Source: Cenarchaeum symbiosum A
GTDB lineage: Archaea; Thermoproteota; Nitrososphaeria; Nitrososphaerales; Nitrosopumilaceae
Length of the DNA stretch: 64,000 bases
NCBI GenBank assembly: GCA_000200715.1
Contig: DP000238.1
Span: 1,204,593-1,268,592, forward strand
Direction: 5' to 3'
Below are positions 1-64,000 of the stretch, one piece after another. A program made the position numbers and the translations under genes. The stretch's first letter is position 1; each line of letters opens with the position of its first letter. The notes under the pieces were generated by a model. It saw nothing but the letters and a program-made list of their open reading frames with translations, was not told the origin of the DNA and ran no database searches.

Positions 1-1
1 C

Positions 2-307
2 TTCAAGGGCGTGTGCAAGAGGCATCCCGGCCACGCCGACTCACAGTTCCACGTGGGGATAGAGCTTACCGAGCTTGGCAGGCACGCCGAGGCCCTCGGG
101 GAGCTTGCATCACTGCCCGCGGAGCACCGCGAGAACGCCAATGTATTGTATGCCAGGGCGCGCAGCCTCTCGGGCCTTGGCAGGGAGGACGAATCCATAG
201 CGCACCTGCAAAAGGCGGCCAAAAAAGATTCCAAGACGATAAAAAAGTGGGCCCGCGCAGAAAAGGCCTTTGACGGAATACGGGACGATCCCGGTTCAAA
301 AAGATAG
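2..307 (+). CDS. TPR-like protein, 3' end only
   Basis: The reading frame is open to the left edge of the window, so this is the C-terminal part of a longer gene. About 100 residues are visible. They contain alternating short helices with tetratricopeptide character (VGIELTELGRHAEALGEL, then ANVLYARARSLSGLGREDESIAHLQKA), each pair ending in a lysine/alanine-rich turn. TPR repeats are protein-binding scaffolds; no catalytic part is visible. It converges on the next gene with a 4-base gap. The first internal ATG-like start is at 11, but nothing there looks like a promoter. Confidence 0.6.
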   Translation, partial: FKGVCKRHPGHADSQFHVGIELTELGRHAEALGELASLPAEHRENANVLYARARSLSGLGREDESIAHLQKAAKKDSKTIKKWARAEKAFDGIRDDPGSKR

Positions 308-311
308 CCGG

Positions 312-1007
312 CTAGAGGATCTTTTTTCTTGCCGCGTCAATCCGCATCATGCGGACCTTTTTTTTGGGCCCCACAAGTCGCGATTCATAGACTGGTACAT
401 AGACCACCTCCACCGCCTTTGCGGCAAACTCCTCCCGCAGGTCGCGCATGCCGTCAGGCGGGGGCCCGCGCAGCTTCTCTTTTAGTTTTGAGAGCGCCTC
501 TTCTGTCTCCACCTCGGGGCTCCGCACATTCTCTGACGCATCGAGTATCCTCCGCGGGTACGGCTCCACCGCGCCGGGCCCCGTCTTGTAGGGAAAGTCC
601 GTCTCGCCGCCGTGCCGGTCAAGGCACATCATCCCTTCTGATTCCGCAAAGACATGCTCTTCTAGCTCGAGGTCGACCCTGTTCTTGCCGAGCCCTGCCG
701 AGAGCGTCTTGTGTATGCGCGACTTGGACCTTATGGGAAAGACGCCGTCGCCTAGCACCACCTCGATCACGTTCTGGTCCACCTTGATCGGGTGAACCGC
801 CTTTCTGAAAAAATCCGCAGAGTACCTGGCGGAGACCCGGATCAGCGCCTCGTGGACCAGCTTTACAGAATGCACATGGACGTCTTCTTTCCGCGGGGCC
901 CTCATAAGGGCCCTAAAGGCACCCGTCTTCTTTGCCTCTATCATGGCCCGAGCCGACTCCTCAGTCATGGCGTTCCGCAGGACCGCCGTCCTGGTCTTTC
1001 CAGTCAT
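312..1007 (-). CDS. Conserved hypothetical protein, 231 aa
   Basis: I do not recognise a characterised family. The protein is soluble, mixed charge, without signal peptide or membrane segment, and ends in a very basic tail (VGPKKKVRMMRIDAARKKIL). The middle part is strand-rich around residues 50-110. The ATG at 1007 is preferred over the GTG at 1019 because a TATA-like sequence (TGTATAGTATG on the minus strand, about 1028-1040) lies about 26 bases upstream, as for a leaderless transcript. It probably represents a lineage-specific thaumarchaeal gene. Confidence 0.7.
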   Translation of the reverse strand: MTGKTRTAVLRNAMTEESARAMIEAKKTGAFRALMRAPRKEDVHVHSVKLVHEALIRVSARYSADFFRKAVHPIKVDQNVIEVVLGDGVFPIRSKSRIHKTLSAGLGKNRVDLELEEHVFAESEGMMCLDRHGGETDFPYKTGPGAVEPYPRRILDASENVRSPEVETEEALSKLKEKLRGPPPDGMRDLREEFAAKAVEVVYVPVYESRLVGPKKKVRMMRIDAARKKIL

Positions 1008-1084
1008 CCCCTGCCGCACCCCGCATAAGGCATACTATACAACGCAAGGCAAGGTAATAATAGCCTGCCGTCTGTAACGGCCGT

Positions 1085-1462
1085 ATGAGGTCGGAGGGCA
1101 GGCCCGGATACATCGAAAAGTTCCTAAAGAGGGCGGACAAGGCGATAGACAATGCAGTCGAGCAGGGCGTCAAGAGGGCAGACGAGATACTAGATGACGC
1201 AGTCGAGCTCGGCAAGATCACCGTGGGCGAGGCGCAAAAAAGAAGCGATGTGCTGCTCAAGCAGGCCGAGCGGGAGAGCAAGCGGCTCAAGTCAAGGGGC
1301 GCCAAAAAGCTCGAAAAGGGCATAGGGGCGGCAAAAAAGATGGCAGCCGGCAAGGGCGACGCGCTAGAGACCCTGGCAAAGCTCGGCGAGCTGAGAAAGG
1401 CGGGGATCATAACGGAGAAGGAGTTTCGCGCCAAGAAAAAGAAGCTTCTCGCGGAGATCTGA
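1085..1462 (+). CDS. SHOCT-domain protein, 125 aa
   Basis: A small, highly charged, helical protein. Residues about 10-90 are lysine/glutamate/alanine-rich and probably form long helices or a coiled coil. The last 30 residues (LAKLGELRKAGIITEKEFRAKK) match the SHOCT short C-terminal domain, which has the pattern L.KL..L...G.ITE.EF...K..LL and usually mediates oligomerisation. There is no membrane segment. It is followed one base after its stop by the TTG start of the cupin gene, so the two probably form an operon. Function unknown. Confidence 0.75.
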   Translation: MRSEGRPGYIEKFLKRADKAIDNAVEQGVKRADEILDDAVELGKITVGEAQKRSDVLLKQAERESKRLKSRGAKKLEKGIGAAKKMAAGKGDALETLAKLGELRKAGIITEKEFRAKKKKLLAEI

Positions 1463-1463
1463 C

Positions 1464-1915
1464 TTGAAGCCGCTAGACTATACCCGGGACGGCTCGATAA
1501 AGGAGGTCACAAAGAGGTGGTTTATAGGCACGCCGTCCCTTGTCGACCTTGCAGGCGAGCTCGGCATATCTGAGAGCAACATATTCCACGTGACATTTCC
1601 CGACGGCGCAAAGACCACCCTGCATACGCACGAGGGCGGGCAGCTGCTCATAGTGACCTCGGGCACCGGCAGCATGTCAATATTTGAAAAGACCGGCGGA
1701 GGCGAGGCGGAATTTGCAATAAAAGAGACAGACAGGATACCGCTAAAGCAGGGCAGCATCCAGTACATACCTGCCGGCGTGCTCACGTGCACGGCGCAAC
1801 AGACGGCACCACCCTGTCCCATATAGCGGTAAACTACCCGTCGCCATCGGGAAAGGAGCCGTATACATTATGGTATGAATCCGACTTTGCCAGCCGGGTC
1901 ACCGGCGTGCTGTAA
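1464..1915 (+). CDS. Cupin-domain protein, interrupted by a frameshift near 1780
   Basis: The first frame (TTG start at 1464) encodes a single-domain cupin. Motif 1 is visible as HTHEGGQLLIVTSGTGS and the start of motif 2 as PLKQGSIQYIPAGV. After codon 1779-1781 the frame runs to an early stop at 1826, but the +1 frame from 1781 continues the motif perfectly (AHVHGATDGTTLSHIAVNYPSPSG) to a stop at 1913-1915. One missing base, most simply a G before GCT, explains this. Intact, the protein would be about 150 residues, the usual size for small cupins. The second-motif histidine lies only in the shifted frame, so the broken form would lack part of its metal site. Either a recent mutation or a sequence error. 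The substrate cannot be told. Confidence 0.8.
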
Positions 1916-1921
1916 ATTATA

Positions 1922-2527
1922 TTATTTGAGCCTCTCCAGTATCGACAGGCTTACAAGGTTGGTCATCGTTATCCCCTTGCGGATCACTTCCCTTCTAGTC
2001 TTTTCGCAGTACTTGTTGACGCTCTGGTGGCTCTTTTCGCTGGATACCTCGAGCACCACAATGTTCCCGCTGTACGGGAAGGCAAACTTTGGCGGAATCC
2101 TCGAGCATACATCCATGCGCCCTATTCCCGCCCTGCCTATCTTCTCCTTTCTTGCCACTACCGACGCCACCTCGCGTATGTCCTCCTCGGAATCTCCGTA
2201 TTCCAGATAGTACATGGATACATAGCTCATCCCGGGGGATTCCCTTTCGAATATCTCCTCGTCCATGCTGAATAAATAGGAAGGGCCGCCCCCGCGGCCC
2301 TCCACCGCCTTTATCATTTTGGGGCCGTTTTTGAACCTTGCCAGCAGGTAGTGGCTGGCCTGCTGCTCAAAGTACGGCTTGCTTTTGGACGAGAAAGTGG
2401 CGGTCACAAAGTACATCTCGCCTACGTTCCTCGACGAGGACCATTCCTCCTTGAGCTCTATCGAGGCATGGTCGTGCGTGTATGGCGTGCAGGCATATCC
2501 CCCCGGGGAGGCCTCCGTCTTGGACAT
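1922..2527 (-). CDS. Conserved hypothetical protein, 201 aa
   Basis: No family recognised. It is soluble and has no signal peptide or cysteine motif. Several alternating strand and helix segments are visible, for example GEMYFVTATFSSKSKPYFEQ and SGNIVVLEVSSEKSHQSVNKY. The start ATG at 2527 has a TATA-like AGATATTAAC at about 2548-2558 on the minus strand, the right spacing for a leaderless message. It converges on the cupin gene with a 6-base gap. It may be a thaumarchaeal-specific gene. Confidence 0.7.
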   Translation of the reverse strand: MSKTEASPGGYACTPYTHDHASIELKEEWSSSRNVGEMYFVTATFSSKSKPYFEQQASHYLLARFKNGPKMIKAVEGRGGGPSYLFSMDEEIFERESPGMSYVSMYYLEYGDSEEDIREVASVVARKEKIGRAGIGRMDVCSRIPPKFAFPYSGNIVVLEVSSEKSHQSVNKYCEKTRREVIRKGITMTNLVSLSILERLK

Positions 2528-2635
2528 GCATGGGATCCGCGGAACCGGTTAATATCTAGTTCCATGCCGCCTTGGGGGGCGGGGGCCCCGCCTGTGGCCG
2601 GCCCCGGGGCAGGCGTGCGTGGATCCATGCGATAG

Positions 2636-2645
2636 TTATTTAAAA
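2636..2645 (+). promoter_or_regulatory. TATA box of tRNA-Tyr
   Basis: TTATTTAAAA lies about 28 bases before the tRNA 5' end at 2669, the expected position of an archaeal TATA box. The surrounding sequence is GC-rich, so the A/T run stands out. Confidence 0.6.
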
Positions 2646-2668
2646 CTAGGATGCCGATCACGGATCGT

Positions 2669-2791
2669 CCCAAGCTAGCTCAGCCTGGTAGAGCTTCCGG
2701 CTGTAGATGTCGGCCTTGGCTGACCGTATAACAGCATATCAGGCATACAGAGACCGGGTTGTCGAAGGTTCAATTCCTTCGCTTGGGACCA
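2669..2791 (+). tRNA. tRNA-Tyr (GTA) with a 46-base intron
   Basis: The acceptor strands CCCAAGC (2669-2675) and GCTTGGG (2781-2787) pair fully. The T arm is GAAGG-TTCAATT-CCTTC and the encoded CCA is at 2789-2791. The anticodon stem is TCCGG paired with CCGGG (2754-2758), and the loop reads CTGTAG/A, giving anticodon GTA. The loop is split after position 37: exon 1 is 2669-2706, the intron 2707-2752, exon 2 2753-2791. Position 37/38 is the standard place for archaeal tRNA introns removed by the splicing endonuclease. The intron is short and has no ORF. Confidence 0.93.
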
Positions 2792-2798
2792 CATAAAA

Positions 2799-3072
2799 CT
2801 GCCGCGGGTACACCGCGCATGCCGCTGCGCAGTGCATGCAATGTGCCCAGTTTGCCCGCGCCGTGAAAGATGGAATTCTGTCCGTGCACTGCCGCATATA
2901 TGCCGCGGCGCGCCTGCATGTTGTGCCCTGCTCGTACGCGCAAATGTCAGGAGCTGCCGCGCCAAAAGACGGCGCGTTCACTGCCGCGCATATGCCGCGG
3001 CTGCATGCTGTGCCCTGCCTATACACGGAAAGATCAGGAGCTGCCGCGCCAGAACACTGCGCGGCGCGTGCG
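2799..3072. repeat. Three degenerate tandem repeats of about 90 bases
   Basis: Units begin at 2799, 2889 and 2981 with CTGCCGC, a period of 90-92 bases. The second and third are clearly related: both run CTGCCGC..ATATGCCGCGG, then GCCTGCATG or GGCTGCATG, then TGTGCCCTGC, then TCAGGAGCTGCCGCGCC. The first is more worn but keeps CTGCCGC, GTGCATGCAATGTGCCC and CCGCGCC. They start 8 bases after tRNA-Tyr. The third unit overlaps the 3' end of the gene at 3034-3459. Each unit has short GC palindromes. They are not CRISPR-like because there are no spacers. Confidence 0.65.
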
Positions 3073-3459
3073 CCGCGCGGCAGGGCCGCGCCCGTCCGCC
3101 GCATCGCGCGACCGGGACCTCTGCCGCTCCAGCAATGTATCGAGCGCCGAGTCGTCGACTAGAGTGCGCGCCGGCAGGCCGCCTGGCGTCGGCACGCCCT
3201 GCATCCCCATGGCCCGGCGCATCTCATCGTTCTCCCTCCGGAGCCGGCTCTCCTTCTCATCAAGCCTGCTGCTCATCCTGTCGAGAAACATCACATCCGA
3301 GTTGTATAGATCCCTGCGCTGCTCCATCATGCACAGTATGTGGCGCAATCGGGACTGGTCGCATATTCCGGATGCCATGAGCTCCATGACCCCGTCTTTT
3401 GTGTGCCCATTCTGATTCCCCCCGGGCCGCCTTGCGGCCCCGCGCATCCCGGACCTCAT
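3034..3459 (-). CDS. Small coiled-coil protein coupled to a ParB-like gene, 141 aa
   Basis: The ATG at 3459 overlaps the TGA of the ParB-like gene (ATGA), so translation is probably coupled. The middle (residues about 45-80, RRDLYNSDVMFLDRMSSRL then KESRLRRENDEMRRAMG) is strongly helical and likely a coiled coil. The tail is very arginine-rich and runs into the repeat array. No known family is recognised. The coupling suggests it is a partner of the ParB-like protein, for example in DNA binding or chromosome organisation, which is inference only. The open frame continues upstream to 3903 but that part is a shadow of ParB. Confidence 0.65.
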   Translation of the reverse strand: MRSGMRGAARRPGGNQNGHTKDGVMELMASGICDQSRLRHILCMMEQRRDLYNSDVMFLDRMSSRLDEKESRLRRENDEMRRAMGMQGVPTPGGLPARTLVDDSALDTLLERQRSRSRDAADGRGPAARRTRRAVFWRGSS

Positions 3460-4277
3460 CGCCGCTTCCTCAGGTATTCCCGGACTATCCTGTTGGCAAG
3501 CCGGGTCTCGTCTGTCCCCTCGCGCTCGGCCAGCCTGGAGAGCTTTCTTGCGCCGTTCTTGCCCAGCTCTATTGGTATCTTTTTCTTGATGCCCACCTTG
3601 CGCATCCTCTTTAGTATTATCTTGTGGCCGGAGCGGGGGCTCTGGGCAAGCAACCTCAGGTAGATCCGCCTCGACGGCCTGTCGAGCTTTGCTATCTTTG
3701 ATACCACCTTGAGCGCCTGGGATATGGTCGGCACCGCCTGGTAGAGCCTTGTCGCCTCGTCCCGGGATATGGTGCCCGGTACCATCGCCTTGATCTTGTC
3801 CGGTACGCCCGCAAAGCCGTGGTATTTCTTGAACGTGGGCATCGACATGCCGAGCTTTTTTGCGGCCTCGGATTTTGTCGTCTGCTCGGCCAGGAACTTG
3901 CATGCGTCTGCAAGCTCCCGCGGGCTCATCTGGAGACGGTGCAGGTTCTCTACAACCGATGCGGCCTTTGCATCATCCAGGCCGTACTCTGTATCCTTGG
4001 TTATCACCAGAAACTTGGACTTTTTTGCGCCCAGGTACTTGAGGGCCGCAAGCCGGTGGTGCCCCGATATGAGGAGGTACAGCCCCCTGCCGCCCCTCTG
4101 TATGACGGGCGGGTTCTGCAGCCCCTCTGATCTGATCGACTTTGCGATATCCCGCACCCGGGACCTGTCCAGCCTCCTTGCCTGCGCCTCCTTCCACACA
4201 TGCACATTTTTGAGGGGCACCTCGCGGAGGGTCTGCTTTATCTTGGGCTTGTAGCGCCGAACCAACGTACTTTTCAA
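3456..4277 (-). CDS. ParB/Spo0J-like DNA-binding protein, 273 aa
   Basis: Residues about 20-110 form a ParB N-terminal domain: a conserved LRSEGLQNPP-type segment (IRSEGLQNPPVIQR), then LLISGHHRLAALKYLGA, matching the GxRR/GHHR nucleotide-binding box, then VVENLHRLQMSPRE, matching the ENLxRxxLxPxE box. A helix-turn-helix follows (about 125-150, TTKSEAAKKLGMSMPTFKKY). The basic C-terminus (about 215-273) may bind DNA. The start is TTG at 4277. ParB proteins load onto DNA and in many cases hydrolyse CTP. No ParA is next to it. A second, different ParB-like gene lies at 29230-30030. Confidence 0.85.
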   Translation of the reverse strand: MKSTLVRRYKPKIKQTLREVPLKNVHVWKEAQARRLDRSRVRDIAKSIRSEGLQNPPVIQRGGRGLYLLISGHHRLAALKYLGAKKSKFLVITKDTEYGLDDAKAASVVENLHRLQMSPRELADACKFLAEQTTKSEAAKKLGMSMPTFKKYHGFAGVPDKIKAMVPGTISRDEATRLYQAVPTISQALKVVSKIAKLDRPSRRIYLRLLAQSPRSGHKIILKRMRKVGIKKKIPIELGKNGARKLSRLAEREGTDETRLANRIVREYLRKRR

Positions 4278-4483
4278 GATGCGGATCCTTGTTAACTGTG
4301 TTTGGTAAGTTTATCACAACAATTAGGTTAGATAGAGCTGTTCCCACGCGGCAATCCCCTGTATACGCACGCAAATCCGCGCATACTCCCCCGGGAGGCG
4401 TTCTGGGGCCCCGGGGCTCACGAGCCCGGAACCTGGGGTGCCCCGCGGGGGCGTCGATAGAATAAATACGCGCAGGGGGCCCC

Positions 4484-5152
4484 GTGGCGCGATCGCCCGT
4501 GCTGATAATAAACTGCAAAAACTACAAGGAGGCGGCCGGCGGCAGAATTGACAGCCTAGCGGCGGCAGCCGCCGGGGCGGCCGCAAAATACGGCGTCAGG
4601 ATAGCTCTTGCCCCGCCGCAGCACCTGCTGGGCGCAGTAAAGGGGGAAGATCTTACAGTTCTGGCGCAGCATATAGACGACAAGGGGGTTGGAAGCACCA
4701 CAGGATATGTCGTGCCGGAGCTGCTGGGAGAATCCGGCGTCTCTGGCGCGCTCATCAACCACAGCGAGCACCGCGTATCAGCTGACCAGGTGGCAAGCCT
4801 TGTGCCCAGGCTCAGGGGTCTGGATATGATCTCCGTGGTCTGTGTAAAGGATTCCGCCGAGGCGGCAAATCTCTCCCGGCACCGGCCCGACTACATAGCT
4901 ATCGAGCCTCCCGAGCTGATAGGCTCGGGCAGGTCCGTCTCATCGGAGAGGCCCGAGCTGATAGGGGAGGCAGCAGAGGCCATCAGGGGGGCGGATGGAA
5001 CAAAGCTGCTCTGCGGGGCGGGCATAACATCAGGCGCTGATGTGCGCAAGGCCCTCGAGCTCGGCTCCAAGGGGATCCTCGTGGCAAGCGGGGTGGTAAA
5101 ATCATCAGACCCCGCTGCGGCCATAGCCGAGCTGGCACAGGCCATGTCCTGA
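4484..5152 (+). CDS. tpiA: Triosephosphate isomerase, 222 aa
   Basis: Interconverts glyceraldehyde-3-phosphate and dihydroxyacetone phosphate in gluconeogenesis and the central sugar pathways. The protein has the compact archaeal length (about 220-225). The active-site elements are in order: INCKNYKE near residue 9 (Asn and Lys), NHSEHR near residue 90 (catalytic His), AIEPPELIG near residue 138 (catalytic Glu with the archaeal loop), and LLCGAGI plus GILVASGVV for phosphate binding. The start is GTG at 4484. The TATA box AATAAATA at 4461-4468 lies about 20-25 bases upstream, so the message is nearly leaderless. Confidence 0.95.
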
Positions 5153-5155
5153 GTA

Positions 5156-5704
5156 CTAGGCCCCCGCGTTATTGAGGCGCGTCAGCAGGTCAAACGACGA
5201 CCTGCGCAGCTCATCCGGCGACTTGGCGCCCGCTATCACCATCTTTCCCGACGCAAAGACTAGAAAGCTGCAGCTGTCCAGCCCCTTGAGTATCATCCCG
5301 GGAAACGACCCGGGATCATATACAGCGCCAGGCATGCGCGACGATATCCTGTCTATGGGAACATTCCTACCGGCATCCACCGTGGCTACAATATTGCGCA
5401 CGACGGGCCTTATCTTGCAGTCGCCGGCAGCCCCGTTGCGCACCAGGTGGAGCCGCGCCTCGTGCAGCTGCCCAAACGAGGCCCTCACGGATCTGGCGCC
5501 GACGGATATCATCTTGCCAGAAATGAATACAGTCACCCTCCCCTGCATGCCGGGCGTCTTTATGTAGCCGCACCTGCCGCCGTATACGGCCTCATCATAC
5601 ATGCAGCACGGCATGGCGGCCATCTTTTTTGCGCTCACCCTTTGTACAAGGTCTGATGTGCTGACGACATTGACGACCCGGGGCCGCGTCCGGGGATCCA
5701 GCAT
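5156..5704 (-). CDS. Divergent TATA-binding protein paralogue, 182 aa
   Basis: TBP is the basal transcription factor that binds and bends TATA DNA. This one keeps the two-repeat saddle: repeat 2 (about 98-178) has VRNIVATVDAG, PGSFPGMILKGLDS and FLVFASGKMVIAGAKS, close to canonical. Repeat 1 (about 9-90) is eroded: the FPGL-type element with its intercalating phenylalanine is replaced by AVYGGRCGYIKTPG, although VFISGKMISVGA remains. The canonical copy is at 55250-55810. The start ATG has a TATA-like GGTTAAAATAG near 5730 on the minus strand. It may have altered DNA specificity or act as a regulator; that is inference. Confidence 0.88.
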   Translation of the reverse strand: MLDPRTRPRVVNVVSTSDLVQRVSAKKMAAMPCCMYDEAVYGGRCGYIKTPGMQGRVTVFISGKMISVGARSVRASFGQLHEARLHLVRNGAAGDCKIRPVVRNIVATVDAGRNVPIDRISSRMPGAVYDPGSFPGMILKGLDSCSFLVFASGKMVIAGAKSPDELRRSSFDLLTRLNNAGA

Positions 5705-5725
5705 TGGTCAGGATCCGCCCGTGCG

Positions 5726-6031
5726 CTATTTTAACCGGGGCCCGGGCGGCCGCCTCGCCATCTTGTCATACTTGCGCTTCATCAAAATTACAGTGACCAT
5801 CAGGGTTATGCCGGCCACGTTGGTCCCTATTATGTAGACGTCCCATATGTGCACCCCGTATGTTATCCAGAGCACAGAGCCAGCCCCTATGAACATGGTT
5901 AGATACCACGAGACGTCCCTGAGGCTCTTTGTCTTGTACGCCTTGATTATCTGGTGCACCCATCCGGAGAGTATCAGTACGCCGCCGGCCACGGCCACGA
6001 CATCCAGCAGTGCTATATCCACGGTGGTCAT
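5726..6031 (-). CDS. SemiSWEET/PQ-loop small membrane transporter, 101 aa
   Basis: Three hydrophobic segments at about 8-27, 38-60 and 62-84. The first is followed by the conserved GWVHQIIKAYKTKSLRDVSW, matching the PQ-loop pattern of SemiSWEET (MtN3/saliva) proteins, which dimerise to form a sugar-permeable channel. The length of about 100 residues is typical of the half-size prokaryotic form. Its ATG overlaps the stop of the DNA polymerase gene (ATGA at 6028-6031), so it is the last gene of a deaminase-polymerase-SemiSWEET operon. The substrate is not predictable. Confidence 0.82.
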   Translation of the reverse strand: MTTVDIALLDVVAVAGGVLILSGWVHQIIKAYKTKSLRDVSWYLTMFIGAGSVLWITYGVHIWDVYIIGTNVAGITLMVTVILMKRKYDKMARRPPGPRLK

Positions 6032-8565
6032 TTGAAAAAGAACTGCTCCATTCCAGTCTGCTTTGGCTTGCCCAGCATCTCGTCAAAGTCAAGGCCCATG
6101 GACGAGGTGAGCTGGTCCAGAGTAGACTCCATGAACTCTAGATACTTTGACGTGTCCACCTCTCCTGCCTGGGCCATCTCGACAGGCTTGACGCCTGTCT
6201 TGTTCATCACCTTTACGTACGATATTATGTCGCCTTTTTTGACCTCCCTTGCGTTCTCGAGCAGTCTGGCCGCCCGTATGTGCTGCGGGACGGTCTTTAC
6301 GTATTCAGAGGGCGCCTTGCTTATCATCACATTGAACGCCAGATCCGCCAGCGGGACCCCCCTCTCCTCCAGCCTCTTCCCGGATGCCGCTATGGCCTTT
6401 GAGATCTTTAGCTTTGCCGATTCAAACTCGTCCTCGGTCTGTACAGCCGACAGTATGTCGAGCAGCGAATAGAACAGCTCCTTTATGAACGGGGGCGTGT
6501 GCGACTTTTTCCCCGTCAGGCCCTTGACGTCGACCTTGCCGGACTTTGTCACCCCGAAATAGTTTTTCTTCCTGTTAGATAGCACGACATACCTGTACTC
6601 TTTGTCCACCTCGAGCTCGACGCCGTGCTCCTTTTTGGCGTGCTCGACTATATCATGGATCTGCCGCTCCTCTGGATTCTTTATGAACAGCGAATCGGTG
6701 TCCCCGTACAGCACCTTTACGCCCATCTGCTCGCAGTGCGATATGGTCTGCATGATGATATAGCGCCCGACCGCCGTGGTGGCCTCGGCGGCAGGCAGAA
6801 AGTACAGCGGGAATATCTCGGCGCCCATCACCCCGTAGCTTGCGTTTAGCACCACCTTGAGGGCCTGGCTGATCACAGTATACTGCTGCCGCTGCTCCTC
6901 CGTTATAGACTGGCTCTTTGAGAGGCTCTTGTAATAGTTGACGCGCAGGTCGCGGAGCGATCCTATTATCATCGATGTAAGCCCGTTGTTTTTCGTGCAT
7001 ACCCAGTGGTTGGTATCGGGGATGGTGTTCTTTCTGCATTCGGGATGAACGCACCTGACGGTCTCGTACGAGAGGTTTCGCACCTTTATTATGCTAGGAT
7101 ACAGGCTTGCAAAATCCATAACTGTAACATCAAAGTGTATGCCCTCTTCAGGCTCGACTACGAGACCACCGCGGAACTTTTTGTCCTTGATTACGGCGTC
7201 GTTGCTTACCTGTTGAGACCTCTTTTCCAGCTCGTCCCTGCGGGGTATCAGCGCGTTGCGCTGCCTGTGCTCATAGTACAGCAGGCTCCTTATCCACTGC
7301 GAGACGCCCATGCGGGACATATCATCGATGGGCATCCGGGCAATCCTGCTGGTCACCACCAGGAGGTCCATCAGTATCTCGTTCCCAAAGGTGCTAAGCT
7401 CCAGCGTCAGGCGCGCGTCATGATAGCAATAGTTTGCAGTCTGGTATAGAGTGAGATCCCCGAGAGACACGCCATAATCGACCTTGCCCTCGCCGAGCAT
7501 CGCCTTGGACACGCTGTTCAGGGAGTAATCTGTATACTTTGCCGCAAATGCATACAGCTGGAACGACCTGTTCGAGAAGGTCCTGTACAGGTCCAGATGG
7601 ACGCCGTGCCGGAGCGTGGCCGAATCCCGCATCATGTACAGGGGTATGTCGGAATCCGCCACGCCGAGGCGCCGGGCCCGATTGTACATGTACGGCATGT
7701 CAAAGTCGTCCCCGTTGTATGTAAGCACAAACGGGTACGAGCCTATTATTGCTAGCGCGTCGCGGATCATGTCCGCCTCCTTGTCCTCGTCGTAGAACAC
7801 CACCTCGACCCCGGGGGTCACATCGTTTGCGCCCTCGTCCGCGCCGCTCTTCAGGACAAGGACCTTTCTGAGGCCGTCGGTGGCGGCAAACCCCACTGCT
7901 GTGACCCTCCTGTCCGAGATCTTGGCATCGGGGATCCTGCCCTCCTCTGAATCCACCTCGATGTCAAAGCTGAGGCGCCTTATCCGGGGTATGGGCTGGT
8001 TGAGCAGGTCCGCCCACCCCGCTATGAACTCGCGGAACTCTTTCCTGTCGGCCATGCCCTCGTCTATGAGCTTGTCCCAGAGAAGGCTCTTGAGGGCCAG
8101 TTTTACCTCGTCGGATATTGGCATGTCATGCGGAATCACCTCCCCGCCTGATACCGAATAGTACCTGCCCACTACCAGGCCCGCGTCATACAGATAGTTC
8201 TCGTAATACTTTATGTCGGATTCCCACGTGTCTATCACGTTTCTGATGCTCTTCTCCGAGTGGGTCCCGCCTATCGCAAGAGGATCAGAGACGGTTATCT
8301 TGGAGACGGGCACCTCCTTGTCGGCTATCAGGTCGTGCCGCATGACCTGCTCTATCCCGAGCACGTCCTCCCTGCCCCCAAGAAAGCCGAGCTCGGAGGG
8401 CGGCAGCCTCGTATAACAGTAGGGCTTGTGCCCCGTGTTGTCCGTCCAGTGGATGATCTTTTGCGATTCCGACTCGTAGAACTTGAGGACCACGGCCCTT
8501 GCCTGGCCATCATAGGTTGCAGATACAAGCAGTGACGGGGGAATCTCTTCATCCTGTGCAGTCAG
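6028..8565 (-). CDS. polB: Family B DNA polymerase, 845 aa, probable CTG start
   Basis: Replicative-type B-family polymerase with proofreading. Exonuclease motifs are FDIEVDSEEG (about 200), YNGDDFDMPY (about 283) and YHDARL (about 381). Polymerase motifs are DFASLYPSII (about 484), KVVLNASYG (about 570) and YGDTDS (about 620). The last residues QTGMEQFFFK form a PIP box for PCNA. The conserved N-terminal strand SLLVSATYDG lies at residue 11, yet the frame upstream has no ATG, GTG or TTG near it. CTG at 8565-8563 overlaps the deaminase stop (CTGA) and is preceded by AAAGGAGGT about 10 bases away, so I chose it; an ATT seven codons on is the alternative. From memory 845 residues is the published length for the C. 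symbiosum enzyme. Confidence 0.95.
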   Translation of the reverse strand: MTAQDEEIPPSLLVSATYDGQARAVVLKFYESESQKIIHWTDNTGHKPYCYTRLPPSELGFLGGREDVLGIEQVMRHDLIADKEVPVSKITVSDPLAIGGTHSEKSIRNVIDTWESDIKYYENYLYDAGLVVGRYYSVSGGEVIPHDMPISDEVKLALKSLLWDKLIDEGMADRKEFREFIAGWADLLNQPIPRIRRLSFDIEVDSEEGRIPDAKISDRRVTAVGFAATDGLRKVLVLKSGADEGANDVTPGVEVVFYDEDKEADMIRDALAIIGSYPFVLTYNGDDFDMPYMYNRARRLGVADSDIPLYMMRDSATLRHGVHLDLYRTFSNRSFQLYAFAAKYTDYSLNSVSKAMLGEGKVDYGVSLGDLTLYQTANYCYHDARLTLELSTFGNEILMDLLVVTSRIARMPIDDMSRMGVSQWIRSLLYYEHRQRNALIPRRDELEKRSQQVSNDAVIKDKKFRGGLVVEPEEGIHFDVTVMDFASLYPSIIKVRNLSYETVRCVHPECRKNTIPDTNHWVCTKNNGLTSMIIGSLRDLRVNYYKSLSKSQSITEEQRQQYTVISQALKVVLNASYGVMGAEIFPLYFLPAAEATTAVGRYIIMQTISHCEQMGVKVLYGDTDSLFIKNPEERQIHDIVEHAKKEHGVELEVDKEYRYVVLSNRKKNYFGVTKSGKVDVKGLTGKKSHTPPFIKELFYSLLDILSAVQTEDEFESAKLKISKAIAASGKRLEERGVPLADLAFNVMISKAPSEYVKTVPQHIRAARLLENAREVKKGDIISYVKVMNKTGVKPVEMAQAGEVDTSKYLEFMESTLDQLTSSMGLDFDEMLGKPKQTGMEQFFFK

Positions 8566-9092
8566 CGCACCGGCACCTCCTTTGTTCCCCCGGGCATCCT
8601 TGACGCCCAGTATGTGATCTTCTCCTTGTCCATCATGGTTATGCTGGCCGATGCATCTTTTACCAGCTTGGAGGCGTTCTCCGGATATGTATCCAGGCAG
8701 ACAAACCGCCTGATTCCTATGGTCACCGCCATCTTTGTGCACTCTAAACACGGAGAGAACGTCGTATACATGGTGGCGTTGCCTCCCCCTGCGCCTATTC
8801 CCAGTATCGCACAGTGCATTATCGCGTTGGCCTCTGCATGGTTGCACAGGCACCGGTCCAGGCCCTCGCCTGAGCGGATCTTGCCCTCCATGCGCTCTAT
8901 GCACCTTTCGCACCCGCCCTCGAAGCAGTTCTTTACGCCGGGGGGCGTCCCGTTGTATCCTGTGGCCAGCTGCCTGTGATCCCTGACTATGACGGCCCCC
9001 ACCTTTCTGACCATGCAGTTGGATCGGAGCTTTGCCAGCTCCGCCTGCAGCATGAAATATTCGTCCCAGGACGGGCGCTCAAAACCGCTCAA
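8562..9092 (-). CDS. Deoxycytidylate (dCMP) deaminase family protein, about 176 aa
   Basis: Zinc-dependent deaminase of the dCMP/ComEB type, converting dCMP to dUMP for thymidylate synthesis. Seen: RPSWDEYFMLQAELAKLRS at the N-terminus, VGAVIVRDHRQLATGYNGTP, then the zinc site HAEANAI (His plus catalytic Glu) and SPCLECTKM (two Cys). A cysteine-rich insert CFEGGCERC lies between. The upstream open frame extends to 9203, but homology begins at ERPSWDEY, and the TTG at 9092 is the first good start just before it. It overlaps the polymerase start by CTGA, tying nucleotide supply to replication. Confidence 0.88.
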   Translation of the reverse strand: MSGFERPSWDEYFMLQAELAKLRSNCMVRKVGAVIVRDHRQLATGYNGTPPGVKNCFEGGCERCIERMEGKIRSGEGLDRCLCNHAEANAIMHCAILGIGAGGGNATMYTTFSPCLECTKMAVTIGIRRFVCLDTYPENASKLVKDASASITMMDKEKITYWASRMPGGTKEVPVR

Positions 9093-9120
9093 CGGCCATG
9101 GTGCCACCGCCCGGCATATT

Positions 9121-10689
9121 ATGGTATATGCCCCGGTGTACGAAACCATAAAACAACAGGCCGCGTCAGGGCCGCGCGTGGAGACCGCACACATAACGGG
9201 CAAATACGTAGAGCCCGGCGCCGTCGAGAGGCGCGACTACCAGGTGGGCCTTGCCGAGCAGGCCATACGGGAAAACTGCATAGTGGTGCTGCCTACCGGC
9301 CTCGGCAAGACGGCCGTGGCCCTGCAGGTGATCTCCCACTATTTGGACGAAGGCAGGGGGGCTCTCTTCCTTGCGCCGACAAGGGTGCTGGTAAACCAGC
9401 ACCGCCAGTTCCTGGGCAGGGCCCTTACCATATCCGATATTACCCTGGTCACAGGCGAGGACACCGTCCCGAGGCGCAAAAAAGCTTGGGGCGGCAGCGT
9501 GATCTGCGCCACCCCCGAGATAACAAGAAACGACATAGCGCGCGGAATGGTCCCGCTCGAACAGTTCGGCCTGGTTGTGTTCGACGAGGCCCACAGGGCG
9601 GTGGGCGACTATGCCTATTCCGCAATAGCGCGTGCAGTGGGGGAGAACTCTAGAATGATCGGCATGACTGCGACCCTTCCAAGCGAGAGGGAGAAAGCCG
9701 ACGAGATAATGGGCACTCTTCTCTCAAAGAGCATAGCACAAAGGACCGAAGACGACCCGGATGTAAAGCCCTACGTGCAGGAGACCGAAACTGAATGGAT
9801 AAAGGTGGAGCTGCCCCCGGAGATGAAGGAGATCCAAAAGCTCCTGAAGATGGCCCTCGACGAAAGATATGCGGCCCTCAAGAGGTGCGGCTATGATCTC
9901 GGCTCGAACAGGTCGCTCTCGGCTCTGCTCCGCCTTCGCATGGTCGTTCTAAGCGGCAACAGGCGGGCGGCAAAGCCTTTGTTTACTGCGATACGCATCA
10001 CATACGCGCTCAACATATTCGAGGCCCACGGGGTCACGCCGTTTCTAAAGTTCTGCGAGAGGACCGTCAAGAAAAAGGGCGCCGGTGTTGCAGAGCTGTT
10101 CGAGGAGGACAGAAACTTTACAGGGGCCATGGCGCGCGCAAAGGCGGCGCAGGCAGCCGGCATGGAGCATCCAAAGATACCAAAGTTGGAAGAGGCTGTG
10201 CGCGGGGCCAAAGGGAAGGCGCTGGTCTTTACAAGCTACAGGGACTCTGTCGATTTAATACACTCAAAGCTGCAGGCTGCCGGGATAAACTCGGGGATCC
10301 TCATAGGAAAGGCGGGAGAAAAGGGCCTCAAGCAGAAAAAACAGGTAGAGACTGTCGCCAAGTTCCGCGACGGGGGATACGACGTGCTCGTATCTACAAG
10401 AGTGGGCGAGGAGGGCCTCGACATATCGGAGGTAAACCTTGTGGTATTCTATGACAATGTCCCAAGCTCGATAAGGTATGTGCAGAGAAGGGGCAGGACC
10501 GGCAGGAAGGACGCGGGCAAGCTGGTGGTACTGATGGCAAAGGGGACTATAGACGAGGCATACTACTGGATAGGCCGGCGCAAGATTACTGCCGCCAGGG
10601 GCATGGGGGACAGGATGAACAAGTCGCTTGCAGCGGGGGGCCCTGCGCCAAAGGCAGCCCCAAAAAAGGGGCTCGAGGGCTATTTCTAG
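9121..10689 (+). CDS. Hef/FANCM-like SF2 helicase, 522 aa
   Basis: ATP-dependent DNA helicase of the Hef/FANCM group, acting on stalled or branched forks. Seen in order: YVEPGAVERRDYQ (Q-motif region, about 28), LPTGLGKTAVA (Walker A, about 59), FLAPTRVLVNQH, FDEAHRAVGDYAY (DEAH box, about 152), GMTATLP (motif III), an inserted helical domain (about 240-380), ALVFTSYRDSVD (motif IV), STRVGEEGLDI (motif V) and QRRGRTGR (motif VI). Unlike euryarchaeal Hef there is no C-terminal ERCC4 nuclease or helix-hairpin-helix; it ends at LEGYF. The ATG at 9121 is chosen because sequence further upstream is shadow of the divergent deaminase. Confidence 0.92.
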   Translation: MVYAPVYETIKQQAASGPRVETAHITGKYVEPGAVERRDYQVGLAEQAIRENCIVVLPTGLGKTAVALQVISHYLDEGRGALFLAPTRVLVNQHRQFLGRALTISDITLVTGEDTVPRRKKAWGGSVICATPEITRNDIARGMVPLEQFGLVVFDEAHRAVGDYAYSAIARAVGENSRMIGMTATLPSEREKADEIMGTLLSKSIAQRTEDDPDVKPYVQETETEWIKVELPPEMKEIQKLLKMALDERYAALKRCGYDLGSNRSLSALLRLRMVVLSGNRRAAKPLFTAIRITYALNIFEAHGVTPFLKFCERTVKKKGAGVAELFEEDRNFTGAMARAKAAQAAGMEHPKIPKLEEAVRGAKGKALVFTSYRDSVDLIHSKLQAAGINSGILIGKAGEKGLKQKKQVETVAKFRDGGYDVLVSTRVGEEGLDISEVNLVVFYDNVPSSIRYVQRRGRTGRKDAGKLVVLMAKGTIDEAYYWIGRRKITAARGMGDRMNKSLAAGGPAPKAAPKKGLEGYF

Positions 10690-10695
10690 GCGGGC

Positions 10696-10974
10696 TTATC
10701 CCAGGCGCTTTATCACGTGGTAGCCAAACTCGGATTTTACCGGCTCGGATACCTCGCCTACCTGCAGGCGGAACGCGGCATCCTCAAACGGCTTTACCAT
10801 CTTGCCCCTGCCAAAGTAGCCCAAGCTGCCGTCCCTCTTTGCGCTGCCCCCGTCTATCGAGAGCTCCTTTGCCAGCTTTCCAAACTTTTCGCCCGCCTTG
10901 AGGCGCTCTTGCACTGCGAGCGCCTCGCCCTGCTTTTTTACCAGTATGTGCGAGCACTTTATCTTGTCCGCCAT
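10696..10974 (-). CDS. Parvulin-type peptidyl-prolyl cis/trans isomerase, 92 aa
   Basis: A minimal stand-alone parvulin (rotamase) of the kind found in Thaumarchaeota. Seen: KIKCSHILVKKQGEAL at the start, GEKFGKLAKELSIDGGSA, RDGSLGYFGRGKMVKPFEDAAF and the closing FGYHVIKRLG, the full single-domain fold. The usual length is about 90-100. The ATG at 10974 begins MADKIKCSHILV; the open frame further upstream lacks homology. No signal peptide, so it is cytoplasmic and helps protein folding. It converges on the helicase gene with a 6-base gap. Confidence 0.93.
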   Translation of the reverse strand: MADKIKCSHILVKKQGEALAVQERLKAGEKFGKLAKELSIDGGSAKRDGSLGYFGRGKMVKPFEDAAFRLQVGEVSEPVKSEFGYHVIKRLG

Positions 10975-11093
10975 GCGCGCGCACATTCCATACCCTGCTA
11001 TAACTTCTCGGTATGCAGGGCCCTGCCGGCCGGCAGATCTTCCGGGCGGGCCCGCCAAGCTAGACTTTTAATTGGGATCCGGCGGGGCGGCGC

Positions 11094-11495
11094 ATGTCTT
11101 TGTATTTTACGATAAAGACGGCCAACCTGGCCCTGCCCGACGTGGTAAAGAGGTACAACCACGTCCTGGCGTGCAAGAGCGAGGTGATGAGGGCCGAGAA
11201 GCAGATCCAGGTGTCCATCTCGTCGTCGGGCGGTCTGGACAAGTACGCGGAGCTCAAGCAGCAGTTCAACTCGAGGATAACCGAGTTCTACCGCTCGATA
11301 GAGGAGCTGGAGAAGACGGGCGTGGTGGTCAAGAGCATAGACGAGGGGCTCCTGGACTTTCCCGCAAAGCGCTTTGGGGACGACATCTGGCTGTGCTGGA
11401 AGGTGGGCGAGCGCGAGATCAAGTTCTGGCATGAAAAGGACTCGGGGTTTGACGGAAGAAAGCCCATAGAGGTAAGTGACGAGTCACTAGTGTAG
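11094..11495 (+). CDS. DUF2203 family protein, 133 aa
   Basis: Matches the DUF2203 pattern: FTIKTANLALPDVVKRY at the N-terminus, two long helices (about 18-85), then GLLDFPAKRFGDDIWLCWKVGE and IKFWHEKDSGFDGRKPI at the C-terminus. Function of the family is not known. The TATA-like CTTTTAATTG at 11066-11075 is about 25 bases before the ATG, so the mRNA is probably leaderless. Its stop at 11493-11495 is directly followed by the ATG of the prenyltransferase, so they form an operon. Confidence 0.82.
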   Translation: MSLYFTIKTANLALPDVVKRYNHVLACKSEVMRAEKQIQVSISSSGGLDKYAELKQQFNSRITEFYRSIEELEKTGVVVKSIDEGLLDFPAKRFGDDIWLCWKVGEREIKFWHEKDSGFDGRKPIEVSDESLV

Positions 11496-12374
11496 ATGCT
11501 CTCCTCCTGGCTGCGCGTAATACGCGTCCGGTTCCTGCTCGCGTCGGTGATAGCCGTATCAGCGGGCCTTGCCCTCTCCTGGTGGCACGGCCACGGAATA
11601 GACGCGCTCACAGCGGCACTCACCATGGCCGGAGTGGCCGCTCTTCATGCAAGCGTGGACATGCTCAACGACTACTGGGACTACAAGCGCGGCATAGATA
11701 CGAGAACCAAGAGGACCCCGATGAGCGGGGGGACAGGGGTGCTGCCAGAGGGCCTGCTGAGCCCCCGCCAGGTGTACCGCGCCGGCATCATATCACTGGT
11801 GCTCGGGACTGCCGCCGGCGCATACTTTGTGATCACAACGGGGCCCGTCATAGCTGCGATACTCGGCTTTGCGGTGGTCTCGATTTACTTTTACTCGACA
11901 AGGATTGTGGACTCGGGCCTCTCCGAGGTGCTCGTCGGGGTCAAGGGGGCGATGATCGTCCTTGGCGCCTACTACATACAGGCGCCCGAGATCACGCCGG
12001 CCGCCCTCCTCGTCGGCGCGGCAGTGGGGGCGCTGTCATCTGCGGTCCTCTTTGTGGCGTCGTTTCCGGACCACGACGCAGACAAGGAGCGCGGCAGAAA
12101 AACGCTGGTGATAATACTGGGCAAAAAGAGGGCCTCGCGCATACTCTGGGTCTTTCCAGCTGTGGCGTATTCATCCGTGATAGCGGGGGTGATTATCCAG
12201 GTGCTGCCAGTGTACTCCCTCGCCATGCTGCTTGCCGCCCCCCTTGCGGCAATATCGGCAAGGGGCCTTGCCAAAGAGTATGACGGGGACAGGATCATAC
12301 GGGTCATGCGCGGCACGCTGCGGTTCAGCAGGACTGCAGGCGCGCTGCTGGTGCTGGGAATACTGCTTGGTTGA
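11496..12374 (+). CDS. UbiA-family prenyltransferase (MenA-like), 292 aa
   Basis: Integral membrane enzyme that attaches a prenyl chain to an aromatic or other acceptor. The two Mg-diphosphate motifs are NDYWDYKRGID (about 58) and SFPDHDADKERGRKTL (about 187). Eight or nine hydrophobic segments span residues 10-290. The arrangement is closest to 1,4-dihydroxy-2-naphthoate prenyltransferase (MenA) in menaquinone synthesis; a role in the archaeal quinone pathway is likely but other UbiA enzymes (for lipid or heme side chains) cannot be excluded. It is translationally adjacent to the DUF2203 gene. Confidence 0.85.
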   Translation: MLSSWLRVIRVRFLLASVIAVSAGLALSWWHGHGIDALTAALTMAGVAALHASVDMLNDYWDYKRGIDTRTKRTPMSGGTGVLPEGLLSPRQVYRAGIISLVLGTAAGAYFVITTGPVIAAILGFAVVSIYFYSTRIVDSGLSEVLVGVKGAMIVLGAYYIQAPEITPAALLVGAAVGALSSAVLFVASFPDHDADKERGRKTLVIILGKKRASRILWVFPAVAYSSVIAGVIIQVLPVYSLAMLLAAPLAAISARGLAKEYDGDRIIRVMRGTLRFSRTAGALLVLGILLG

Positions 12375-12682
12375 GTGGAACTAGACTCGAGACTGTGTAA
12401 GCATAAGATGGGCATGCGATCAAGTACCAGAACCGATAGAATTATTCTCCATAAAATCATGGAATTCCCACACCCCCTGATAAAGATCTGAAGATCTCTG
12501 CCCCTCTGACGGACCAGTCCAGACGAAAGCGCCATCTCATCAAAAGGGTCGGTATTTGAATTAGTCACGTATGTTGGGGACGAACGTAGTGAAGTACCAG
12601 CACAATCTGTCCATCTTCACCCAGATCATGCGATTCTAACTGCACCATGAGAGTCAATCGGGTGTAAATAAATTGGGATCAC
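12375..12682. other. Gap with no recognised gene
   Basis: About 300 bases of lower GC between the UbiA gene and the accessory zone. A minus-strand frame here is open into the UbiA gene, but it has no homology that I can see and is mostly antisense to UbiA. I see no tRNA, repeat or clear promoter. It marks the change from housekeeping sequence to the transposase-remnant array. Confidence 0.4.
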
Positions 12683-12820
12683 TTATTCTACTATCACGTT
12701 ATCATCTGTCATGTCAACGAAGATGGTTTGTATAATCTGCGGGTTCCTAATATCTCCAATGTCATCAGAAGTTACTTCTTTCGTTTCTCCATCCCGCAGA
12801 GTAACATTGTGCTGTCCCAT
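12683..12820 (-). CDS. Small ORF of the tandem-array family, divergent member, 45 aa
   Basis: Begins MGQHNVTLRDGETKEVTSDD and ends VDMTDDNVIVE. It aligns along its full length with the 46-residue ORFs at 13289, 13865 and 14441 (shared pattern V-T-L/M-R-x-G-E-T/S-K, then R, I-I, F, T-D/E-D/E, V/I-E), at roughly one-third identity. A TATA-like TTTTCATATA (12841-12850, minus strand) lies about 25 bases before the ATG, so a leaderless message is plausible. It is acidic and soluble. Function unknown. Conservation of frame and promoter across diverged copies argues for a real gene. Confidence 0.6.
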   Translation of the reverse strand: MGQHNVTLRDGETKEVTSDDIGDIRNPQIIQTIFVDMTDDNVIVE

Positions 12821-12939
12821 AGGCTGATAGAGCTTCTATGTATATGAAAACTTACCAACTTTACAGGGAATTGGAAGATAAATCAAGGGTTGTTGAATAA
12901 GTCGACTAGGAGGCAGCATAGTATAATCTCCTTTGTACA

Positions 12940-13202
12940 TTATGCGTACATAGCCACCAACCGGTTGTAAAGCGACACCCTGATCAGGATTTCCCGCATG
13001 ATGCTCCCTGCCTTCCTGGCCTGCACGGACTCGCCGAATATCTTTTTGGACCCCTCAAACACCATCTCCACGGATGTCCAGCAGTCGTATCCAATATCCT
13101 TGTTCCACTCGTCGTACCGGCCCACCTAGGCCTTGACCACGAGCTGCCCGGCACGGCAGCCCGTGCCCAACCTCGAGTTTATCCTGATCGTGGAGATGAA
13201 CA
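12940..13202 (-). pseudogene. Transposase C-terminal fragment A (IS5/IS4-type)
   Basis: The minus-strand frame reads ISTIRINSRLGTGCRAGQ, a stop codon (TAG), then GRYDEWNKDIGYDCWTSVEM, EGSKKIFGESVQARKAGS and a natural end LYNRLVAMYA. This resembles the end of DDE transposases of the IS5/IS4 group, where a YGxR-xxxE-xxFSxxKRxFG segment carries the last catalytic Glu. The N-terminal two-thirds is absent and there is an internal stop, so it is a remnant. This copy keeps the most natural C-terminus. Confidence 0.75.
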
Positions 13203-13288
13203 TGTGTAACTGCAGTCACGGAAACCTTCAGTTTCTGGACAGCTATCTTGGGTCTAGCTTAAACATACGCAACGTATTGGCAGAATTA

Positions 13289-13429
13289 CTAGATTTCTAT
13301 GGTCATGCTTTCTTCTGTCACTCTATCGAACACGGCACGTATAATGTGTGTGCGCTTTTCATCTACAAGACTTGAGCAGGTTATTACTTTTGATTCCCCG
13401 CACCGCATAGTAACGTCTTGTATGTCCAT
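13289..13429 (-). CDS. Small ORF of the tandem-array family, copy 1, 46 aa
   Basis: Starts MDIQDVTMRCGESKVITCSS and ends VTEESMTIEI. The ATG at 13429 has GTTTTTATAC (13451-13460) about 26 bases upstream on the minus strand, good archaeal TATA spacing for leaderless transcription. No signal peptide, membrane segment or known domain; two cysteines, mixed charge. It is not part of the neighbouring transposase frame. The copy at 13865 is identical. Confidence 0.6.
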   Translation of the reverse strand: MDIQDVTMRCGESKVITCSSLVDEKRTHIIRAVFDRVTEESMTIEI

Positions 13430-13450
13430 TATGAATTAAGACATCTACGC

Positions 13451-13460
13451 GTATAAAAAC
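13451..13460 (-). promoter_or_regulatory. TATA box of the 46-aa ORF, repeated in every unit
   Basis: GTTTTTATAC on the minus strand, centred 26 bases before the ORF start. The same box is at 14027-14036 and 14603-14612 before copies 2 and 3. Confidence 0.5.
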
Positions 13461-13515
13461 ATAGTATTGTTACCGGGGCGGGGCTACCCCAGGGTAGCAT
13501 CATCCCCCTTGTACA

Positions 13516-13778
13516 TCATGTGAGCATGGCCACAAACCGGCTGCAGGCCAACACCTCGATCAAGATCTACCGAATGATGTCCCCTCCCTTCCTGGCCTGC
13601 ACGGCATCGCCGAATATCTTTTTGAACCCCGCAAACACCATCTCCACGGATGTCCTGCGGCCGTATCCAATATCCTTGTTCCACTCGTCGTACCGGCCCA
13701 CCTAGGCCTTGACCACGAGCTGCCCGGCACGGCAGCCCGTGCCCAACCTCGAGTTTATCCTGATCGTGGAGATGAACA
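13516..13778 (-). pseudogene. Transposase C-terminal fragment B
   Basis: Same segment as fragment A, shifted by 576 bases. Internal stops interrupt the frame (TAG after VVKA and TAG after DIIR). It contains GYGRRTSVEMVFAGFKKIFG, the part around the third acidic catalytic residue, and ends VLACSRFVAMLT. Non-functional. Confidence 0.75.
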
Positions 13779-13864
13779 TGTGTAACTGCAGTCACGGAAA
13801 CCTTCAGTTTCTGGACAGCTATCTTGGGTCTAGCTTAAACATACGCAACGTATTGGCAGAATTA

Positions 13865-14005
13865 CTAGATTTCTATGGTCATGCTTTCTTCTGTCACTCT
13901 ATCGAACACGGCACGTATAATGTGTGTGCGCTTTTCATCTACAAGACTTGAGCAGGTTATTACTTTTGATTCCCCGCACCGCATAGTAACGTCTTGTATG
14001 TCCAT
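13865..14005 (-). CDS. Small ORF of the tandem-array family, copy 2, 46 aa
   Basis: Base-for-base repeat of the copy at 13289-13429, with the same upstream TATA box at 14027-14036. The identity suggests a very recent duplication of the whole 576-base unit. Confidence 0.6.
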   Translation of the reverse strand: MDIQDVTMRCGESKVITCSSLVDEKRTHIIRAVFDRVTEESMTIEI

Positions 14006-14091
14006 TATGAATTAAGACATCTACGCGTATAAAAACATAGTATTGTTACCGGGGCGGGGCTACCCCAGGGTAGCATCATCCCCCTTGTACA

Positions 14092-14354
14092 TCATGTGAG
14101 CATGGCCACAAACCGGCTGCAGGCCAACACCTCGATCAAGATCTACCGAATGATGTCCCCTCCCTTCCTGGCCTGCACGGCATCGCCGAATATCTTTTTG
14201 AACCCCGCAAACACCATCTCCACGGATGTCCTGCGGCCGTATCCAATATCCTTGTCCCACTCGTCGTACTGGCCCACTTGGGCCTTGACCACGAACTGCC
14301 CGGCACGGCAGCCCGTGCCCAACCTCGAGTTTATCCTGATCGTGGAGATGAACA
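14092..14354 (-). pseudogene. Transposase C-terminal fragment C
   Basis: Third copy of the fragment. Here the first internal stop is absent (VVKAQVGQYDEWDKDIGYG reads through), but the TAG after DIIR remains, so the last 20 codons are cut off. No N-terminal catalytic Asp region is present. Confidence 0.75.
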
Positions 14355-14440
14355 TGTGGAACTGCAGGCACGGAAACCTTCAGTTTCTGGACAGCTATCT
14401 TGGGTCTAGCTTAAACATACGCAACGTATTGGCAGAATTA

Positions 14441-14581
14441 CTAGATTTCTATGGTCATGCTTTCTTCTGTCACTCTATCGAACATAAAACGTATAATATG
14501 TGAACGCTTTTCATCTACAAGACTTGTGGAGGTTATTACTTTTGATTCCCCGCACCGTAGAGTAACGTCTTGCATGTCCAT
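14441..14581 (-). CDS. Small ORF of the tandem-array family, variant copy 3, 46 aa
   Basis: Same length and frame as copies 1 and 2 but with conservative changes: I3M, M8L, C18S, S19T, T27S, A32F, V33M. No stop or frameshift has appeared although most of the changes alter the protein, while the linked transposase fragments have stops. TATA box at 14603-14612. This pattern suggests that the ORF is kept while the transposase decays. Confidence 0.6.
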   Translation of the reverse strand: MDMQDVTLRCGESKVITSTSLVDEKRSHIIRFMFDRVTEESMTIEI

Positions 14582-14667
14582 AAGGGATTAAGACATCTAC
14601 GCGTATAAAAACATAGTATTGTTACCGGGGCGGGGTTACCCCAGGGTAGCATCATCCCCCTTGTACA

Positions 14668-14795
14668 TCATGTGAGCATGGCCACAAACCGGCTGCAGGC
14701 CAACACCTCGATCAAGATCTCCCGAATGATGTCCCCTCCCTTCCTGGCCTGCACGGCCTCGCCGAATATCTTTTTGAACCCCGCAAACACCGTCC
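14668..14795 (-). pseudogene. Transposase C-terminal fragment D, truncated
   Basis: Only the last 42 or so codons remain (VFAGFKKIFGEAVQARKGGD, REILIEVLACSRFVAMLT). This copy has GAG where B and C have the TAG after DIIR, so its end is intact. At about 14795 homology stops and unrelated sequence begins, so this is the edge of the array. An open frame (14636-14920) crosses the junction but is chance fusion. Confidence 0.65.
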
Positions 14796-14968
14796 GGTTC
14801 CCCGTACCAGTTCGGCATGCAGACGTCTTTAATCAGGCCGACAACTCTGCCGTAGTTGTACCCTCCAGGTTTCTCCATTACAAGGCCGGAATCTTTTGAT
14901 CCAAATATTTTTCGGCGCACGATGGCGCCTAATTAGGCAGGGTTAGTCAGCAGGCTCAATCAATATGC

Positions 14969-15334
14969 CTATTTTACTCTTTTACCCACGGCTTCTACCA
15001 CTTTTTTACACCCATTACAAATGAACCTCTGTGGCCCGGTGTCCATTTTAATGGATGAATCCGTGCTGTCCTCATGTGAACACAACGGACACTTGAAAGT
15101 GTACCTGTATGGAAATGTCGGGGGGGCGTCCTTTTCACCCAAGACTTTTTCTATGTATATTGTGCAACATTTGGCATGATACACCATTCCCCCTTTCTTG
15201 GTATAATGTTGAGTGCCCGCAACATCCTTCTTGCACAGAGCACATAATCCGGGATTCGATTCGTGCCACTCCACACAGGAAGTATGGCATTTAAAATCAG
15301 AATAAGGCATGATGGAGCCTTCTAGATTCTTCAT
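14969..15334 (-). CDS. Zinc-ribbon hypothetical protein, 121 aa
   Basis: Cysteine-rich soluble protein. Pairs are CHTSC (about 16), CALC (about 31), CC (about 56), CPLC (about 83) and CNGC (about 107), with histidines between, enough for two zinc sites. The C-terminal half (FKCPLCSHEDSTDSS...RFICNGCKKVVE) is a typical zinc ribbon. Start may be ATG at 15334 or the ATG at 15310 (MPYSDFKCHTSC). No partner gene is evident. Role unknown; it could bind nucleic acid or protein. Confidence 0.65.
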   Translation of the reverse strand: MKNLEGSIMPYSDFKCHTSCVEWHESNPGLCALCKKDVAGTQHYTKKGGMVYHAKCCTIYIEKVLGEKDAPPTFPYRYTFKCPLCSHEDSTDSSIKMDTGPQRFICNGCKKVVEAVGKRVK

Positions 15335-15469
15335 GCATATCCCTCAAAGCTTTTTCATGTCCATGTTCTCCCCCAAATGCCATATTACTTAACTATTCTG
15401 TTGTGCACTGCTGACAAGGCCCTGAAGTTTCCGAGTACTCAAACACCTGTACTTCACAACACAGTGTAA

Positions 15470-15773
15470 AACCTCGGGGGATCACAAGGAAAGGAGCTCG
15501 GTCCAAAACCAAGACCGATATGGATAGAGAAAGAGAATACACGCCGCGGCTTTTGGGGATTTATCCGCGGCGGGTTGGGTGATATCAAGTGCCAGCTCAG
15601 GGGGCACGACATGCCGCAGGATGTGATGGAGATCAAGGGACGGCAATATACATGGCACTGCATGCCGCAGGTGTGGCCATAACCTGATAATTGAGGCCCG
15701 CGGCTGTGCCTACAGCACGGGATATTGGCGCAGAACGGGGCAATCTCACACTTTGTACCCTTCATACACATAA
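15470..15773 (+). pseudogene. Disrupted mini zinc-ribbon gene
   Basis: No standard start codon is present, but the frame from 15470 encodes GFWGFIRGGLGDIKCQLRGH and DVMEIKGRQYTWHC. Translation then leaves homology and stops at 15682. Skipping ATGC near 15660-15664 restores HC-RRCGHNLIIE in another frame, which completes a C-x3-GH ... HCxRCG zinc knuckle as in small DUF1660-like proteins. So a 4-base insertion, perhaps a slip at TGC, seems to have broken a mini zinc-ribbon gene. No start was found, so this call is tentative. The rest of 15335-15798 shows nothing else. Confidence 0.35.
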
Positions 15774-15798
15774 ATCCCGCTTGGATGTGCGGCTGCGC

Positions 15799-16917
15799 AT
15801 GATCAGCGGGCATGCCACGGCCGAGGGTACACAGAGGATAGCCGAGATGTCCGGCGCACACCATGACAACTACAAGGTGGTAGACGGGCTGCACCTCTCC
15901 AACGTGGGGATGGGCACCTACCTTGGCGACGCGGATGACGCCACCGACAGGGCCGTCACAGACGCGGTCAAGAGGTCAATCAAGTCGGGGATAAACGTCA
16001 TAGATACCGCGATAAACTACCGCCTCCAGAGGGCCGAGCGTTCCGTGGGCAGGGCCGTTACAGAGCTCTCAGAGGAGGGGCTGGTATCCAGGGACCAGAT
16101 ATTCATATCCACAAAGGCGGGATACGTGACCAACGATTCAGAGGTCTCCCTCGACTTTTGGGAGTATGTAAAAAAGGAATACGTCGGTGGCGGCGTCATA
16201 CAGTCCGGGGACATATCCTCGGGATACCACTGCATGAAGCCCGCGTATCTAGAGGACCAGCTAAAGAGAAGCCTTGCAAACATGAACGTCGACTGCATAG
16301 ATCTTGTCTACGTGCACAACCCGGTGGAGGGGCAGATCAAGGACCGCCCCGTGCCGGAGATCCTCGAGGGGATAGGCGAGGCCTTTGCCATGTACGAGAA
16401 AATGCGGGAGGCTGGCCGCATAAGGTATTACGGGCTCGCCACGTGGGAGTGCTTCCGGGTCGCAGAGGGCGACCCGCAGAGCATGCAGCTCGAAGCAGTG
16501 GTAAAAAAGGCCAAGGATGCCGGCGGGGAGAACCACGGCTTTAGGTTCATACAGCTGCCATTCAACCAGTACTTTGACCAGGCCTACATGGTAAAGAACC
16601 AGGGGACGGGCGGCGGCAAGTCATCCATACTGGAGGCGGCAGCCGCGCTGGACATTGGCGTGTTCACAAGCGTCCCGTTCATGCAGGGCAAGCTGCTCGA
16701 GCCTGGCCTGCTGCCGGAGTTTGGCGGGCTCTCGCCCGCCCTGCGGTCCCTGCAGTTCATCAGGTCTACACCGGGAGTGCTTGCCCCCCTGCCGGGGCAC
16801 AAGTCCAGCCTGCATACAGACGAGAACCTAAAGATCATGGGCGTGCCCCCCATTCCTCCTGACAAGTTCGGGGAGCTTGTGGCCAGCCTTACCTCATGGT
16901 CGCCCGGCCAGAAATAG
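15799..16917 (+). CDS. Aldo/keto reductase family protein, 372 aa
   Basis: NADPH-dependent oxidoreductase with the TIM-barrel AKR fold. The catalytic tetrad is visible: Asp and Tyr in NVIDTAINYRLQRAERSVG, Lys in IFISTKAGY, His in LVYVHNP. The C-terminal half has GLATWECFR, FIQLPFNQ and GVFTSVPFMQGKL. The ATG at 15799 is chosen because ATAAAT at 15771-15776 lies about 25 bases upstream; the frame is open further upstream without homology. At about 370 residues it is somewhat longer than typical AKRs, with inserts near 115 (VKKEYVGGGVIQSGD). Substrate unknown. It abuts the methyltransferase stop. Confidence 0.88.
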   Translation: MISGHATAEGTQRIAEMSGAHHDNYKVVDGLHLSNVGMGTYLGDADDATDRAVTDAVKRSIKSGINVIDTAINYRLQRAERSVGRAVTELSEEGLVSRDQIFISTKAGYVTNDSEVSLDFWEYVKKEYVGGGVIQSGDISSGYHCMKPAYLEDQLKRSLANMNVDCIDLVYVHNPVEGQIKDRPVPEILEGIGEAFAMYEKMREAGRIRYYGLATWECFRVAEGDPQSMQLEAVVKKAKDAGGENHGFRFIQLPFNQYFDQAYMVKNQGTGGGKSSILEAAAALDIGVFTSVPFMQGKLLEPGLLPEFGGLSPALRSLQFIRSTPGVLAPLPGHKSSLHTDENLKIMGVPPIPPDKFGELVASLTSWSPGQK

Positions 16918-17994
16918 TCAGCGTGTTCCCTCGGGCATTATCTGGTCTAGCACCTTTTTTGGCAGCTTCGAGTCCGCAGAATCTTTCACATTGCGCCGGG
17001 TCCTGTCCACGTTGGCAGGATACAGGTCTATTCCCGTAAAGCCCCTCTTGAGGCACGCCGAGACTATCCCCGTTGTGCCCCTTCCCGCAAACGGATCCAG
17101 CACATAGTCGCCCTCTCTTGTGGCAAACTTTACTATCCGGGATACGAGGTCTTCTGGGAACACCGCAAAGTGCTCGTTGCCGTGGTGCGCCTTTGTGGAT
17201 ATCTCCCAGACGTTCCCAGGGTTCTTGCCCCGGGGGTTGCATGCTGCAAATATCGGATAGTGCTCGTGGCCCCCTATCCGCTTGCGCGTCGCATGCCTTT
17301 TGAACTTGCGGTAGCATGTCGGGCAGTGCTTTTCGGGGTCATACCCGTGGGCCCGCGATATCTCCTCGGTGGTTGGCAGCTCGTCAAACGGCGTCTCGGG
17401 GGACGAGCCGTGTATCACTGCTGCAATCCTCCCTATGGCTTCAGGGTCCCTCCTCCCGGGGGAGAACTGCAGCCGGTCGCGCTCCGGCTTCCTGTTGACC
17501 CCGCTCAGGGCCTCGTTGCCCTGGACGCGTATCGGGTCTATGTCAAAGGCGGGGGATTCCGACTTTGAGAGCACCAGCACAAACTCGTACGCCTGTGTAA
17601 GGTTCTGCTTTGAGCTCTGCGATAGCGCGTTTTTCTTGTACCAGACTATATCCTCTTGAAAGTGGTACCCAAGGTCTACAAGCCTGAGCGCGAGCCGGTG
17701 CGGGACCATCAGCTTCCGGCGCCGCCTCCGGGTGTCGCCTATCACTATGAAGAGGCTCCCGTCGTCGGTAAGCAGGTCCATGCAGCTCTTGAACACCCCT
17801 GCCAGCTCCTCGACGAACTCATCAGGCGTCCCCTCCTGGCCCAGCTCGGAGGGATCCGACCCGTACTTTCTGTGCCCGTAATACGGGGGGGAAGTGACGG
17901 CCAGCCTGTACCTGCCGCGCTCGCCATTCTTTTTTGCAAGCCTGGGCAGCACCGCCCGGGCGTCGCCCCGGATAACCTGGAACCGGTTGTTCAT
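16918..17994 (-). CDS. Site-specific DNA methyltransferase (beta class, N4-C or N6-A), 358 aa
   Basis: Motif IV comes first (TSPPYYG, about 34) and motif I last (LDPFAGRGTTG, about 308), the order of beta-class enzymes. SPPY favours N4-cytosine methylation. The middle (about 200-270) holds a CPTCYRKFKRH element that may bind zinc and IFAACNPRGKNPGNVWEI, the usual pre-motif-I block. There is no restriction endonuclease next door, so it looks like a solitary methylase acting in regulation or strand marking. The ATG at 17994 starts MNNRFQVIRGDA, the usual N-terminus. Confidence 0.88.
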   Translation of the reverse strand: MNNRFQVIRGDARAVLPRLAKKNGERGRYRLAVTSPPYYGHRKYGSDPSELGQEGTPDEFVEELAGVFKSCMDLLTDDGSLFIVIGDTRRRRRKLMVPHRLALRLVDLGYHFQEDIVWYKKNALSQSSKQNLTQAYEFVLVLSKSESPAFDIDPIRVQGNEALSGVNRKPERDRLQFSPGRRDPEAIGRIAAVIHGSSPETPFDELPTTEEISRAHGYDPEKHCPTCYRKFKRHATRKRIGGHEHYPIFAACNPRGKNPGNVWEISTKAHHGNEHFAVFPEDLVSRIVKFATREGDYVLDPFAGRGTTGIVSACLKRGFTGIDLYPANVDRTRRNVKDSADSKLPKKVLDQIMPEGTR

Positions 17995-18212
17995 GTTGCC
18001 GGCACCACATCAGGCGGTGCGGACAGATCTGCGCAGCAGGCGGGCCGCGCGATCCCACGGGTTATACACATTCTATGCGGCTGCCCCGGCGCCGACTTAA
18101 AATCGTTGTAGGATGCGGCGCCGCAGATGCACTGCCCGCCTTATACACCGCCCGGGATCGGCCGCCTTGCAGCACACGCAGTATAAACGGGGGCCCGGGC
18201 GGCGCGTATCAC

Positions 18213-18542
18213 ATGTGGATAAAGGACGAATTCCTCGGCCCGGGCAACAAGATGAGGCTGCTCTACCTGATACTGCCCATCTATGGGTATATCTTTCTGG
18301 AGTACTATCCGTTCTTTCCCTGGATGGCCACCTACTGGTGGTCAGTAGCTCTCAGCCCCCCGATAGTGCCCACGCATTATGCCGGGGAGGCCCTGGGGCG
18401 GCTGATCGGGGATCACGTATTGTTTGGCATCACCACAAAGTACGTCTATGCGGCAATATGGCTCGGCATGGCCCACGGGATAATCCTGCTGGCAGGGCGC
18501 CTCCGGGGACCTAGGCAGGCGCCACGGACTGGCACCCCATAG
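18213..18542 (+). CDS. Small membrane protein, 109 aa
   Basis: Hydrophobic segments at about 15-35 (RLLYLILPIYGYIFLEYYPF) and 75-98 (KYVYAAIWLGMAHGIILLAG), with a possible third around 40-55. The ATG at 18213 has AGTATAAACG at 18180-18189 about 28 bases upstream, so the longer upstream frame is rejected. No family recognised. Polar N- and C-terminal ends are basic. Confidence 0.65.
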   Translation: MWIKDEFLGPGNKMRLLYLILPIYGYIFLEYYPFFPWMATYWWSVALSPPIVPTHYAGEALGRLIGDHVLFGITTKYVYAAIWLGMAHGIILLAGRLRGPRQAPRTGTP

Positions 18543-18594
18543 GCTCCGGGGCATCCGCGGTCCAATTAAATACAGCAAGGAACGGGTAGTTTCG

Positions 18595-20373
18595 TTGAAG
18601 CTGCAAGGCAAGACTGCCGTGATCACCGGCAGCGGTACCGGGATCGGGCTGGCGGTGGCAAGGAAATTTGCCGAGAACGGGGCCAGCGTGGTAATACTCG
18701 GAAGGAGAAAGGAGCCCCTCGATGAGGCGGCAGCAGAGCTCAAAAAGATAGCGGAATCGGCCGGCTGCGGGGCCTCGATCAGGATCTTTGCAGGGGTGGA
18801 CGTGGCCGACGAGGCCGCGATAACGAAAATGTTCGACGAGCTGTCCAGCTCAGGTGTAACCGTGGACATACTGGTGAACAATGCCGGCGTGTCGGGGCCC
18901 GTCACATGCTTTGCCAACAATGATCTAGAAGAGTTCCGCGGGGCAGTCGACATACACCTGACCGGCTCCTTCTGGACATCGAGGGAGGCCCTCAAGGTCA
19001 TGAAAAAGGGCTCCAAGATTGTCACCATGACTACGTTTTTTGCAGAAGAGAGGCCCCTCGAGCAGAGGCCGTACAGGTTCCGCGACCCGTATACAACCGC
19101 ACAGGGCGCAAAGAACAGGCTCGCCGAGGCGATGTCGTGGGATCTTTTAGACCGCGGGATAACATCGATAGCGACCAACCCCGGCCCCGTCCATTCTGAC
19201 AGGATATACAAGACGGTATACCCGAGGGCGGCACTCGAGTTTGTCAGGGTTTCAGGGTTTGAGGACCTGCAGCCAGAAGAAGTCGAGGTGGCAGGCGGCA
19301 GGCTAATCCACCTGCTCGGCGCGGACGACGATGCAAGGAAAAAAGGCATAGCAGAGGCCGCAGAGCACTTTGCCAAGCTAAAGCCCGTGGACCCCGCAAA
19401 GCTAGAGGCCACCCTTGATGCCCTGCTCGCAAAGATCAAGGGGATAGCCGAAAAGATACAGGCCAACACTGCAAGGATGATACCAGACGGGGAGTTTCTC
19501 TCCCAGGACCAGGTGGCCGAGACGGTACTCGCCCTCTGCGATGACAAGATGGCCAAGACGGTAAACGGCCGCGTAATCCCCGCCGACAGGGTATTCTACC
19601 CGGTAAGGGCGCATGTGGCCAATGCCGCGCCGCGCGTGCCCCCGCACGACTATTCCGGGGGATGTGTCCTATTCATGATAGATGCCGCAGACGACAGGGA
19701 TGTAGAAAGGGCGACCGCCCTGGCATCCCATGTGGAAAGCCACGGGGGCACGGCAGTCTGCATAGTCTCAGAAGACTCGCCCCGGGCGGCAAAGGAGATG
19801 ATAGCGTCAAAGTTCCACTCGCATGCGAGCCACATAGACAAGGTAGACGAGATAAACAGGTGGCTGAGCGCTGCATCAACAAAGATAGGCCCCATAGCTG
19901 CCGTGGTCCACCTGTCCGGCAGGATGCCAAAATCCGGCAGCCTCATGGATCTCTCCAGAAAAGAATGGGACGCGCTGGTTGACAGGTTCATAGGGACGCC
20001 GGCTGCCGTCCTGCACAGGTCGCTTGAGCACTTTGCACCCGGCGGGCGCAAGGACCCCCGGTTGTTCAAGGGCAAGAGCGGCGTAATCGTGATAATAGGC
20101 CCCGACCTGCCCGCGGGGAAAAAGGCCTCCGGCGCCGAGAGGGCAAGGGCGGAGATCTTCCGGGGTGCGCTCAGGCCGCTGACGACTACAGTCAACCAGG
20201 AGCTCAGCGATGTGCTAAAGTCAAACGTGCGCCTGTTTACTATTCTTCCCGGCAGGGCGGACGGGGGCGAGACCGATGATTCCCGCATATCTGCTGCAAT
20301 CGACTACTTTCTGACCCCCGAGGCTATCTCGTCCGGCGAGGTCATATTCTGTGTCGACGAGAACAGGGGCTAG
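18595..20373 (+). CDS. Double short-chain dehydrogenase, malonyl-CoA-reductase-like, 592 aa
   Basis: Two SDR-like Rossmann units in tandem. Unit 1 (about 1-330) has TGSGTGIG, VNNAG and NPGPVHSDRI; a helical region (about 255-310) follows; unit 2 (about 355-592) has a worn nucleotide fold. The layout and the PGPVxSDRI and helical-linker segments recall the C-terminal half of Chloroflexus malonyl-CoA reductase. In unit 1 the catalytic Ser is Thr (MTTFF) and the YxxxK Lys is Gln (PYTTAQ), so normal SDR chemistry looks impaired. A role in the 3-hydroxypropionate/4-hydroxybutyrate cycle is possible but unproven. TTG start at 18595 with CAATTAAATA about 27 bases upstream. Confidence 0.8.
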   Translation: MKLQGKTAVITGSGTGIGLAVARKFAENGASVVILGRRKEPLDEAAAELKKIAESAGCGASIRIFAGVDVADEAAITKMFDELSSSGVTVDILVNNAGVSGPVTCFANNDLEEFRGAVDIHLTGSFWTSREALKVMKKGSKIVTMTTFFAEERPLEQRPYRFRDPYTTAQGAKNRLAEAMSWDLLDRGITSIATNPGPVHSDRIYKTVYPRAALEFVRVSGFEDLQPEEVEVAGGRLIHLLGADDDARKKGIAEAAEHFAKLKPVDPAKLEATLDALLAKIKGIAEKIQANTARMIPDGEFLSQDQVAETVLALCDDKMAKTVNGRVIPADRVFYPVRAHVANAAPRVPPHDYSGGCVLFMIDAADDRDVERATALASHVESHGGTAVCIVSEDSPRAAKEMIASKFHSHASHIDKVDEINRWLSAASTKIGPIAAVVHLSGRMPKSGSLMDLSRKEWDALVDRFIGTPAAVLHRSLEHFAPGGRKDPRLFKGKSGVIVIIGPDLPAGKKASGAERARAEIFRGALRPLTTTVNQELSDVLKSNVRLFTILPGRADGGETDDSRISAAIDYFLTPEAISSGEVIFCVDENRG

Positions 20374-21119
20374 CCCGCCACAGCGTCCCAGAAGAGCTTT
20401 GCTGCCACTACAAGTATGACCACTGCCGCCAGTATGCGCAGGCCCCTCTCCCTCAGGTTCAGCGAGAGCTTGGCGCCCAGCAGGCCCCCCACAAACGCGC
20501 CAGACGAGAGCAGCAGTGCGTGGTAAAAGTCCGGGTGCCCCAGCAGCGTATGGGTGACCATGCCGGTAAATGCTACAAACATCAGGACCAGCTGCGCGGT
20601 GGGCGCGGCCCTCCACATGCTCATGCCCATTATCGCCACCATGAGCGGGACAAATACAAGGCCCCCGCCTATCCCAAAGAAGCTCGATATTATCCCCGCG
20701 AAAAAGCTGGCCGCTATGGATAGCAGCAGGACGGTCAGGTGGGAGCGCCGCTGTCCCTCCCCAATCCTGCTGCTGAGCAGCAGGTATGCAGCAGATCCCA
20801 CCAGGACGATCCCAAAGAACAATCTGAAGATATCAGGCGTTGCTGCAGCGGAGAAGAGCGCCCCTAGAACAGTACCGGGCAGCGCCAGCAGGCCCAGCGT
20901 CAGCCCCGTCCGGTAGTCGATCCTCTTCTGCCTGGCATATGACGCGGTAGCCGCCGACGCGCTGCTAAATGCCGCAAAGAGGCTGCTGCTGGCGGCCGCC
21001 GTCGGTGAAAATCCCATAAAGGTCAGCACGGGCACCACCACGAAGCCGCCGCCAAGCCCCACCATCGAGCCGATTACCCCGGCTGCCAGGCCAAGCAGCG
21101 GCAGCCATATCTCCTCCAT
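20370..21119 (-). CDS. TauE/SafE (TSUP) family anion exporter, 249 aa
   Basis: Eight hydrophobic segments with the family signature repeated in both halves: AAGVIGSMVGLGGGFVVVPV (about 13) and GIISSFFGIGGGLVFVPLM (about 144). Members export sulfite, sulfonates or related anions. The length of about 250 is standard. ATTATACATAAC at about 21139-21150 on the minus strand serves as a TATA box. It converges on the SDR gene, with the two stop codons overlapping by 4 bases. The substrate is not predictable. Confidence 0.9.
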   Translation of the reverse strand: MEEIWLPLLGLAAGVIGSMVGLGGGFVVVPVLTFMGFSPTAAASSSLFAAFSSASAATASYARQKRIDYRTGLTLGLLALPGTVLGALFSAAATPDIFRLFFGIVLVGSAAYLLLSSRIGEGQRRSHLTVLLLSIAASFFAGIISSFFGIGGGLVFVPLMVAIMGMSMWRAAPTAQLVLMFVAFTGMVTHTLLGHPDFYHALLLSSGAFVGGLLGAKLSLNLRERGLRILAAVVILVVAAKLFWDAVAG

Positions 21120-21197
21120 GTCAGATGACCGCGCTGCCGTTATGTATAATACCGTTTTTGGGTAGGCACAGACAGGCGGGCCCCGCCCGGATCCGGC

Positions 21198-21689
21198 CTA
21201 TATCGAGACTATCTCCAGTATGGAATCATCATTGACGCCAAACTCGTCGACATATCCTGCCGTCACCTCCAGCACGTATACTGCCGCGCCCCCGGGGCTG
21301 AGCGCCGTGCATGTTACAGTCTCCAGGGCCGACTTGCACGGGGGCACGCCCTGCTCTATATGGACGACCCTGCCCTCCTCGTCGAACCATATCATGTCGA
21401 GCTCAAACTGCATGTTGAGCATCCACAGGGAATAGGGCCCCGGCGTCTCAAAGACAAATATCATGCCCTCGTCCGGCGGCAGCGCATCCTGGAACATCAG
21501 GCCGCGCACGCGCCGCGGCTCCGTATCGGCTATCTGCACCTCCAGCACCCGGCCATCCAGCATTATAGTCCCGCGGGGAAACTCGACTGCCTCGAGCTTT
21601 GCATCGCTTGGTATCGACAGCATCCCCACCACCCCTATTATCACGGCGGCGGCCCCTATGGGCGCCAGCACCTGCAGTCTTGTGGCCAT
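21198..21689 (-). CDS. DUF192 family secreted or membrane-anchored protein, 163 aa
   Basis: N-terminal hydrophobic segment (about 9-28) then a single DUF192 beta domain: RRVRGLMFQD, DEGMIFVFETPGPYSLWML and LDMIWFDEEGRVVHIEQ. DUF192 proteins are small extracytoplasmic domains of uncertain role. The domain is of usual length. A TATA box TTTTTAAAAG at about 21711-21720 is well placed for the ATG at 21689. Probably on the outer face of the membrane. Confidence 0.88.
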   Translation of the reverse strand: MATRLQVLAPIGAAAVIIGVVGMLSIPSDAKLEAVEFPRGTIMLDGRVLEVQIADTEPRRVRGLMFQDALPPDEGMIFVFETPGPYSLWMLNMQFELDMIWFDEEGRVVHIEQGVPPCKSALETVTCTALSPGGAAVYVLEVTAGYVDEFGVNDDSILEIVSI

Positions 21690-21727
21690 GCATGCCCTGC
21701 GCCCGGCCCTTTTAAAAAACTAGGGCC

Positions 21728-22084
21728 CTAGTCGCGCATCAAAGAGCTCCGAATCCGCTCCATGTCAGAAGCGTTGCTCCGGGCCTGCCTTCCTACATCC
21801 CCTATTGTGGCCCCGTTGTACTTTTTGTCAAGGTATCTCCCCGCCAGTATCATCGGGCCCCCTACAGCTACCGTAACGCCCGTCGGCTCTGGTATCCACA
21901 GCATGTAAAGCCCACCTTTTGCAGCTTGCCCCCCGGCCGCCGGGGCCCTCTGCAGCGCCCCAAGGGACCTTGCCGTTCCCCTGTCGTCCATGCCGGCCAC
22001 ATCTGCATACAATCCGGCCCTCCTCTTTGCGGATTCAGAGAACGCCCGGAGCCTCCTTATCCTCTCCCTGATCTCCTCGTCCAT
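21728..22084 (-). CDS. Hypothetical protein, 118 aa
   Basis: N-terminal half is basic and helical (EEIRERIRRLRAFSESAKRR), then an Ala/Gly-rich linker, then a moderately hydrophobic stretch (about 63-85, MLWIPEPTGVTVAVGGPMIL). I chose ATG at 22084 because the frame upstream to 22168 has no protein-like character. No family recognised. Probably thaumarchaeal-specific. Confidence 0.55.
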   Translation of the reverse strand: MDEEIRERIRRLRAFSESAKRRAGLYADVAGMDDRGTARSLGALQRAPAAGGQAAKGGLYMLWIPEPTGVTVAVGGPMILAGRYLDKKYNGATIGDVGRQARSNASDMERIRSSLMRD

Positions 22085-22196
22085 GGCGCCAGTCCCTGCC
22101 CTGTTAGTTAAGACTCTGGGATCAAGATCCGCCACCCCGTGGTCAGCTTTGCACAACCACGCGGACACTAATTATACCGGCATTATCCATGCGTGA

Positions 22197-22664
22197 TTGT
22201 TGGCAGGCAAGAGCAGGAATCGCCTGGACTCCATCAGGGCGGCCCACGAATCAGAGAGGAGAAAGTCAAGCTCGAGGGCAGAAGACTATCTCGAGGTGAT
22301 AGCGGAGCTTGTCGAATACAAGGGATACGCCACAACGCTGGACATATCGAGGCACATGGGGGTGAGCGCCCCGAGCGTCACCAAGATGCTGCAGCGCCTC
22401 GACGAGAACGGCTATCTCAACTATGAAAAGTACCGCGGCATAAACCTCACCCCAAAGGGCGTGCGCATATCCGGAGCCATACGGCACAGGCACGGCATAC
22501 TGCTCGAATTCTTTGAGATGCTCGGCATAAGCCATGACGTGGCCAGCCAGGACACAGAGGGCATAGAGCACCACCTCACCCCCCAGACGATACGCCAGCT
22601 CAGAAAGTTTGTCACATTCTTGCGGTCAAACCCGCGCGTTCTAGACGATTTCAGGGGCCCCTAG
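22197..22664 (+). CDS. DtxR/MntR-family metal-dependent repressor, 155 aa
   Basis: Winged helix at about 28-90: EDYLEVIAELVEYKGYATTL, DISRHMGVSAPSVTKMLQRL and ENGYLNYEKYRGINLTPKG. The dimerisation and metal domain follows, with RHRHGILLEFFEMLGI and DTEGIEHHLTPQT. Members bind Fe(II) or Mn(II) and repress metal uptake genes. No SH3-like C-terminal domain, so it is the short MntR type. The start is TTG at 22197 with AATTATACC (about 22171-22179) about 25 bases upstream. It converges with the next gene, overlapping 4 bases. No metal transporter is adjacent. Confidence 0.9.
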   Translation: MLAGKSRNRLDSIRAAHESERRKSSSRAEDYLEVIAELVEYKGYATTLDISRHMGVSAPSVTKMLQRLDENGYLNYEKYRGINLTPKGVRISGAIRHRHGILLEFFEMLGISHDVASQDTEGIEHHLTPQTIRQLRKFVTFLRSNPRVLDDFRGP

Positions 22665-24496
22665 TCCCTGACTACCACGCGGATCTCGCCCTTTGACGAG
22701 ACCGCCCTTGCCAGCTTCTTTGCGGACTCTGAGCGCTTTGGCAGCCTTATCTGCCCCCGGTGGCCAATCCTGGACGAGGCGATCTGCTCGCCGTTTGCCA
22801 TCACATCAGCATGCCTTCCTGCATAGCTGCGGTCCACGTTGAGCATCATCGACGAGCGCGATTCTGCAAAGCTAAACGGCAGGTCCCCGCCGGAGGAGGA
22901 TTCTGCCTCCTTCTCTGCGACGTCTATGTGTATCCCGAGGGTCTTTTCGAGATCGTTTATCTTTGAGCCGCCACGGCCTATTATCGACGCTATTGTATGC
23001 CCGACAACCCTGACCTTGGCGCTATCATCGGTAAGTATCTCGACTTCCGCGCGCGGATCAAAGCGCTTGAACACCTCGAGCAGCCTCTCGCGGGCCAGCT
23101 TTCTAACGCCGCTCTGTGGAACCTCGGCGCTGACGGGCACCATCACATTCTCCTCGCCAAACGTGTATATCTCATATTCGAGGCTGTCGTCCTCGAACCG
23201 CCTTATCTCTATCACAGGCCGGGCAAGGTCGTGCTCGACCATCCCTGACGGCACCTTTACTTTTAGCTCCAGCCGGTACACCGCCTCTATCCTGCCGCTC
23301 TTTACAAATACCACCGTGTCGAGCACGCTCGGTATTATCCCGAGCTCTATCTTGCCTATGAACCGCTGTATCGCGTCGAGCGGCGCGTTTGCGTGGACCA
23401 CGCCCACCATGCCCACGCCCGTAAGGCGCAAGTCCGCAAACGTCTGAAAGTCCTCCCTCCTTCTCACCTCGTCGAATATCGTATAGTCGGGCCGGACCAG
23501 CAGTAGAACATCCGCGCTGTTCTCAAAGCTGCCGTCAAGCCGCGTGTACTGTGTCACGCCCGAGTCCACCTGCAAGTCGCGGGGCGACTCAAACGTCTTG
23601 ACCACCCTGCCCTTTTGGTGGTAAAAGTTTCCCAGGCCCGACGCCAGCGTGCTCTTGCCCGAGCCCGGCGGCCCCGATATCAGGATCCCTTCTGCCTGTT
23701 CTGCAAAGCGCGCCATTAGCTTTTCAGAGACGTCATAGTCATCCAGGGTAAGCCTTACTATCGGGTGCACTATGGTTATCTCGTACCCTTCTGAAAACGG
23801 GGGGCTCGTAATTGCTATCCGGTAGTCCTTGTACTGGACCACCTCCGCGCCGGGCTTTGATATTTCCGTGCCCGACCCCTCGAACTCTGCAATGTCCAGT
23901 ATCTCCGAGGCGGCATCGTGCAGGTAGTCGCGGGTCAGCACGGTGGTCCCTATCTCTTCTAGCCCGAACGCGCCGGGCTTTCCCCTCTTGGCCCTGGGCA
24001 GGGAGCCCTCCTTGAGGTGGACGCTCATGGTGACAGGGTCAAAGTACTTTAGAAACTCGGGCATCTTCTCCTCGCGGTCCTGGACCAGCTTTATCGGTAT
24101 GCCCTCTGCGTCGGCCACCAGCGACTGCAGCCTGTCCGCGGTATACAGGGTCGCGCCGTTCTGCCGCGCGACATCCTTTATCATGGCGTCTATGCGCCCC
24201 CGGTCCGACAGGCTGATATCATCCGCCGTGGGCCTTGTGCCGTCAAACTTTACCGGCACCTCCTTTGATCCGGCCGCGTCCTTTATGCGCCGTATCTCTT
24301 CGAGCCCCGAGAAGCCGCGCTCCTGCCTCTGGGCCGCCTGCGACTGCAGCTCATCGACTACCGCTTCCGGGATTATTATCTCGTCGGCCACCAAGGAGCC
24401 GGACTCTATCATCCGGGCGATCCCGCCGTTTATCAGCACGCTGGTATCCAGTACAACCTTCAACCACCGGGCTGTGTACGGGCCATTTTTATTCAT
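22661..24496 (-). CDS. PIN-domain, VirB11-like ATPase and KH-domain protein, 611 aa
   Basis: Three domains in order. A PIN nuclease-like domain (about 10-140) has VVLDTSVLINGG, PEAVVDELQ and DAMIKDVARQNGATLYTADR with the expected acidic residues. A secretion-ATPase domain (about 215-430) has ISGPPGSGKSTLASGL (Walker A) and DYTIFDEVRRREDF (Walker B). A KH domain (about 495-545) has VGHTIASIIGRGGSKINDLE. This fusion is widespread in archaea; a role in RNA handling is likely but not established. ATG at 24496 is chosen because the TATA box at 24521-24535 lies just upstream; the longer frame begins inside it. Confidence 0.88.
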   Translation of the reverse strand: MNKNGPYTARWLKVVLDTSVLINGGIARMIESGSLVADEIIIPEAVVDELQSQAAQRQERGFSGLEEIRRIKDAAGSKEVPVKFDGTRPTADDISLSDRGRIDAMIKDVARQNGATLYTADRLQSLVADAEGIPIKLVQDREEKMPEFLKYFDPVTMSVHLKEGSLPRAKRGKPGAFGLEEIGTTVLTRDYLHDAASEILDIAEFEGSGTEISKPGAEVVQYKDYRIAITSPPFSEGYEITIVHPIVRLTLDDYDVSEKLMARFAEQAEGILISGPPGSGKSTLASGLGNFYHQKGRVVKTFESPRDLQVDSGVTQYTRLDGSFENSADVLLLVRPDYTIFDEVRRREDFQTFADLRLTGVGMVGVVHANAPLDAIQRFIGKIELGIIPSVLDTVVFVKSGRIEAVYRLELKVKVPSGMVEHDLARPVIEIRRFEDDSLEYEIYTFGEENVMVPVSAEVPQSGVRKLARERLLEVFKRFDPRAEVEILTDDSAKVRVVGHTIASIIGRGGSKINDLEKTLGIHIDVAEKEAESSSGGDLPFSFAESRSSMMLNVDRSYAGRHADVMANGEQIASSRIGHRGQIRLPKRSESAKKLARAVSSKGEIRVVVRD

Positions 24497-24520
24497 AACT
24501 GATAGGGGCGGGGCCCCGCA

Positions 24521-24535
24521 AAACAAATTATACAC
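24521..24535. promoter_or_regulatory. Shared bidirectional TATA region
   Basis: AAACAAATTATACAC (+) and its complement sit midway between two divergent starts, ATG 24496 (-) and ATG 24556 (+). The AATTATAC core is about 30 bases from each start, and no other A/T-rich box is present in the 59-base gap. Confidence 0.5.
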
Positions 24536-24555
24536 GGGGAAGGGGCAGGGCCCGC

Positions 24556-25602
24556 ATGAAGGTAGGCGTGGTCGGGGCGTCGGGCTATGTCGGGGGCGAG
24601 ACCCTGCGGCTCCTGGTAAACCATCCAGACGTGGAGATCGCCGCCGTCACCTCCAGGCAGCATGTAGGCGAGTACCTCCACAGGGTCCAGCCGAGCCTCA
24701 GGGGCTTTACGGACCTGACCTTCTCGGAGCTCGACTATGACCGCCTATCGGACAGCTGCGACCTTGTATTCACAGCAGTCCCCCACGGGACGGCCACCGA
24801 CATAGTAAGGGCCCTATACGACAGGGATATCAAGGTGATAGACCTGAGCGCAGACTACCGGCTGCACGACCCCGCCGACTATACAAAATGGTACGGCTGG
24901 GAGCACCCGCACCCGGACTATCTCTCAAAGTCGGTCTTTGGAATACCAGAGCTGCACCGCGAGGAGATCCGCAGTGCAAAGCTCGTCTCATGTCCGGGCT
25001 GCATGGCCGTCACGTCGATACTCGCGCTTGCGCCGCCGGTCCGCGAGGGCCTCGTGGATACAGAGCACATAGTTGTCGATTCCAAGATAGGCTCGTCGGG
25101 CGCTGGGGCGGGCGCGGGCACCGCCCACGCAATGCGCGCCGGCGTCATCCGCCCCTACAAGCCCGCAAAGCACCGCCATACCGGCGAGATAGAGCAGGAG
25201 CTAAGCGGGATAGCGGGGAAAAAGATCCGCGTCTCAATGAGCCCGCATGCTGTAGATGTGGTGCGCGGAATACTGTGCACAAACCACGTCTTTCTGACAA
25301 GGGAGGCATCTGAAAAGGACCTCTGGAAGATGTACCGGCAGGCATACGGCGAGGAGAGGTTTGTCCGGCTCATACGGGACAAAAAGGGCCTGTACAAGTT
25401 CCCGGACCCCAAGTTTCTCGTCGGCTCGAACTTTTGCGACATAGGGTTTGATCTCGACGAGGACAACAACAGGCTCGTGGCCATCTCGGCCTCTGACAAC
25501 CTGATGAAAGGGGCGGCCGGCTCGGCCATCCAGAACATGAACATAATGGCGGGCCTCGACGAGATGAGCGGCCTCAGGTACACGCCCCTGACGCCGGTAT
25601 AG
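24556..25602 (+). CDS. lysY: [LysW]-aminoadipyl/glutamyl phosphate reductase, 348 aa
   Basis: NADPH-dependent reduction of the acyl-phosphate in carrier-bound lysine/arginine synthesis (ArgC/LysY family). Seen: N-terminal GVVGASGYVGGETLRLL for NADP, active-site Cys in SCPGCMAVTS (about 150), the catalytic His in VSMSPHAVDVVRG (about 220), and the C-terminal GSNFCDIGFDLDEDN. Full length at 348. It is the first gene of lysY-lysZ-lysJ-lysM, with a 2-base gap to the next gene. Thaumarchaeota use the LysW carrier; LysW itself is not in this window. Confidence 0.93.
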   Translation: MKVGVVGASGYVGGETLRLLVNHPDVEIAAVTSRQHVGEYLHRVQPSLRGFTDLTFSELDYDRLSDSCDLVFTAVPHGTATDIVRALYDRDIKVIDLSADYRLHDPADYTKWYGWEHPHPDYLSKSVFGIPELHREEIRSAKLVSCPGCMAVTSILALAPPVREGLVDTEHIVVDSKIGSSGAGAGAGTAHAMRAGVIRPYKPAKHRHTGEIEQELSGIAGKKIRVSMSPHAVDVVRGILCTNHVFLTREASEKDLWKMYRQAYGEERFVRLIRDKKGLYKFPDPKFLVGSNFCDIGFDLDEDNNRLVAISASDNLMKGAAGSAIQNMNIMAGLDEMSGLRYTPLTPV

Positions 25603-25604
25603 CC

Positions 25605-26405
25605 ATGATCACCATAAAGATAGGGGGCAGCATCGTGGACAGCCTGCACCCGAGCGCCATACCGGATATAAAAAAGGCGGCAGCCGGCGGCGTGGTGCTA
25701 GTCCATGGAGGTGGCAAGGAGGTCACCAAGGTCTGCGAGCAGCTCGGCAAGGAGCCCAGGTTTGTGACCTCGCCTGGCAACATAAAATCAAGGTATACCG
25801 ACAAGGAGACTGCCGAGATATTCACAATGGTAATGTCCGGCAGGATAAACAAGTGTATCGTCCGGATGCTGCAGCAGCACGGCGTCAACGCAGTGGGCCT
25901 CTCCGGGATAGACGGGGGCCTCATCCGCGCCGAGAGAAAGAGCCGGCTCGTCATAGTCAACGAGAGGGGCCGCAAGCAGGCCATAGAGGGCGGCTACACG
26001 GGGAGGATCACCTCGGTAAACTCGGAGCTCCTCGAGACGCTGCTCGGCAAGGGTATTGTACCGGTAGTATCCCCCATAGCCATGGGAAACGAATACGAGC
26101 TGCTCAATGTGGATGGCGACAGGGCCGCAGCCAACATAGCTGGCGCCACAAAGTCCGAGAGGATACTCTTTGTGACGGATGTCGACGGCCTCATGATGGA
26201 TGAGAAGCTCGTGTCCAGGCTCTCTGCCGCGGAAGCTGAAGAGATCAGGCCAAAGATAGGGCCCGGCATGGAAAAGAAGGTGCTGGCCGCCACCGAGGCC
26301 CTGAAGATGGGCGTGCGGGAGGCGATAATAGCCAGGGGCAGCAGGGAGAATCCCGTCTCTGCCGCCATCGCCCACGAGAACTGCACGGTGATCGGCGATG
26401 GCTGA
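25605..26405 (+). CDS. lysZ: [LysW]-aminoadipate/glutamate kinase, 266 aa
   Basis: Phosphorylates the side-chain carboxylate of the carrier-bound amino acid (ArgB/LysZ family, amino-acid kinase fold). Seen: IKIGGSIVD at the start, VLVHGGGKEVTK (about 37), the substrate loop NAVGLSGIDGGLIRAERK, typical of LysZ-type enzymes, NVDGDRAAANIAGA (about 167) and FVTDVDGLM. It follows lysY by 2 bases, and its stop overlaps the start of lysJ by 8 bases, so translation is coupled. Confidence 0.93.
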   Translation: MITIKIGGSIVDSLHPSAIPDIKKAAAGGVVLVHGGGKEVTKVCEQLGKEPRFVTSPGNIKSRYTDKETAEIFTMVMSGRINKCIVRMLQQHGVNAVGLSGIDGGLIRAERKSRLVIVNERGRKQAIEGGYTGRITSVNSELLETLLGKGIVPVVSPIAMGNEYELLNVDGDRAAANIAGATKSERILFVTDVDGLMMDEKLVSRLSAAEAEEIRPKIGPGMEKKVLAATEALKMGVREAIIARGSRENPVSAAIAHENCTVIGDG

Positions 26406-27564
26406 GGAGCAGATGGGGGACCTCTACCAGAGGTTTCCCGTAACGGTGGCAAAAGGGGAGGGGGCCCGCGTCTGGGACGAGGACGGCAAGGAATACATCG
26501 ACTGCATGGGGGGCTACGGCGTGGCGCTCGCCGGCCACAGAAACCCGCGCGTGGTGCAGGCCATCAAGGCCCAGCTCGACAGGATAATCACCGTGCACGG
26601 CTCGCTGTATAACAAAACGCGCGCAGAGTTCCTGGACAGGCTCACAGGAGCTGCTCCCCCGGGCCTGACAAGGGTGCATCTAAACAACAGCGGGGCCGAA
26701 TCGGTAGAGGCTGCAATAAAGTTTGCAAAGAGGCACACGGGAAAGTCCGGCATGGTGGCCATGCGGGGATCATACCACGGAAAGACAGCGGGCGCGCTGT
26801 CCGTGACATTCAATCCAAAATACAAAAAGGGCTTTGGGCCCATGCTCGAAGGCGCGTCGTTCTCGCCCTTTGGCGACATTGATGCTCTGCGCGATTCTAC
26901 CGGCGATGATACCGCGCTGGTCATAATGGAGCCCATCCAGGGCGAGAGCGGCATACGCGTGGCGCCCCCGGGGTTCCTGCAGGATGCAAGAAGGTTATGC
27001 GACGAGCGGGGGATTGTCCTCATATTCGACGAGATACAGTGCGGCCTTGGCCGCACCGGAAAAATGTGGGCCGCCGAGCACTGGGAGACCATCCCCGACA
27101 TAATGTGCCTTGCAAAGGGGATAGCGGGCGGCATACCCATGGGCGCGACCTTGACAAAACCCGAGATAATGGCCAGCATAAAAAAGGGCGATCACTCGTC
27201 CACATTTGGCGGCAGCCCGCTTGCGTGCGCAGCCGGCAGCGCCGTGCTCCAGTCGCTGTCAGAAGACGGGCTCGTCTCCAACGCAGAGACCGTTGGCTCC
27301 AGGCTGCACCGCGGCCTGCAAGAGCTGCAGGAAAAGCACCGCGTGATAAGCGAGGTCCGCGGAATGGGCCTCATGGCAGGCGTCGAGCTGCGCTGCGGAG
27401 TAAAGGATGTCATACTAGAGGGCATAAAGAGGGGCGTCCTGCTGCTGTATTCGGGCAGCAACATACTGAGGCTGCTCCCGCCCCTCACGATATCCGAGGA
27501 CGACATAGAAAGGGTTTTAGAGACAATCGACGCCGTGCTTAACAGCGTTGGCAGGGACAAATAG
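26398..27564 (+). CDS. lysJ: [LysW]-lysine/ornithine aminotransferase, 388 aa
   Basis: PLP-dependent class III aminotransferase (ArgD/LysJ) making the amino group of lysine or ornithine on the carrier. Seen: GVALAGHRNP, NNSGAESVEAAIKFAK (PLP phosphate), RGSYHGKTAGALS, FDEIQCGLGRTGKMW (PLP Asp) and the Schiff-base Lys in MCLAKGIAGG; later HSSTFGGSPLACAA. The length is normal. ATG at 26398 overlaps the lysZ end, and its own end overlaps the TTG of the regulator gene by 17 bases. Confidence 0.93.
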   Translation: MAEEQMGDLYQRFPVTVAKGEGARVWDEDGKEYIDCMGGYGVALAGHRNPRVVQAIKAQLDRIITVHGSLYNKTRAEFLDRLTGAAPPGLTRVHLNNSGAESVEAAIKFAKRHTGKSGMVAMRGSYHGKTAGALSVTFNPKYKKGFGPMLEGASFSPFGDIDALRDSTGDDTALVIMEPIQGESGIRVAPPGFLQDARRLCDERGIVLIFDEIQCGLGRTGKMWAAEHWETIPDIMCLAKGIAGGIPMGATLTKPEIMASIKKGDHSSTFGGSPLACAAGSAVLQSLSEDGLVSNAETVGSRLHRGLQELQEKHRVISEVRGMGLMAGVELRCGVKDVILEGIKRGVLLLYSGSNILRLLPPLTISEDDIERVLETIDAVLNSVGRDK

Positions 27565-27976
27565 CACTGATCTGGACGGCCGCATAATAGAGATCCTCAG
27601 GAGGGACTCGCGCGAGTCGTTTGTCGACATTGGCAGAAAAGTGGGGCTCTCAGAATCGGCCGTCAGAAGGAGGGTAAAGAACCTCGTAGATGGCGGCAGG
27701 ATACGCCGCTTTACCATCGAGATGGGTGACGAGGACGCCACAAGGGCGGTGGTTCTAGTCTCCGTCGATTCCACCACCGACACCTCCAAGGTCTCGGCGA
27801 GGCTCACCAGGCTCGAGGGGGTAAGGACCGTCTACGAGATAACAGGCCAGTACGACATAGCTGCTGTAATGAGCGCGCCCAACATAGCGTCGGTCAATAC
27901 CAGCATCGACGCGCTACGAAAGATACCGGGAGTTACGGACTCGAATACCGTCATAATACTGAGGACGGTCACATAG
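27548..27976 (+). CDS. lysM: Lrp/AsnC-family regulator, LysM-like, 142 aa
   Basis: N-terminal helix-turn-helix (about 8-60: LDGRIIEILRRDSRESFVDI, LSESAVRRRVKNLVDGG) and a C-terminal ligand-binding (RAM) domain (about 66-140) with VYEITGQYDIAAVM. LysM in Sulfolobus activates the lys operon in response to lysine. This one is embedded at the end of a lys-type operon with an overlapping TTG start at 27548, so autoregulation of the cluster is likely (inference). Length is typical for the family. Confidence 0.88.
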   Translation: MAGTNSTDLDGRIIEILRRDSRESFVDIGRKVGLSESAVRRRVKNLVDGGRIRRFTIEMGDEDATRAVVLVSVDSTTDTSKVSARLTRLEGVRTVYEITGQYDIAAVMSAPNIASVNTSIDALRKIPGVTDSNTVIILRTVT

Positions 27977-28036
27977 GCCCCGGTTGCGCCGAAATACGTC
28001 ATTTCAATCCATCAAAGCTGCGCATATCGTACAAGT

Positions 28037-28045
28037 ATGTATATA
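28037..28045 (+). promoter_or_regulatory. TATA box of the homocitrate synthase gene
   Basis: GTATATAAG lies about 30 bases before ATG 28073. It sits inside the longer open frame that begins at 28037, which shows that the true start is the later ATG (MENPNQYSD). Confidence 0.6.
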
Positions 28046-28072
28046 AGCGGCAGGGGTGCACCGGATCCTGCA

Positions 28073-29233
28073 ATGGAGAATCCAAACCAGTATTCGGACA
28101 TGTACAACGGGTACGATTCAAGGCCGAGAAAGATAAAGGTGCTAGACACGACGCTCCGCGAGGGGGAGCAGCACCCCGGCGTCTCGTTTACGAACAAGCA
28201 GAGGATACAGATTGCGTGGATGCTCGACTATTTCGGCGTGGACCAGATAGAGATCTCGCCGTCGATATCGGTAGATCATGAAGAGGCCACAAGGACGATA
28301 ATAAAACAGGGGCTGCGAGCAGAGATAGTGGCGCACGGCCGCGCGCTAAGGTCCGACATAGACGCCTCGATAAGGTGCGACGCCTCGTGGGTTGCAGCGT
28401 ACCTCGGAATATCGGATGTGCATCTCGAGGACAAGCTGCGCATGACCAGGGAGGAGGCGCTAGAAAGGGCGGTCGACACCGTCGAGTACGCCAAGTCGCA
28501 CGGGCTGAAGATCAGGTTTACGATGGAGGACGGCTGCAGGGCCGAGCCCTCGTTTTTGCTTGATATGTGCAAGGCGGTGGAGGATGCCGGCGTGGACAGG
28601 ATAAGCCTTCCAGATACGGTGGGCACGATGCGGCCGCAGGGCATGCGCAGCTTTGTAGAGTCTGTGCGCGGCGCAGTCAGCGTGCCGCTCGACGCGCATG
28701 TCCACAACGACATGGGGCTGGCGCTCGCCAACGCGCTTGCGGCATGCGACGCGGGTGCGGACCAGGTGCACACTACAATAGACGGGATAGGGGAGAGGAC
28801 AGGGATACCGGCTCTAGCGGAGACTGCCGTCGCGCTTGTATACCTGTACAGGTCGCCCAACGATTTCAGGCTGGACATGCTGCAGGACCTCTCCCGGCTT
28901 ATCGAGGAATACACGGACATACGCCCGTATGATTCAAAGCCCATAGTGGGATCTGCTGCATACAAGCACAAGGCGGGCACGCACCTTGCGGCAATACTGA
29001 GAAATCCCGCCGCATACGAAGCGATACCGCCAAGGGCGGTGGGCAACAGAAGAAGGATAGTGTTCGGCGAGCTGGCGGGCAAGACGGGGGCGGCATACCT
29101 GATGTCGCTTCTGGGACTGGGCGAGGACGAGGCTCAGGCAAAGGCTGTAGCGGCGGGCCTCAAGGATCTCAGGCTCGGCGACCTTCTCGAGATACCGCTC
29201 GACGGCAGGCTGGAAGAAAAGGGGACCGGCTAG
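28073..29233 (+). CDS. lysS: Homocitrate synthase-like enzyme, 386 aa
   Basis: Condenses acetyl-CoA with 2-oxoglutarate, the first step of the alpha-aminoadipate lysine pathway. Seen: VLDTTLREGEQHPGVSF (metal and substrate Arg), FTMEDGCRAEPSF, DRISLPDTVGTMRP, LDAHVHNDMGLALANALAA (HxH metal ligands), TTIDGIGERTGIPAL, and the C-terminal YKHKAGTHLAAIL. The HKAGxHL region and EDxxR fit homocitrate synthase better than isopropylmalate synthase; citramalate synthase is the remaining alternative. The location just after the lysYZJM operon supports lysine synthesis. Confidence 0.85.
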   Translation: MENPNQYSDMYNGYDSRPRKIKVLDTTLREGEQHPGVSFTNKQRIQIAWMLDYFGVDQIEISPSISVDHEEATRTIIKQGLRAEIVAHGRALRSDIDASIRCDASWVAAYLGISDVHLEDKLRMTREEALERAVDTVEYAKSHGLKIRFTMEDGCRAEPSFLLDMCKAVEDAGVDRISLPDTVGTMRPQGMRSFVESVRGAVSVPLDAHVHNDMGLALANALAACDAGADQVHTTIDGIGERTGIPALAETAVALVYLYRSPNDFRLDMLQDLSRLIEEYTDIRPYDSKPIVGSAAYKHKAGTHLAAILRNPAAYEAIPPRAVGNRRRIVFGELAGKTGAAYLMSLLGLGEDEAQAKAVAAGLKDLRLGDLLEIPLDGRLEEKGTG

Positions 29234-30030
29234 GCCCGGCGCAGCGACCTTTGCAGTATGGATGAGACCAAGCCCTCCATGCCGAGCCTTTTCTTGTCGG
29301 CCATCTTTTGCAGGCGCCGCAGGTCTGCGGGGTCCATGTGCAGCTGGAGAGACAGGACGGCTGTGCCCTCGCGGCGCATGCCCGCACGGATCTCCGCCAA
29401 TGTCTCGCTGCCGGAGGCGCGGCCCACTGCTGCGACTAGCAGGCCCCTGTCGACTGAGCGCTTTTTTGTCCGCGATACGGCCCGGAGTATCTCCATGGCA
29501 TCGTCACGGCGGAACTTGGCCGCCACACCCACTGCAAACTGCATGTTGAACAGGCCGTTATCGACCATCTCCTTTGCCTCGCCGGGCAGGCCGTGGTATC
29601 CAAGGTATACCGGCAGGTTCGAGGGCCGTATTCCGAGGGTCCGGCAGACTTCCTTTTTGCTGCCGTATCTTTTCAGGAGCGTCTTTACGGCGTCTGCCTT
29701 GTCGGCGGGGCTCATCTGCCTGGTAAAGGCGTTCTCGCTCAGGGACAGCAGTATGGCATCATCAAGGCTCAGCCTCAGGTAGACCCTGCAGGGAAGAGGG
29801 TCCATTCCTATGAGTTTTGACGCAAGGTATCTTCGCTGCCCGGCGAATATCTTGAACCTGCCCCTGAGCTCCCTTACCAGCAGGGGGTGCTCTATCCCGT
29901 TGGCCCGGATGTTCTCTGCGAGCTCCTCCAGCCTGGTAGAGGCGTTGATCTTTCTGACGTTGGCCTCCTCCCAGATCTCCAGCTTTGAGATCGGGATCCA
30001 CCGCAGTGACGGCTTCTCGGTATTGGCCAT
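29230..30030 (-). CDS. Second ParB/Spo0J-like protein, 266 aa
   Basis: ParB N-terminal domain at about 12-105: ISKLEIWEEANVR, IRANGIEHPLLVRE, IFAGQRRYLASKLIG (GxRR box) and LSENAFTRQMSPADKADAV (ENxxRxxMSPxD). A helix-turn-helix follows (VCRTLGIRPSNLPVYLGYHG). The C-terminus (about 215-266, LHMDPADLRRLQKMADKKRL) looks like a dimerisation or DNA-binding helix. It differs strongly from the ParB-like protein at 3456-4277. ATG at 30030 is well placed after TATTAACTT at about 30050. It converges on lysS with a 4-base overlap. Confidence 0.85.
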   Translation of the reverse strand: MANTEKPSLRWIPISKLEIWEEANVRKINASTRLEELAENIRANGIEHPLLVRELRGRFKIFAGQRRYLASKLIGMDPLPCRVYLRLSLDDAILLSLSENAFTRQMSPADKADAVKTLLKRYGSKKEVCRTLGIRPSNLPVYLGYHGLPGEAKEMVDNGLFNMQFAVGVAAKFRRDDAMEILRAVSRTKKRSVDRGLLVAAVGRASGSETLAEIRAGMRREGTAVLSLQLHMDPADLRRLQKMADKKRLGMEGLVSSILQRSLRRA

Positions 30031-30083
30031 GGGTATAATCGGCCCTGCAAGTTAATATTGTTTGCAGTTGGCGTGCCGGCGCT

Positions 30084-30434
30084 TTAGGGGCCGTCCCGCC
30101 CGGCCCTGCCCTTCATCTTGTCTATTGTATCGACTAGCATGTTTATCGACCGGAGTATCTCCTGCTGTTTGGCATGGTCTGATTCTTCTGCGAGCTCGCT
30201 TCCAAGCGATCGGAGCTTCTCCTCGAGGATGCCGACTGGCATCCCCCCTCTATCATTCTGCGGATCGGCCGAGGGTGCATGCGGTACATCACCTGAAGGC
30301 TCCCGGCCGCAGCCCACGCAGAGGGCATACCCGTCGCGCATCACCCTGACTCCCTTGCAGTAGGGGCACGGCTCGCTTGCAAGCGTTGCTCCCTTTAGGA
30401 GCATCTCGACTGCCTTTTTGGTGGGCTCTGGCAT
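30084..30434 (-). CDS. UPF0148 (Sjogren/scleroderma autoantigen 1 type) zinc protein, 116 aa
   Basis: N-terminal domain matches UPF0148: KKAVEMLLKGATLASEPCPYC, then GYALCVGCGRE, forming a zinc ribbon with CxxC pairs. The second half is helical (about 60-110, ILEEKLRSLGSELAEESDHA). The start is ATG at 30434; a T-rich box GTTTTTTACC lies about 26 bases upstream, and the longer open frame reaches into the transposon end. Function unknown. It lies next to the second ParB-like gene on the same strand. Confidence 0.8.
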   Translation of the reverse strand: MPEPTKKAVEMLLKGATLASEPCPYCKGVRVMRDGYALCVGCGREPSGDVPHAPSADPQNDRGGMPVGILEEKLRSLGSELAEESDHAKQQEILRSINMLVDTIDKMKGRAGRDGP

Positions 30435-30538
30435 GATCCGCGCATCGCCGTGGCGGTAAAAAACCCCGCGGAATAGGGCCTGGATAGACCACGCATACCC
30501 CGGGCAGGGGAAAGATCGAGCCCGAGCTTCCGCGGGAA

Positions 30539-30546
30539 CGGCTAGA
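30539..30546. repeat. Target-site duplication of cargo unit 1, left
   Basis: CGGCTAGA, identical to 32391-32398, directly outside the inverted terminal sequences. Confidence 0.85.
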
Positions 30547-30645
30547 GGCTCTGTCCAATATGGGTGCCATGGTGACATGAGAATCTTCTCCCAAATTCTC
30601 TGACCGCCCCATGCCTGTACTGCAGTCCCTTGTCCAAATCAGGCG
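30547..30645 (+). repeat. Terminal inverted repeat, unit 1 left
   Basis: Begins GGCTCTGTCCAATATGGGTG and continues GCCATGGTGACATGAGAATC. It lacks about 20 internal bases found in the other three copies (GATCAAGG...). Its inverted partner is at 32283-32390; the first 26 bases match at 25 positions. Confidence 0.85.
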
Positions 30646-30781
30646 TGCCTTCGACCAGGTCTTGGAGGGTTGCATGCACCACATGGGCCATGTGGCCGGG
30701 ATTGAACTTAAACAGGCGGAAAATCCAATCCTTGACAATTACCGGCAGACGATGGGTCCAAGGTGTATGTTATGCAGCCCC

Positions 30782-31228
30782 CTACGGGGCGCCGTCATCG
30801 GGGACTACATAGGAGAAGCAGTCCGTTCTTACACCGTCCTCACTGAACAATTGTCCATTACCCGGAACAAAACAGTTGTGCTCAAAGCTCGAGGGCTCCC
30901 GGTCGTAATACCTGATGAACAGCACCGCCCCCCTGTCGTCGTCTCTAGCCGTATAGCTGAACGAGACGCGGAATTTAGTCCTGTCCAGGAAGATTATCTC
31001 GTGCCCCTCGTACATGGCATGGAACGCCTCCACCTCCGGCAGTGTCCTAATCTCATCCATGTGGTCCTCTACGGCGCCATGATAGGTGCTGTTTTCAAAC
31101 GGCCACAACAAACGCTTGTCGTAGTCGTATTTGAACGCCCCCAAGCCCCCCACGACCGTCAATATTATGAGTGCAACCACTATGAGGCGGTTGGCGGCCG
31201 TGTTACCAGTTATGCGTGGCAGATGCAT
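30782..31228 (-). CDS. Membrane-anchored exported protein of unit 1, 148 aa
   Basis: A single hydrophobic segment near the N-terminus (about 13-32, NRLIVVALIILTVVGGLGAF) is followed by a polar outside domain of about 115 residues with two cysteines (EHNCFVPGNG and RTDCFSYVV), which could form a disulfide. Sequon NSTY suggests exposure to the outside. The ATG overlaps the stop of the upstream gene in TAATG, so the two are coupled. No family recognised. Confidence 0.65.
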   Translation of the reverse strand: MHLPRITGNTAANRLIVVALIILTVVGGLGAFKYDYDKRLLWPFENSTYHGAVEDHMDEIRTLPEVEAFHAMYEGHEIIFLDRTKFRVSFSYTARDDDRGAVLFIRYYDREPSSFEHNCFVPGNGQLFSEDGVRTDCFSYVVPDDGAP

Positions 31229-31983
31229 TACCAGTATACGGGATCATCGTGCTCTACTACATGCCATTCGATAACGTAAAATGTCCACCACCACGCAGGG
31301 TGAATATAAACAAGAAACTCGGGGTTTGGCTCTTTAATCTGCTCTTCCAAAACCCATCCCTCTTCCTCGCCGTTTATGACTATCTGGTCCCGGAACGAAT
31401 CGTCGGTGCAGTTGTATTCGTTGGTAAATCTGGCGGTATCAACAATATCGACATTCAGATAATGTAATGACGCGTAGGCAGCCACCTCGTGATATCCCTG
31501 GCCGGTAACAAAGGCCACGGCCTCTTGCTTCGTGTCATATCTGCCTACCACTTTTCTTACATACTCGGGATGGTGATTGTCAAACGAGCCTCCGCAGACA
31601 TCCGTCCATGCAAATGCCGGAGGCAGCATCCAATATGCGCCGGCTTGCAGGTCTTTGTCCCGTATCTGATCTCCAAGCTTGGAGAATCTGTCCCTCAAAC
31701 CCTCGTCAGGTACGGGCTTTGCGTCGGGATTCTCACGGGCCTGCTGTACAAGGTCGTTCTGCAACAGTACAAAGTCCTCCATGATCCTGACCTGCCTTTC
31801 GGTCATGGCCCCCTTTGCGGCATCGGCATCAAAGTAGATTATGAGCTTCTCGTCCTGGGTAACGTACGGATCCGCCTTTGTAAACGCATCCTTGATCTCG
31901 CTTGGCTCGTATTTTATTCCCGTATCGTCAATGGCTGCGCTGGCAAGCATCGGGGTTGCCGCGGCTGCCACTACCAGAATCAA
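31228..31983 (-). CDS. Secreted protein of unit 1, 251 aa
   Basis: Starts with a short signal peptide, MILVVAAAATPMLASA, with a likely cut before AIDD. The mature part is acidic, helical in the middle (about 60-105, TERQVRIMEDFVLLQNDLVQ), with three cysteines later. A WWWTFYVIEW segment lies near the end. No family recognised. It is the first gene of the unit 1 operon. A role at the cell surface, perhaps towards the host or neighbours, is only inference from export and mobility. Confidence 0.7.
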   Translation of the reverse strand: MILVVAAAATPMLASAAIDDTGIKYEPSEIKDAFTKADPYVTQDEKLIIYFDADAAKGAMTERQVRIMEDFVLLQNDLVQQARENPDAKPVPDEGLRDRFSKLGDQIRDKDLQAGAYWMLPPAFAWTDVCGGSFDNHHPEYVRKVVGRYDTKQEAVAFVTGQGYHEVAAYASLHYLNVDIVDTARFTNEYNCTDDSFRDQIVINGEEEGWVLEEQIKEPNPEFLVYIHPAWWWTFYVIEWHVVEHDDPVYW

Positions 31984-32005
31984 CTAAAAGGCACCGTGCA
32001 TCAGG

Positions 32006-32278
32006 TCACACACACCTACATCGCATATAAAGAATCGCCGGATACTCTTGCCGGTGTTTACATTGCGCTAGGAATTGCTGACGCCGCGGGGTTTCCCGCT
32101 GAATCCCGCTACAATTCACCTCTGGATAGTCAGGCTTGCAGCAGAGGGTGTTTGATGTTGGTCCGCTCATGTGTGCCACCCTGGCATACACCAATGCCAT
32201 CATCTGACTGGCCACCGACTTTTCATACCCCCACACCTCCCGTAACAGCTCTTCAAACGTGGATGTCCGTTTGGGCAC
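32006..32278 (-). CDS. Possible small protein of unit 1, 90 aa
   Basis: GTG-start frame; the first 40 residues look protein-like (TSTFEELLREVWGYEKSVAS, then MMALVYARVAHM), while the rest is cysteine- and arginine-rich and less convincing. The start overlaps the inner edge of the right terminal repeat. It may be a remnant of a once longer gene. There is no clear promoter. Confidence 0.3.
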   Translation of the reverse strand: MPKRTSTFEELLREVWGYEKSVASQMMALVYARVAHMSGPTSNTLCCKPDYPEVNCSGIQRETPRRQQFLAQCKHRQEYPAILYMRCRCV

Positions 32279-32282
32279 CCGG

Positions 32283-32390
32283 CTCAGGCAGGGGCTATAC
32301 AGTACAGGTCAATTCAAAAATTTGGGAGAAGATTCTCATCTCACTTGACTGCCCATCCCTTGATCCATGGCACCTATATTGGACAGAGCC
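32283..32390 (-). repeat. Terminal inverted repeat, unit 1 right
   Basis: Read on the minus strand from 32390: GGCTCTGTCCAATATAGGTG, then GCCATGGATCAAGGGATGGG, then AGTCAAGTGAGATGAGAATC, TTCTCCC and a tail CCTGTACTGTATAGCCCC that is also present at unit 2 right. Confidence 0.85.
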
Positions 32391-32398
32391 CGGCTAGA
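32391..32398. repeat. Target-site duplication of cargo unit 1, right
   Basis: CGGCTAGA, identical to 30539-30546. Confidence 0.85.
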
Positions 32399-32439
32399 CA
32401 AGGCTTAATAACTCGGGAGGGACATCCGATATTGAACGA

Positions 32440-32748
32440 ATGGCGGTAATTTGTAACACGTGTGGACTGCCGGAGGACCTGTGTGCCTGCGGAGACCTGG
32501 CAAAAGACAGCACAAAGATAATCATCCGGCTCGAGACGCGCCGATTCAAAAAGAAGGGGACCATGATAGAAGGTCTGGACCCCAAGCTCAACAACCTGGA
32601 GAACGTGGCAAAGGAGCTCAAGAACAAGTACGCCTGCGGCGGGACCGCCAAGGAGGGCTATGTATTCCTGCAGGGCGATCACAGGGACACCATAAAGGAC
32701 ACGCTCGTCGGCCTCGGCTTTCCAGAGTCCAGCATAGAGCTGCACTAG
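32440..32748 (+). CDS. Translation initiation factor aIF1 (SUI1), 102 aa
   Basis: SUI1/eIF1 fold: KIIIRLETRRFKKKGTMIEGL, then LKNKYACGGTAKEGYVFLQG and the final DHRDTIKDTLVGLGF. It binds the small ribosomal subunit and helps select the start codon. The N-terminus has a CNTCGLPEDLCAC knuckle, as in archaeal homologues. ATG at 32440 with CTTAATAAC at 32404-32412 upstream. The CAAX-protease gene begins 1 base after its stop. Confidence 0.95.
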   Translation: MAVICNTCGLPEDLCACGDLAKDSTKIIIRLETRRFKKKGTMIEGLDPKLNNLENVAKELKNKYACGGTAKEGYVFLQGDHRDTIKDTLVGLGFPESSIELH

Positions 32749-32749
32749 G

Positions 32750-33682
32750 TTGGGGCCCCGCGGGGACAGGACAGTCCAAGTCCTCGGTATACCATTCGCC
32801 GTCCTGATACTGGCAATATTCCTGATGATGGCGGCCTCGGTCCCGCTTGGCATAATCGCTGTTCTTGGGGAGGGCCAGGGGCGCGGCATCGACGTGCCGG
32901 AGATCGGCTTTTTTGTGGGCGGGATAGGCGTGGCGCTGCCCGCGGATATAGGGCTTGAGGCTGCGCTGATCGCCTTCTGGGCGGCAAACGCGCTGTTCTT
33001 TGCTGCTGCAATCCTCGGGCCTGGCCGGCTCTTCTTCAGGGAGCTGCGCGGCACCGGCGGCGGCGAGCCATCTTCGAGCTATGTCATCGCTGCAGCAAAG
33101 TGGTTCTCTGTGATAGTGCTGGCATCGCTGATAATAGGAGCCGTGCAGGATGCCGTCGGCATACCGACGGAGCCGCCACCTGCCGAGAACGAGCTGGTCA
33201 GGTTCTTTGAGGTGACAAAGGCATCCATCGTGGAGGAGCTGGGCTTTAGGGTCATACTGGTCGGGGTGCCCATGTACCTGCTTTTCTCAGACCGGCACTC
33301 TGCGCGGCACCTGCTGCAGTCCCTGTGGCGGCCCGGGGAGAACCTGCGCGCGGACAAAAGAAAGGCGCTGCTGGTAATCTCGGCTGCAGCACTGGTATTC
33401 GGCATTGCGCACATAACATCGGGCGAGCCGTGGAGCGCGGGCAAGTTCGCGCAGGCAACTGCAGCCGGCGTGATAATAGGGTGGGCCTATTTCCGGCATG
33501 GATTGGTGGCGGCCGTGGTGATACACTGGGCGACAAACTATTTTCTGCTCTCATATGCCCACATCCTGGCGGGCGCCGGGGAGATAGTGGACGCGTTCTT
33601 GCACCCGGTGTTGCAGTCGTTTGAAATAATATTCGTGGTGGCGGGCGCCGTCTCGGTAGCTATAATGCTGGCCCGCAGGTAG
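32750..33682 (+). CDS. CPBP-family intramembrane protease, 310 aa
   Basis: Eight or so hydrophobic segments. The CPBP (CAAX protease/bacteriocin-processing, Abi) motifs are visible: SIVEELGFRVILVG (EExxxR-type, about 163), FGIAHI (about 222) and VVIHWATNYF (HxxxN, about 262). These supply the glutamate and histidine active site of glutamic-type intramembrane proteases. The start is TTG at 32750, just after aIF1, so translation may be coupled. Its substrate is not known. Confidence 0.85.
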   Translation: MGPRGDRTVQVLGIPFAVLILAIFLMMAASVPLGIIAVLGEGQGRGIDVPEIGFFVGGIGVALPADIGLEAALIAFWAANALFFAAAILGPGRLFFRELRGTGGGEPSSSYVIAAAKWFSVIVLASLIIGAVQDAVGIPTEPPPAENELVRFFEVTKASIVEELGFRVILVGVPMYLLFSDRHSARHLLQSLWRPGENLRADKRKALLVISAAALVFGIAHITSGEPWSAGKFAQATAAGVIIGWAYFRHGLVAAVVIHWATNYFLLSYAHILAGAGEIVDAFLHPVLQSFEIIFVVAGAVSVAIMLARR

Positions 33683-33692
33683 GGCTGAGCGC

Positions 33693-34829
33693 TCACGCCG
33701 CGCTGCCTATGCAGTTGTACCTGCCCGCAAGCACGTTGTACTCGCCGACCATCCGGTTGTGCTCGTCGGTGCTCCTGTTGAGCTGGTCGTACACCTCGAG
33801 CGCCCTCTGATAGTCCGCCCCGCCGCTCATCACCGGCGGGAAAGACGAGTACTCCCGGGAGAGATCCTCGTGATCCCTTTGCAGCTCTGCAATGCCGTCC
33901 TCGAGCGCCGACATCTCCGCGCCTATCACATCCTGTTCTGCAAACGCGTGCTCTGCAGTATTCGATGGTATGCTGTACCCCAAGTCGTCAAAGACATCCG
34001 GGTCGACCCCGTCGTCCGCATACATGAGGTGCCCGTCCTCGAGGGTGTGGCCCAGCCCCAGGTAGTGGCCGAGCTCGTGCGTGAGTATGTCGGCCAGGTT
34101 GTCCTCGGAATACAGATGGTACGCCCCGTCGCAGCCCAGGCCGCCGAGCTCGATTGTTATCGCGGATTTTATTACAATCCCCGCCACCGAGTGGGATTCA
34201 TAGAGCCCCGCGCGCGAGCCTGCCAGCTCGCGCACCCACTCTATCTTGGCATCCGGCCCGCCGGGGGACTCTACAAAGTCAAGCCCGGGGTTGGCCCGCT
34301 CCCAGGCCGACAGGGCCTTTCCGAGCGCCCGGGCCGCGGCTGCCTGGTCTGCATACGGCGGCACAGAGCCGGGGCCTATTCTGTGGGTCTCATCGCCCCG
34401 CATTCCCAGCGAGAGCTCGGCCGCCCTGATGGCCCCGCCTGCCGCCTCCCCTACTGCCCGGAACGTCTGCGGTATTGCCGCGGGCGCCGGCGGTGTGTAT
34501 ACGGCAGGCGCCTCTTCCGCGTCTTCCCTCCGGGGCGGTTCCGGGGGGGCTGCTGCCGGTTCCGCGTCTGCCGGGCCGCCGGGCTGCACGGCCGCGGCAG
34601 GGGCGGCCTGCGGCATGGGAACAGAGCCCCGGACTGCCGGCCCCGCATCCTCGGATGCCGCGGGGCCCTGCAAGGGGAACAACACTATCACGGCCAGCAC
34701 AGTAAGAGCTAATACAGGCACGGCCGCCATGCGCTTGGAGCGCCGGCGCGCCAGAACATTGCGCCATCCACATCCGGGGCATTCGAGCCCGCGCCCGCCC
34801 AGTTTCCTGCCGCAACCGCCACAGTACAC
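33693..34829 (-). CDS. Membrane-anchored matrixin-like zinc metalloprotease, 378 aa
   Basis: N-terminal zinc ribbon (CGGCGRKLGGRGLECPGCGW), one membrane segment (about 35-52), a long Pro/Ala/Glu-rich linker (about 55-120), then a catalytic domain with HELGHYLGLGH (about 262, HExxHxxGxxH) and a Met-turn GHLMY 6 residues on. The C-terminal part (about 305-365) is a helical coiled coil. Matrixins cut extracellular proteins; here the domain lies outside the cell. GTG start at 34829 with TTTAAAAG about 25 bases upstream. The zinc ribbon would lie inside the cell. Confidence 0.85.
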   Translation of the reverse strand: MYCGGCGRKLGGRGLECPGCGWRNVLARRRSKRMAAVPVLALTVLAVIVLFPLQGPAASEDAGPAVRGSVPMPQAAPAAAVQPGGPADAEPAAAPPEPPRREDAEEAPAVYTPPAPAAIPQTFRAVGEAAGGAIRAAELSLGMRGDETHRIGPGSVPPYADQAAAARALGKALSAWERANPGLDFVESPGGPDAKIEWVRELAGSRAGLYESHSVAGIVIKSAITIELGGLGCDGAYHLYSEDNLADILTHELGHYLGLGHTLEDGHLMYADDGVDPDVFDDLGYSIPSNTAEHAFAEQDVIGAEMSALEDGIAELQRDHEDLSREYSSFPPVMSGGADYQRALEVYDQLNRSTDEHNRMVGEYNVLAGRYNCIGSAA

Positions 34830-34853
34830 GAAATTGGTGGCCCCGCGCCGCTT

Positions 34854-35497
34854 TTAAACGGTCTGTCCCCCGTCTTCGAGCAGGTCCCTGATCTTACCGC
34901 ATATGCCGGGCTTCTCGTTGAGCCCGAGGCAGTACCGGATGTCATCCATGCAGTCTATATCCATCATGATCCTCCGCACAAAGACCAGCGAGGCGCTCCC
35001 CGCCTTTCTGGCCGTGTCAGGTGGATCTTGTAGCTGTCCTCGTCATAGTGCGTCTCCATCAGGCACGAGGGCGACCTGTACAGGGCGTTTGTGCCGTCAA
35101 AGCGCCTCGATGGCACCACAATGGCGCAGGGAGGCGGCCCCGCATGCCGCATCATAAAGTCAACATCCTGGGTCTTCATGAACGGTATGTCCTGCGGGAA
35201 TATGACGGACGAGTCAGGCGGGTCGGAGGCCAGGTGCGCGTCGGCTATCGCCACCGCCCTGTTGACCCCCTCGCCTTGATCCTCCACTACATAGGCCCCG
35301 CGTTTCCTGGCCGCGCCGGCTGCTTGCGCATCCCGGGTCACCACCACTGTGTCATCTATTGCAGGCGACGCGCATACGGTGTCGAGCAGCTCGTCGAGCA
35401 TCATCTTGCACAATGCGGCAGTCTTGTCCGGCGGCAGCCCGAGCCGCGACTTTGCAATCGCAAAGCTCTTCACCGGTATTATGGCAGAAACCCTCAA
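34854..35497 (-). CDS. cofC: 2-phospho-L-lactate guanylyltransferase, frameshifted near 35012
   Basis: CofC makes the GDP- or GTP-linked lactyl (or related) donor for coenzyme F420. Frame 1 (TTG start at 35497) has IPVKSFAIAKSRL, VVVTRDAQA, DQGEGVNRAV, IFPQDIPFM and VVPSRRFDGTNALYRSP, then leaves homology at about HLTR and stops at 34964. A one-base shift near 35012 (one G missing in the GGCC run) restores ARKAGSASLVFVRRIMMDID and continues to a stop at 34854-34856. The full length would be about 214 residues, usual for CofC. It follows cofD by one base. Confidence 0.85.
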
Positions 35498-35498
35498 G

Positions 35499-36425
35499 CT
35501 AGACGCGCACTTGCTTTAGTATGAACGACGCAAGCGCCTCCTCGGCGGTCTTGTTCTTCATGAGGATCTTTGTCTCATAGACGCTCATGTCAAGGTTCCT
35601 TATCTTTTTGGACTGCGACTTGTCCTTTGTGTCTATCACCAGGTTGGAGCACACATCAGAGTACATCTTTGCCAGGCCGAACACGCTGGTCTCTATTCCT
35701 GCGGCCTCCATGTAGTCGCCCGCGGGCCCGCTTATCGCCTTGCCGCCTATCAGCGGGCTTACCGCCACCACCTTCTTTTTCACCTTGGAGAGCTCCTTGC
35801 GCACGCCCTTTATCTGCAGCATCGGCCCGATGCTAGTAAGCGGGTTGCCCGGGGCCAGCACAACCATGGATGCATCCTGTATCGCGTTTACCGCCTCGGG
35901 GCTCGGCCGCGCCTTGTCCGCGCCGACATACTGTATCCCCTCGACCTTGTCCCTGCCCCTGTATTTGACCCAGAACTCCTGCAGGTGCATCTCGCCCTTG
36001 TTGGTTGTGATCCTGGTCTCGACGATATTGTCGGTCAGCGGGGTTATCTTTGTAGCCACCGCAAACTTTTCGCACATCCAGCGCGTTATATCGGTGAGGT
36101 TCTTGCCGTTTTTGAGCATGTTGGTCCTCATCAGGTGGGTTGCCGCATCGCGGTCGCCTATCCGGAACCACGTCTCCTCGCCAAAGACCTCCATCTGCCG
36201 CAAAAAGTTGAAGGTGTCCTTTTTTATTCCCCAGCCGCGCTCATAGTCTAAAAGATCCGCCAGCCCGTACACCACCGTGTCTATGTCGGGGCAGATGTAC
36301 ATGCCGTACAGCCAGTAGTTGTCCCCCACGTTGCTCACCACGTGCACATCATGGTGCTGCGCCACAAGCCCGCGCACAAGCTTTACAGACCCCGTGCCGC
36401 CGGCAAAAACTACGACCTTCTCCAT
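35499..36425 (-). CDS. cofD: 2-phospho-L-lactate transferase, 308 aa
   Basis: Transfers the phospholactyl-type group to Fo to give F420-0. Seen: VVVFAGGTGSVKLVRGL at the start, VVSNVGDNYWLYGMYICPDIDTV (split below 20 residues as VVSNVGDNYW), WFRIGDRD, LAPGNPLTSIGPML and VAVSPLIGGKAISGPAGDYM. ATG at 36425 (MEKVVVFAGG) is preferred over the longer frame. Length about 300-310 is typical. It is upstream of cofC in the same operon; the Fo synthase genes cofG and cofH are at 60-62 kb. Confidence 0.93.
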   Translation of the reverse strand: MEKVVVFAGGTGSVKLVRGLVAQHHDVHVVSNVGDNYWLYGMYICPDIDTVVYGLADLLDYERGWGIKKDTFNFLRQMEVFGEETWFRIGDRDAATHLMRTNMLKNGKNLTDITRWMCEKFAVATKITPLTDNIVETRITTNKGEMHLQEFWVKYRGRDKVEGIQYVGADKARPSPEAVNAIQDASMVVLAPGNPLTSIGPMLQIKGVRKELSKVKKKVVAVSPLIGGKAISGPAGDYMEAAGIETSVFGLAKMYSDVCSNLVIDTKDKSQSKKIRNLDMSVYETKILMKNKTAEEALASFILKQVRV

Positions 36426-36705
36426 TGTCCTAGCGCGGATCCGGGCCGGGCGCACATATTACCTTTTCAAAGGGCGGGCAGGCTGGAATCCGGCTATTTG
36501 GGTGGATCCGCCCCTTCCCGGCGGGGCGCCGGTCCTGCAGCCCGGCCGCCGGATCGGGGGTCGGCATGGTTCCCGGGCCTGCTGCAGGGGCCGGATCCGC
36601 CCCCAGGGTGCAGCCGGCTGGCACAGACAACAGAATCCAAAGGGGATAAATCCGCCGGAAGGGCGACGTGATAACGTTTATTAGATTATTCACGGTTTGT
36701 ATAAT
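36426..36705. other. Gap with promoter sequences only
   Basis: About 280 bases, very GC-rich between 36470 and 36640 with several CCGG-containing short palindromes. TTTATTAG near 36677-36684 is a TATA candidate for the next gene. No gene or RNA recognised. Confidence 0.4.
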
Positions 36706-38103
36706 GTGAACCGTGGGGCAGCCATATTCGCCGTCCTAGTTGTAGGATCCCTTATGGGCGGTCAGGCAGCATATGGCGCCCAGCTGGACGTCACGATAAA
36801 CCCCGAAGTGGAATCGTCGGATTTCGCTGTAAAATATCAAAAGAACATCCGCATAGAGTATGATGAGGGGGGCCAGGTTGCCGATATGCTGCGCAATGAC
36901 AACTGGGTCATAAGAGAGGCAGGAGACCTGTCAGATCCCGGAGTCGTCGCCCTCAGGGACGCCCTAAACCACAGGATTGCAAGTGACGGGAGTGTGACCC
37001 AGATAGACGATCTTAGCGTCGAGTATACGGCCACCTTTGATGGGCGCCAAGAGAACAGCGTCATAGACTATGACCTGAAACTGAGGGGGACCCTCACCGG
37101 CTATAACATAGCCGCAGAGGGCGGCGTCACCGGCCAGAAGCTAGTCGACCTGAGCTGGAGGGGCATGACCGTCGAAGAGCCCGTATTCTTAAACGGCAGG
37201 GAGATCAACATGCCCATATCGGCCATACAGGCAAACGAGCCGGTCCTTTATTCCATGATGGGCGGGAGCACGGCCGAGAGCCTTCTCAGCAACAACCTGA
37301 TCAACGCAGATGCGTTGAGGCAGCCCCTGCCGCAGTGGCACTTTCTGTTTGACCCGACAGGGATAGGCGTGGATGCCGCCCAGTTCGGCATATCCGAGGA
37401 GCTAAAAGGCGTGCGCTCTTCTTACACACTCGGGGAGAGCGGCCTCAGGGAGGGCATAAAGACAGAGTTGGAGATAGACGGGACGTTCGACAGTGACAGG
37501 ACGTACACCGTAAAGAGCACCCAGTCGCCCGCCATTGGGAACCTGCACATCCTGGGCTTTTCATCCCTTGACAGTCTGGGCGAGCTCGAGATAGCCGGCG
37601 TTACAGAGTCCGCCCCGGAAGGCGGCTACGGCCAGACCTCGACAGGGGACTTTCCAGTTACCATAATCTACGGCATGGCCGGCCTGGCAGCAGTCGGCGG
37701 CGGAGTCTTCTTTATCTTCAGCAACAGGCAGCTCAAAAAAGAGCAGGGACAGGGCCAGACGGGCATCGATCCCTCGCTGCTGACCAGCTACCAGACGAGC
37801 GCCAGTGCGGGCGGCTACCAGACCAACAGGGGAGAGGCGCAGCTCAAGACCACAACCCAGTATGACCAGACCAGGAGCGTCTATGCGGATTCGTCCAACA
37901 GCCCTCCCCAGGAGATTCAGGAAGAGAGCGTCCAGGAGATCACCCCGCCGTCCCCTACTACATCAGAGGCCTCGTGCGCGTGTGCAGCGGCAGCCGATTC
38001 CGGAAACGAGTGCGACTGCGAGATGCAGAGCCAGTGCTATTGCGACTCTACATGCGGGTGCAATGCGTCCGTCTGCAGGGACACAGTCCACGACATGCAA
38101 TAA
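36706..38103 (+). CDS. Exported membrane protein with cysteine-rich cytoplasmic tail, 465 aa
   Basis: Signal peptide (about 3-25, AIFAVLVVGSLMGGQAAYGA), an outside domain of about 290 residues, a membrane segment near 323-340 (IYGMAGLAAVGGGVFFIF), then a tail of about 125 residues. The tail is Gln/Ser/Thr-rich and ends in a cluster of ten or more cysteines (ASCACAAAADSGNECDCEM, CYCDSTCGC), as in metal-binding proteins. The GTG at 36706 is favoured by TATA spacing; a TTG at 36697 is the alternative. No family recognised. The layout suggests a surface sensor or metal-linked protein. Confidence 0.7.
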   Translation: MNRGAAIFAVLVVGSLMGGQAAYGAQLDVTINPEVESSDFAVKYQKNIRIEYDEGGQVADMLRNDNWVIREAGDLSDPGVVALRDALNHRIASDGSVTQIDDLSVEYTATFDGRQENSVIDYDLKLRGTLTGYNIAAEGGVTGQKLVDLSWRGMTVEEPVFLNGREINMPISAIQANEPVLYSMMGGSTAESLLSNNLINADALRQPLPQWHFLFDPTGIGVDAAQFGISEELKGVRSSYTLGESGLREGIKTELEIDGTFDSDRTYTVKSTQSPAIGNLHILGFSSLDSLGELEIAGVTESAPEGGYGQTSTGDFPVTIIYGMAGLAAVGGGVFFIFSNRQLKKEQGQGQTGIDPSLLTSYQTSASAGGYQTNRGEAQLKTTTQYDQTRSVYADSSNSPPQEIQEESVQEITPPSPTTSEASCACAAAADSGNECDCEMQSQCYCDSTCGCNASVCRDTVHDMQ

Positions 38104-38492
38104 TTGCGTGCCAGTAGTAACCCTCCTTTTGTTCACACGATATTTCGCTTTGCGGCCAACCTGAACCTGGTACAGGCACCTGGGGTTCTGTTTGGCCTTG
38201 CTCCATGCGGGGCGGTCGTTCCATTCCTTTCCCGGGAACCTCCGGCCCTGCCTTCACAGTGCCCCGGTGCGGATTCGTTTCTGTGCCGTTGCCGGCCGTC
38301 TCCGGCCACCCATCTCCGGGTCGCACTCCTGTATGGAGGGAGGAGTTTCCTCTGCCTTGGCAGCGTCTCGTGCTCTGGCTCGCATATGCATTGACTATAC
38401 GGTCGGATTTTAAGATTGCTCAAAGTGCAGGGGGCCCGGACCGCACTGTGCGCCACGCGCAATTTATAACCGTGCCTGCGGCCCACTGTTCC
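38104..38492. other. 389-base gap, no gene recognised
   Basis: Contains short inverted repeats such as GCCGGCCGTCTCCGGCC and a TATA box CAATTTATAACC (38459-38470) that serves the next gene. Frames across it have no protein-like features. A small RNA is possible but unsupported. Confidence 0.4.
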
Positions 38493-39119
38493 ATGAAGCG
38501 GGGAATCGCAGGGGCAGCAATAGGATCCGTGGCCGTTCTGGCACTCATGCTTGCCCCGTCCGGGGTAATGACCGGGCAGAATACCGCAGAGCCGCGGTTC
38601 TACGGCATGGTGGAGGCCATCGAGAGGGACTCTTCCGGGCAGGTGACATCCTCACAGGCTGTTCACAATCGTCTGCTGGACGCCGGCGAGGACCTCATAA
38701 TAGATTCAGTCTTCCGCACCCCGACCAGTGGAGCACCACTGGCCGCCAACGAGAGGATAAACAGGATATGCCTTAGCAATACAAACTCCTCCATAATGGA
38801 GGATTCGGCCCTGGCCGACCTCGGCATCGCCTCCAGCAATGAGGGGACTTCCGGCCCATGCCTGCGTATCGACGGCAATGTTGATGTTAGTGATGACAAC
38901 ATAGCAACCTTGGGCCCGCTCAACTTTACCGGTGGGGTATCCATAGCAGTAGACACAGCGATTACCGCCGTAGTGATATGTGCCAATGCCACAGGCCCGT
39001 CGAACAGCACGTGCGCTAATGGCACGGCGTTTGCAGCCGTGCCACTCAGTTCCACGCTTGCCGACATGGCCATGCTCGAACTGACATACACGTTTAACGT
39101 CTCATCTAACACCTCGTAA
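38493..39119 (+). CDS. Secreted protein, 208 aa
   Basis: Signal peptide MKRGIAGAAIGSVAVLALML with cut near GVMTG. The mature part has many N-glycosylation sequons (NSS, NFT, NAT, NST, NGT, NVS), strand-rich sequence and an acidic character, typical of archaeal surface proteins. ATG at 38493 with TATA 28 bases upstream. The ending LELTYTFNVSSNTS suggests a beta-sandwich. No family recognised. Confidence 0.7.
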   Translation: MKRGIAGAAIGSVAVLALMLAPSGVMTGQNTAEPRFYGMVEAIERDSSGQVTSSQAVHNRLLDAGEDLIIDSVFRTPTSGAPLAANERINRICLSNTNSSIMEDSALADLGIASSNEGTSGPCLRIDGNVDVSDDNIATLGPLNFTGGVSIAVDTAITAVVICANATGPSNSTCANGTAFAAVPLSSTLADMAMLELTYTFNVSSNTS

Positions 39120-39187
39120 TCGCTAATCCGTGCAATCACTTTTGGCTTTGCGTCGCGCACGCCGCCCGGCAGGCAGCCACACCGGCA

Positions 39188-39706
39188 TCACCGGGACCCG
39201 TCGGCAGGAGGGGGCACTTCCCGCAGCCCGTACTCGCGCAAAACAGGCCCTATCTCTGATTCGTCGCGCATTGACGCATACTCGTCGAGCAGGTTCCTAT
39301 TCAGCTCAAGAAACGTGTGCCCCCACCTGAACTTGTCCATCATCTCTTCTGCCCGGGCCCGCCTTCCAAGTATGTACAGGGCGGCAGCCAGCGCCTCGGC
39401 GGTGCTCAGCATGTTCTGCCGCGAATAGTTGACAGGATTGCCTGCGAGCAGCGGCGGGAGCCTCCGGCGCGTGCCCGGCATCCCCGGTGCAAACGATTCC
39501 CCCGCCTTCTTCCACGAGCAGTCTATGCAGGTGACGGGCCCGAGGCCCGCGTCAGGCGGGAGCAATACCCGGGGTGCAAACGGGTCGAGCAATATAGCAT
39601 TGCGCGCGGGCCTCCTGACCGCCCTTGCAAGGCCCGAGCGCGCCAGCCTGGCGGCAGTGCACTTTTTTGGATCATCCTGACCGTACAGCACGACGCAGAC
39701 GCGCAT
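39188..39706 (-). CDS. tsr3: Tsr3-type rRNA aminocarboxypropyltransferase, 172 aa
   Basis: Adds an aminocarboxypropyl group from S-adenosylmethionine to a small-subunit rRNA nucleotide. Seen: DDPKKCTAARLARSGLA, LLDPFAPRVLLPPD, GPVTCIDCSWKKA, RRLPPLLAGNPVNYSRQNML, STAEALAAALYILG and FRWGHTFLELN, the full conserved set. Length about 170 is usual for archaeal forms. ATG at 39706. It is between two surface-protein genes but its role is in the ribosome. Confidence 0.93.
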   Translation of the reverse strand: MRVCVVLYGQDDPKKCTAARLARSGLARAVRRPARNAILLDPFAPRVLLPPDAGLGPVTCIDCSWKKAGESFAPGMPGTRRRLPPLLAGNPVNYSRQNMLSTAEALAAALYILGRRARAEEMMDKFRWGHTFLELNRNLLDEYASMRDESEIGPVLREYGLREVPPPADGSR

Positions 39707-39737
39707 TCCCCTCAGGAATACTGCGCGGTATTTGTGT

Positions 39738-42700
39738 CTATGGAGATACGCGCGTTATCCTGTGGTAGAACAAGGATACCTGGTCTTCCTTCTCAATCTC
39801 TACATCCCAGTCTTCTACGTGTATAAAGTCCCCAGGTTCCGCGGGCAGAACGGTAAACTTTTCAAACTGGACGTCGGCCCCGCTGTACCTCACCTGGTAG
39901 TCCCTTCCGTCCACCTCTACTATAGCGTATACGGTGCCCCGGTCCCTCGTGGGTCCGGATACGGCGCACCCGTCGCCTATCACGCAGATGCCTGCCGCGC
40001 TGACCCGCAGGTTCACCGCCGACTCCTCGCCGCGGTCCGGCGTGATCAGCGTGCCCTGTATGGTGCGCGGCATCAGCTCTATTCCGCCGGAGATGACGGG
40101 CACGGCAGATATCCGGGTCATATTGTCAGTCGACCTGAACTTTTCCGTCTCACGGTGCTCAAAGCCCACCGGCTCCTGCACGGGGGGCGCCTCTGTCACG
40201 TTGAACGCAAGGTGGTACGTCCCAAAGTCGGTATCGGCCAGGATCTCATATCCGCCCAGGGCCTCTGCGCCGGGCGGTATTCTATACGAGTAGCTGAACG
40301 TTCCCGAGGCCGTCGGGACCACCGGCTCTGTCGTGCCCGTCGTCCCGCAGATCTGTATCCCGCAGGTCACCCGGTCCTGGCTCTCGCTTACAACAGTGAT
40401 GTCCACCTGGGAAAGATACACCAGCTTGTTTGGGCGGCCCGTTATGTTTACAGTCTCGCCTGGCCGGTACTCGGAGCGGTCGGAGCTGAGGATAAGCTCA
40501 AGTGGCAGCCCATCTCCATACTGGAGCTCGTTTACCACCTCGAATGGAATCCTGACGCTGTGCCCCCCGTATGAGGTGTCCACCCGGTATGTCCCGTCGA
40601 ATATGGTCGCCGGCAGGTCCAGGACAGTCCCAAAGTTGCCGCCCCCGTCAAGCTCAAGGAACAGCGAGTAGACCACCTTGTACGGCCACACAGCCTGCTT
40701 TACAATGGACTCGGCGCGCTCAAAGCTGGCCGCGCCGAGCTCGTTCTTTTGGGCCACTCCCGATATGACCATCTCCTCGCCTGCAAGGTAGACAGGCTTG
40801 TCGGTCGAGACCTCCAGCGGCGCCACGCCAAGAGTGTCGGCCTCCGGGTTGGGCGAGACTTTAAAGAAGATATTCTCGCTCCACGAGTCCGCCGAGAATG
40901 CCACCCTGTACACCCCGTAGTTGCTCGACTGCGGGATCCTGTCGTTGGTGATGCGGTGCTCCTTCTCGGCTATGGGCGTCCTCCAGGACCACGAAAACTT
41001 GGAGTCGTCCACCAGTGTGCCGAACCTGTCGGTATCCCCGTCGGGCCTGTACAGTATGATGTCGATGCCGCTGCCCTTGACGGCCCCGGGATATATACCC
41101 CTGACGATGACCTCCTCGCCGAGGCCGAGCACCTCGGAGTTTATCTCAAACTTGTACTGGCCTTCAAAGTCGAGCGGGTCGGTCACGGCAAACCTGGCAT
41201 TTGCAGTGTGCTCTCCCCCCGCGTGCGAGGCCCGTATCGAATACTCGCCGGGCGGGTATATCGCGCTGTACAATGTGTCCTCTATCCGGTAGTTGCCCGC
41301 TATGTCCGGCACCGCAGTGAGCGTATACTCTACATTCTCGCGCTCGATGGACGAGACGCGCCTATCGTAGCCGAGCTTGCCCTCCGAGCCAGACATGCTG
41401 ATCTCCACAAGATCAGTCTGGTAGCTGCTCAGCGGGATCATCCTGTTTACCTTGCCGTATATCGATATGCGCGAGCCCTGCTCGTAGGTGACCTCGTCTG
41501 TATAGACGGTCAGGGGGGCTGCAGCATCCGTAAAGGACGCGACCGGGTCCTCCACCACCTGGAAGAACGCCTCCGCCGAGCCCACGTTCTTTGATATCCT
41601 CACCCTGTACTCGCCCAGCCTGTCGGGGTTGTTGCCTATCTCGTATTCATACTTGAAGGTGCTGTCCCCCTCCAGGCGCACGGCGCCCGATTCTTTTGCA
41701 AGCCTTGACGAATCAGTGTCCAGGGATGTTGTTCCCACCTGCTGTATCTCCACGTCCAGCGAGAATACATACCGGTTGTTGAGCCTGCCCGTTATCTCGA
41801 CGGTATCGCCCGGTGCATATACCCCGCCGTCAAGGTATAGCGATATCGGGCGGTCCTCTATGGCCTCTTCTGTCAGCTCAAAATAAGAGGATGCCGCCTC
41901 TCCCCCGTATGCGGCTGTAATCACATGCCTGCCAAACGTTGGCCCCACCGTATCCATGAACATGGTGGTGGCAAACCTGCCGGCAGCATCGGGGTACAGC
42001 GTGCCCCGCAGCACGTTCACCCCTTCAGGGTCTTCTACCTGGAACTTGAGCCCCGCGTACTGGGTTATCTCCGAGGTCCTCGCCGTAATCGTGGCGGTCT
42101 GTCCCGGTATGTAGAATTCCTCGTCAAATGATATCGATAATGCGCCTTCTGCCTCGATCTCTTCTGCATCCTCCGGCTCGACTACTGAAAATGATGCATC
42201 CGCCCTGGCCCCGGCGTACTCGACTGTGGCAAGATACTCGCCGGTCCTCAGACCCACCGCCTTTTGCAGGCTTATGACCTCTTCAAACTCTAGGTTAAAG
42301 TCAGGATACAGTGAAAATGCGCCGCGGTACCCGGGCCCGAGCACCACCAGGTTTACCGTAGCAACGCCAAAGGTGGGCTTTTCGACGAATACTGACTCTG
42401 AGACCGCCCCGTGCACACGGACCTTTTCGCCAAAGACGTACTGGCTCTTGCCGGTATCGAGCGTTACACGAATCGTCCCCTCTTGTTTTACCTCGGGGCG
42501 CTCCCCGTTGGAGTTGCCGACCGACGCTTTCGCGAAACTCCAGTCGCCAGAAGATCCCGTGTCTAGGCCGTCGTATGTCCTCTGCCACGAGGAGCGGTCG
42601 TTGTCCCGGTCGTACAGGCGGTGCGTCCTGTCCACCAGCAAATCCGAGGCGTCCCGGAGGATCACCTGGGCCCCCGAATCGGCAAACCAGTTCTTTTTGT

Positions 42701-42977
42701 GGTGGAATACATCGTGATCATACGGCCCGAGGACGGTACCGTGCGGGATAGTCAGCGTCCCGCCGACCTTCCCCTGGCTGATCGTCCAGCCACTTATGTC
42801 CGCCGGGAACGCCGACGGGTTGTACAGCTCCACCCATTCTACAACCTGCAGCGCGTCGTTGCCCGGCGGGTTTGTGTCCACCTCGTTTATCACCACGTGT
42901 ACCGGCCCGGACTGTGCGTGCGCGCCTCCCATGGCCGCCACAAGGCCCAGTGCCAGGACAGCGTACAATGCCTTCAT
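39738..42977 (-). CDS. Giant secreted protein with lamin-tail and Ig-like repeats, 1079 aa
   Basis: Signal peptide MKALYAVLALGLVAAMGG with cut at AHA-Q. Residues about 25-150 form a lamin-tail (LTD) domain: VVINEVDTNPPGND, VEWVELYNPS and DISGWTIS. After that come six or seven Ig-like/MG2-like units, each with a start like VYAPGDTVEITGRLN, EYRPGETVNITGRPN or VYLAGEEMVISGVA and ending with a FxV strand. No membrane anchor is seen at the C-terminus. Probably a surface layer-associated or adhesion protein. ATG at 42977 is chosen over 43013 as the start of the signal peptide. Confidence 0.82.
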   Translation of the reverse strand: MKALYAVLALGLVAAMGGAHAQSGPVHVVINEVDTNPPGNDALQVVEWVELYNPSAFPADISGWTISQGKVGGTLTIPHGTVLGPYDHDVFHHKKNWFADSGAQVILRDASDLLVDRTHRLYDRDNDRSSWQRTYDGLDTGSSGDWSFAKASVGNSNGERPEVKQEGTIRVTLDTGKSQYVFGEKVRVHGAVSESVFVEKPTFGVATVNLVVLGPGYRGAFSLYPDFNLEFEEVISLQKAVGLRTGEYLATVEYAGARADASFSVVEPEDAEEIEAEGALSISFDEEFYIPGQTATITARTSEITQYAGLKFQVEDPEGVNVLRGTLYPDAAGRFATTMFMDTVGPTFGRHVITAAYGGEAASSYFELTEEAIEDRPISLYLDGGVYAPGDTVEITGRLNNRYVFSLDVEIQQVGTTSLDTDSSRLAKESGAVRLEGDSTFKYEYEIGNNPDRLGEYRVRISKNVGSAEAFFQVVEDPVASFTDAAAPLTVYTDEVTYEQGSRISIYGKVNRMIPLSSYQTDLVEISMSGSEGKLGYDRRVSSIERENVEYTLTAVPDIAGNYRIEDTLYSAIYPPGEYSIRASHAGGEHTANARFAVTDPLDFEGQYKFEINSEVLGLGEEVIVRGIYPGAVKGSGIDIILYRPDGDTDRFGTLVDDSKFSWSWRTPIAEKEHRITNDRIPQSSNYGVYRVAFSADSWSENIFFKVSPNPEADTLGVAPLEVSTDKPVYLAGEEMVISGVAQKNELGAASFERAESIVKQAVWPYKVVYSLFLELDGGGNFGTVLDLPATIFDGTYRVDTSYGGHSVRIPFEVVNELQYGDGLPLELILSSDRSEYRPGETVNITGRPNKLVYLSQVDITVVSESQDRVTCGIQICGTTGTTEPVVPTASGTFSYSYRIPPGAEALGGYEILADTDFGTYHLAFNVTEAPPVQEPVGFEHRETEKFRSTDNMTRISAVPVISGGIELMPRTIQGTLITPDRGEESAVNLRVSAAGICVIGDGCAVSGPTRDRGTVYAIVEVDGRDYQVRYSGADVQFEKFTVLPAEPGDFIHVEDWDVEIEKEDQVSLFYHRITRVSP

Positions 42978-43058
42978 GCCAGCCCCTCTGAGTGCGGCTC
43001 CGGTACAGGCCATTTTAAGGCCCTGCGGCGCAAAAGTTGAGCCGTTGGGGTAATTCCG

Positions 43059-43304
43059 TCAACTCTTTGAGTCTCCGGCACACTGGGGGCACTTTCCATC
43101 CTTGATGAGCTCGCCGCATTCCGCACATATGCCCTCTCCCACCTTCTTGTTCAGGGCAGCCTGCCTGTTGGAGGCTATGCCCTTGATGGCAAAGAATATG
43201 CCGGCGCCCACGCCCAGAGCGAACGGGCCGATGTACAGCCATGTTCCCGTCACTATCATCCCTGTGGCCCCGAGCAGGATAAGATCCCTCCTTATGAACT
43301 TCAA
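43059..43304 (-). CDS. Small membrane zinc-ribbon protein, 81 aa
   Basis: A hydrophobic hairpin (about 8-45, LILLGATGMIVTGTWLYIGP and then GVGAGIFFAIKG) followed by a zinc ribbon CAECGELIKDGKCPQC at the C-terminus. CTTTTATCAAATC near 43327-43338 is a suitable TATA box. Function unknown; similar one-to-two TM zinc-ribbon proteins are common in archaea. Confidence 0.75.
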   Translation of the reverse strand: MKFIRRDLILLGATGMIVTGTWLYIGPFALGVGAGIFFAIKGIASNRQAALNKKVGEGICAECGELIKDGKCPQCAGDSKS

Positions 43305-43383
43305 TCAACCCGTGTACGGCCGGATTTGATAAAAGAGTTGTGCAGGAATGGTGTACGCGGGGCCGCGGCTGCAGGTGCCGCGG

Positions 43384-44373
43384 CTACTGCGGCCGCTCCG
43401 GCAGTATACCCTTGGGCCGGAACAGCAGCACGGCCAGCATGAGGCCCCCTAGCAGCAGGTAGTCGAGCCATATTATATCGAACGGGACAAACCCCTCAAA
43501 GTTGTCGTTGTAGTATACCACGAGCTTTCTTATCACCACGAATATGAACGTGCCCAGCAGCACGCCCTTGTTGTTTGCAAGGCCCCCCACTATCACCATT
43601 ACAAAGGGCAGAAACGTCCAGTTGAGCCTGTTATATCCGAATGCTATGACCCCCTCCGCATAGGAGGCGTACATCATCCCCCCGAGCGCCCCTATCATTC
43701 CGGCGAGCATCAGAACCTTTATGCGCACTTTGGCGGGATCCCTGCCAAGCGACTGGAGCGCCACCTCGTCGTCCCGGGTGGCGCGCAGCAGCCTGCCGAC
43801 CGGCGAGCGCGTAAAGCGCGAGACCAGCAGGTAGACCACGCCGGCAACTGCCGCCAGCACCACGCTGGCAGAGGCAAACCTCAGGTCGTCGGGCACAAAC
43901 GAGAGCACGTCCGGCACGGAGACGCCCAGTGTGCCCCCCACCAGCGGCTCATAGTTTATTCCGACTATCCGTATTATCTCGCCAAATGCCAGCAGAGTTA
44001 TCGCAAGGTAGTCGCCGCGCAGCCTGACCGCGGGATACGCAGATACAAGCCCGAGGCCGGCGCCTGCTGCCATGGCCGCAATGGCGGCAACTGCAAAGAC
44101 GCCCACCCCCAGCAGCGGCTCGGCGGCAAGGCCGCGGTTGATCTCGTCGACCACAGCCAGGTTGTCCCCCGACGAATCAACGGAGAGAGCAGCTCCAAGC
44201 AGGCTGAGCGTGACCATCGGGACTACAAACGCGCCCGCCGCCACCGCGAGCACCTTGCCAAAGTTCGGCACGCCCCCGTAGCCGAACTCGAGGTTCAGCG
44301 AGAGGTTGATTATCAGGTATATCGCAAAGATCGCCACAAGATCCGATATGAAAATTATCTCAGAGGGGATCAT
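43384..44373 (-). CDS. livM: Branched-chain amino acid-type ABC permease LivM, 329 aa
   Basis: Second permease of the importer. About nine hydrophobic segments; the conserved part has LVSAYPAVRLRGDYLAITLL and LLRATRDDEVALQSLGRDPA, then VMIVGGLANNKGVLLGTFIF. ATG at 44373 overlaps the livH stop (ATGA). It is the last gene of the livK-livG-livF-livH-livM order. The substrate could be amino acids, amides or urea. Confidence 0.92.
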   Translation of the reverse strand: MIPSEIIFISDLVAIFAIYLIINLSLNLEFGYGGVPNFGKVLAVAAGAFVVPMVTLSLLGAALSVDSSGDNLAVVDEINRGLAAEPLLGVGVFAVAAIAAMAAGAGLGLVSAYPAVRLRGDYLAITLLAFGEIIRIVGINYEPLVGGTLGVSVPDVLSFVPDDLRFASASVVLAAVAGVVYLLVSRFTRSPVGRLLRATRDDEVALQSLGRDPAKVRIKVLMLAGMIGALGGMMYASYAEGVIAFGYNRLNWTFLPFVMVIVGGLANNKGVLLGTFIFVVIRKLVVYYNDNFEGFVPFDIIWLDYLLLGGLMLAVLLFRPKGILPERPQ

Positions 44374-45269
44374 GCGCGCCTCCTCAGGCTTGCAAGGCCG
44401 TTTGGCAGCACGAGCAGCGTCACCACTATGAATATGAACGCGACCACCGGCCTGTACGCCACCACCCACGCGCCTGTCGCCGATGCCAGCAGGCCCGTGC
44501 CGAATATCTCAGAGACCCCTATCAGGACGCCCCCGAGTATCGCCCCGTATATGCTCGTAAAGCCGCCCACTATGCTGCCCGCAAAGACGCTCGGGATCAT
44601 GATAGCCGCAAGAGACGGATCGCCCTGGAACCACAGCGCCAGCAGGACGCCTGCCAGCCCGGCAAGGCCCCCGCTGAGAAACCATGAAAAGCCGAACATC
44701 ATATTCGTGTTGATGCCGACAGTCTCTGCAAGCGAGCGGTTCTCTATTGCGGCCCTCATCGAGACGCCGAACTTTGTCCTGTACAGCAGATAGTACAGGC
44801 CGACTACCAGCCCCGCCATGATGGCAAGCGAGACGGTGAGGACCGCGGGAGCCCCGAATAGCTCGCCGTCAAAGCTGCGCAGCGTAAACTCCCTCGAGGT
44901 TATCCGGTACTCGGATATCACATCTGCAATTATGTTGAGGATCCCTATCATTACAAAGTCAAACGACAAAGTGGCTATCATTATCGTAAGGTAGGACGCG
45001 CCTTTTTTCTGCAGCGTCTTTATCACCCCATAGTATAACACAAGGGCCAGCGCCCCCGATGCCGCAAACGAGAGCGGGAGCGAATAGTAGGGGCCGAGGC
45101 CTGCTATCTTTGTCACCACCAATACTACATACATGCCCAGAATCGCAAACGACATGTGTGCAAAGTTGGGCACCCGGGTTATCTTGTATGTGAGAGTCAG
45201 CCCGGTGCAGAGCACTGCCAGTATGCAGGCGTAGATTATCGCGTCCAGGGCGAGTATGTCGTACGCCAT
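44370..45269 (-). CDS. livH: Branched-chain amino acid-type ABC permease LivH, 299 aa
   Basis: First permease of the importer, about eight hydrophobic segments. Seen: GLTLTYKITRVPNFAHMSFA near the start, LLYRTKFGVSMRAAIENRSL (EAA-like loop), INTNMMFGFSWFLSGGLAGL and GAILGGVLIGVSEIFG. ATG at 45269 overlaps the livF stop in TAATG. The longer upstream frame is antisense or shadow of livF. Confidence 0.92.
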   Translation of the reverse strand: MAYDILALDAIIYACILAVLCTGLTLTYKITRVPNFAHMSFAILGMYVVLVVTKIAGLGPYYSLPLSFAASGALALVLYYGVIKTLQKKGASYLTIMIATLSFDFVMIGILNIIADVISEYRITSREFTLRSFDGELFGAPAVLTVSLAIMAGLVVGLYYLLYRTKFGVSMRAAIENRSLAETVGINTNMMFGFSWFLSGGLAGLAGVLLALWFQGDPSLAAIMIPSVFAGSIVGGFTSIYGAILGGVLIGVSEIFGTGLLASATGAWVVAYRPVVAFIFIVVTLLVLPNGLASLRRRA

Positions 45270-45940
45270 TATACCCCCAGGTACGAGCGCAGATCTGCCG
45301 AGAGCTCGGCTGGCGGGCCCGTATACCGGACCGTCCCCCCGACCAGCAGGTACGCGTTGTCGCAGATTTCGAGCGCGCTCCTCGCATTCTGCTCCACCAG
45401 GACAACGCACGTGCCCAGCGCCTTTTGCACCTCCCGTATCTTTGCAAAGACTGCAGTTGCGTTCTTTGGGGACAGCGCGGCAGTAGGCTCGTCGAAGAGC
45501 AGAACCTTCGGGTGGGCAGTCACGGCCATGGCCATAGCTAGCATCTGCCGCTGGCCGCCTGAGAGCTGCGACGCCTTGCGGCCCCTCCCCTGGTCCAGCT
45601 CCGGGAATAAATCCAGCGCGGCAGACGAGCTGCCGCTTGATATGGCCAGGTTCTCCGCTATGGTAAGCTCCTGGAATACGTTGCTTCTCTGCGGCATATA
45701 GCATACGCCCATCCTGGCTATGCGGTGCGGCCTCATCCCCGTTATCTCCCTGCCCTCTAGCATGACCGAGCCCGACATTATATCGCACTGCGAGACCATC
45801 GACTTTAGGACCGTGCTCTTTCCAGAGCCGTTTGCGCCCACCACGACAGTTATGCCGTTGCCTGCCTCAAAGTCCACACCTTGCAAAATCACCTTCTTGC
45901 CGTACCCGCTGTGCAGGGATTTTGTGGATATTACGGCCAT
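45269..45940 (-). CDS. livF: Branched-chain amino acid-type ABC ATPase LivF, 223 aa
   Basis: ATP-binding subunit. Walker A GANGSGKSTVL (about 35), Q-loop YMPQRSNVF, signature LSGGQRQMLAMAMA (about 124), Walker B VLLFDEPTAALSP and switch His region VVLVEQNARSA, the last typical of LivF. The protein is slightly shorter than the usual 235. It lies between livG (7-base gap) and livH (1-base overlap). Confidence 0.93.
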   Translation of the reverse strand: MAVISTKSLHSGYGKKVILQGVDFEAGNGITVVVGANGSGKSTVLKSMVSQCDIMSGSVMLEGREITGMRPHRIARMGVCYMPQRSNVFQELTIAENLAISSGSSSAALDLFPELDQGRGRKASQLSGGQRQMLAMAMAVTAHPKVLLFDEPTAALSPKNATAVFAKIREVQKALGTCVVLVEQNARSALEICDNAYLLVGGTVRYTGPPAELSADLRSYLGV

Positions 45941-45947
45941 GATCCCC

Positions 45948-46679
45948 CTACAGGTAGGACTCTACCACTTTTTCGTTGCTCAATACATGGTCTGGCGCAT
46001 CCACCGCTATGACCCTGCCGTCATCAAGCACTATCACCCTGTCGGAGTAGCCCAGGGCAATATCCAGGCGGTGCTCGACAATCAAAAAAGTCATCGATGC
46101 CGCAAGCCCCCTTATCGTCTTGAATATCTTGTGCGCAAGCGCGGGCGCTATTCCCGCTATCGGCTCGTCTAGCAGTATCGTGCGGGGCCGGGCCATCAGC
46201 CCCTTTGCCAGCTCGAGGAGCTTTATCTGCCCGCCCGACAGGTTGTACGCAAGGGATCCGCCAAGCTCGCCCATCCCCAGCGATTCCAGTATCTCTGTGG
46301 CCTTTTTTCGCGCCTCCCGCTGGGCGGCAGACCACTTAGACGGGAGCAGCGCGTGCCGGAACGATTCATCTATCTTTGCCGCCATTAGCATGTTCTCCAT
46401 TACCGACAGCTCGGCAAATAGCCGCGGCGTCTGAAATGTGCGCATTATCCCCCTGTGGTATATCCTGTCCGGCGTATAGTGCGTTATGTCCGCGCCCTCG
46501 TCGGTGATGCTGCCGGAATCCGGGTGCAGCAGGCCCGATATCATGTTTATTATCGTGGTCTTGCCCGAGCCGTTGGCGCCTATCAGCAGGTTTACCTTGT
46601 TGGGCTCGACATCAAAGGTGGCGCCATCCACCGCCTTGTTGCCGCCAAAGCTCTTTGTTACGTCTGATATCTGTATCAT
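45948..46679 (-). CDS. livG: Branched-chain amino acid-type ABC ATPase LivG, 243 aa
   Basis: Second ATP-binding subunit. Walker A GANGSGKTTIINM, MRTFQTPRLFAELSVMENML (LivG-type Q-loop), signature LSGGQIKLLELAKGL, Walker B TILLDEPIAGIAP and the switch FLIVEHRLD. ATG at 46679 overlaps the livK stop (ATGA), so the longer frame to 46727 is rejected. Confidence 0.93.
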   Translation of the reverse strand: MIQISDVTKSFGGNKAVDGATFDVEPNKVNLLIGANGSGKTTIINMISGLLHPDSGSITDEGADITHYTPDRIYHRGIMRTFQTPRLFAELSVMENMLMAAKIDESFRHALLPSKWSAAQREARKKATEILESLGMGELGGSLAYNLSGGQIKLLELAKGLMARPRTILLDEPIAGIAPALAHKIFKTIRGLAASMTFLIVEHRLDIALGYSDRVIVLDDGRVIAVDAPDHVLSNEKVVESYL

Positions 46680-47941
46680 GTGATTATTTCGCCGGTCTCG
46701 GCCTTGTACAGGCCGTAGAACACCCACTCCCCGTCGCGTATGGAATACAGCTCATAGTCGGAGACCGCCAGGTCCCCCGCATCGTTGAGTATTATCGTCC
46801 CCAGGCTGCCCGAATAGTGCTCGGCAACAGTCGGGAGCGCCTCCATTATCAGCCCCGGGTCGTCCGTCTGCAGCTGGAGTATGCTCATGCCGAACAGCCA
46901 CACTGAATCGTATGATGAATATGCATAGTTGTTGGGCGATGAGCCTATCTGTTCCGTGAGCACCTCCTTGACGTGGTCGTGCTGGTCGTTCTGGGAAGCC
47001 GCAAACTGGGCAGATATGAAGCCCACGCCTTCCACGAACTCGGCCGTGATCGGGTCCTCGGTCAGCTGGCCGTTGTTGGCAAGAGAGTCCGTGCCGATCC
47101 ACAGTACGGTCGAAAGGTCGTCATAGGAGCTTGCCGCGTTGAAAAAGTGGACCGCCTCCTCAAAGCCTATCATTATTATTGCCACCTCGGAGGCGGGCCT
47201 GTCCTGCAGGTATACCCCGAGCTTTTCGTTGAGCAGGTGCGCCTCTGTGGAGAATACTGTGCTCTCCGGGGAATAGCGTATCCCCTCGTCGAATGTGCCG
47301 CCAAAGGATTCGAACGAACTCTTCGTCGACTCGTACAGCCCGTCGCCCCAGACGTCCCCCCTGTACACGGGGATTGCCGCTGTAACCTCCTGAGTCTGCA
47401 GCAGGCGGGCCAACACCCTGCCCTGCTGGGTGTCATCGGGGACGAGCCGGAATATGTTGTCATCGATGGCCAGCGCCGGGGAGGTGCTTGACGGCGATAT
47501 GAGCAGCATCCCGTTGGATTCCGCATAGCTCTTTACATTGCGGAGCTCGGCACTGGTCTCTGTACCGAGCACAAGCTTTACCCCCTTGGAGTTCAGCGAC
47601 TGGATCTTTTCAAGGGCGACTATCGGGTCTGCCTGGCTGTCCTCTACCACCAGGTTGAGCTCCCACCCGGCGTCTATCTCGTCTAGATACCGGTTAAAGT
47701 CGACGAGTGCAAGCTCTGCAGCCAGCCCGTTGTCATACCCGTGCGACGAGAGGTCGCCCGTGGCCGGCAGCACCACTCCTATGTCTATGGTCCCCGAGGG
47801 GCCCATGCGCTCCATGGCCTGTTCGGGGGCGGCAGCCGGGGCGGCCGCATCTGTCGCCGTATAAGAGAATCCCACCGCGAGGCCGATCGATATGCCCACT
47901 GCGACCCCGATGGCGCCTATTATCATGGCGGATCTCTGCAT
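46676..47941 (-). CDS. livK: ABC transporter substrate-binding protein LivK-like, 421 aa
   Basis: Periplasmic-binding-type protein anchored by an N-terminal membrane segment (about 6-28), then an Ala/Pro linker. The binding domains have IDIGVVLPATGDLSSHG, VVEDSQADPIVALEKIQSL, LLISPSSTSPALA (ligand site) and YAYSSYDSVWLFG. The TATA box TTATACTAAAC near 47960-47972 lies 26 bases before the ATG and drives the whole five-gene operon. The ligand cannot be told; amino acids, short amides and urea are candidates. Confidence 0.9.
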   Translation of the reverse strand: MQRSAMIIGAIGVAVGISIGLAVGFSYTATDAAAPAAAPEQAMERMGPSGTIDIGVVLPATGDLSSHGYDNGLAAELALVDFNRYLDEIDAGWELNLVVEDSQADPIVALEKIQSLNSKGVKLVLGTETSAELRNVKSYAESNGMLLISPSSTSPALAIDDNIFRLVPDDTQQGRVLARLLQTQEVTAAIPVYRGDVWGDGLYESTKSSFESFGGTFDEGIRYSPESTVFSTEAHLLNEKLGVYLQDRPASEVAIIMIGFEEAVHFFNAASSYDDLSTVLWIGTDSLANNGQLTEDPITAEFVEGVGFISAQFAASQNDQHDHVKEVLTEQIGSSPNNYAYSSYDSVWLFGMSILQLQTDDPGLIMEALPTVAEHYSGSLGTIILNDAGDLAVSDYELYSIRDGEWVFYGLYKAETGEIIT

Positions 47942-48016
47942 GATTCGACCCCCTGACCGTTTAGTATAAAGTTATTGGCACAGAACAGCGGCGGCTGCCG
48001 CGCGGCGTGTCGCGGC

Positions 48017-48093
48017 TGGTGGGACCGGCAGGATTTGAACCTGCGGCCTCTGGTACCCAAAACCAGAATCATGCCAAGCTAGACTACGGTCCC
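48017..48093 (-). tRNA. tRNA-Pro (TGG)
   Basis: On the minus strand the acceptor strands are GGGACCG and CGGTCCC. The anticodon stem CTGGT/ACCAG encloses loop TTTGGGT, giving anticodon TGG with G37. The T arm is GCAGG-TTCAAAT-CCTGC. CCA is encoded (48017-48019). The D stem is weak (three pairs). No intron. An A/T-rich box (48119-48130) stands upstream, close to the left end of cargo unit 2. Confidence 0.92.
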
Positions 48094-48132
48094 GGTAGCG
48101 CTGCGGCGCCGTCCACCCCAATTTAAGCCTGA

Positions 48133-48140
48133 AGATTTAA
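48133..48140. repeat. Target-site duplication of cargo unit 2, left
   Basis: AGATTTAA, identical to 52913-52920, directly outside the inverted terminal sequences. Confidence 0.85.
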
Positions 48141-48235
48141 GACTCTGTCCAGTATGGGTGCCACGGATCAGAGTGGGCAGCCAAATGACATGAGAATCCT
48201 CGCCCAAATCTTTTGAACCGCTCCCATTGCGCCTT
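48141..48235 (+). repeat. Terminal inverted repeat, unit 2 left
   Basis: Begins GACTCTGTCCAGTATGGGTG, continues GCCACGGATCAGAGTGGGCA and CAAATGACATGAGAATCCTC. The first 26 bases match the right end of unit 2 at about 21 positions, the most diverged of the four ends. Confidence 0.85.
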
Positions 48236-48443
48236 GATTTCATGCCTTGCCATCCATACAGGGGCGCACTCTGAAATGGTCCAGGCGGCGGGTCAACGCG
48301 GGCAAAAATAGGATGTCCGTTTCGCGCAACGGCACGGTCACGGCTCCCGTATCTCAAACGAGCCCATCATCCACGGAAAGATCGTACAATGGTACCCATA
48401 GTGTCCCGCGTCAAGCCCACTGGTATCAAGGGTGGACCCACCG
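48236..48443. other. Unassigned interior of unit 2, left side
   Basis: Between the left terminal repeat and the serpin stop. Frames crossing it lack homology. I see no RNA or promoter. Confidence 0.4.
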
Positions 48444-49709
48444 TCAGGGCTCCGACACCCTACCCATGAAGAGGATGGTTCCGCTCTCATCGTCCTGTAT
48501 GAGGAATAGAAACGGGCGGTCCGCGACGAACCTGTTGGACATGATCCCGGACTCTACTACCCCATCGATGCGTGTGACGGCGGCCGCCTCAGCCCCCTCC
48601 TCGTTTACATCTACAAACGCGACATGTACGGCATCTGACACGAAGGCAAACAATGTAATGCCATTAAGGGCACCCTCCTTGAATATGTGGTTCACGCCAA
48701 GGTTAAGCAGGTGCTCTTTCAGGTCGTATCTTGTAGATGCGGTAAACTTTGGCAGCAATACGTCCACGTCCCTCTCACTCAATCCACCAGTCCACTCGCG
48801 CATCTGTCCTGCCGACAGTGACTCCTCCAGCTCCCTCATGCCTCCGGGTTCCGGCAGCAACACCACCATGGACAGCCGGTCTCCCTCGTACGGCATCCTG
48901 AGCACCTGCAGCCCGTCATATTCTGCATAACTGAACCGGTCCTTGGCATACATGTATTCCGCCGACCCGCCGGAGGGCCCGTGCCATTCATTCTCCTGTG
49001 TATACTCCGGAGCAAACGGCTTTACCCATGCCCCCTTGAAATATATCGCGTTTGTAATCACAAGTACTGTGTATGGATTCAATTCGTCTATTACTTCCGG
49101 TATCTTTTCGTTGGTTGCATCCGACACCCACCCGTTTATTCTATCTATCGGGTCCTCCCCCGGGTTCTCTATGGTGGCAAGGTATGTACTGCGGCCGACG
49201 TCAAGGTATCCCGGCGATATCTCACCTACAAAGGGCCACAGCGCGTTTGCCATTACCAGTTCGGCGTGCGGGTTGTCGCGGTTTATAGACGCCATCACAT
49301 GCGCCGTCATGTTATGGCGCGCCCGCGCGTCGGGCTCAAAGCCGAAGGCATCCTCTAGTTCTTTGGCCCCCTCGCCACCGGCCCCCTCGTATAGCATCGA
49401 GAACGCGGCGTACATGCCAAGCGGTGAAAAGAAGATGTTTCCCTCCTCTCCGGAGACCTGCCTGTAAAAGTCGGCGGCAAAGCCGTTGTTTGAATCGGCT
49501 ATCTCCTGCGGGATGACAGCGGACTCTATCTCCGAGGCGCTGACCACGGGTAGGCCAGCAAGGTCAGTAGGTCCTGTCCCGGCGAGCTCCGAAGTGCCCA
49601 TCTCTACGGGCTCCGGGGTGTCCCGTGTGTCGGATGCCGGCAGTACCACGTATCCAACTGCTGCGGCCACCACTGCCGCGGCTGCAGCCGCAAGGTACGC
49701 CTTCCTCAA
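48444..49709 (-). CDS. Membrane-anchored serpin, 421 aa
   Basis: Serine-protease inhibitor. After a signal or anchor (about 4-24) and a linker comes the whole serpin fold: NIFFSPLGMYAAFSMLYEGA (helix B), LVMANALWP, VITNAIYFKGAW (s3A), MPYEGDRLSMVVLLP, HVAFVDVNEEGAEAAAVT (reactive-loop hinge at about 369) and RPFLFLIQDDESGTILFMG. The hinge EEGAEAAAVT matches inhibitory serpins. By spacing P1 lies near the VVES segment, possibly Glu, which is uncertain. TTG at 49709 fits a TATA box CAATTTAG; GTG at 49727 is the alternative. Confidence 0.93.
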   Translation of the reverse strand: MRKAYLAAAAAAVVAAAVGYVVLPASDTRDTPEPVEMGTSELAGTGPTDLAGLPVVSASEIESAVIPQEIADSNNGFAADFYRQVSGEEGNIFFSPLGMYAAFSMLYEGAGGEGAKELEDAFGFEPDARARHNMTAHVMASINRDNPHAELVMANALWPFVGEISPGYLDVGRSTYLATIENPGEDPIDRINGWVSDATNEKIPEVIDELNPYTVLVITNAIYFKGAWVKPFAPEYTQENEWHGPSGGSAEYMYAKDRFSYAEYDGLQVLRMPYEGDRLSMVVLLPEPGGMRELEESLSAGQMREWTGGLSERDVDVLLPKFTASTRYDLKEHLLNLGVNHIFKEGALNGITLFAFVSDAVHVAFVDVNEEGAEAAAVTRIDGVVESGIMSNRFVADRPFLFLIQDDESGTILFMGRVSEP

Positions 49710-50149
49710 CGGACGACCACCCGGCACGCTAAATTGTGCTGGTGATGGTGTGTGGAAACTGCAAGCGGTACAAAGATGGACATGGTGACAATTATCTGCA
49801 CGTCCATTGGAGGCGATCTTCGCTGGACGTATATAAAAGACATGCCCAAGGTGTAGGCGGATATACAGGTTCAGGTGTGGAAAAAATCACCGAGATGTGT
49901 GGTTATCGGGTGTGGCTTTCGGATGGACCAATGCGCACAGTAGGCATTCTGGTTGTATAAGCAGAATCCATGATATGTGGGCCCGCCTTGGCAGCTCTTG
50001 TGCATTCAAACTTGGTTTTCAGGGAGCATTCGGATATGGCAGGAATCCTAGACATATGACCACTGACCATCTAAAGGCAATTAATTCATGTTCAAAATTG
50101 TTGTCAGTCATCGTCCATTGAGTGTGGCGGGATATGCGTTCTGATACTT
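49710..50149. other. Gap between serpin and protease genes
   Basis: About 440 bases. A plus-strand frame at 49736 begins VCGNCKRYKDGHGDNY but has no further protein-like character. TATATAAAAG near 49829-49838 looks like a TATA box pointing to no clear gene. The right half is A+T-rich. No RNA recognised. Confidence 0.4.
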
Positions 50150-52711
50150 TTACTCCGGACGTACTAGATTCAGTCCATCTTCTACATTCTCCCAAGCGCT
50201 GAACATCTTATAATGATAATACTCGCTAATGTTGTTACACAAACTAAGATCCGTGCGGACATCAATCAGCGATGGGACCTCGAAGTTAGAATCAAACACA
50301 CAGGTTGACCCCCAGTGTACGCCTACTATGCTTGCTGCGTCTCCCTCATGATGGACTATGGCAGATCCGCTGTCTCCCCCCTGACTCGGATATATTCCTA
50401 TTCCCATGTTACGCAATGTACCACTGAAGCTAAGATGTGTGGCATTCTTGTACATAAGAATACCGGGCCCGTTGTTGTACCAGCCGTAGATCGTAATTTC
50501 CTCCAGGCGTTCTACGTCTGCCAGCCTCCCCCAAGCCACCTCGGTTACCGTTCCGTTGTGCGCCCTCACCTTGCTGCCCACGGTAATATCTGATACCGTT
50601 ATGGGTATAAAAGCAGCATCAATATTCCCACCATTGCGTAGTGTCCCGTGCTTATTCGACAGGTATTTTATTGTCCCATCCTCTCTGCTTTCTATGTTAT
50701 GGACAAAGAAAGTTTTTCCATAACGTTCCTCAATGCTGTGTGCCGCAACGACGACGCCATGATGAGACTGGTTGTAGGCCCCGGTGGCTATCGTGCCGGG
50801 ATAATTCTCAAGCTCCCCTGTACTGTTCCTCAACCTAGCAATATGTCTGTCCCCCCCAAAGAACTCAACCGCATCGCCGCCAAGCTGCGGGAAAGACCCA
50901 TCTGGTAAGTGACATGACTCCGCCATGGAGTCCGTAGCCTCGCACTGGTCAGGGCACCCGTCGCCGGAGCTCCCGGCCTGATTGGGGCACGAGTCTGACG
51001 CATCGGCAACGCCGTCGCCGTCAGAGTCTTGCGATGGCATGTACCCATCGCGGAGAGTCCCCGTGATCCTAACGTTATCGACTGCCACCTCCTCCGAGCT
51101 GGTCGACGGGTCGGCCGAGAACCGCAGTGAAAAGCCCGACCTGAGATAGTCTCCCAAGTGATACCCCTCCGAGTGCCACATGTCATCTGCCGAGCCGTTG
51201 TTCTCGCTCCACTCGAATATTGTAGTCCACGATGAGCCGCTGTACAGCTCTACCTTCAGGTACTCGTCATCGTCGAGCGACCTGTCGACGAACCTGTCAA
51301 AGTGCAGCGCGGCTGATGTGTACGGGGAGAGGTCCAATGAACTGGCAAGCTCCATCGTGCAGTCCGGGCAGGAGCCCTCCGCCTCCGCCACCAGGTTGTC
51401 GTCGGGCCAGCCTTCGAGATACCGCAGATACTCATCTGATACCTTGTTCTCCCAGTCGCCATCGACGGTCCAGGCCGAGAGGCCGCCCTCAAAGTCATCC
51501 GAGAATATTACAGTCCCCTCCGGCCGCACGGACGTGTCATGGAGCGTCCCGTTGATCCTGATATTGTCCACGCCGACGTCCTCTGAGCTGCTTGACGGGT
51601 CGGCCGAGAATCGCAGTGAAAAGTCAGACCCGAGATAGTCCGCCAGATCATAGCTCTCCGGATGCCACACGTCATCAGCCGAGCCCTCGTCCTCGCTCCA
51701 CTCGAAAATGGTGGCCCACGATGCGCCGTCGGAGAGCTCCACTTTCAGGTACTCGTCATCGTCCATAGCATCGTCCACAAACCTGTCAAAGCTCAGCGTG
51801 GCGGACTTGTATAAGGAGAGGTCCAAGGCGCTGGCAAGCTCCATTGTACAGTCCGAACAGCGGCCGTCCGCTTCTGCCACCAGGTTGTCGTCGGGCCAGT
51901 CCGCGGGGTACCGCTGCAGCTCATCTGATACCTTGCTCTCCCAGTTGCCCTCGACGGTCCAGGCCGAGAGGCCGCCCTCAAAGTCGTCCGAGAATATGAC
52001 GTCATCCGAGGATGCCGGAGGCGGTGTAAAGACGACGGGCGCCGTGTCGGGGCATCCGTCGGTGTCCTGGTACTGGTTTACTGTCTCGGCTGTGTATATG
52101 CACTGGTCCACGCTGTTGGGTATGCCGTCGTTGTCAAAGTCCAGGGTTGCCGGATCAAGCATGACCGGCACCTCATATCCATAATCGTTGATTATAGTCG
52201 TGTATGTAGTGCACCGGCTGGTCGTCCTCTCGGGAAGGCATCTCGTGATATACCTGCCCCAATAGTAGCAGAGATGGTCCTCCCCGTCTGGCGGGCACGG
52301 CGTGGCCTCGCGCGACAAGGCATCGGGTATGACTATCCCAAAGATTATCTCCACGGGTATTATAACGCCGGCATCCTCCTGTATGTCCGATATCGTGGGA
52401 GGGTCATAGGACTGCGCGGGGTCCAGCCAGACCACCAGCGTCTCGTTGTCATAGTCCACGTATACCATCTCGTAGAATATCTTCTCGTCCGCGTATCCGG
52501 TATTGGCTATGGCGGATGAGGTATCCTCCATGATGGTGGTTATGGCGCTGTGGCCCCTCTCGAGCTCGTTGACTATGCCTACGGGTCCCACAGTCTGGTC
52601 GTCGGGGATTATGTCCAGTTTATCCGCGGGGGCGCCTACGCCGGTATCCTGCTGCGCCAGGGCCATTCCCGCAGGTATCAGCAGTGCGATCAGGAGTATG
52701 GCATGTTTCAT
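50150..52711 (-). CDS. Secreted trypsin-like protease with thrombospondin-3 and duplicated beta-sandwich domains, 853 aa
   Basis: Signal peptide MKHAILLIALLIPAGMALAQ. A propeptide-like region (about 20-190) follows, then a calcium-type thrombospondin-3 motif (DFDNDGIPNSVDQC, about 195), two copies of a roughly 150-residue sandwich domain (about 238-388 and 402-550, each starting FSDDFEGGLSAWTV), a second thrombospondin-3 motif (DSDGDGVADASDSC) and a C-terminal chymotrypsin-fold domain. The triad is visible: VVVAAHSIE (about H658), NIDAAFIPI (about D698) and GGDSGSAIV (about S781). Probably an exported serine endopeptidase; its cut site is unknown. Confidence 0.88.
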   Translation of the reverse strand: MKHAILLIALLIPAGMALAQQDTGVGAPADKLDIIPDDQTVGPVGIVNELERGHSAITTIMEDTSSAIANTGYADEKIFYEMVYVDYDNETLVVWLDPAQSYDPPTISDIQEDAGVIIPVEIIFGIVIPDALSREATPCPPDGEDHLCYYWGRYITRCLPERTTSRCTTYTTIINDYGYEVPVMLDPATLDFDNDGIPNSVDQCIYTAETVNQYQDTDGCPDTAPVVFTPPPASSDDVIFSDDFEGGLSAWTVEGNWESKVSDELQRYPADWPDDNLVAEADGRCSDCTMELASALDLSLYKSATLSFDRFVDDAMDDDEYLKVELSDGASWATIFEWSEDEGSADDVWHPESYDLADYLGSDFSLRFSADPSSSSEDVGVDNIRINGTLHDTSVRPEGTVIFSDDFEGGLSAWTVDGDWENKVSDEYLRYLEGWPDDNLVAEAEGSCPDCTMELASSLDLSPYTSAALHFDRFVDRSLDDDEYLKVELYSGSSWTTIFEWSENNGSADDMWHSEGYHLGDYLRSGFSLRFSADPSTSSEEVAVDNVRITGTLRDGYMPSQDSDGDGVADASDSCPNQAGSSGDGCPDQCEATDSMAESCHLPDGSFPQLGGDAVEFFGGDRHIARLRNSTGELENYPGTIATGAYNQSHHGVVVAAHSIEERYGKTFFVHNIESREDGTIKYLSNKHGTLRNGGNIDAAFIPITVSDITVGSKVRAHNGTVTEVAWGRLADVERLEEITIYGWYNNGPGILMYKNATHLSFSGTLRNMGIGIYPSQGGDSGSAIVHHEGDAASIVGVHWGSTCVFDSNFEVPSLIDVRTDLSLCNNISEYYHYKMFSAWENVEDGLNLVRPE

Positions 52712-52814
52712 TGTACGCGCGGGCCGGGTTGTGATACGATGTAACTGTGGCGTGCCGGTGCTTGTGAGTGTTTACACTGCGCGTGGATTTGGCTGAAGGC
52801 AGCGTGCCCCGTTT

Positions 52815-52912
52815 GGACAGGGGGTTATACGGCACAGGGCGATCCGGAATTTGGAAGATTCCCATGTCATTTGCCCACTCTTTGATCCACGGCACCTATA
52901 TTGGACAGAGCC
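52815..52912 (-). repeat. Terminal inverted repeat, unit 2 right
   Basis: Read on the minus strand from 52912: GGCTCTGTCCAATATAGGTG, then GCCGTGGATCAAAGAGTGGG, AAATGACATGGGAATCTTC and a tail CCTGTGCCGTATAACCCC, shared with unit 1 right. On the plus strand it holds TATATT at 52897-52902. Confidence 0.85.
52897..52902 (+). promoter_or_regulatory. TATA-like box of map supplied by the transposon end
   Basis: TATATT, centred 25-26 bases before ATG 52925, lies inside the right terminal repeat. Confidence 0.5.
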
Positions 52913-52920
52913 AGATTTAA
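52913..52920. repeat. Target-site duplication of cargo unit 2, right
   Basis: AGATTTAA, identical to 48133-48140; it ends 5 bases before the map start. Confidence 0.85.
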
Positions 52921-52924
52921 TTGA

Positions 52925-53845
52925 ATGCAGGATGGGATTCGGGGCGTGGAGACCGCAGACTATGTCAAGGCAGGCGCCATCGCCGCAGAGGTGCGCGAGA
53001 TGGCAAGGTCAAAGGACTGGGTGGGAAGGACCGTCAGCGAGATATGCGATGAGATCGAAGGCGAGATACGCAGGCGCGGCGCAAAGTGCGCGTTTCCAGT
53101 CAATACCAGCATAAACGAGGTGGCCGCTCACTATACAGCCGAGCCGGGCGACGGGCTGGCCATAAAGGAGGGCGACCTCGTAAAGATCGATCTTGGCGCG
53201 CAGATAAACGGCTTCATAGCGGATACAGCCGTCACCGTAAACTACGACCCCAGATACGACGGACTGGTAGAGGCGGCAGAGGATGCCCTCAAAGGGGCCA
53301 TGGCCATGATAAAAGAAGGCGTAAAGTCCAGGGACATAGGCAGGGCCATCGAGGGCGTGATCAAGCGGCACGGCTGCAAGCCGATAGCAAACCTGAGCGG
53401 GCACTCGCTGGACAGGTATACGATACACGCCGGCAGGTCAATCCCCAACATACTGTCCCTGGGATCGTTCCGCCTGTCCGGCTCCGACGCGTACGCGTGC
53501 GAGCCGTTTGTAACAACCGGCGACGGCCTCGGGTTTGTAAGGGAGGGCAGGACCAAGAACATATACGCGCTGGCCACAAGAAAAAGAACCAAGGACGCGG
53601 AAGCCGACAGGATGCTCAACTACATCTGGGAGAACTTTAACATGCTGCCCTTTGCCCTGCGCTGGCTGGTGGGCGAATGGGAGGAGCCGCGCGCAAGGGA
53701 GCTGCTTGACATCCTTATAGGAAAAAAGGCGGTCCGCGCCTACCCGGTGCTGGTAGAGGCCAACGGCGAAAGGGTGGCGCAGGCCGAGCACACATTCATC
53801 CCGAGGGACGACGGCGTGACGGTGACCACAATGGCCGCGCCCTAG
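52925..53845 (+). CDS. map: Type II methionine aminopeptidase, 306 aa
   Basis: Removes the first methionine from new proteins. Metal ligands are in KIDLGAQINGFIADTAVTVN (two Asp), NLSGHSLDRY (His), YACEPFVTTG (Glu) and VAQAEHTFIP (Glu). NTSINEVAAHY holds the substrate-pocket His. The insert at about 205-275 (helical, ADRMLNYIWENF) marks it as the type II/archaeal form; the length fits. Expression should now come from the TATA-like box in the transposon end. It converges with a small zinc gene, sharing 4 bases at their ends. Confidence 0.95.
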   Translation: MQDGIRGVETADYVKAGAIAAEVREMARSKDWVGRTVSEICDEIEGEIRRRGAKCAFPVNTSINEVAAHYTAEPGDGLAIKEGDLVKIDLGAQINGFIADTAVTVNYDPRYDGLVEAAEDALKGAMAMIKEGVKSRDIGRAIEGVIKRHGCKPIANLSGHSLDRYTIHAGRSIPNILSLGSFRLSGSDAYACEPFVTTGDGLGFVREGRTKNIYALATRKRTKDAEADRMLNYIWENFNMLPFALRWLVGEWEEPRARELLDILIGKKAVRAYPVLVEANGERVAQAEHTFIPRDDGVTVTTMAAP

Positions 53846-54012
53846 CCCTGCGCCTCGCCGAATATCATCTCGATGGTCATCTTCCCCCCGCAGGTGCAGC
53901 TTCCGGCGGCGGCAAACACCACATCGCCCTCCCGGAACAGCCGCTTCTCATCCCTGCCGCACGAGCCGCATCGCTCGACCGTATATGGCACGGCGGGCTT
54001 TTTGTGCTTCAC
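53842..54012 (-). CDS. Small zinc-ribbon protein, 56 aa
   Basis: GTG at 54012 overlaps the TGA of the upstream DUF1512 gene (GTGA), suggesting coupled translation. Sequence has VERCGSCGRD and GSCTCGGK, a CxxC plus CxC pair able to hold one zinc, then an acidic end. It is below common ORF length limits but has no internal stops and a clear context. Function unknown, maybe a partner of the DUF1512 protein. Confidence 0.6.
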   Translation of the reverse strand: MKHKKPAVPYTVERCGSCGRDEKRLFREGDVVFAAAGSCTCGGKMTIEMIFGEAQG

Positions 54013-55100
54013 TGCGAGATCCCCGCCGTGTTCCCCACGCCAATGACGAGCACCGCCTCCCCCTCTGTTGTGCTGTCTCGGATCATCTCGAGCAGCTGCA
54101 CGCGCACACCATCTGCCGCCTCGGCCACGCTCTTTGGCATCAGGCCGACGGCCTCCTTTGCGGACTGCCTTACTATTATCGAATAGACGGGTATGCCGGC
54201 TGCAGCTGCCGCCTCCTCTATCTCAAAGCGCTCTATGCCCAGCCCGCCTATCGCCGCCCCAAAGCCCCGTGCAACTGACGCAGACTCCTCGCCCTCCATC
54301 ATGAGCGCGGCATCGACCATTATGACCGCGTCGGGCCTGCGCTGCTCGATGATGGACTTTGCCGCCTCGCCGAGGCGCCCCACGGTCGATTCAGGTCCGC
54401 GGGCCTTGAGGAGGTACAGCCAGCGGCCCTCTGATTTTGCCTCGGCCCACACTGTCTGAAACGCGGCCTCGTTCTTTGCGGCGCCCAGCATCATCCTGCC
54501 CACCACCATGGGCCCTATCCCGTCGCCGACGGGCTGGCCCGCCCGGAAGGCGGGGACGGCGTCCCGGAACGCCTCGGCCTGCTCCATCACAAACGGGAGG
54601 GCCATCTGCAGCGGCAGTATCAGGGGAAAGTTGTTCTGCCTCTTGGCCGTAAGGTACAGGTGGTTTACCGTCTTGTGCAGCAGGCGCAGCACGGACGCTA
54701 TCTCGAGCAGCGTGAGCATTCTCGATATCTCAAGCTCATCCGCGCCGGGATGCATCGATTTTACGCGCGCCCGGGTGAGATCCTCCCTGGACCTTACTAT
54801 GTGCCGCAGCTTGGGCACAATCCCCGCCGGGTCCATATCTACGGGCATTATGGTGAAATAATCCAGCAGGCCTGACATGCCCCCGGGCCCGCCGGCAAAC
54901 TCTGCAAGCGCCCCCTCTGATTCATCGCGGTATTTCAGCAGTTTCGCCACGTCTTTTTTTATCTGGTTGGAGGTGACATACAGCTGTATGCGCTGCCCGT
55001 AGAACACAAAGAGTATGATTGGTATTATCCAGACGAGCATCATCAGGGCGTCAGTGTCGGAGCCAAAGAGCTCCTCCATCCCGAGCCACCCAAGATCCAA
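54009..55100 (-). CDS. DUF1512 family membrane protein, 363 aa
   Basis: N-terminal membrane segment (about 16-38, LMMLVWIIPIILFVFYGQRI) followed by the family hallmark YGQRIQLYVTSNQI, then a large helical cytoplasmic part with PGADELEISRML, a Rossmann-like C-terminal part (AVIMVDAALMMEGEESASVA, VYSIIVRQSAKEAVGLMPK) and VLVIGVGNTAGI. Function of DUF1512 is not known. A TTTAATTTGG TATA box (about 55122-55131) overlaps the longer frame, so TTG at 55100 or ATG at 55079 is the likely start. It is followed by the coupled 56-residue gene. Confidence 0.82.
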   Translation of the reverse strand: MDLGWLGMEELFGSDTDALMMLVWIIPIILFVFYGQRIQLYVTSNQIKKDVAKLLKYRDESEGALAEFAGGPGGMSGLLDYFTIMPVDMDPAGIVPKLRHIVRSREDLTRARVKSMHPGADELEISRMLTLLEIASVLRLLHKTVNHLYLTAKRQNNFPLILPLQMALPFVMEQAEAFRDAVPAFRAGQPVGDGIGPMVVGRMMLGAAKNEAAFQTVWAEAKSEGRWLYLLKARGPESTVGRLGEAAKSIIEQRRPDAVIMVDAALMMEGEESASVARGFGAAIGGLGIERFEIEEAAAAAGIPVYSIIVRQSAKEAVGLMPKSVAEAADGVRVQLLEMIRDSTTEGEAVLVIGVGNTAGISQ

Positions 55101-55249
55101 CGGGCGGCGGTCCGCCGCTTCCAAATTAAACCATTCGAAGGGCGCCCCCGGCGGCCACAGGCCCTTCTTCCGGGCAACCGCCCTGCCGCGGCCCGCGGGG
55201 CGTGAATCCGCTTAAGGCTTTTTATTATAGTGGATAAGGGATCCCATAA

Positions 55250-55810
55250 ATGCCGCAGACAAAGCCCATAATCAGCGTGGAGAACGTGGTGGCGTCGGCC
55301 TCTGTCGACCAGAAGATGGACCTCAACGAGATAACCAGGACGTTCCCCGATGTGGAGTACCACCCCGATCAGTTTCCGGGGCTCGTCTTCCGGCTCAAGA
55401 GCCCCAAGACGGCGACCCTGATATTCACCTCCGGTAAGATGGTCTGCACGGGCTCAAAGTCCGAAGAGATGGCAAGAAAGGCCGTAAAGACCGTCGTGCA
55501 AAAGCTGCGCAAGGGCGGCATAAAGGTCAAAAAAGAGGCGGTCGTCGAGATACAGAACATTGTCGCGTCGATAAACCTCGGAGGCAAGATCCACCTGGAA
55601 CAGGCCGCAAGGACCCTCCCGCGCAGCATGTACGAGCCTGAACAGTTCCCCGGGCTCATACACAGGATGCTCGACCCAAAGACGGTCATACTGCTCTTCT
55701 CGTCGGGCAAGCTCGTCTGCACGGGCGCCAAGAAGGAGCCCGATGTATACAGGTCGGTCAACAACCTGCACGCGCTATTGGAAGAAAAAGACCTGATGAT
55801 ATACGAGTGA
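55250..55810 (+). CDS. tbp: TATA-binding protein (canonical), 186 aa
   Basis: Basal transcription factor. Both repeats are complete: repeat 1 (about 9-95) has VENVVASASVDQKMDLNE, PDQFPGLVFRLKSPK and LIFTSGKMVCTGSKS; repeat 2 (about 100-180) has IQNIVASINLGGKIHLEQAA, PEQFPGLIHRMLDPK and LLFSSGKLVCTGAK. All four intercalating phenylalanines (QFPGL and IFTSGK/LFSSGK) are present. TATA box TTTTTATTATA at about 55219-55229. The divergent paralogue is at 5156-5704. Confidence 0.97.
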   Translation: MPQTKPIISVENVVASASVDQKMDLNEITRTFPDVEYHPDQFPGLVFRLKSPKTATLIFTSGKMVCTGSKSEEMARKAVKTVVQKLRKGGIKVKKEAVVEIQNIVASINLGGKIHLEQAARTLPRSMYEPEQFPGLIHRMLDPKTVILLFSSGKLVCTGAKKEPDVYRSVNNLHALLEEKDLMIYE

Positions 55811-56009
55811 GGCCCTCAGCCCCGCGCTATATAAGACGAGCTGGAAACTTTTTATATTTTGCCGAAATCGGCGCCTAATAGAATAAAGCGACTGTAAGGG
55901 AAGAATGGCACCATGCCGGGAGCCGGAGTTACTGCCCCCATTGGCATACTGCCCCTTACAGCCGGATACACTAAACAAGTCTAATATATTAACCTGCCAT
56001 GCCGCGCAT

Positions 56010-56426
56010 GTGGCCGAGATAAGATCCGAGGTACTCATAGAGGCGCCGCTGGAGCGCGTATGGGAGATAGTCTCCGATATAGACAACGAGCCAAAGTTCT
56101 GGAAGGGCACAAAGGAGGTGCGCAACATATCTGCCGACGGCGGCAGGATAAGCAGGGAGGTCACCCTTGCATTTGGCGATAAAAAGTGCACGCAGGATGT
56201 GACCATCACGCCCCGCGAGAGCATAGACGTGCTGTTTACCGGCGGCATGATAAAGGGCACAAAAAGAGTCGAGCTGGAGCCCCGCGACGGCGCGGTGGCG
56301 CTGCGCGCCATCTGGAACATAAAGATGGGCGGGATGATAGGGCCGTTTAGCGGCATAGTTGGAAGGCATGTGCGGAAGGGCACCGAGAGCGCCCTGCACC
56401 TGATAAAGGAGGAGGCCGAGCGCTGA
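56010..56426 (+). CDS. SRPBCC (START-like) domain protein, 138 aa
   Basis: Single helix-grip domain of the polyketide-cyclase/coenzyme-Q-binding type: RSEVLIEAPLERVWEIVSDI, DNEPKFWKGTKEVRNI, then strands to AIWNIKMGGMIGPFSG and a C-terminal helix. These proteins bind hydrophobic ligands. GTG at 56010 is favoured because CTAATATATTAAC (55981-55993) is centred 24-26 bases upstream; the open frame before it overlaps this promoter. It overlaps or touches the next gene. Confidence 0.8.
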   Translation: MAEIRSEVLIEAPLERVWEIVSDIDNEPKFWKGTKEVRNISADGGRISREVTLAFGDKKCTQDVTITPRESIDVLFTGGMIKGTKRVELEPRDGAVALRAIWNIKMGGMIGPFSGIVGRHVRKGTESALHLIKEEAER

Positions 56427-56467
56427 ATATCGCACTGGATGCGGCAAACTATGCGCTTGCAGCCACC

Positions 56468-57625
56468 ATGGTGGGCACTGCAGGGCTGTGGGTGTTTCTT
56501 TTGTGGACGATGGCGTCTACAAGGGGCAAGACGCCTGTATTGGGGGAATCAGGGAAGGGCGGCGCACAGCCCCGCGTATCGATAATACTGCCGGCTAGAA
56601 ACGAGAGGGACTATATCGGCAGGTGCCTCGAATCGCTCATCATGCAGGACTATCCCGACTATGAGATAATAGCGGTGGACGATTCATCGGACGACGGCAC
56701 GGGGGAGATAATAGAGTCGTATGCGGCAAAGGACCCTCGGGTGGTGCACGTTACGGCGAGGCCCAAGCCGGAGGGGTGGATGGGCAAGAACTGGGCCTGC
56801 ATGGAGGGGTATGCAAAGGCAGGCGGCGACCTGCTGCTCTTTACGGATTCTGATACAAGGCACGACCCGGGGGTGGTCTCGATGGCGGTGGCGCAGCTGA
56901 TGGCAGGCGGCCTCGACGCCCTGACTGCCGCGCCCAGGATGATCTGCCCAGAGTTCTGGACGCGGGTGACACTCCCGATGATTACTGTATTCCTGCATAC
57001 GAGGTTCTCTGCTGTGCGCGTAAACGATCCCAAAAAAAAGACGGGCTATTTTTTTGGCAGCTTTTTTGTCATAAAGAGAGAGGCGTACGAGGCGGTGGGC
57101 ACGCACGAGGGGGTCAAGCAGGAGATAATAGAAGACGGGGCGCTTGGCAGCAAGGTAAAGGAGTCGGGCCGGCCCATGAGGATGGTCATGGGCGACCACC
57201 TGGTGGATGCGGTCTGGGCAAGGGACCCGTCGACACTGTGGAACGCGCTCAAGAGGCTCATGGTGCCGCTGTACCTGCAGAGCCCCCGGACCGGGGTGGG
57301 CGCGTTTTTTGCGGTGCTATTCATACTGTTCATGCCCTTTGCCCTCCTGGTATACTCGTCCATGCAGCTGGCATGGGTCCCCTCGGCTGTACCGCTCTTT
57401 GCGTTCTCGCTTGCAGCATCCTGCATGGCATATGCCGGGGCGGCAATAGAGACGAGGGTGCTGCATCTTGGACTGCGCTATGCTGCTGCAGGCCCCCTGG
57501 GCGGCTTGGTGGTGGCGCTAGGCTTTGCCAGCGGGCTGTTGCACGCAAAGAGCAGCTCGTCTGTTAGCTGGCGGGGCAGGAGCTACTCCATGAAGGACCA
57601 CGCGCAAGGCTCGATCAGGGTGTAG
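56468..57625 (+). CDS. Family 2 glycosyltransferase, membrane-bound, 385 aa
   Basis: GT-A fold glycosyltransferase: VSIILPARNERDYIGRCLES, IIAVDDSSDDGTGEII, GWMGKNWACMEGYAKA, LLFTDSDTRHDPG (DxD metal site) and GSFFVIKREAYEAVG, then QEIIEDGALG. Membrane segments lie at the N-terminus and at about 275-365, as in the CrtQ or hopene-glycosyl type. It probably works on a lipid or carotenoid. ATG at 56468 is conventional; the frame is open back to CTG 56423, which overlaps the upstream stop (CTGA) and follows GGAGG, and would add 15 hydrophobic residues. Confidence 0.85.
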   Translation: MVGTAGLWVFLLWTMASTRGKTPVLGESGKGGAQPRVSIILPARNERDYIGRCLESLIMQDYPDYEIIAVDDSSDDGTGEIIESYAAKDPRVVHVTARPKPEGWMGKNWACMEGYAKAGGDLLLFTDSDTRHDPGVVSMAVAQLMAGGLDALTAAPRMICPEFWTRVTLPMITVFLHTRFSAVRVNDPKKKTGYFFGSFFVIKREAYEAVGTHEGVKQEIIEDGALGSKVKESGRPMRMVMGDHLVDAVWARDPSTLWNALKRLMVPLYLQSPRTGVGAFFAVLFILFMPFALLVYSSMQLAWVPSAVPLFAFSLAASCMAYAGAAIETRVLHLGLRYAAAGPLGGLVVALGFASGLLHAKSSSSVSWRGRSYSMKDHAQGSIRV

Positions 57626-57664
57626 ATAGTGGGCGCTATACATACCAAACTTATTGCCTATAAC

Positions 57665-58549
57665 TCACGAAACATTCTTAAAATTTGTTAACGCATAAGA
57701 AATACCAGCTTGGGCTGCAAGACGCAGATTCTCAATTTTTTGAGCGATAGTGCCATCATTACAAATCGTAGGATGAGATACGTTGTTACCGTGTTTTAAT
57801 TCGTTATTAAGATTTCGCCATGACTCTACATCTTTTTTATTTGTATTAATTTTATCAAATACTTTATTATCATAGCGTTCTCCTCGAGGGTTTTTCTCAT
57901 CGTAACCCATAGCCAGTTCTAATGAATTATACAAATCTCTGAAAATTGATATTCGATCGTTGCCATGCATGGCAGAATAATATCGATCCAGAGAATATTT
58001 TATATTGTATAATTTAAGTTTGGAACATGTAGTTTCAAATGTGTAATATTTAAGACGAAATTCAGATATTAATTTGAGGATGTAATAAATCTCATCTTCA
58101 ATAATTTTTTCAGGAGTGCTGAGATCAATACTTACAGAATCAGAAAAGGGTAGTTTATCAGTTGTGGATATATGAATCATTTTATTTATTTTTTGGATGA
58201 TAGAAATCGACTCATGTTTATTCTGGACATTTAGGTGCTGAGGATTAATTTCGTAATCTCGTACAACAACATTCTTCGCCACTAGGTTTATTGATAATAT
58301 TACATCTGACCAGAATTCCTTGTCTATGTTTTCTTTATAATTTAACCTTCCCAATGAATCCGGTTCAGTTATTGTTAATTCATATCTCGTTCTTCGACTA
58401 CCAGGTAGTTTTTTCTCTAGAAATATATATTTTTGATTAGATATTTCCAATACATTTTGCATTGAATTCATCGTTATGCTAGGATTCACGAGTTTGTGTA
58501 CGAAAATATAATTTCTCAGGTGATCTTCATCTATATTTTTACACAACAT
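57665..58549 (-). CDS. A+T-rich foreign protein, 294 aa, possible HEPN-like C-terminus
   Basis: The codon use is quite unlike its neighbours, with GC of about 30 percent against 55-60 percent around it. The protein is rich in Asn, Ile, Lys and Ser. The N-terminal part (about 1-150) has strand-rich sequence; the C-terminal part (about 175-285) is helical with LYNSLELAMGYDEKNPRGER and SWRNLNNELKHGNN, which recalls RN...HG segments of HEPN-type or abortive-infection proteins. That likeness is weak. No partner is evident. A defence function is possible but only inferred. Confidence 0.7.
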   Translation of the reverse strand: MLCKNIDEDHLRNYIFVHKLVNPSITMNSMQNVLEISNQKYIFLEKKLPGSRRTRYELTITEPDSLGRLNYKENIDKEFWSDVILSINLVAKNVVVRDYEINPQHLNVQNKHESISIIQKINKMIHISTTDKLPFSDSVSIDLSTPEKIIEDEIYYILKLISEFRLKYYTFETTCSKLKLYNIKYSLDRYYSAMHGNDRISIFRDLYNSLELAMGYDEKNPRGERYDNKVFDKINTNKKDVESWRNLNNELKHGNNVSHPTICNDGTIAQKIENLRLAAQAGISYALTNFKNVS

Positions 58550-58975
58550 TAATTATACAACACTAGGTGATTAATACTTAGCGAAAGACGTTAAATTACA
58601 CTGCCCAATGAATTTGTTAAATAACGGCATCTACAATGGGGTGGAAGGCAAGTACAGACTGGCATATTAGAGGCCTAGGGAAAGCAGTAGTGTCTTTCGG
58701 GCATGTGTTAGGGGTGTATGCAGCAGTCAAGCGGTCCAGTAGTATAGACATAGCGTTAATCAGCAGTGGTCGGGATATCAACAGAGGGTTCATGATAACG
58801 ACGGAGGTGGAGGGGATAGTCAGAGTCAAGGCAAACCCAAGAAAGGGTGTAGTGCACCCGCTCTCCTTACTAAAGCAGGCCCACATGATCAGTAGTGTCC
58901 ATACTATGATTACTGGTATAATCCTCGATCATTGTGTAGCAAGGTTTTTACTTAAACAGGGGCAAATTCTGCACA
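58550..58975. other. Gap with overlapping open frames on both strands
   Basis: About 425 bases of intermediate GC. Between 58617 and 58930 both strands are open (plus from 58636; minus 58617-58886), but neither has a domain or convincing start, and the plus frame runs on into htrA in another phase. It may be a decayed gene. TTTTTACTTAAA at 58945-58956 is the TATA box for htrA. Confidence 0.4.
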
Positions 58976-60148
58976 TTGGAAAAGTCAGGCATGATCCTCG
59001 GCGGGGCCATAGGGGCGGCAGCCATGCTGGTAGTAATGGGCCTTGTAATAGCCCCGCTGCCGGCAGAGCCCGCCCAGGAGGCGCCGACCACCTACATACA
59101 GGGGGCCCCTGCATTCCAGGGAGGATCCTACGGCGTCCGGACTGCAGGGGCGGCAGAGCTTGCCCCTCCGGGGGAGCTCTCACTGATAGAGATATTCGAG
59201 AGGACAGAATCGGGCACCGTCAGGGTGGAGGTCCGGCGCGAAGGCAGGGTAATTGATACCAACGGGGTCGGCTCCGGCTTTGTATTTGATACAAGGGGCC
59301 ACATAATCACCAACTCGCATGTAGTGGACAGCGGGGGCAGGGTGATAGTCACATTTCTTGACGGCAGCTCATACATCGCGCGGGTGGTAGGCGACGACCC
59401 GTACACGGACATAGCGGTGCTCAAGGTCGACGCCGGAGAGGACCGCGCCTCGCCGCTGCTACTCGGAGATTCGTCGAACCTAAAGGTGGGCGAGCAGATA
59501 GCAGCCATAGGCAACCCGTTTGGGCTGTCGGGATCCATGACGTCGGGGATAGTCAGCCAGCTTGGCAGGCTGCTGCCAGCAAACTCGGGGATCTTCCAGA
59601 TACCGGATGTAATACAGACCGACGCGGCCATCAACCCGGGCAACTCGGGCGGGCCGCTGCTCAACATGAGGGGCGAAGTAGTGGGAATAAACACGGCAAT
59701 CCAGTCTGGCACAGGCGAGTTTGCCGGGATAGGCTTTGCGATACCGTCGAGAACGCTGGCAAAGATCGTCCCCAGCATAATCAGGGACGGCGAGTACCAG
59801 CATCCGTGGCTGGGAGTCTCGGGAAGGGACATTGATCCCGACCTTGCCGGCGTGCTCGGTGTAAGCGAGGCAAAGGGCTTCCTCGTGGTAAGCGTGGTAG
59901 AGGACAGCCCGGCCCACAAGGCCGGCCTCCGCGGATCGACGGGGACGGTAATGATCGAAGGCATAGAGCGCCCCGTGGGCGGCGACATCATAGTGGCAGT
60001 GGACGGGATCGAGGTCAGGAAGATAGACGACATACTGATACACCTGCAGAGGCAAAAGTCAGTCGGGGACGAGATGATGGTCGAGGTGGTCAGGGACGGC
60101 AAGTCCGGGACATTTACCCTGCTGCTCGACGAGCGCCCCGGCCGATAA
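58976..60148 (+). CDS. htrA: HtrA/DegP-family serine protease, 390 aa
   Basis: Extracytoplasmic quality-control protease anchored by an N-terminal membrane segment (about 6-28). The protease domain has GVGSGFVFDTRGHIITNSHVV (His), YTDIAVLKVD (Asp) and NPGNSGGPLLNMRGEV (Ser). One PDZ domain follows (about 285-385, HPWLGVSGRDIDPDLAGVLG and GDIIVAVDGIEVRKIDD). Length is usual for single-PDZ forms. The TTG start at 58976 lies 26 bases after the TATA box. Confidence 0.93.
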   Translation: MEKSGMILGGAIGAAAMLVVMGLVIAPLPAEPAQEAPTTYIQGAPAFQGGSYGVRTAGAAELAPPGELSLIEIFERTESGTVRVEVRREGRVIDTNGVGSGFVFDTRGHIITNSHVVDSGGRVIVTFLDGSSYIARVVGDDPYTDIAVLKVDAGEDRASPLLLGDSSNLKVGEQIAAIGNPFGLSGSMTSGIVSQLGRLLPANSGIFQIPDVIQTDAAINPGNSGGPLLNMRGEVVGINTAIQSGTGEFAGIGFAIPSRTLAKIVPSIIRDGEYQHPWLGVSGRDIDPDLAGVLGVSEAKGFLVVSVVEDSPAHKAGLRGSTGTVMIEGIERPVGGDIIVAVDGIEVRKIDDILIHLQRQKSVGDEMMVEVVRDGKSGTFTLLLDERPGR

Positions 60149-60181
60149 CACAAAAATAAATACATGTGAGCCGGCTGCACC

Positions 60182-61354
60182 TTGTTGAGCCAGCTTATCC
60201 CAGGTTCCGAGGCGCTTGCGGGTGCCCTCGAAGGCCGCGCCATATCCAGGGAGGACGCCCTGCACATACTGGAAGGCGCGGGGCACGATCCGCGAAAGCT
60301 GATGTCCGCCGCGCGCGCCCTCAGGGCGGAATACCACGGCCGCACCGTCACGTTCTCAAAAAAGGCCTTTGTGAGCCTGGTCAACCTGTGCAGGGATTCA
60401 TGCACATACTGCACGTACCAGCGCGAGCCCGGCGAGGCCGGCGCCTCGATGATGGACAAGCGGGCCGTTGGCGTGCTGCTGGACATGGCCGCAAGGTTCC
60501 GCTGTACAGAGGCGCTGCTGGTAACAGGCGAGAGGCCAGAAGAGCGCTATGAGGAGGCGCGGCGCTGGCTGCACGCAGAGGGCTTTGCCAGCACGGCAGA
60601 ATACCTGGTGCACTGCTCCGAGATGGCCCTGGAGCGGGGCCTGTTCCCCCATACCAACGCAGGCAACCTAAGTAGAAGCGAGATGGCCGATCTTCAAAAG
60701 ACCAACGCCAGCATGGGGCTGATGCTGGAGAATGCAAGCCCCAGGCTCTCCGAGAGGGGCATGCCCCACCATCTTGCACCCAGCAAGGAGCCGGGCAAGA
60801 GAATGAGGGTGCTTGAAAACGCAGGAGAACTCGGCATACCTGTGACGACAGGGCTGCTGGTCGGAATGGGCGAGACGCCAGGCGAGCTCGTAGATTCACT
60901 CTTCGCCATACAAGGCCTCTCGGGGAGGCACGGCAACATACAGGAGGTAATAATACAGAATTTCCGGCCAAAGCCGGATACCATGATGGGCTCAAGCCCG
61001 CCTGCCGGCCGCTCATACCTAATGGCTGCAGCCGCGCTGGCAAGGGTGCTGATGCCGCGAATGAACATACAGGTGCCGCCAAACCTCTCGCCCGGCTCGT
61101 ATTCAGGTCTGCTGGATGCCGGCATCAACGACTGGGGGGGAATCTCGCCCCTTACGCCGGACCACGTAAACCCCGAGCACGAATGGCCCGCGATAAACGA
61201 GGTGGAAGACGAGACGCGGGCTGCCGGCCTCAGGCTGGCTTGCAGATTCCCCGTGTACCCGGAGTTTGCGGGAATGGTCCACCCAAGGGTAAGGGAGATG
61301 ATGCTGCAGGTATCAGGCCCCGACGGCCTGGTAAGGGAAGGGCGTTGGAGGTAG
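60182..61354 (+). CDS. cofG: Fo synthase subunit 1, 390 aa
   Basis: Radical SAM enzyme that with CofH makes 7,8-didemethyl-8-hydroxy-5-deazariboflavin (Fo), the F420 chromophore. The cluster motif is NLCRDSCTYCTYQ (CxxxCxxC, about 68). The barrel continues with LLVTGERPEERY, HTNAGNLSRSEM, LMLENASPRLSERGMPHHLA, GLLVGMGETPGE and IIQNFRPKPDT. The TTG at 60182 has AAATAAATAC about 24 bases upstream, so the message is probably leaderless. It overlaps the cofH start by 10 bases. Confidence 0.95.
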   Translation: MLSQLIPGSEALAGALEGRAISREDALHILEGAGHDPRKLMSAARALRAEYHGRTVTFSKKAFVSLVNLCRDSCTYCTYQREPGEAGASMMDKRAVGVLLDMAARFRCTEALLVTGERPEERYEEARRWLHAEGFASTAEYLVHCSEMALERGLFPHTNAGNLSRSEMADLQKTNASMGLMLENASPRLSERGMPHHLAPSKEPGKRMRVLENAGELGIPVTTGLLVGMGETPGELVDSLFAIQGLSGRHGNIQEVIIQNFRPKPDTMMGSSPPAGRSYLMAAAALARVLMPRMNIQVPPNLSPGSYSGLLDAGINDWGGISPLTPDHVNPEHEWPAINEVEDETRAAGLRLACRFPVYPEFAGMVHPRVREMMLQVSGPDGLVREGRWR

Positions 61355-62622
61355 TCTCCGGCAGGGCCGATGCCCTATTCAGGGACGCCGATCCGCTGGT
61401 TGCAGCAGAGCTAGAGAGGGCCCTGTCAGGTGTGGAGGTCTCGGTAGATGGCGCCATGCTGCTCTTTGGGGCGCAAGGGATAGACGCGCATTTGGTGGGC
61501 ATGGTGGCCGACGAGCTGCGGCGCCGGAAAAACGGCGAGATAGCCACCTATGTAGTCAACAGGAACATCAACTTTACCAACGTCTGCGTAAAGCAGTGCG
61601 GCTTTTGCGCGTTTAGCAGGGACTTTAGGGAGGAAGAAGGGTACATGCTGCCAACAAAAGAGATTGTCCGGCGCGCGGCAGAAGCTCGCAGCCTTGGCGC
61701 CACCGAGGTCTGCATACAGGCGGGCCTACCGCCGGATATGAAGCCCGGCCTGTACGAGGAGATATGTACCGCGATAAAGCGGGAGGTGCCCGATATTCAC
61801 ATACACGGCTTTTCTCCAGAGGAGGTGCTGTACGGCGCCACAACATCCCAGGTGACAATACCGGAATACCTGGGGAGGCTGCGGGAAGCCGGGGTTGATA
61901 CCCTGCCGGGCACATCGGCAGAGATACTCGACCAGGAGGTGCGCGACCGCATATCTCCGGGCAGGATAAGCGTAAAGGACTGGACCGCGGTAATCACTGC
62001 GGCCCACCGCATGGGCATAAGGACGACGTCGACCATGATGTTCGGCCACGTAGAGACTATCGAGCAGAGGGCAAGGCACATCGCGCTGATACGCGAGATA
62101 CAAAAGGAGACGGGCGGCTTTACAGAGTTTGTACCGCTCAACTTTATCTTCCACGAGGCGCCAATGTACAGGATGGACGAGACGGATTCTGTCGGGCGCG
62201 GCGCAGGGCCCTCCGATGTGCTGATGACGCATGCGGTATCAAGAATCATGCTAGACGGATACATAGAGAACATCCAGTCATCCTGGGTCAAGGAGGGCCC
62301 CGAGATGTCGCAGCTGCTGCTCCGGTGGGGCGCAAACGACCTCGGGGGGACCCTCATCAACGAGAGCATATCGACGTCGGCGGGCTCAGGATACGGCCAG
62401 CTGATGCAGCCAAAGCAGTTTCGCAGCCTTGCAAGGGGGGCAGGCCGGACGCCTGCAGAGCGGGACACTATGTACGGGCTGCTCAGGGTCTTTGATGAAG
62501 AGCCCGGGGGCGGAGGCCTAGACGAGGTGGAGGATGCCGGCCGCTTTGGCTCGTACTTTGAGCTGATCAAAGCCGACGGGTTCAGGTACGAGAATCTGCG
62601 GCGCGGCGTGCACAGGCCCTGA
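61345..62622 (+). CDS. cofH: Fo synthase subunit 2, 425 aa
   Basis: Partner radical SAM enzyme for Fo synthesis, coupling the tyrosine-derived unit. Motif NVCVKQCGFCAFSRD (about 74), then CIQAGLPPDMKPGLY, HIHGFSPEEVLYGA, GVDTLPGTSAEILDQ, TSTMMFGHVET and FVPLNFIFHEAPMY. TTG at 61345 overlaps the end of cofG, suggesting coupled translation; the longer open frame from 61183 is shadow of cofG. Length is slightly above the usual 360-400. Confidence 0.94.
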   Translation: MEVVSGRADALFRDADPLVAAELERALSGVEVSVDGAMLLFGAQGIDAHLVGMVADELRRRKNGEIATYVVNRNINFTNVCVKQCGFCAFSRDFREEEGYMLPTKEIVRRAAEARSLGATEVCIQAGLPPDMKPGLYEEICTAIKREVPDIHIHGFSPEEVLYGATTSQVTIPEYLGRLREAGVDTLPGTSAEILDQEVRDRISPGRISVKDWTAVITAAHRMGIRTTSTMMFGHVETIEQRARHIALIREIQKETGGFTEFVPLNFIFHEAPMYRMDETDSVGRGAGPSDVLMTHAVSRIMLDGYIENIQSSWVKEGPEMSQLLLRWGANDLGGTLINESISTSAGSGYGQLMQPKQFRSLARGAGRTPAERDTMYGLLRVFDEEPGGGGLDEVEDAGRFGSYFELIKADGFRYENLRRGVHRP

Positions 62623-62747
62623 CAGTTCCGCCGGTTTGCCAAGGGTATACGGGGCACCTTTCCCGTGTGTATTTTGATGGGATCCGACCAAGAGGGCGCA
62701 GTCGCGCAGGAAATTAATATATTGTGTAACGAGTCTGTATTCTCACG

Positions 62748-63797
62748 ATGATTGAGCTTCTGCTTGTCATGATGGCCATGCCCGCCATGTGCGAGGATAA
62801 CATGATATACGCAGAGAGGCCCAATGGGAAGATCGCACATGTATGCCCGGATACGGCCGAGCTGCTCGGGTGGGCCGACATTACGGTCAAAGATTATGAC
62901 AGCATACCGCTCGACAACCCCGGCAGGACGGATATGGGGTTCGGAAAGATACTGCCGGTGGAGCTGCCCGACTCGGCAAGTGCCGACGAAGAGATGCCGG
63001 ATGGTGAGATCAGCCATACAGGTACAGTTCACAAGTACGGCCCCCACCCCCGTGATACGTTCGTGTTATACCGGGCAGACGGGCAGAGCTCCCCCGTGAT
63101 GATATACTTTCACCAGGGAGGAAGCATCGACGATGTAACGTATGGGGAGTGGCACATTACAACCGAGCAGCTGATAGACAGCGGAATATCCGTGATACAC
63201 GCCGACTATCCGTTCGTCGACGAGACGGAGATAAAGGGCATGGTGGGCAATGCATCGCTCATAGTCCCGTATGTGATGGATAACGGGGCAGGCCTTGGGC
63301 TAGACCCGGAAAGGATCGGAGTGTACGGCGCGGGTGCAGGGGGCGGCATAGCGCTATACATTGGAACAGGCGAGTATTCCGATGAAATATCCGTGATAGG
63401 CCACTTTGACGCCCCGTCTACGTTTGATCTGGGCGGATGGCCCGCGATAGTCGACATCAGTCTTACAGATCTTATACGGGAGGGCGGCAACCTGGTACCG
63501 CCGCTGTATGGCGCCGAGACACTCCACGATCTGGTTTTGGGGGAAAAGTTAAAGCTGCGCCGCTCCCTTGACATGCTGATGATGATGGATGCCGACGACC
63601 CGCCGGTTGTAGTTCTGACAGACGGGGTGGCCGACGGGGGAAGGCTCGGCAGGATAATAACCCATCCGGGCCACTCGGCGGCTGTGCTCGAAAAGTGCAC
63701 GGAACAAGGCTTGTTGTGCGTCGATGGCAGTGTAGAGGGGATGGCACTGTTTGAGGAGCGGCTGATGGCAGGACAATCCGGCCATATCAGCGGATGA
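62748..63797 (+). CDS. Alpha/beta-hydrolase-like protein with altered nucleophile, 349 aa
   Basis: Begins with a short hydrophobic stretch (MIELLLVMMAMPAMC), maybe a signal. The middle has an esterase-like layout: VMIYFHQGGSIDD (oxyanion HxGG), VIHADYPF, then ERIGVYGAGAGGGIALYIG where hydrolases have GxSAGG. The nucleophile Ser is Gly, so it is probably not an active esterase. HPGHSAAVLEKC near the end may hold the His. TATA box AATTAATATATT (62713-62724) is 26 bases or so before the ATG. It could be a binding protein derived from a hydrolase. Confidence 0.65.
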   Translation: MIELLLVMMAMPAMCEDNMIYAERPNGKIAHVCPDTAELLGWADITVKDYDSIPLDNPGRTDMGFGKILPVELPDSASADEEMPDGEISHTGTVHKYGPHPRDTFVLYRADGQSSPVMIYFHQGGSIDDVTYGEWHITTEQLIDSGISVIHADYPFVDETEIKGMVGNASLIVPYVMDNGAGLGLDPERIGVYGAGAGGGIALYIGTGEYSDEISVIGHFDAPSTFDLGGWPAIVDISLTDLIREGGNLVPPLYGAETLHDLVLGEKLKLRRSLDMLMMMDADDPPVVVLTDGVADGGRLGRIITHPGHSAAVLEKCTEQGLLCVDGSVEGMALFEERLMAGQSGHISG

Positions 63798-63906
63798 TGC
63801 GAGCCGCCGTTTTCAGCATAACACAAGGCAGGGCTCTGCAATCATCCCGGATATGACAAGATGTCCTTCAATGAATGCCGCAGTCTGCAGACAGGGAGAA
63901 CATGAT

Positions 63907-64000
63907 ATGCCGGATCCGGCTGTGCTGACCGGACTAGCCAAAGAGAGACGAGAGGCCTTCCATGGCCTGAGCCTCGGACTTGCCGTCATCCTTCTTTTCT
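63907..64000 (+). CDS. Start of a gene cut by the window edge
   Basis: ATG at 63907 opens a frame to the end: MPDPAVLTGLAKERREAFHG and then LSLGLAVILLF, a likely start of a membrane segment. It could be an N-terminal membrane protein. Too little is visible to name it. Confidence 0.4.
   Translation, partial: MPDPAVLTGLAKERREAFHGLSLGLAVILLF

Follow-up and report, generated by a model that had tools for sequence, protein, structure and literature searches.

Two bracketed gene pairs in the window

The DNA analyzed in this study, referred to as the window, is a stretch of 64,000 bp corresponding to G000:C1:1204593-1268592 of the complete 2,045,086-bp genome of Cenarchaeum symbiosum A. Between the genes for a UPF0148 protein and aIF1, it carries a segment (unit 1, 30547-32390) with inverted ends and an 8-bp direct repeat on either side.

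30084-30434, minus strand: UPF0148 (Auto_anti-p27), left neighbour of unit 1 (PF06677, E = 6.7e-11)
30539-30546, unstranded: left target duplication of unit 1, CGGCTAGA, 8 bp, identical to 32391-32398
30547-30600, plus strand: left terminal repeat of unit 1, tip and inner block (profile R1 match, 6.1e-11)
30782-31228, minus strand: cargo ORF of 148 aa with an N-terminal membrane anchor (ORF list)
31228-31983, minus strand: cargo ORF of 251 aa with a hydrophobic leader (ORF list)
32315-32390, minus strand: right terminal repeat of unit 1 (profile R1 match, 3.5e-20)
32391-32398, unstranded: right target duplication of unit 1, CGGCTAGA, 8 bp, identical to 30539-30546
32440-32748, plus strand: aIF1/SUI1, right neighbour of unit 1 (PF01253, E = 9.4e-20)

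The tips of unit 1 are equal at 25 of 26 bases (30547-30572 versus 32365-32390), as are the inner blocks (25 of 26; 30572-30597 versus 32319-32344), and the left end is without about 22 bp between these two blocks. The two cargo ORFs overlap by one base. A second segment (unit 2, 48141-52912) is organized in the same manner.

48133-48140, unstranded: left target duplication of unit 2, AGATTTAA, exact 8-bp copy at 52913-52920
48141-48214, plus strand: left terminal repeat of unit 2 (end alignment and profile)
48444-49727, minus strand: exported serpin of 427 aa with the inhibitory-type hinge NEEGAEAAA (PF00079, E = 2.9e-94)
50150-52711, minus strand: exported protein of 853 aa with two MAM-like domains, a thrombospondin type 3 repeat and a C-terminal trypsin-like domain (domain reading)
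52845-52912, minus strand: right terminal repeat of unit 2 (end alignment and profile)
52913-52920, unstranded: right target duplication of unit 2, AGATTTAA, exact 8-bp copy at 48133-48140

The preliminary description of this DNA had proposed that the two units share their inverted ends while differing in duplication and in exported cargo, and these observations are borne out by the coordinates above. When the four ends are aligned base by base they match over about 72 bp, far past the first 15 bases. A de novo screen for an exact 8-bp direct repeat around an inverted repeat of at least 12/16, with 30 shuffled windows as the control, ranked unit 1 first in the window (15/16), above everything in the shuffled windows, which gave 0-3 matches each with a maximum of 13/16. 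Unit 2 ranked second (13/16); this ties with the best shuffled score at 16 bases, and its ends match further inward (29 of 40 bases). The units form a family, as had been suggested; a chance repeat was rejected on the basis of the shuffled windows and of three exact duplications.

It had also been proposed that the UPF0148-aIF1 junction be compared in relatives. The two genes are divergent and adjacent in 16 relatives, with a gap of roughly 80-190 bp as estimated from match coordinates. The gap in the window is 2005 bp, and subtraction of unit 1 and one duplication leaves 153 bp. The unit 1 genes are absent from this junction in every relative examined, the 16 with an intact, empty junction.

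A separate feature of the window is a set of four tandem copies of a 576-bp repeat (12914-14794), which are 80-89% alike to the first copy.

Transposase-free units across the genome and their cargo

An end profile was built from ten ends, four in the window and six elsewhere in the genome. The whole-genome search with this profile returned ten strong ends and one relic, which together make up four two-ended units, two one-ended units and the relic. The two insertions originally described are thus both real, and their number was an undercount, as the genome contains at least six units of 1.8-4.8 kb.

Unit 1 (u1), two-ended, CGGCTAGA on either side: proteins of 148 and 251 aa
Unit 2 (u2), two-ended, AGATTTAA on either side: serpin and 853-aa protein
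u3, 466585-469412, two-ended, ATCCAGAA on either side: 228-aa protein and serpin
u4, 1809313-1811751, two-ended, degenerate duplication: 399-aa protein with two putative cupredoxin-like copies (our own reading of the sequence rather than a database match)
u5, right end only, at 1610189: 136-aa protein and serpin
u6, right end only, at 1272068: several exported fragments

Exact 8-bp duplications are therefore present at three of the four two-ended units. The left ends of u5 and u6 were looked for and not found. The relic end at G000:C1:1158544 (L086) adjoins a tRNA-like stretch.

The units, referred to below as cassettes, have GGCTCTGTCCAATAT ends. All ten ends can be aligned along about 72 bp; column identity averages 81%, and two blocks are conserved, namely a tip, GGCTCTGTCCAATATGGGTGCCATGG, and an inner block, ATGACATGAGAATCTTC(TCC)CAAAT. 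In most ends the tip is GGCTCTGTCC, which contains a GG tip and a CTGT motif. No transposase gene was found inside the units, either in the ORF lists or in Pfam and NCBIfam searches. There was no clear signal of homogenization between the two ends of a unit (within units 0.75-0.93; between units, mean 0.79), and no copy with identical cargo at two sites was found that would indicate recent movement. The exact 26-base end pattern had no match in the genome and viral collections. Among 249 other genomes of the family of this archaeon, which served as the comparison set, no convincing cassette ends were found; weak matches in three of them (G013, G036 and G133) have no paired end and look like chance, and a genome of the same genus (G005) has neither a serpin nor cassette ends. 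Within 1.5-kb flanks, the serpin loci of relatives showed no convincing unit with an inverted repeat and a duplication.

The genome encodes five serpins, three of them inside units that have transposon ends and a fourth in a seemingly decayed copy; the serpins at 1682310 and 1939734 are without cassette ends. Five serpins have been published for C. symbiosum, and serpins are expanded in sponge symbionts, where they have been suggested to shield the symbiont from sponge proteases or to regulate its own secreted proteases (PMC6790972, PMC7848895). The serpins found here are predicted to be of the inhibitory type from their PF00079 domain and from the hinge EEG[TA]EAAA that precedes the reactive loop. 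Purifying selection acts on the serpin cores (omega 0.23-0.35), and pN is 0.40-0.73 in the reactive loop versus 0.13-0.39 in the core, the loop values being derived from 9-16 codons each. The cassette copies are old, because the serpins of the units differ by dS values of 0.58-1.06.

The trypsin-like domain of the 853-aa protein of unit 2 was assigned from its catalytic motifs (AAH, D and GDSGS), since matches to PDB sequences were found only at E values of 0.4 or worse. The 148-aa protein of unit 1 has no Pfam or NCBIfam match; its AlphaFold model is of moderate confidence (pLDDT 74), and comparison of this model with PDB folds gave nothing below E = 0.07. Five more copies of its family are present in the genome, and those at 417k, 550k and 1395k are without cassette ends. 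For the 251-aa protein, the structure model was unusable (pLDDT 34.5). Homologues occur in ten of the 249 other genomes, and in two of these ten the contig also carries a serpin at a distance of no more than about 1 kb from the homologue. This gene may be leader-damaged in unit 1, because an in-frame TAG is located immediately 5' of the TTG start and the hydrophobic leader starts directly after it. In the region 31228-31998 of the window, the TAG sits within what appears to be the original leader of the gene, and a homologue at L209 has a full signal peptide.

The leader MRRAYLAAA is found on serpins and also on the u4 protein. In addition, u3, u4 and u5 have DNA segments of 82-310 bp with a mutual similarity of 89-96%, the remainder being different. 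Judged from these similarities, leaders and domains are distributed mosaically among the units. Taken as a whole, the cargo is a secretome kit (serpins, a trypsin-like protease, cupredoxins and anchored proteins), which plausibly operates where the symbiont meets its sponge host.

A mosaic of this kind, together with the cargo genes found without cassette ends, is also what might be seen if the terminal repeats served recombination or regulation and surrounded a gene family spread by duplication. However, the three exact and mutually different 8-bp direct repeats lie precisely outside the ends, and the gene junction in relatives is intact and empty. Since repeat recombination yields neither duplications nor an empty junction, this origin is strongly disfavoured and we regard it as highly improbable.

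A 17.9-kb element with IS6-like transposases

Two divergent IS6-like (DDE_Tnp_IS240) transposases are encoded in the genome, and both are located within a transposon of 17,926 bp at G000:C1:1522471-1540396 (L112/L111). This element is flanked on both sides by TACGCTGA, and its ends, GGCTCTGCACAACGGTGATGAGAAAATCTCCCAATCC, are identical over at least the first 40 bases (40 of 40). The transposases score 48.1 and 36.9 bits against PF13610 and match the NCBIfam IS6 model at 4.4e-26 and 8.8e-9; at 91.9 and 35.4 bits, both stay far under the 125-bit cut-off of the curated IS6 equivalog (NCBIfam). Transposase A (445 aa) contains a zinc-binding stretch; transposase B is 525 aa long. The cargo of the element comprises a type IIG-like restriction-methyltransferase, an HKD+SNF2 defence-type helicase and several related exported proteins.

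A tip GGCTCTG and an inner CTCCCAA are common to the cassettes, to the ends of the 17.9-kb element, to an end at 1540405 and to ends at 1478504 and 1481276. The pattern GGCTCTG-N15..45-CTCCCAA has six matches in the genome, all of which are ends of this superfamily (the two ends of the 17.9-kb element, 1540405, 1478504, 1481276 and the left end of unit 1), and the reversed control has none. The similarity of the inner block between the element and the cassette end reaches p = 0.0005-0.002, and that of the full end only p = 0.03. The tips differ (GGCTCTGTCC in the cassettes versus GGCTCTGCAC in the element), and the cassette ends are about 25 bp longer. In the family, 8-bp duplications also accompany IS6-like relatives, whose tips include GGTTCTGTCAAGTT/GGTACTGTCAAGTT, as exemplified by GGTTCTGTCAAGTT (G007), GGTGCTGTACAG (G212) and ACTTCTGTGCAG (G202); no shuffled locus reached 13/16.

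Two further arrangements of ends were observed. The end at 1540405 abuts the 17.9-kb element, such that outward-facing ends are exactly 8 bp apart (1540396-1540405, L111), and outward-facing ends likewise abut in a relative (L207; 705-714 and 3748-3757), with exactly 8 bp between them; these pairs give the impression that new copies insert right next to existing ends. In addition, an array at G000:C1:1478504-1484214 (L100) contains trypsin-like, cupredoxin-like and unit 1-type genes and two ends that point the same way and belong to a shorter subfamily, GGCTCTGGTC...TTCTCCCAATT; along 1 kb it shares 92% identity with the unit at 1272068.

Unit 1 most probably belongs to a family of transposon cassettes that are non-autonomous and moved in trans by an IS6-like transposase. 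An IS6-like driver is favoured because the two IS6-like transposases lie in an element that shares an end pattern with the cassettes, and because the IS6-like relatives in the family likewise generate 8-bp duplications and resemble the cassettes in their tips. According to this mechanism, an IS6-like DDE transposase made elsewhere in the genome, either by the 17.9-kb element or by a lost relative of its enzymes, would act in trans on the cassettes; it would bind the inner block, cut at the GG tip and insert the cassette with an 8-bp stagger, giving the 8-bp target duplication, and the cassette would carry genes for secreted proteins in place of the enzyme. The evidence thus points to a kind of element and a driver that the preliminary description had left unnamed, namely cargo cassettes that are non-autonomous and belong to an IS6-like transposon family.

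The units may instead derive from larger autonomous transposons by internal rearrangement or decay; they would then have been moved by an enzyme of their own, encoded beside the cargo and later lost. The 17.9-kb element does pair transposases with genes for exported proteins, some of which are related to the gene beside the serpin copy at 1682310, and some units have lost one end. However, the four two-ended units are compact and differ in cargo, with no transposase remnant among the listed ORFs, and three of them have exact duplications, which is consistent with insertion in their present two-ended form, unless each lost the gene afterwards; a remnant origin is therefore considered unlikely.

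Several transposon families make 8-bp duplications, and tips of the GG type also occur outside IS6. The cassettes might accordingly be moved by another 8-bp family (ISL3, IS1595, IS256, IS66 or an unknown one), with the likeness to IS6 tips being convergence. Against this, only IS6-like transposases were found in a genome search that covered ISL3 among the four named families, and the two-block end pattern is common to the cassettes and the transposase-bearing 17.9-kb element. We judge a driver of this kind to be improbable, and ISL3 was rejected as there is no ISL3 transposase in the genome.

Relation to known elements and significance

The closest known kind of element to these non-autonomous cassettes is the mobile insertion cassette (MIC). 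Such cassettes were first described in Bacillus and are exemplified by MIC231 of Bacillus cereus and the qnrD and qnrS2 mic elements; they are transposase-free, with two inverted repeats, a target duplication and one or more passenger genes, and are presumed to be mobilized in trans (PMC3913671). Similarly, the four units found here are bracketed by two inverted repeats, have a target duplication (exact 8 bp at three units and degenerate at the fourth) and carry passenger genes with no transposase gene inside. MICs are presumed to be mobilized in trans by the transposase of an insertion sequence with the same ends; here the ends on the transposase-bearing 17.9-kb element are related, with tips that are not identical. 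MIC231 needs the IS231 transposase, whereas the presumed driver of the cassettes is IS6-like. The two-block ends of about 72 bp, the 8-bp duplication, the archaeal host and the serpin and exported cargo also set the cassettes apart. What is new with respect to known mobile insertion cassettes is the serpin/secretome cargo, the long two-block end and the archaeal host.

Members of the IS6 family are characterized by direct repeats of 8 bp, by tips beginning with GG and by a cTGT motif, with a zinc finger in the long members, and a review of the family names only one member with a passenger gene, ISDsp3 (PMC7986276). The cassettes resemble IS6/IS26 elements (including tIS and IS6 MITEs) in their 8-bp duplications, GG tip and CTGT motif, and the zinc-binding stretch of transposase A in the 17.9-kb element is reminiscent of the zinc finger of the long members. 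However, the cassettes encode no IS6-type DDE transposase, the two IS6-like enzymes being elsewhere in the genome, and they are 1.8-4.8 kb with ends of about 72 bp, whereas IS6/IS26 elements are mostly about 800 bp (about 700-890 bp) with terminal repeats of 14-20 bp.

Thaumarchaeota are known to harbour insertions that have inverted ends and target duplications, such as casposons and IS-like transposons. A survey of thaumarchaeal mobile elements reported no IS-like transposons in C. symbiosum A, and its main text is silent on serpins; the cassettes and the 17.9-kb element fit none of the classes of integrated element described in its accessible part (PMC6563490). The serpins reported from sponge symbionts are the same proteins as the cassette cargo, and the accessible text of those reports describes no mobile carrier (PMC6790972, PMC7848895). 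No archaeal serpin-carrying cassette was found in the open-licence literature, and an earlier notice elsewhere is possible.

Tentatively, and with more doubt than confidence, the transposon ends may be viewed as a gene-cassette system for a host-facing secretome, in which an IS6-like transposase acting in trans would keep copying and scattering the cassettes, domains of the cargo would be exchanged among cassettes with common leaders and ends, and the reactive loops of the serpins would diversify from copy to copy. The outcome would be a set of protease inhibitors that is both mobile and shuffled.

Secreted proteins, serpins included, are among the foremost candidates for the means by which archaea living in sponges deal with their host, and the reason why some symbionts have many serpins and their relatives none is not clear. 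Serpins carried in transposon cassettes provide a concrete, testable route for the gain, multiplication and reshuffling of genes for life with a host. The view of the C. symbiosum A genome as free of IS-like transposons is corrected, and the range of mobile insertion cassettes is widened to include an archaeon and genes with a likely role in host interaction.
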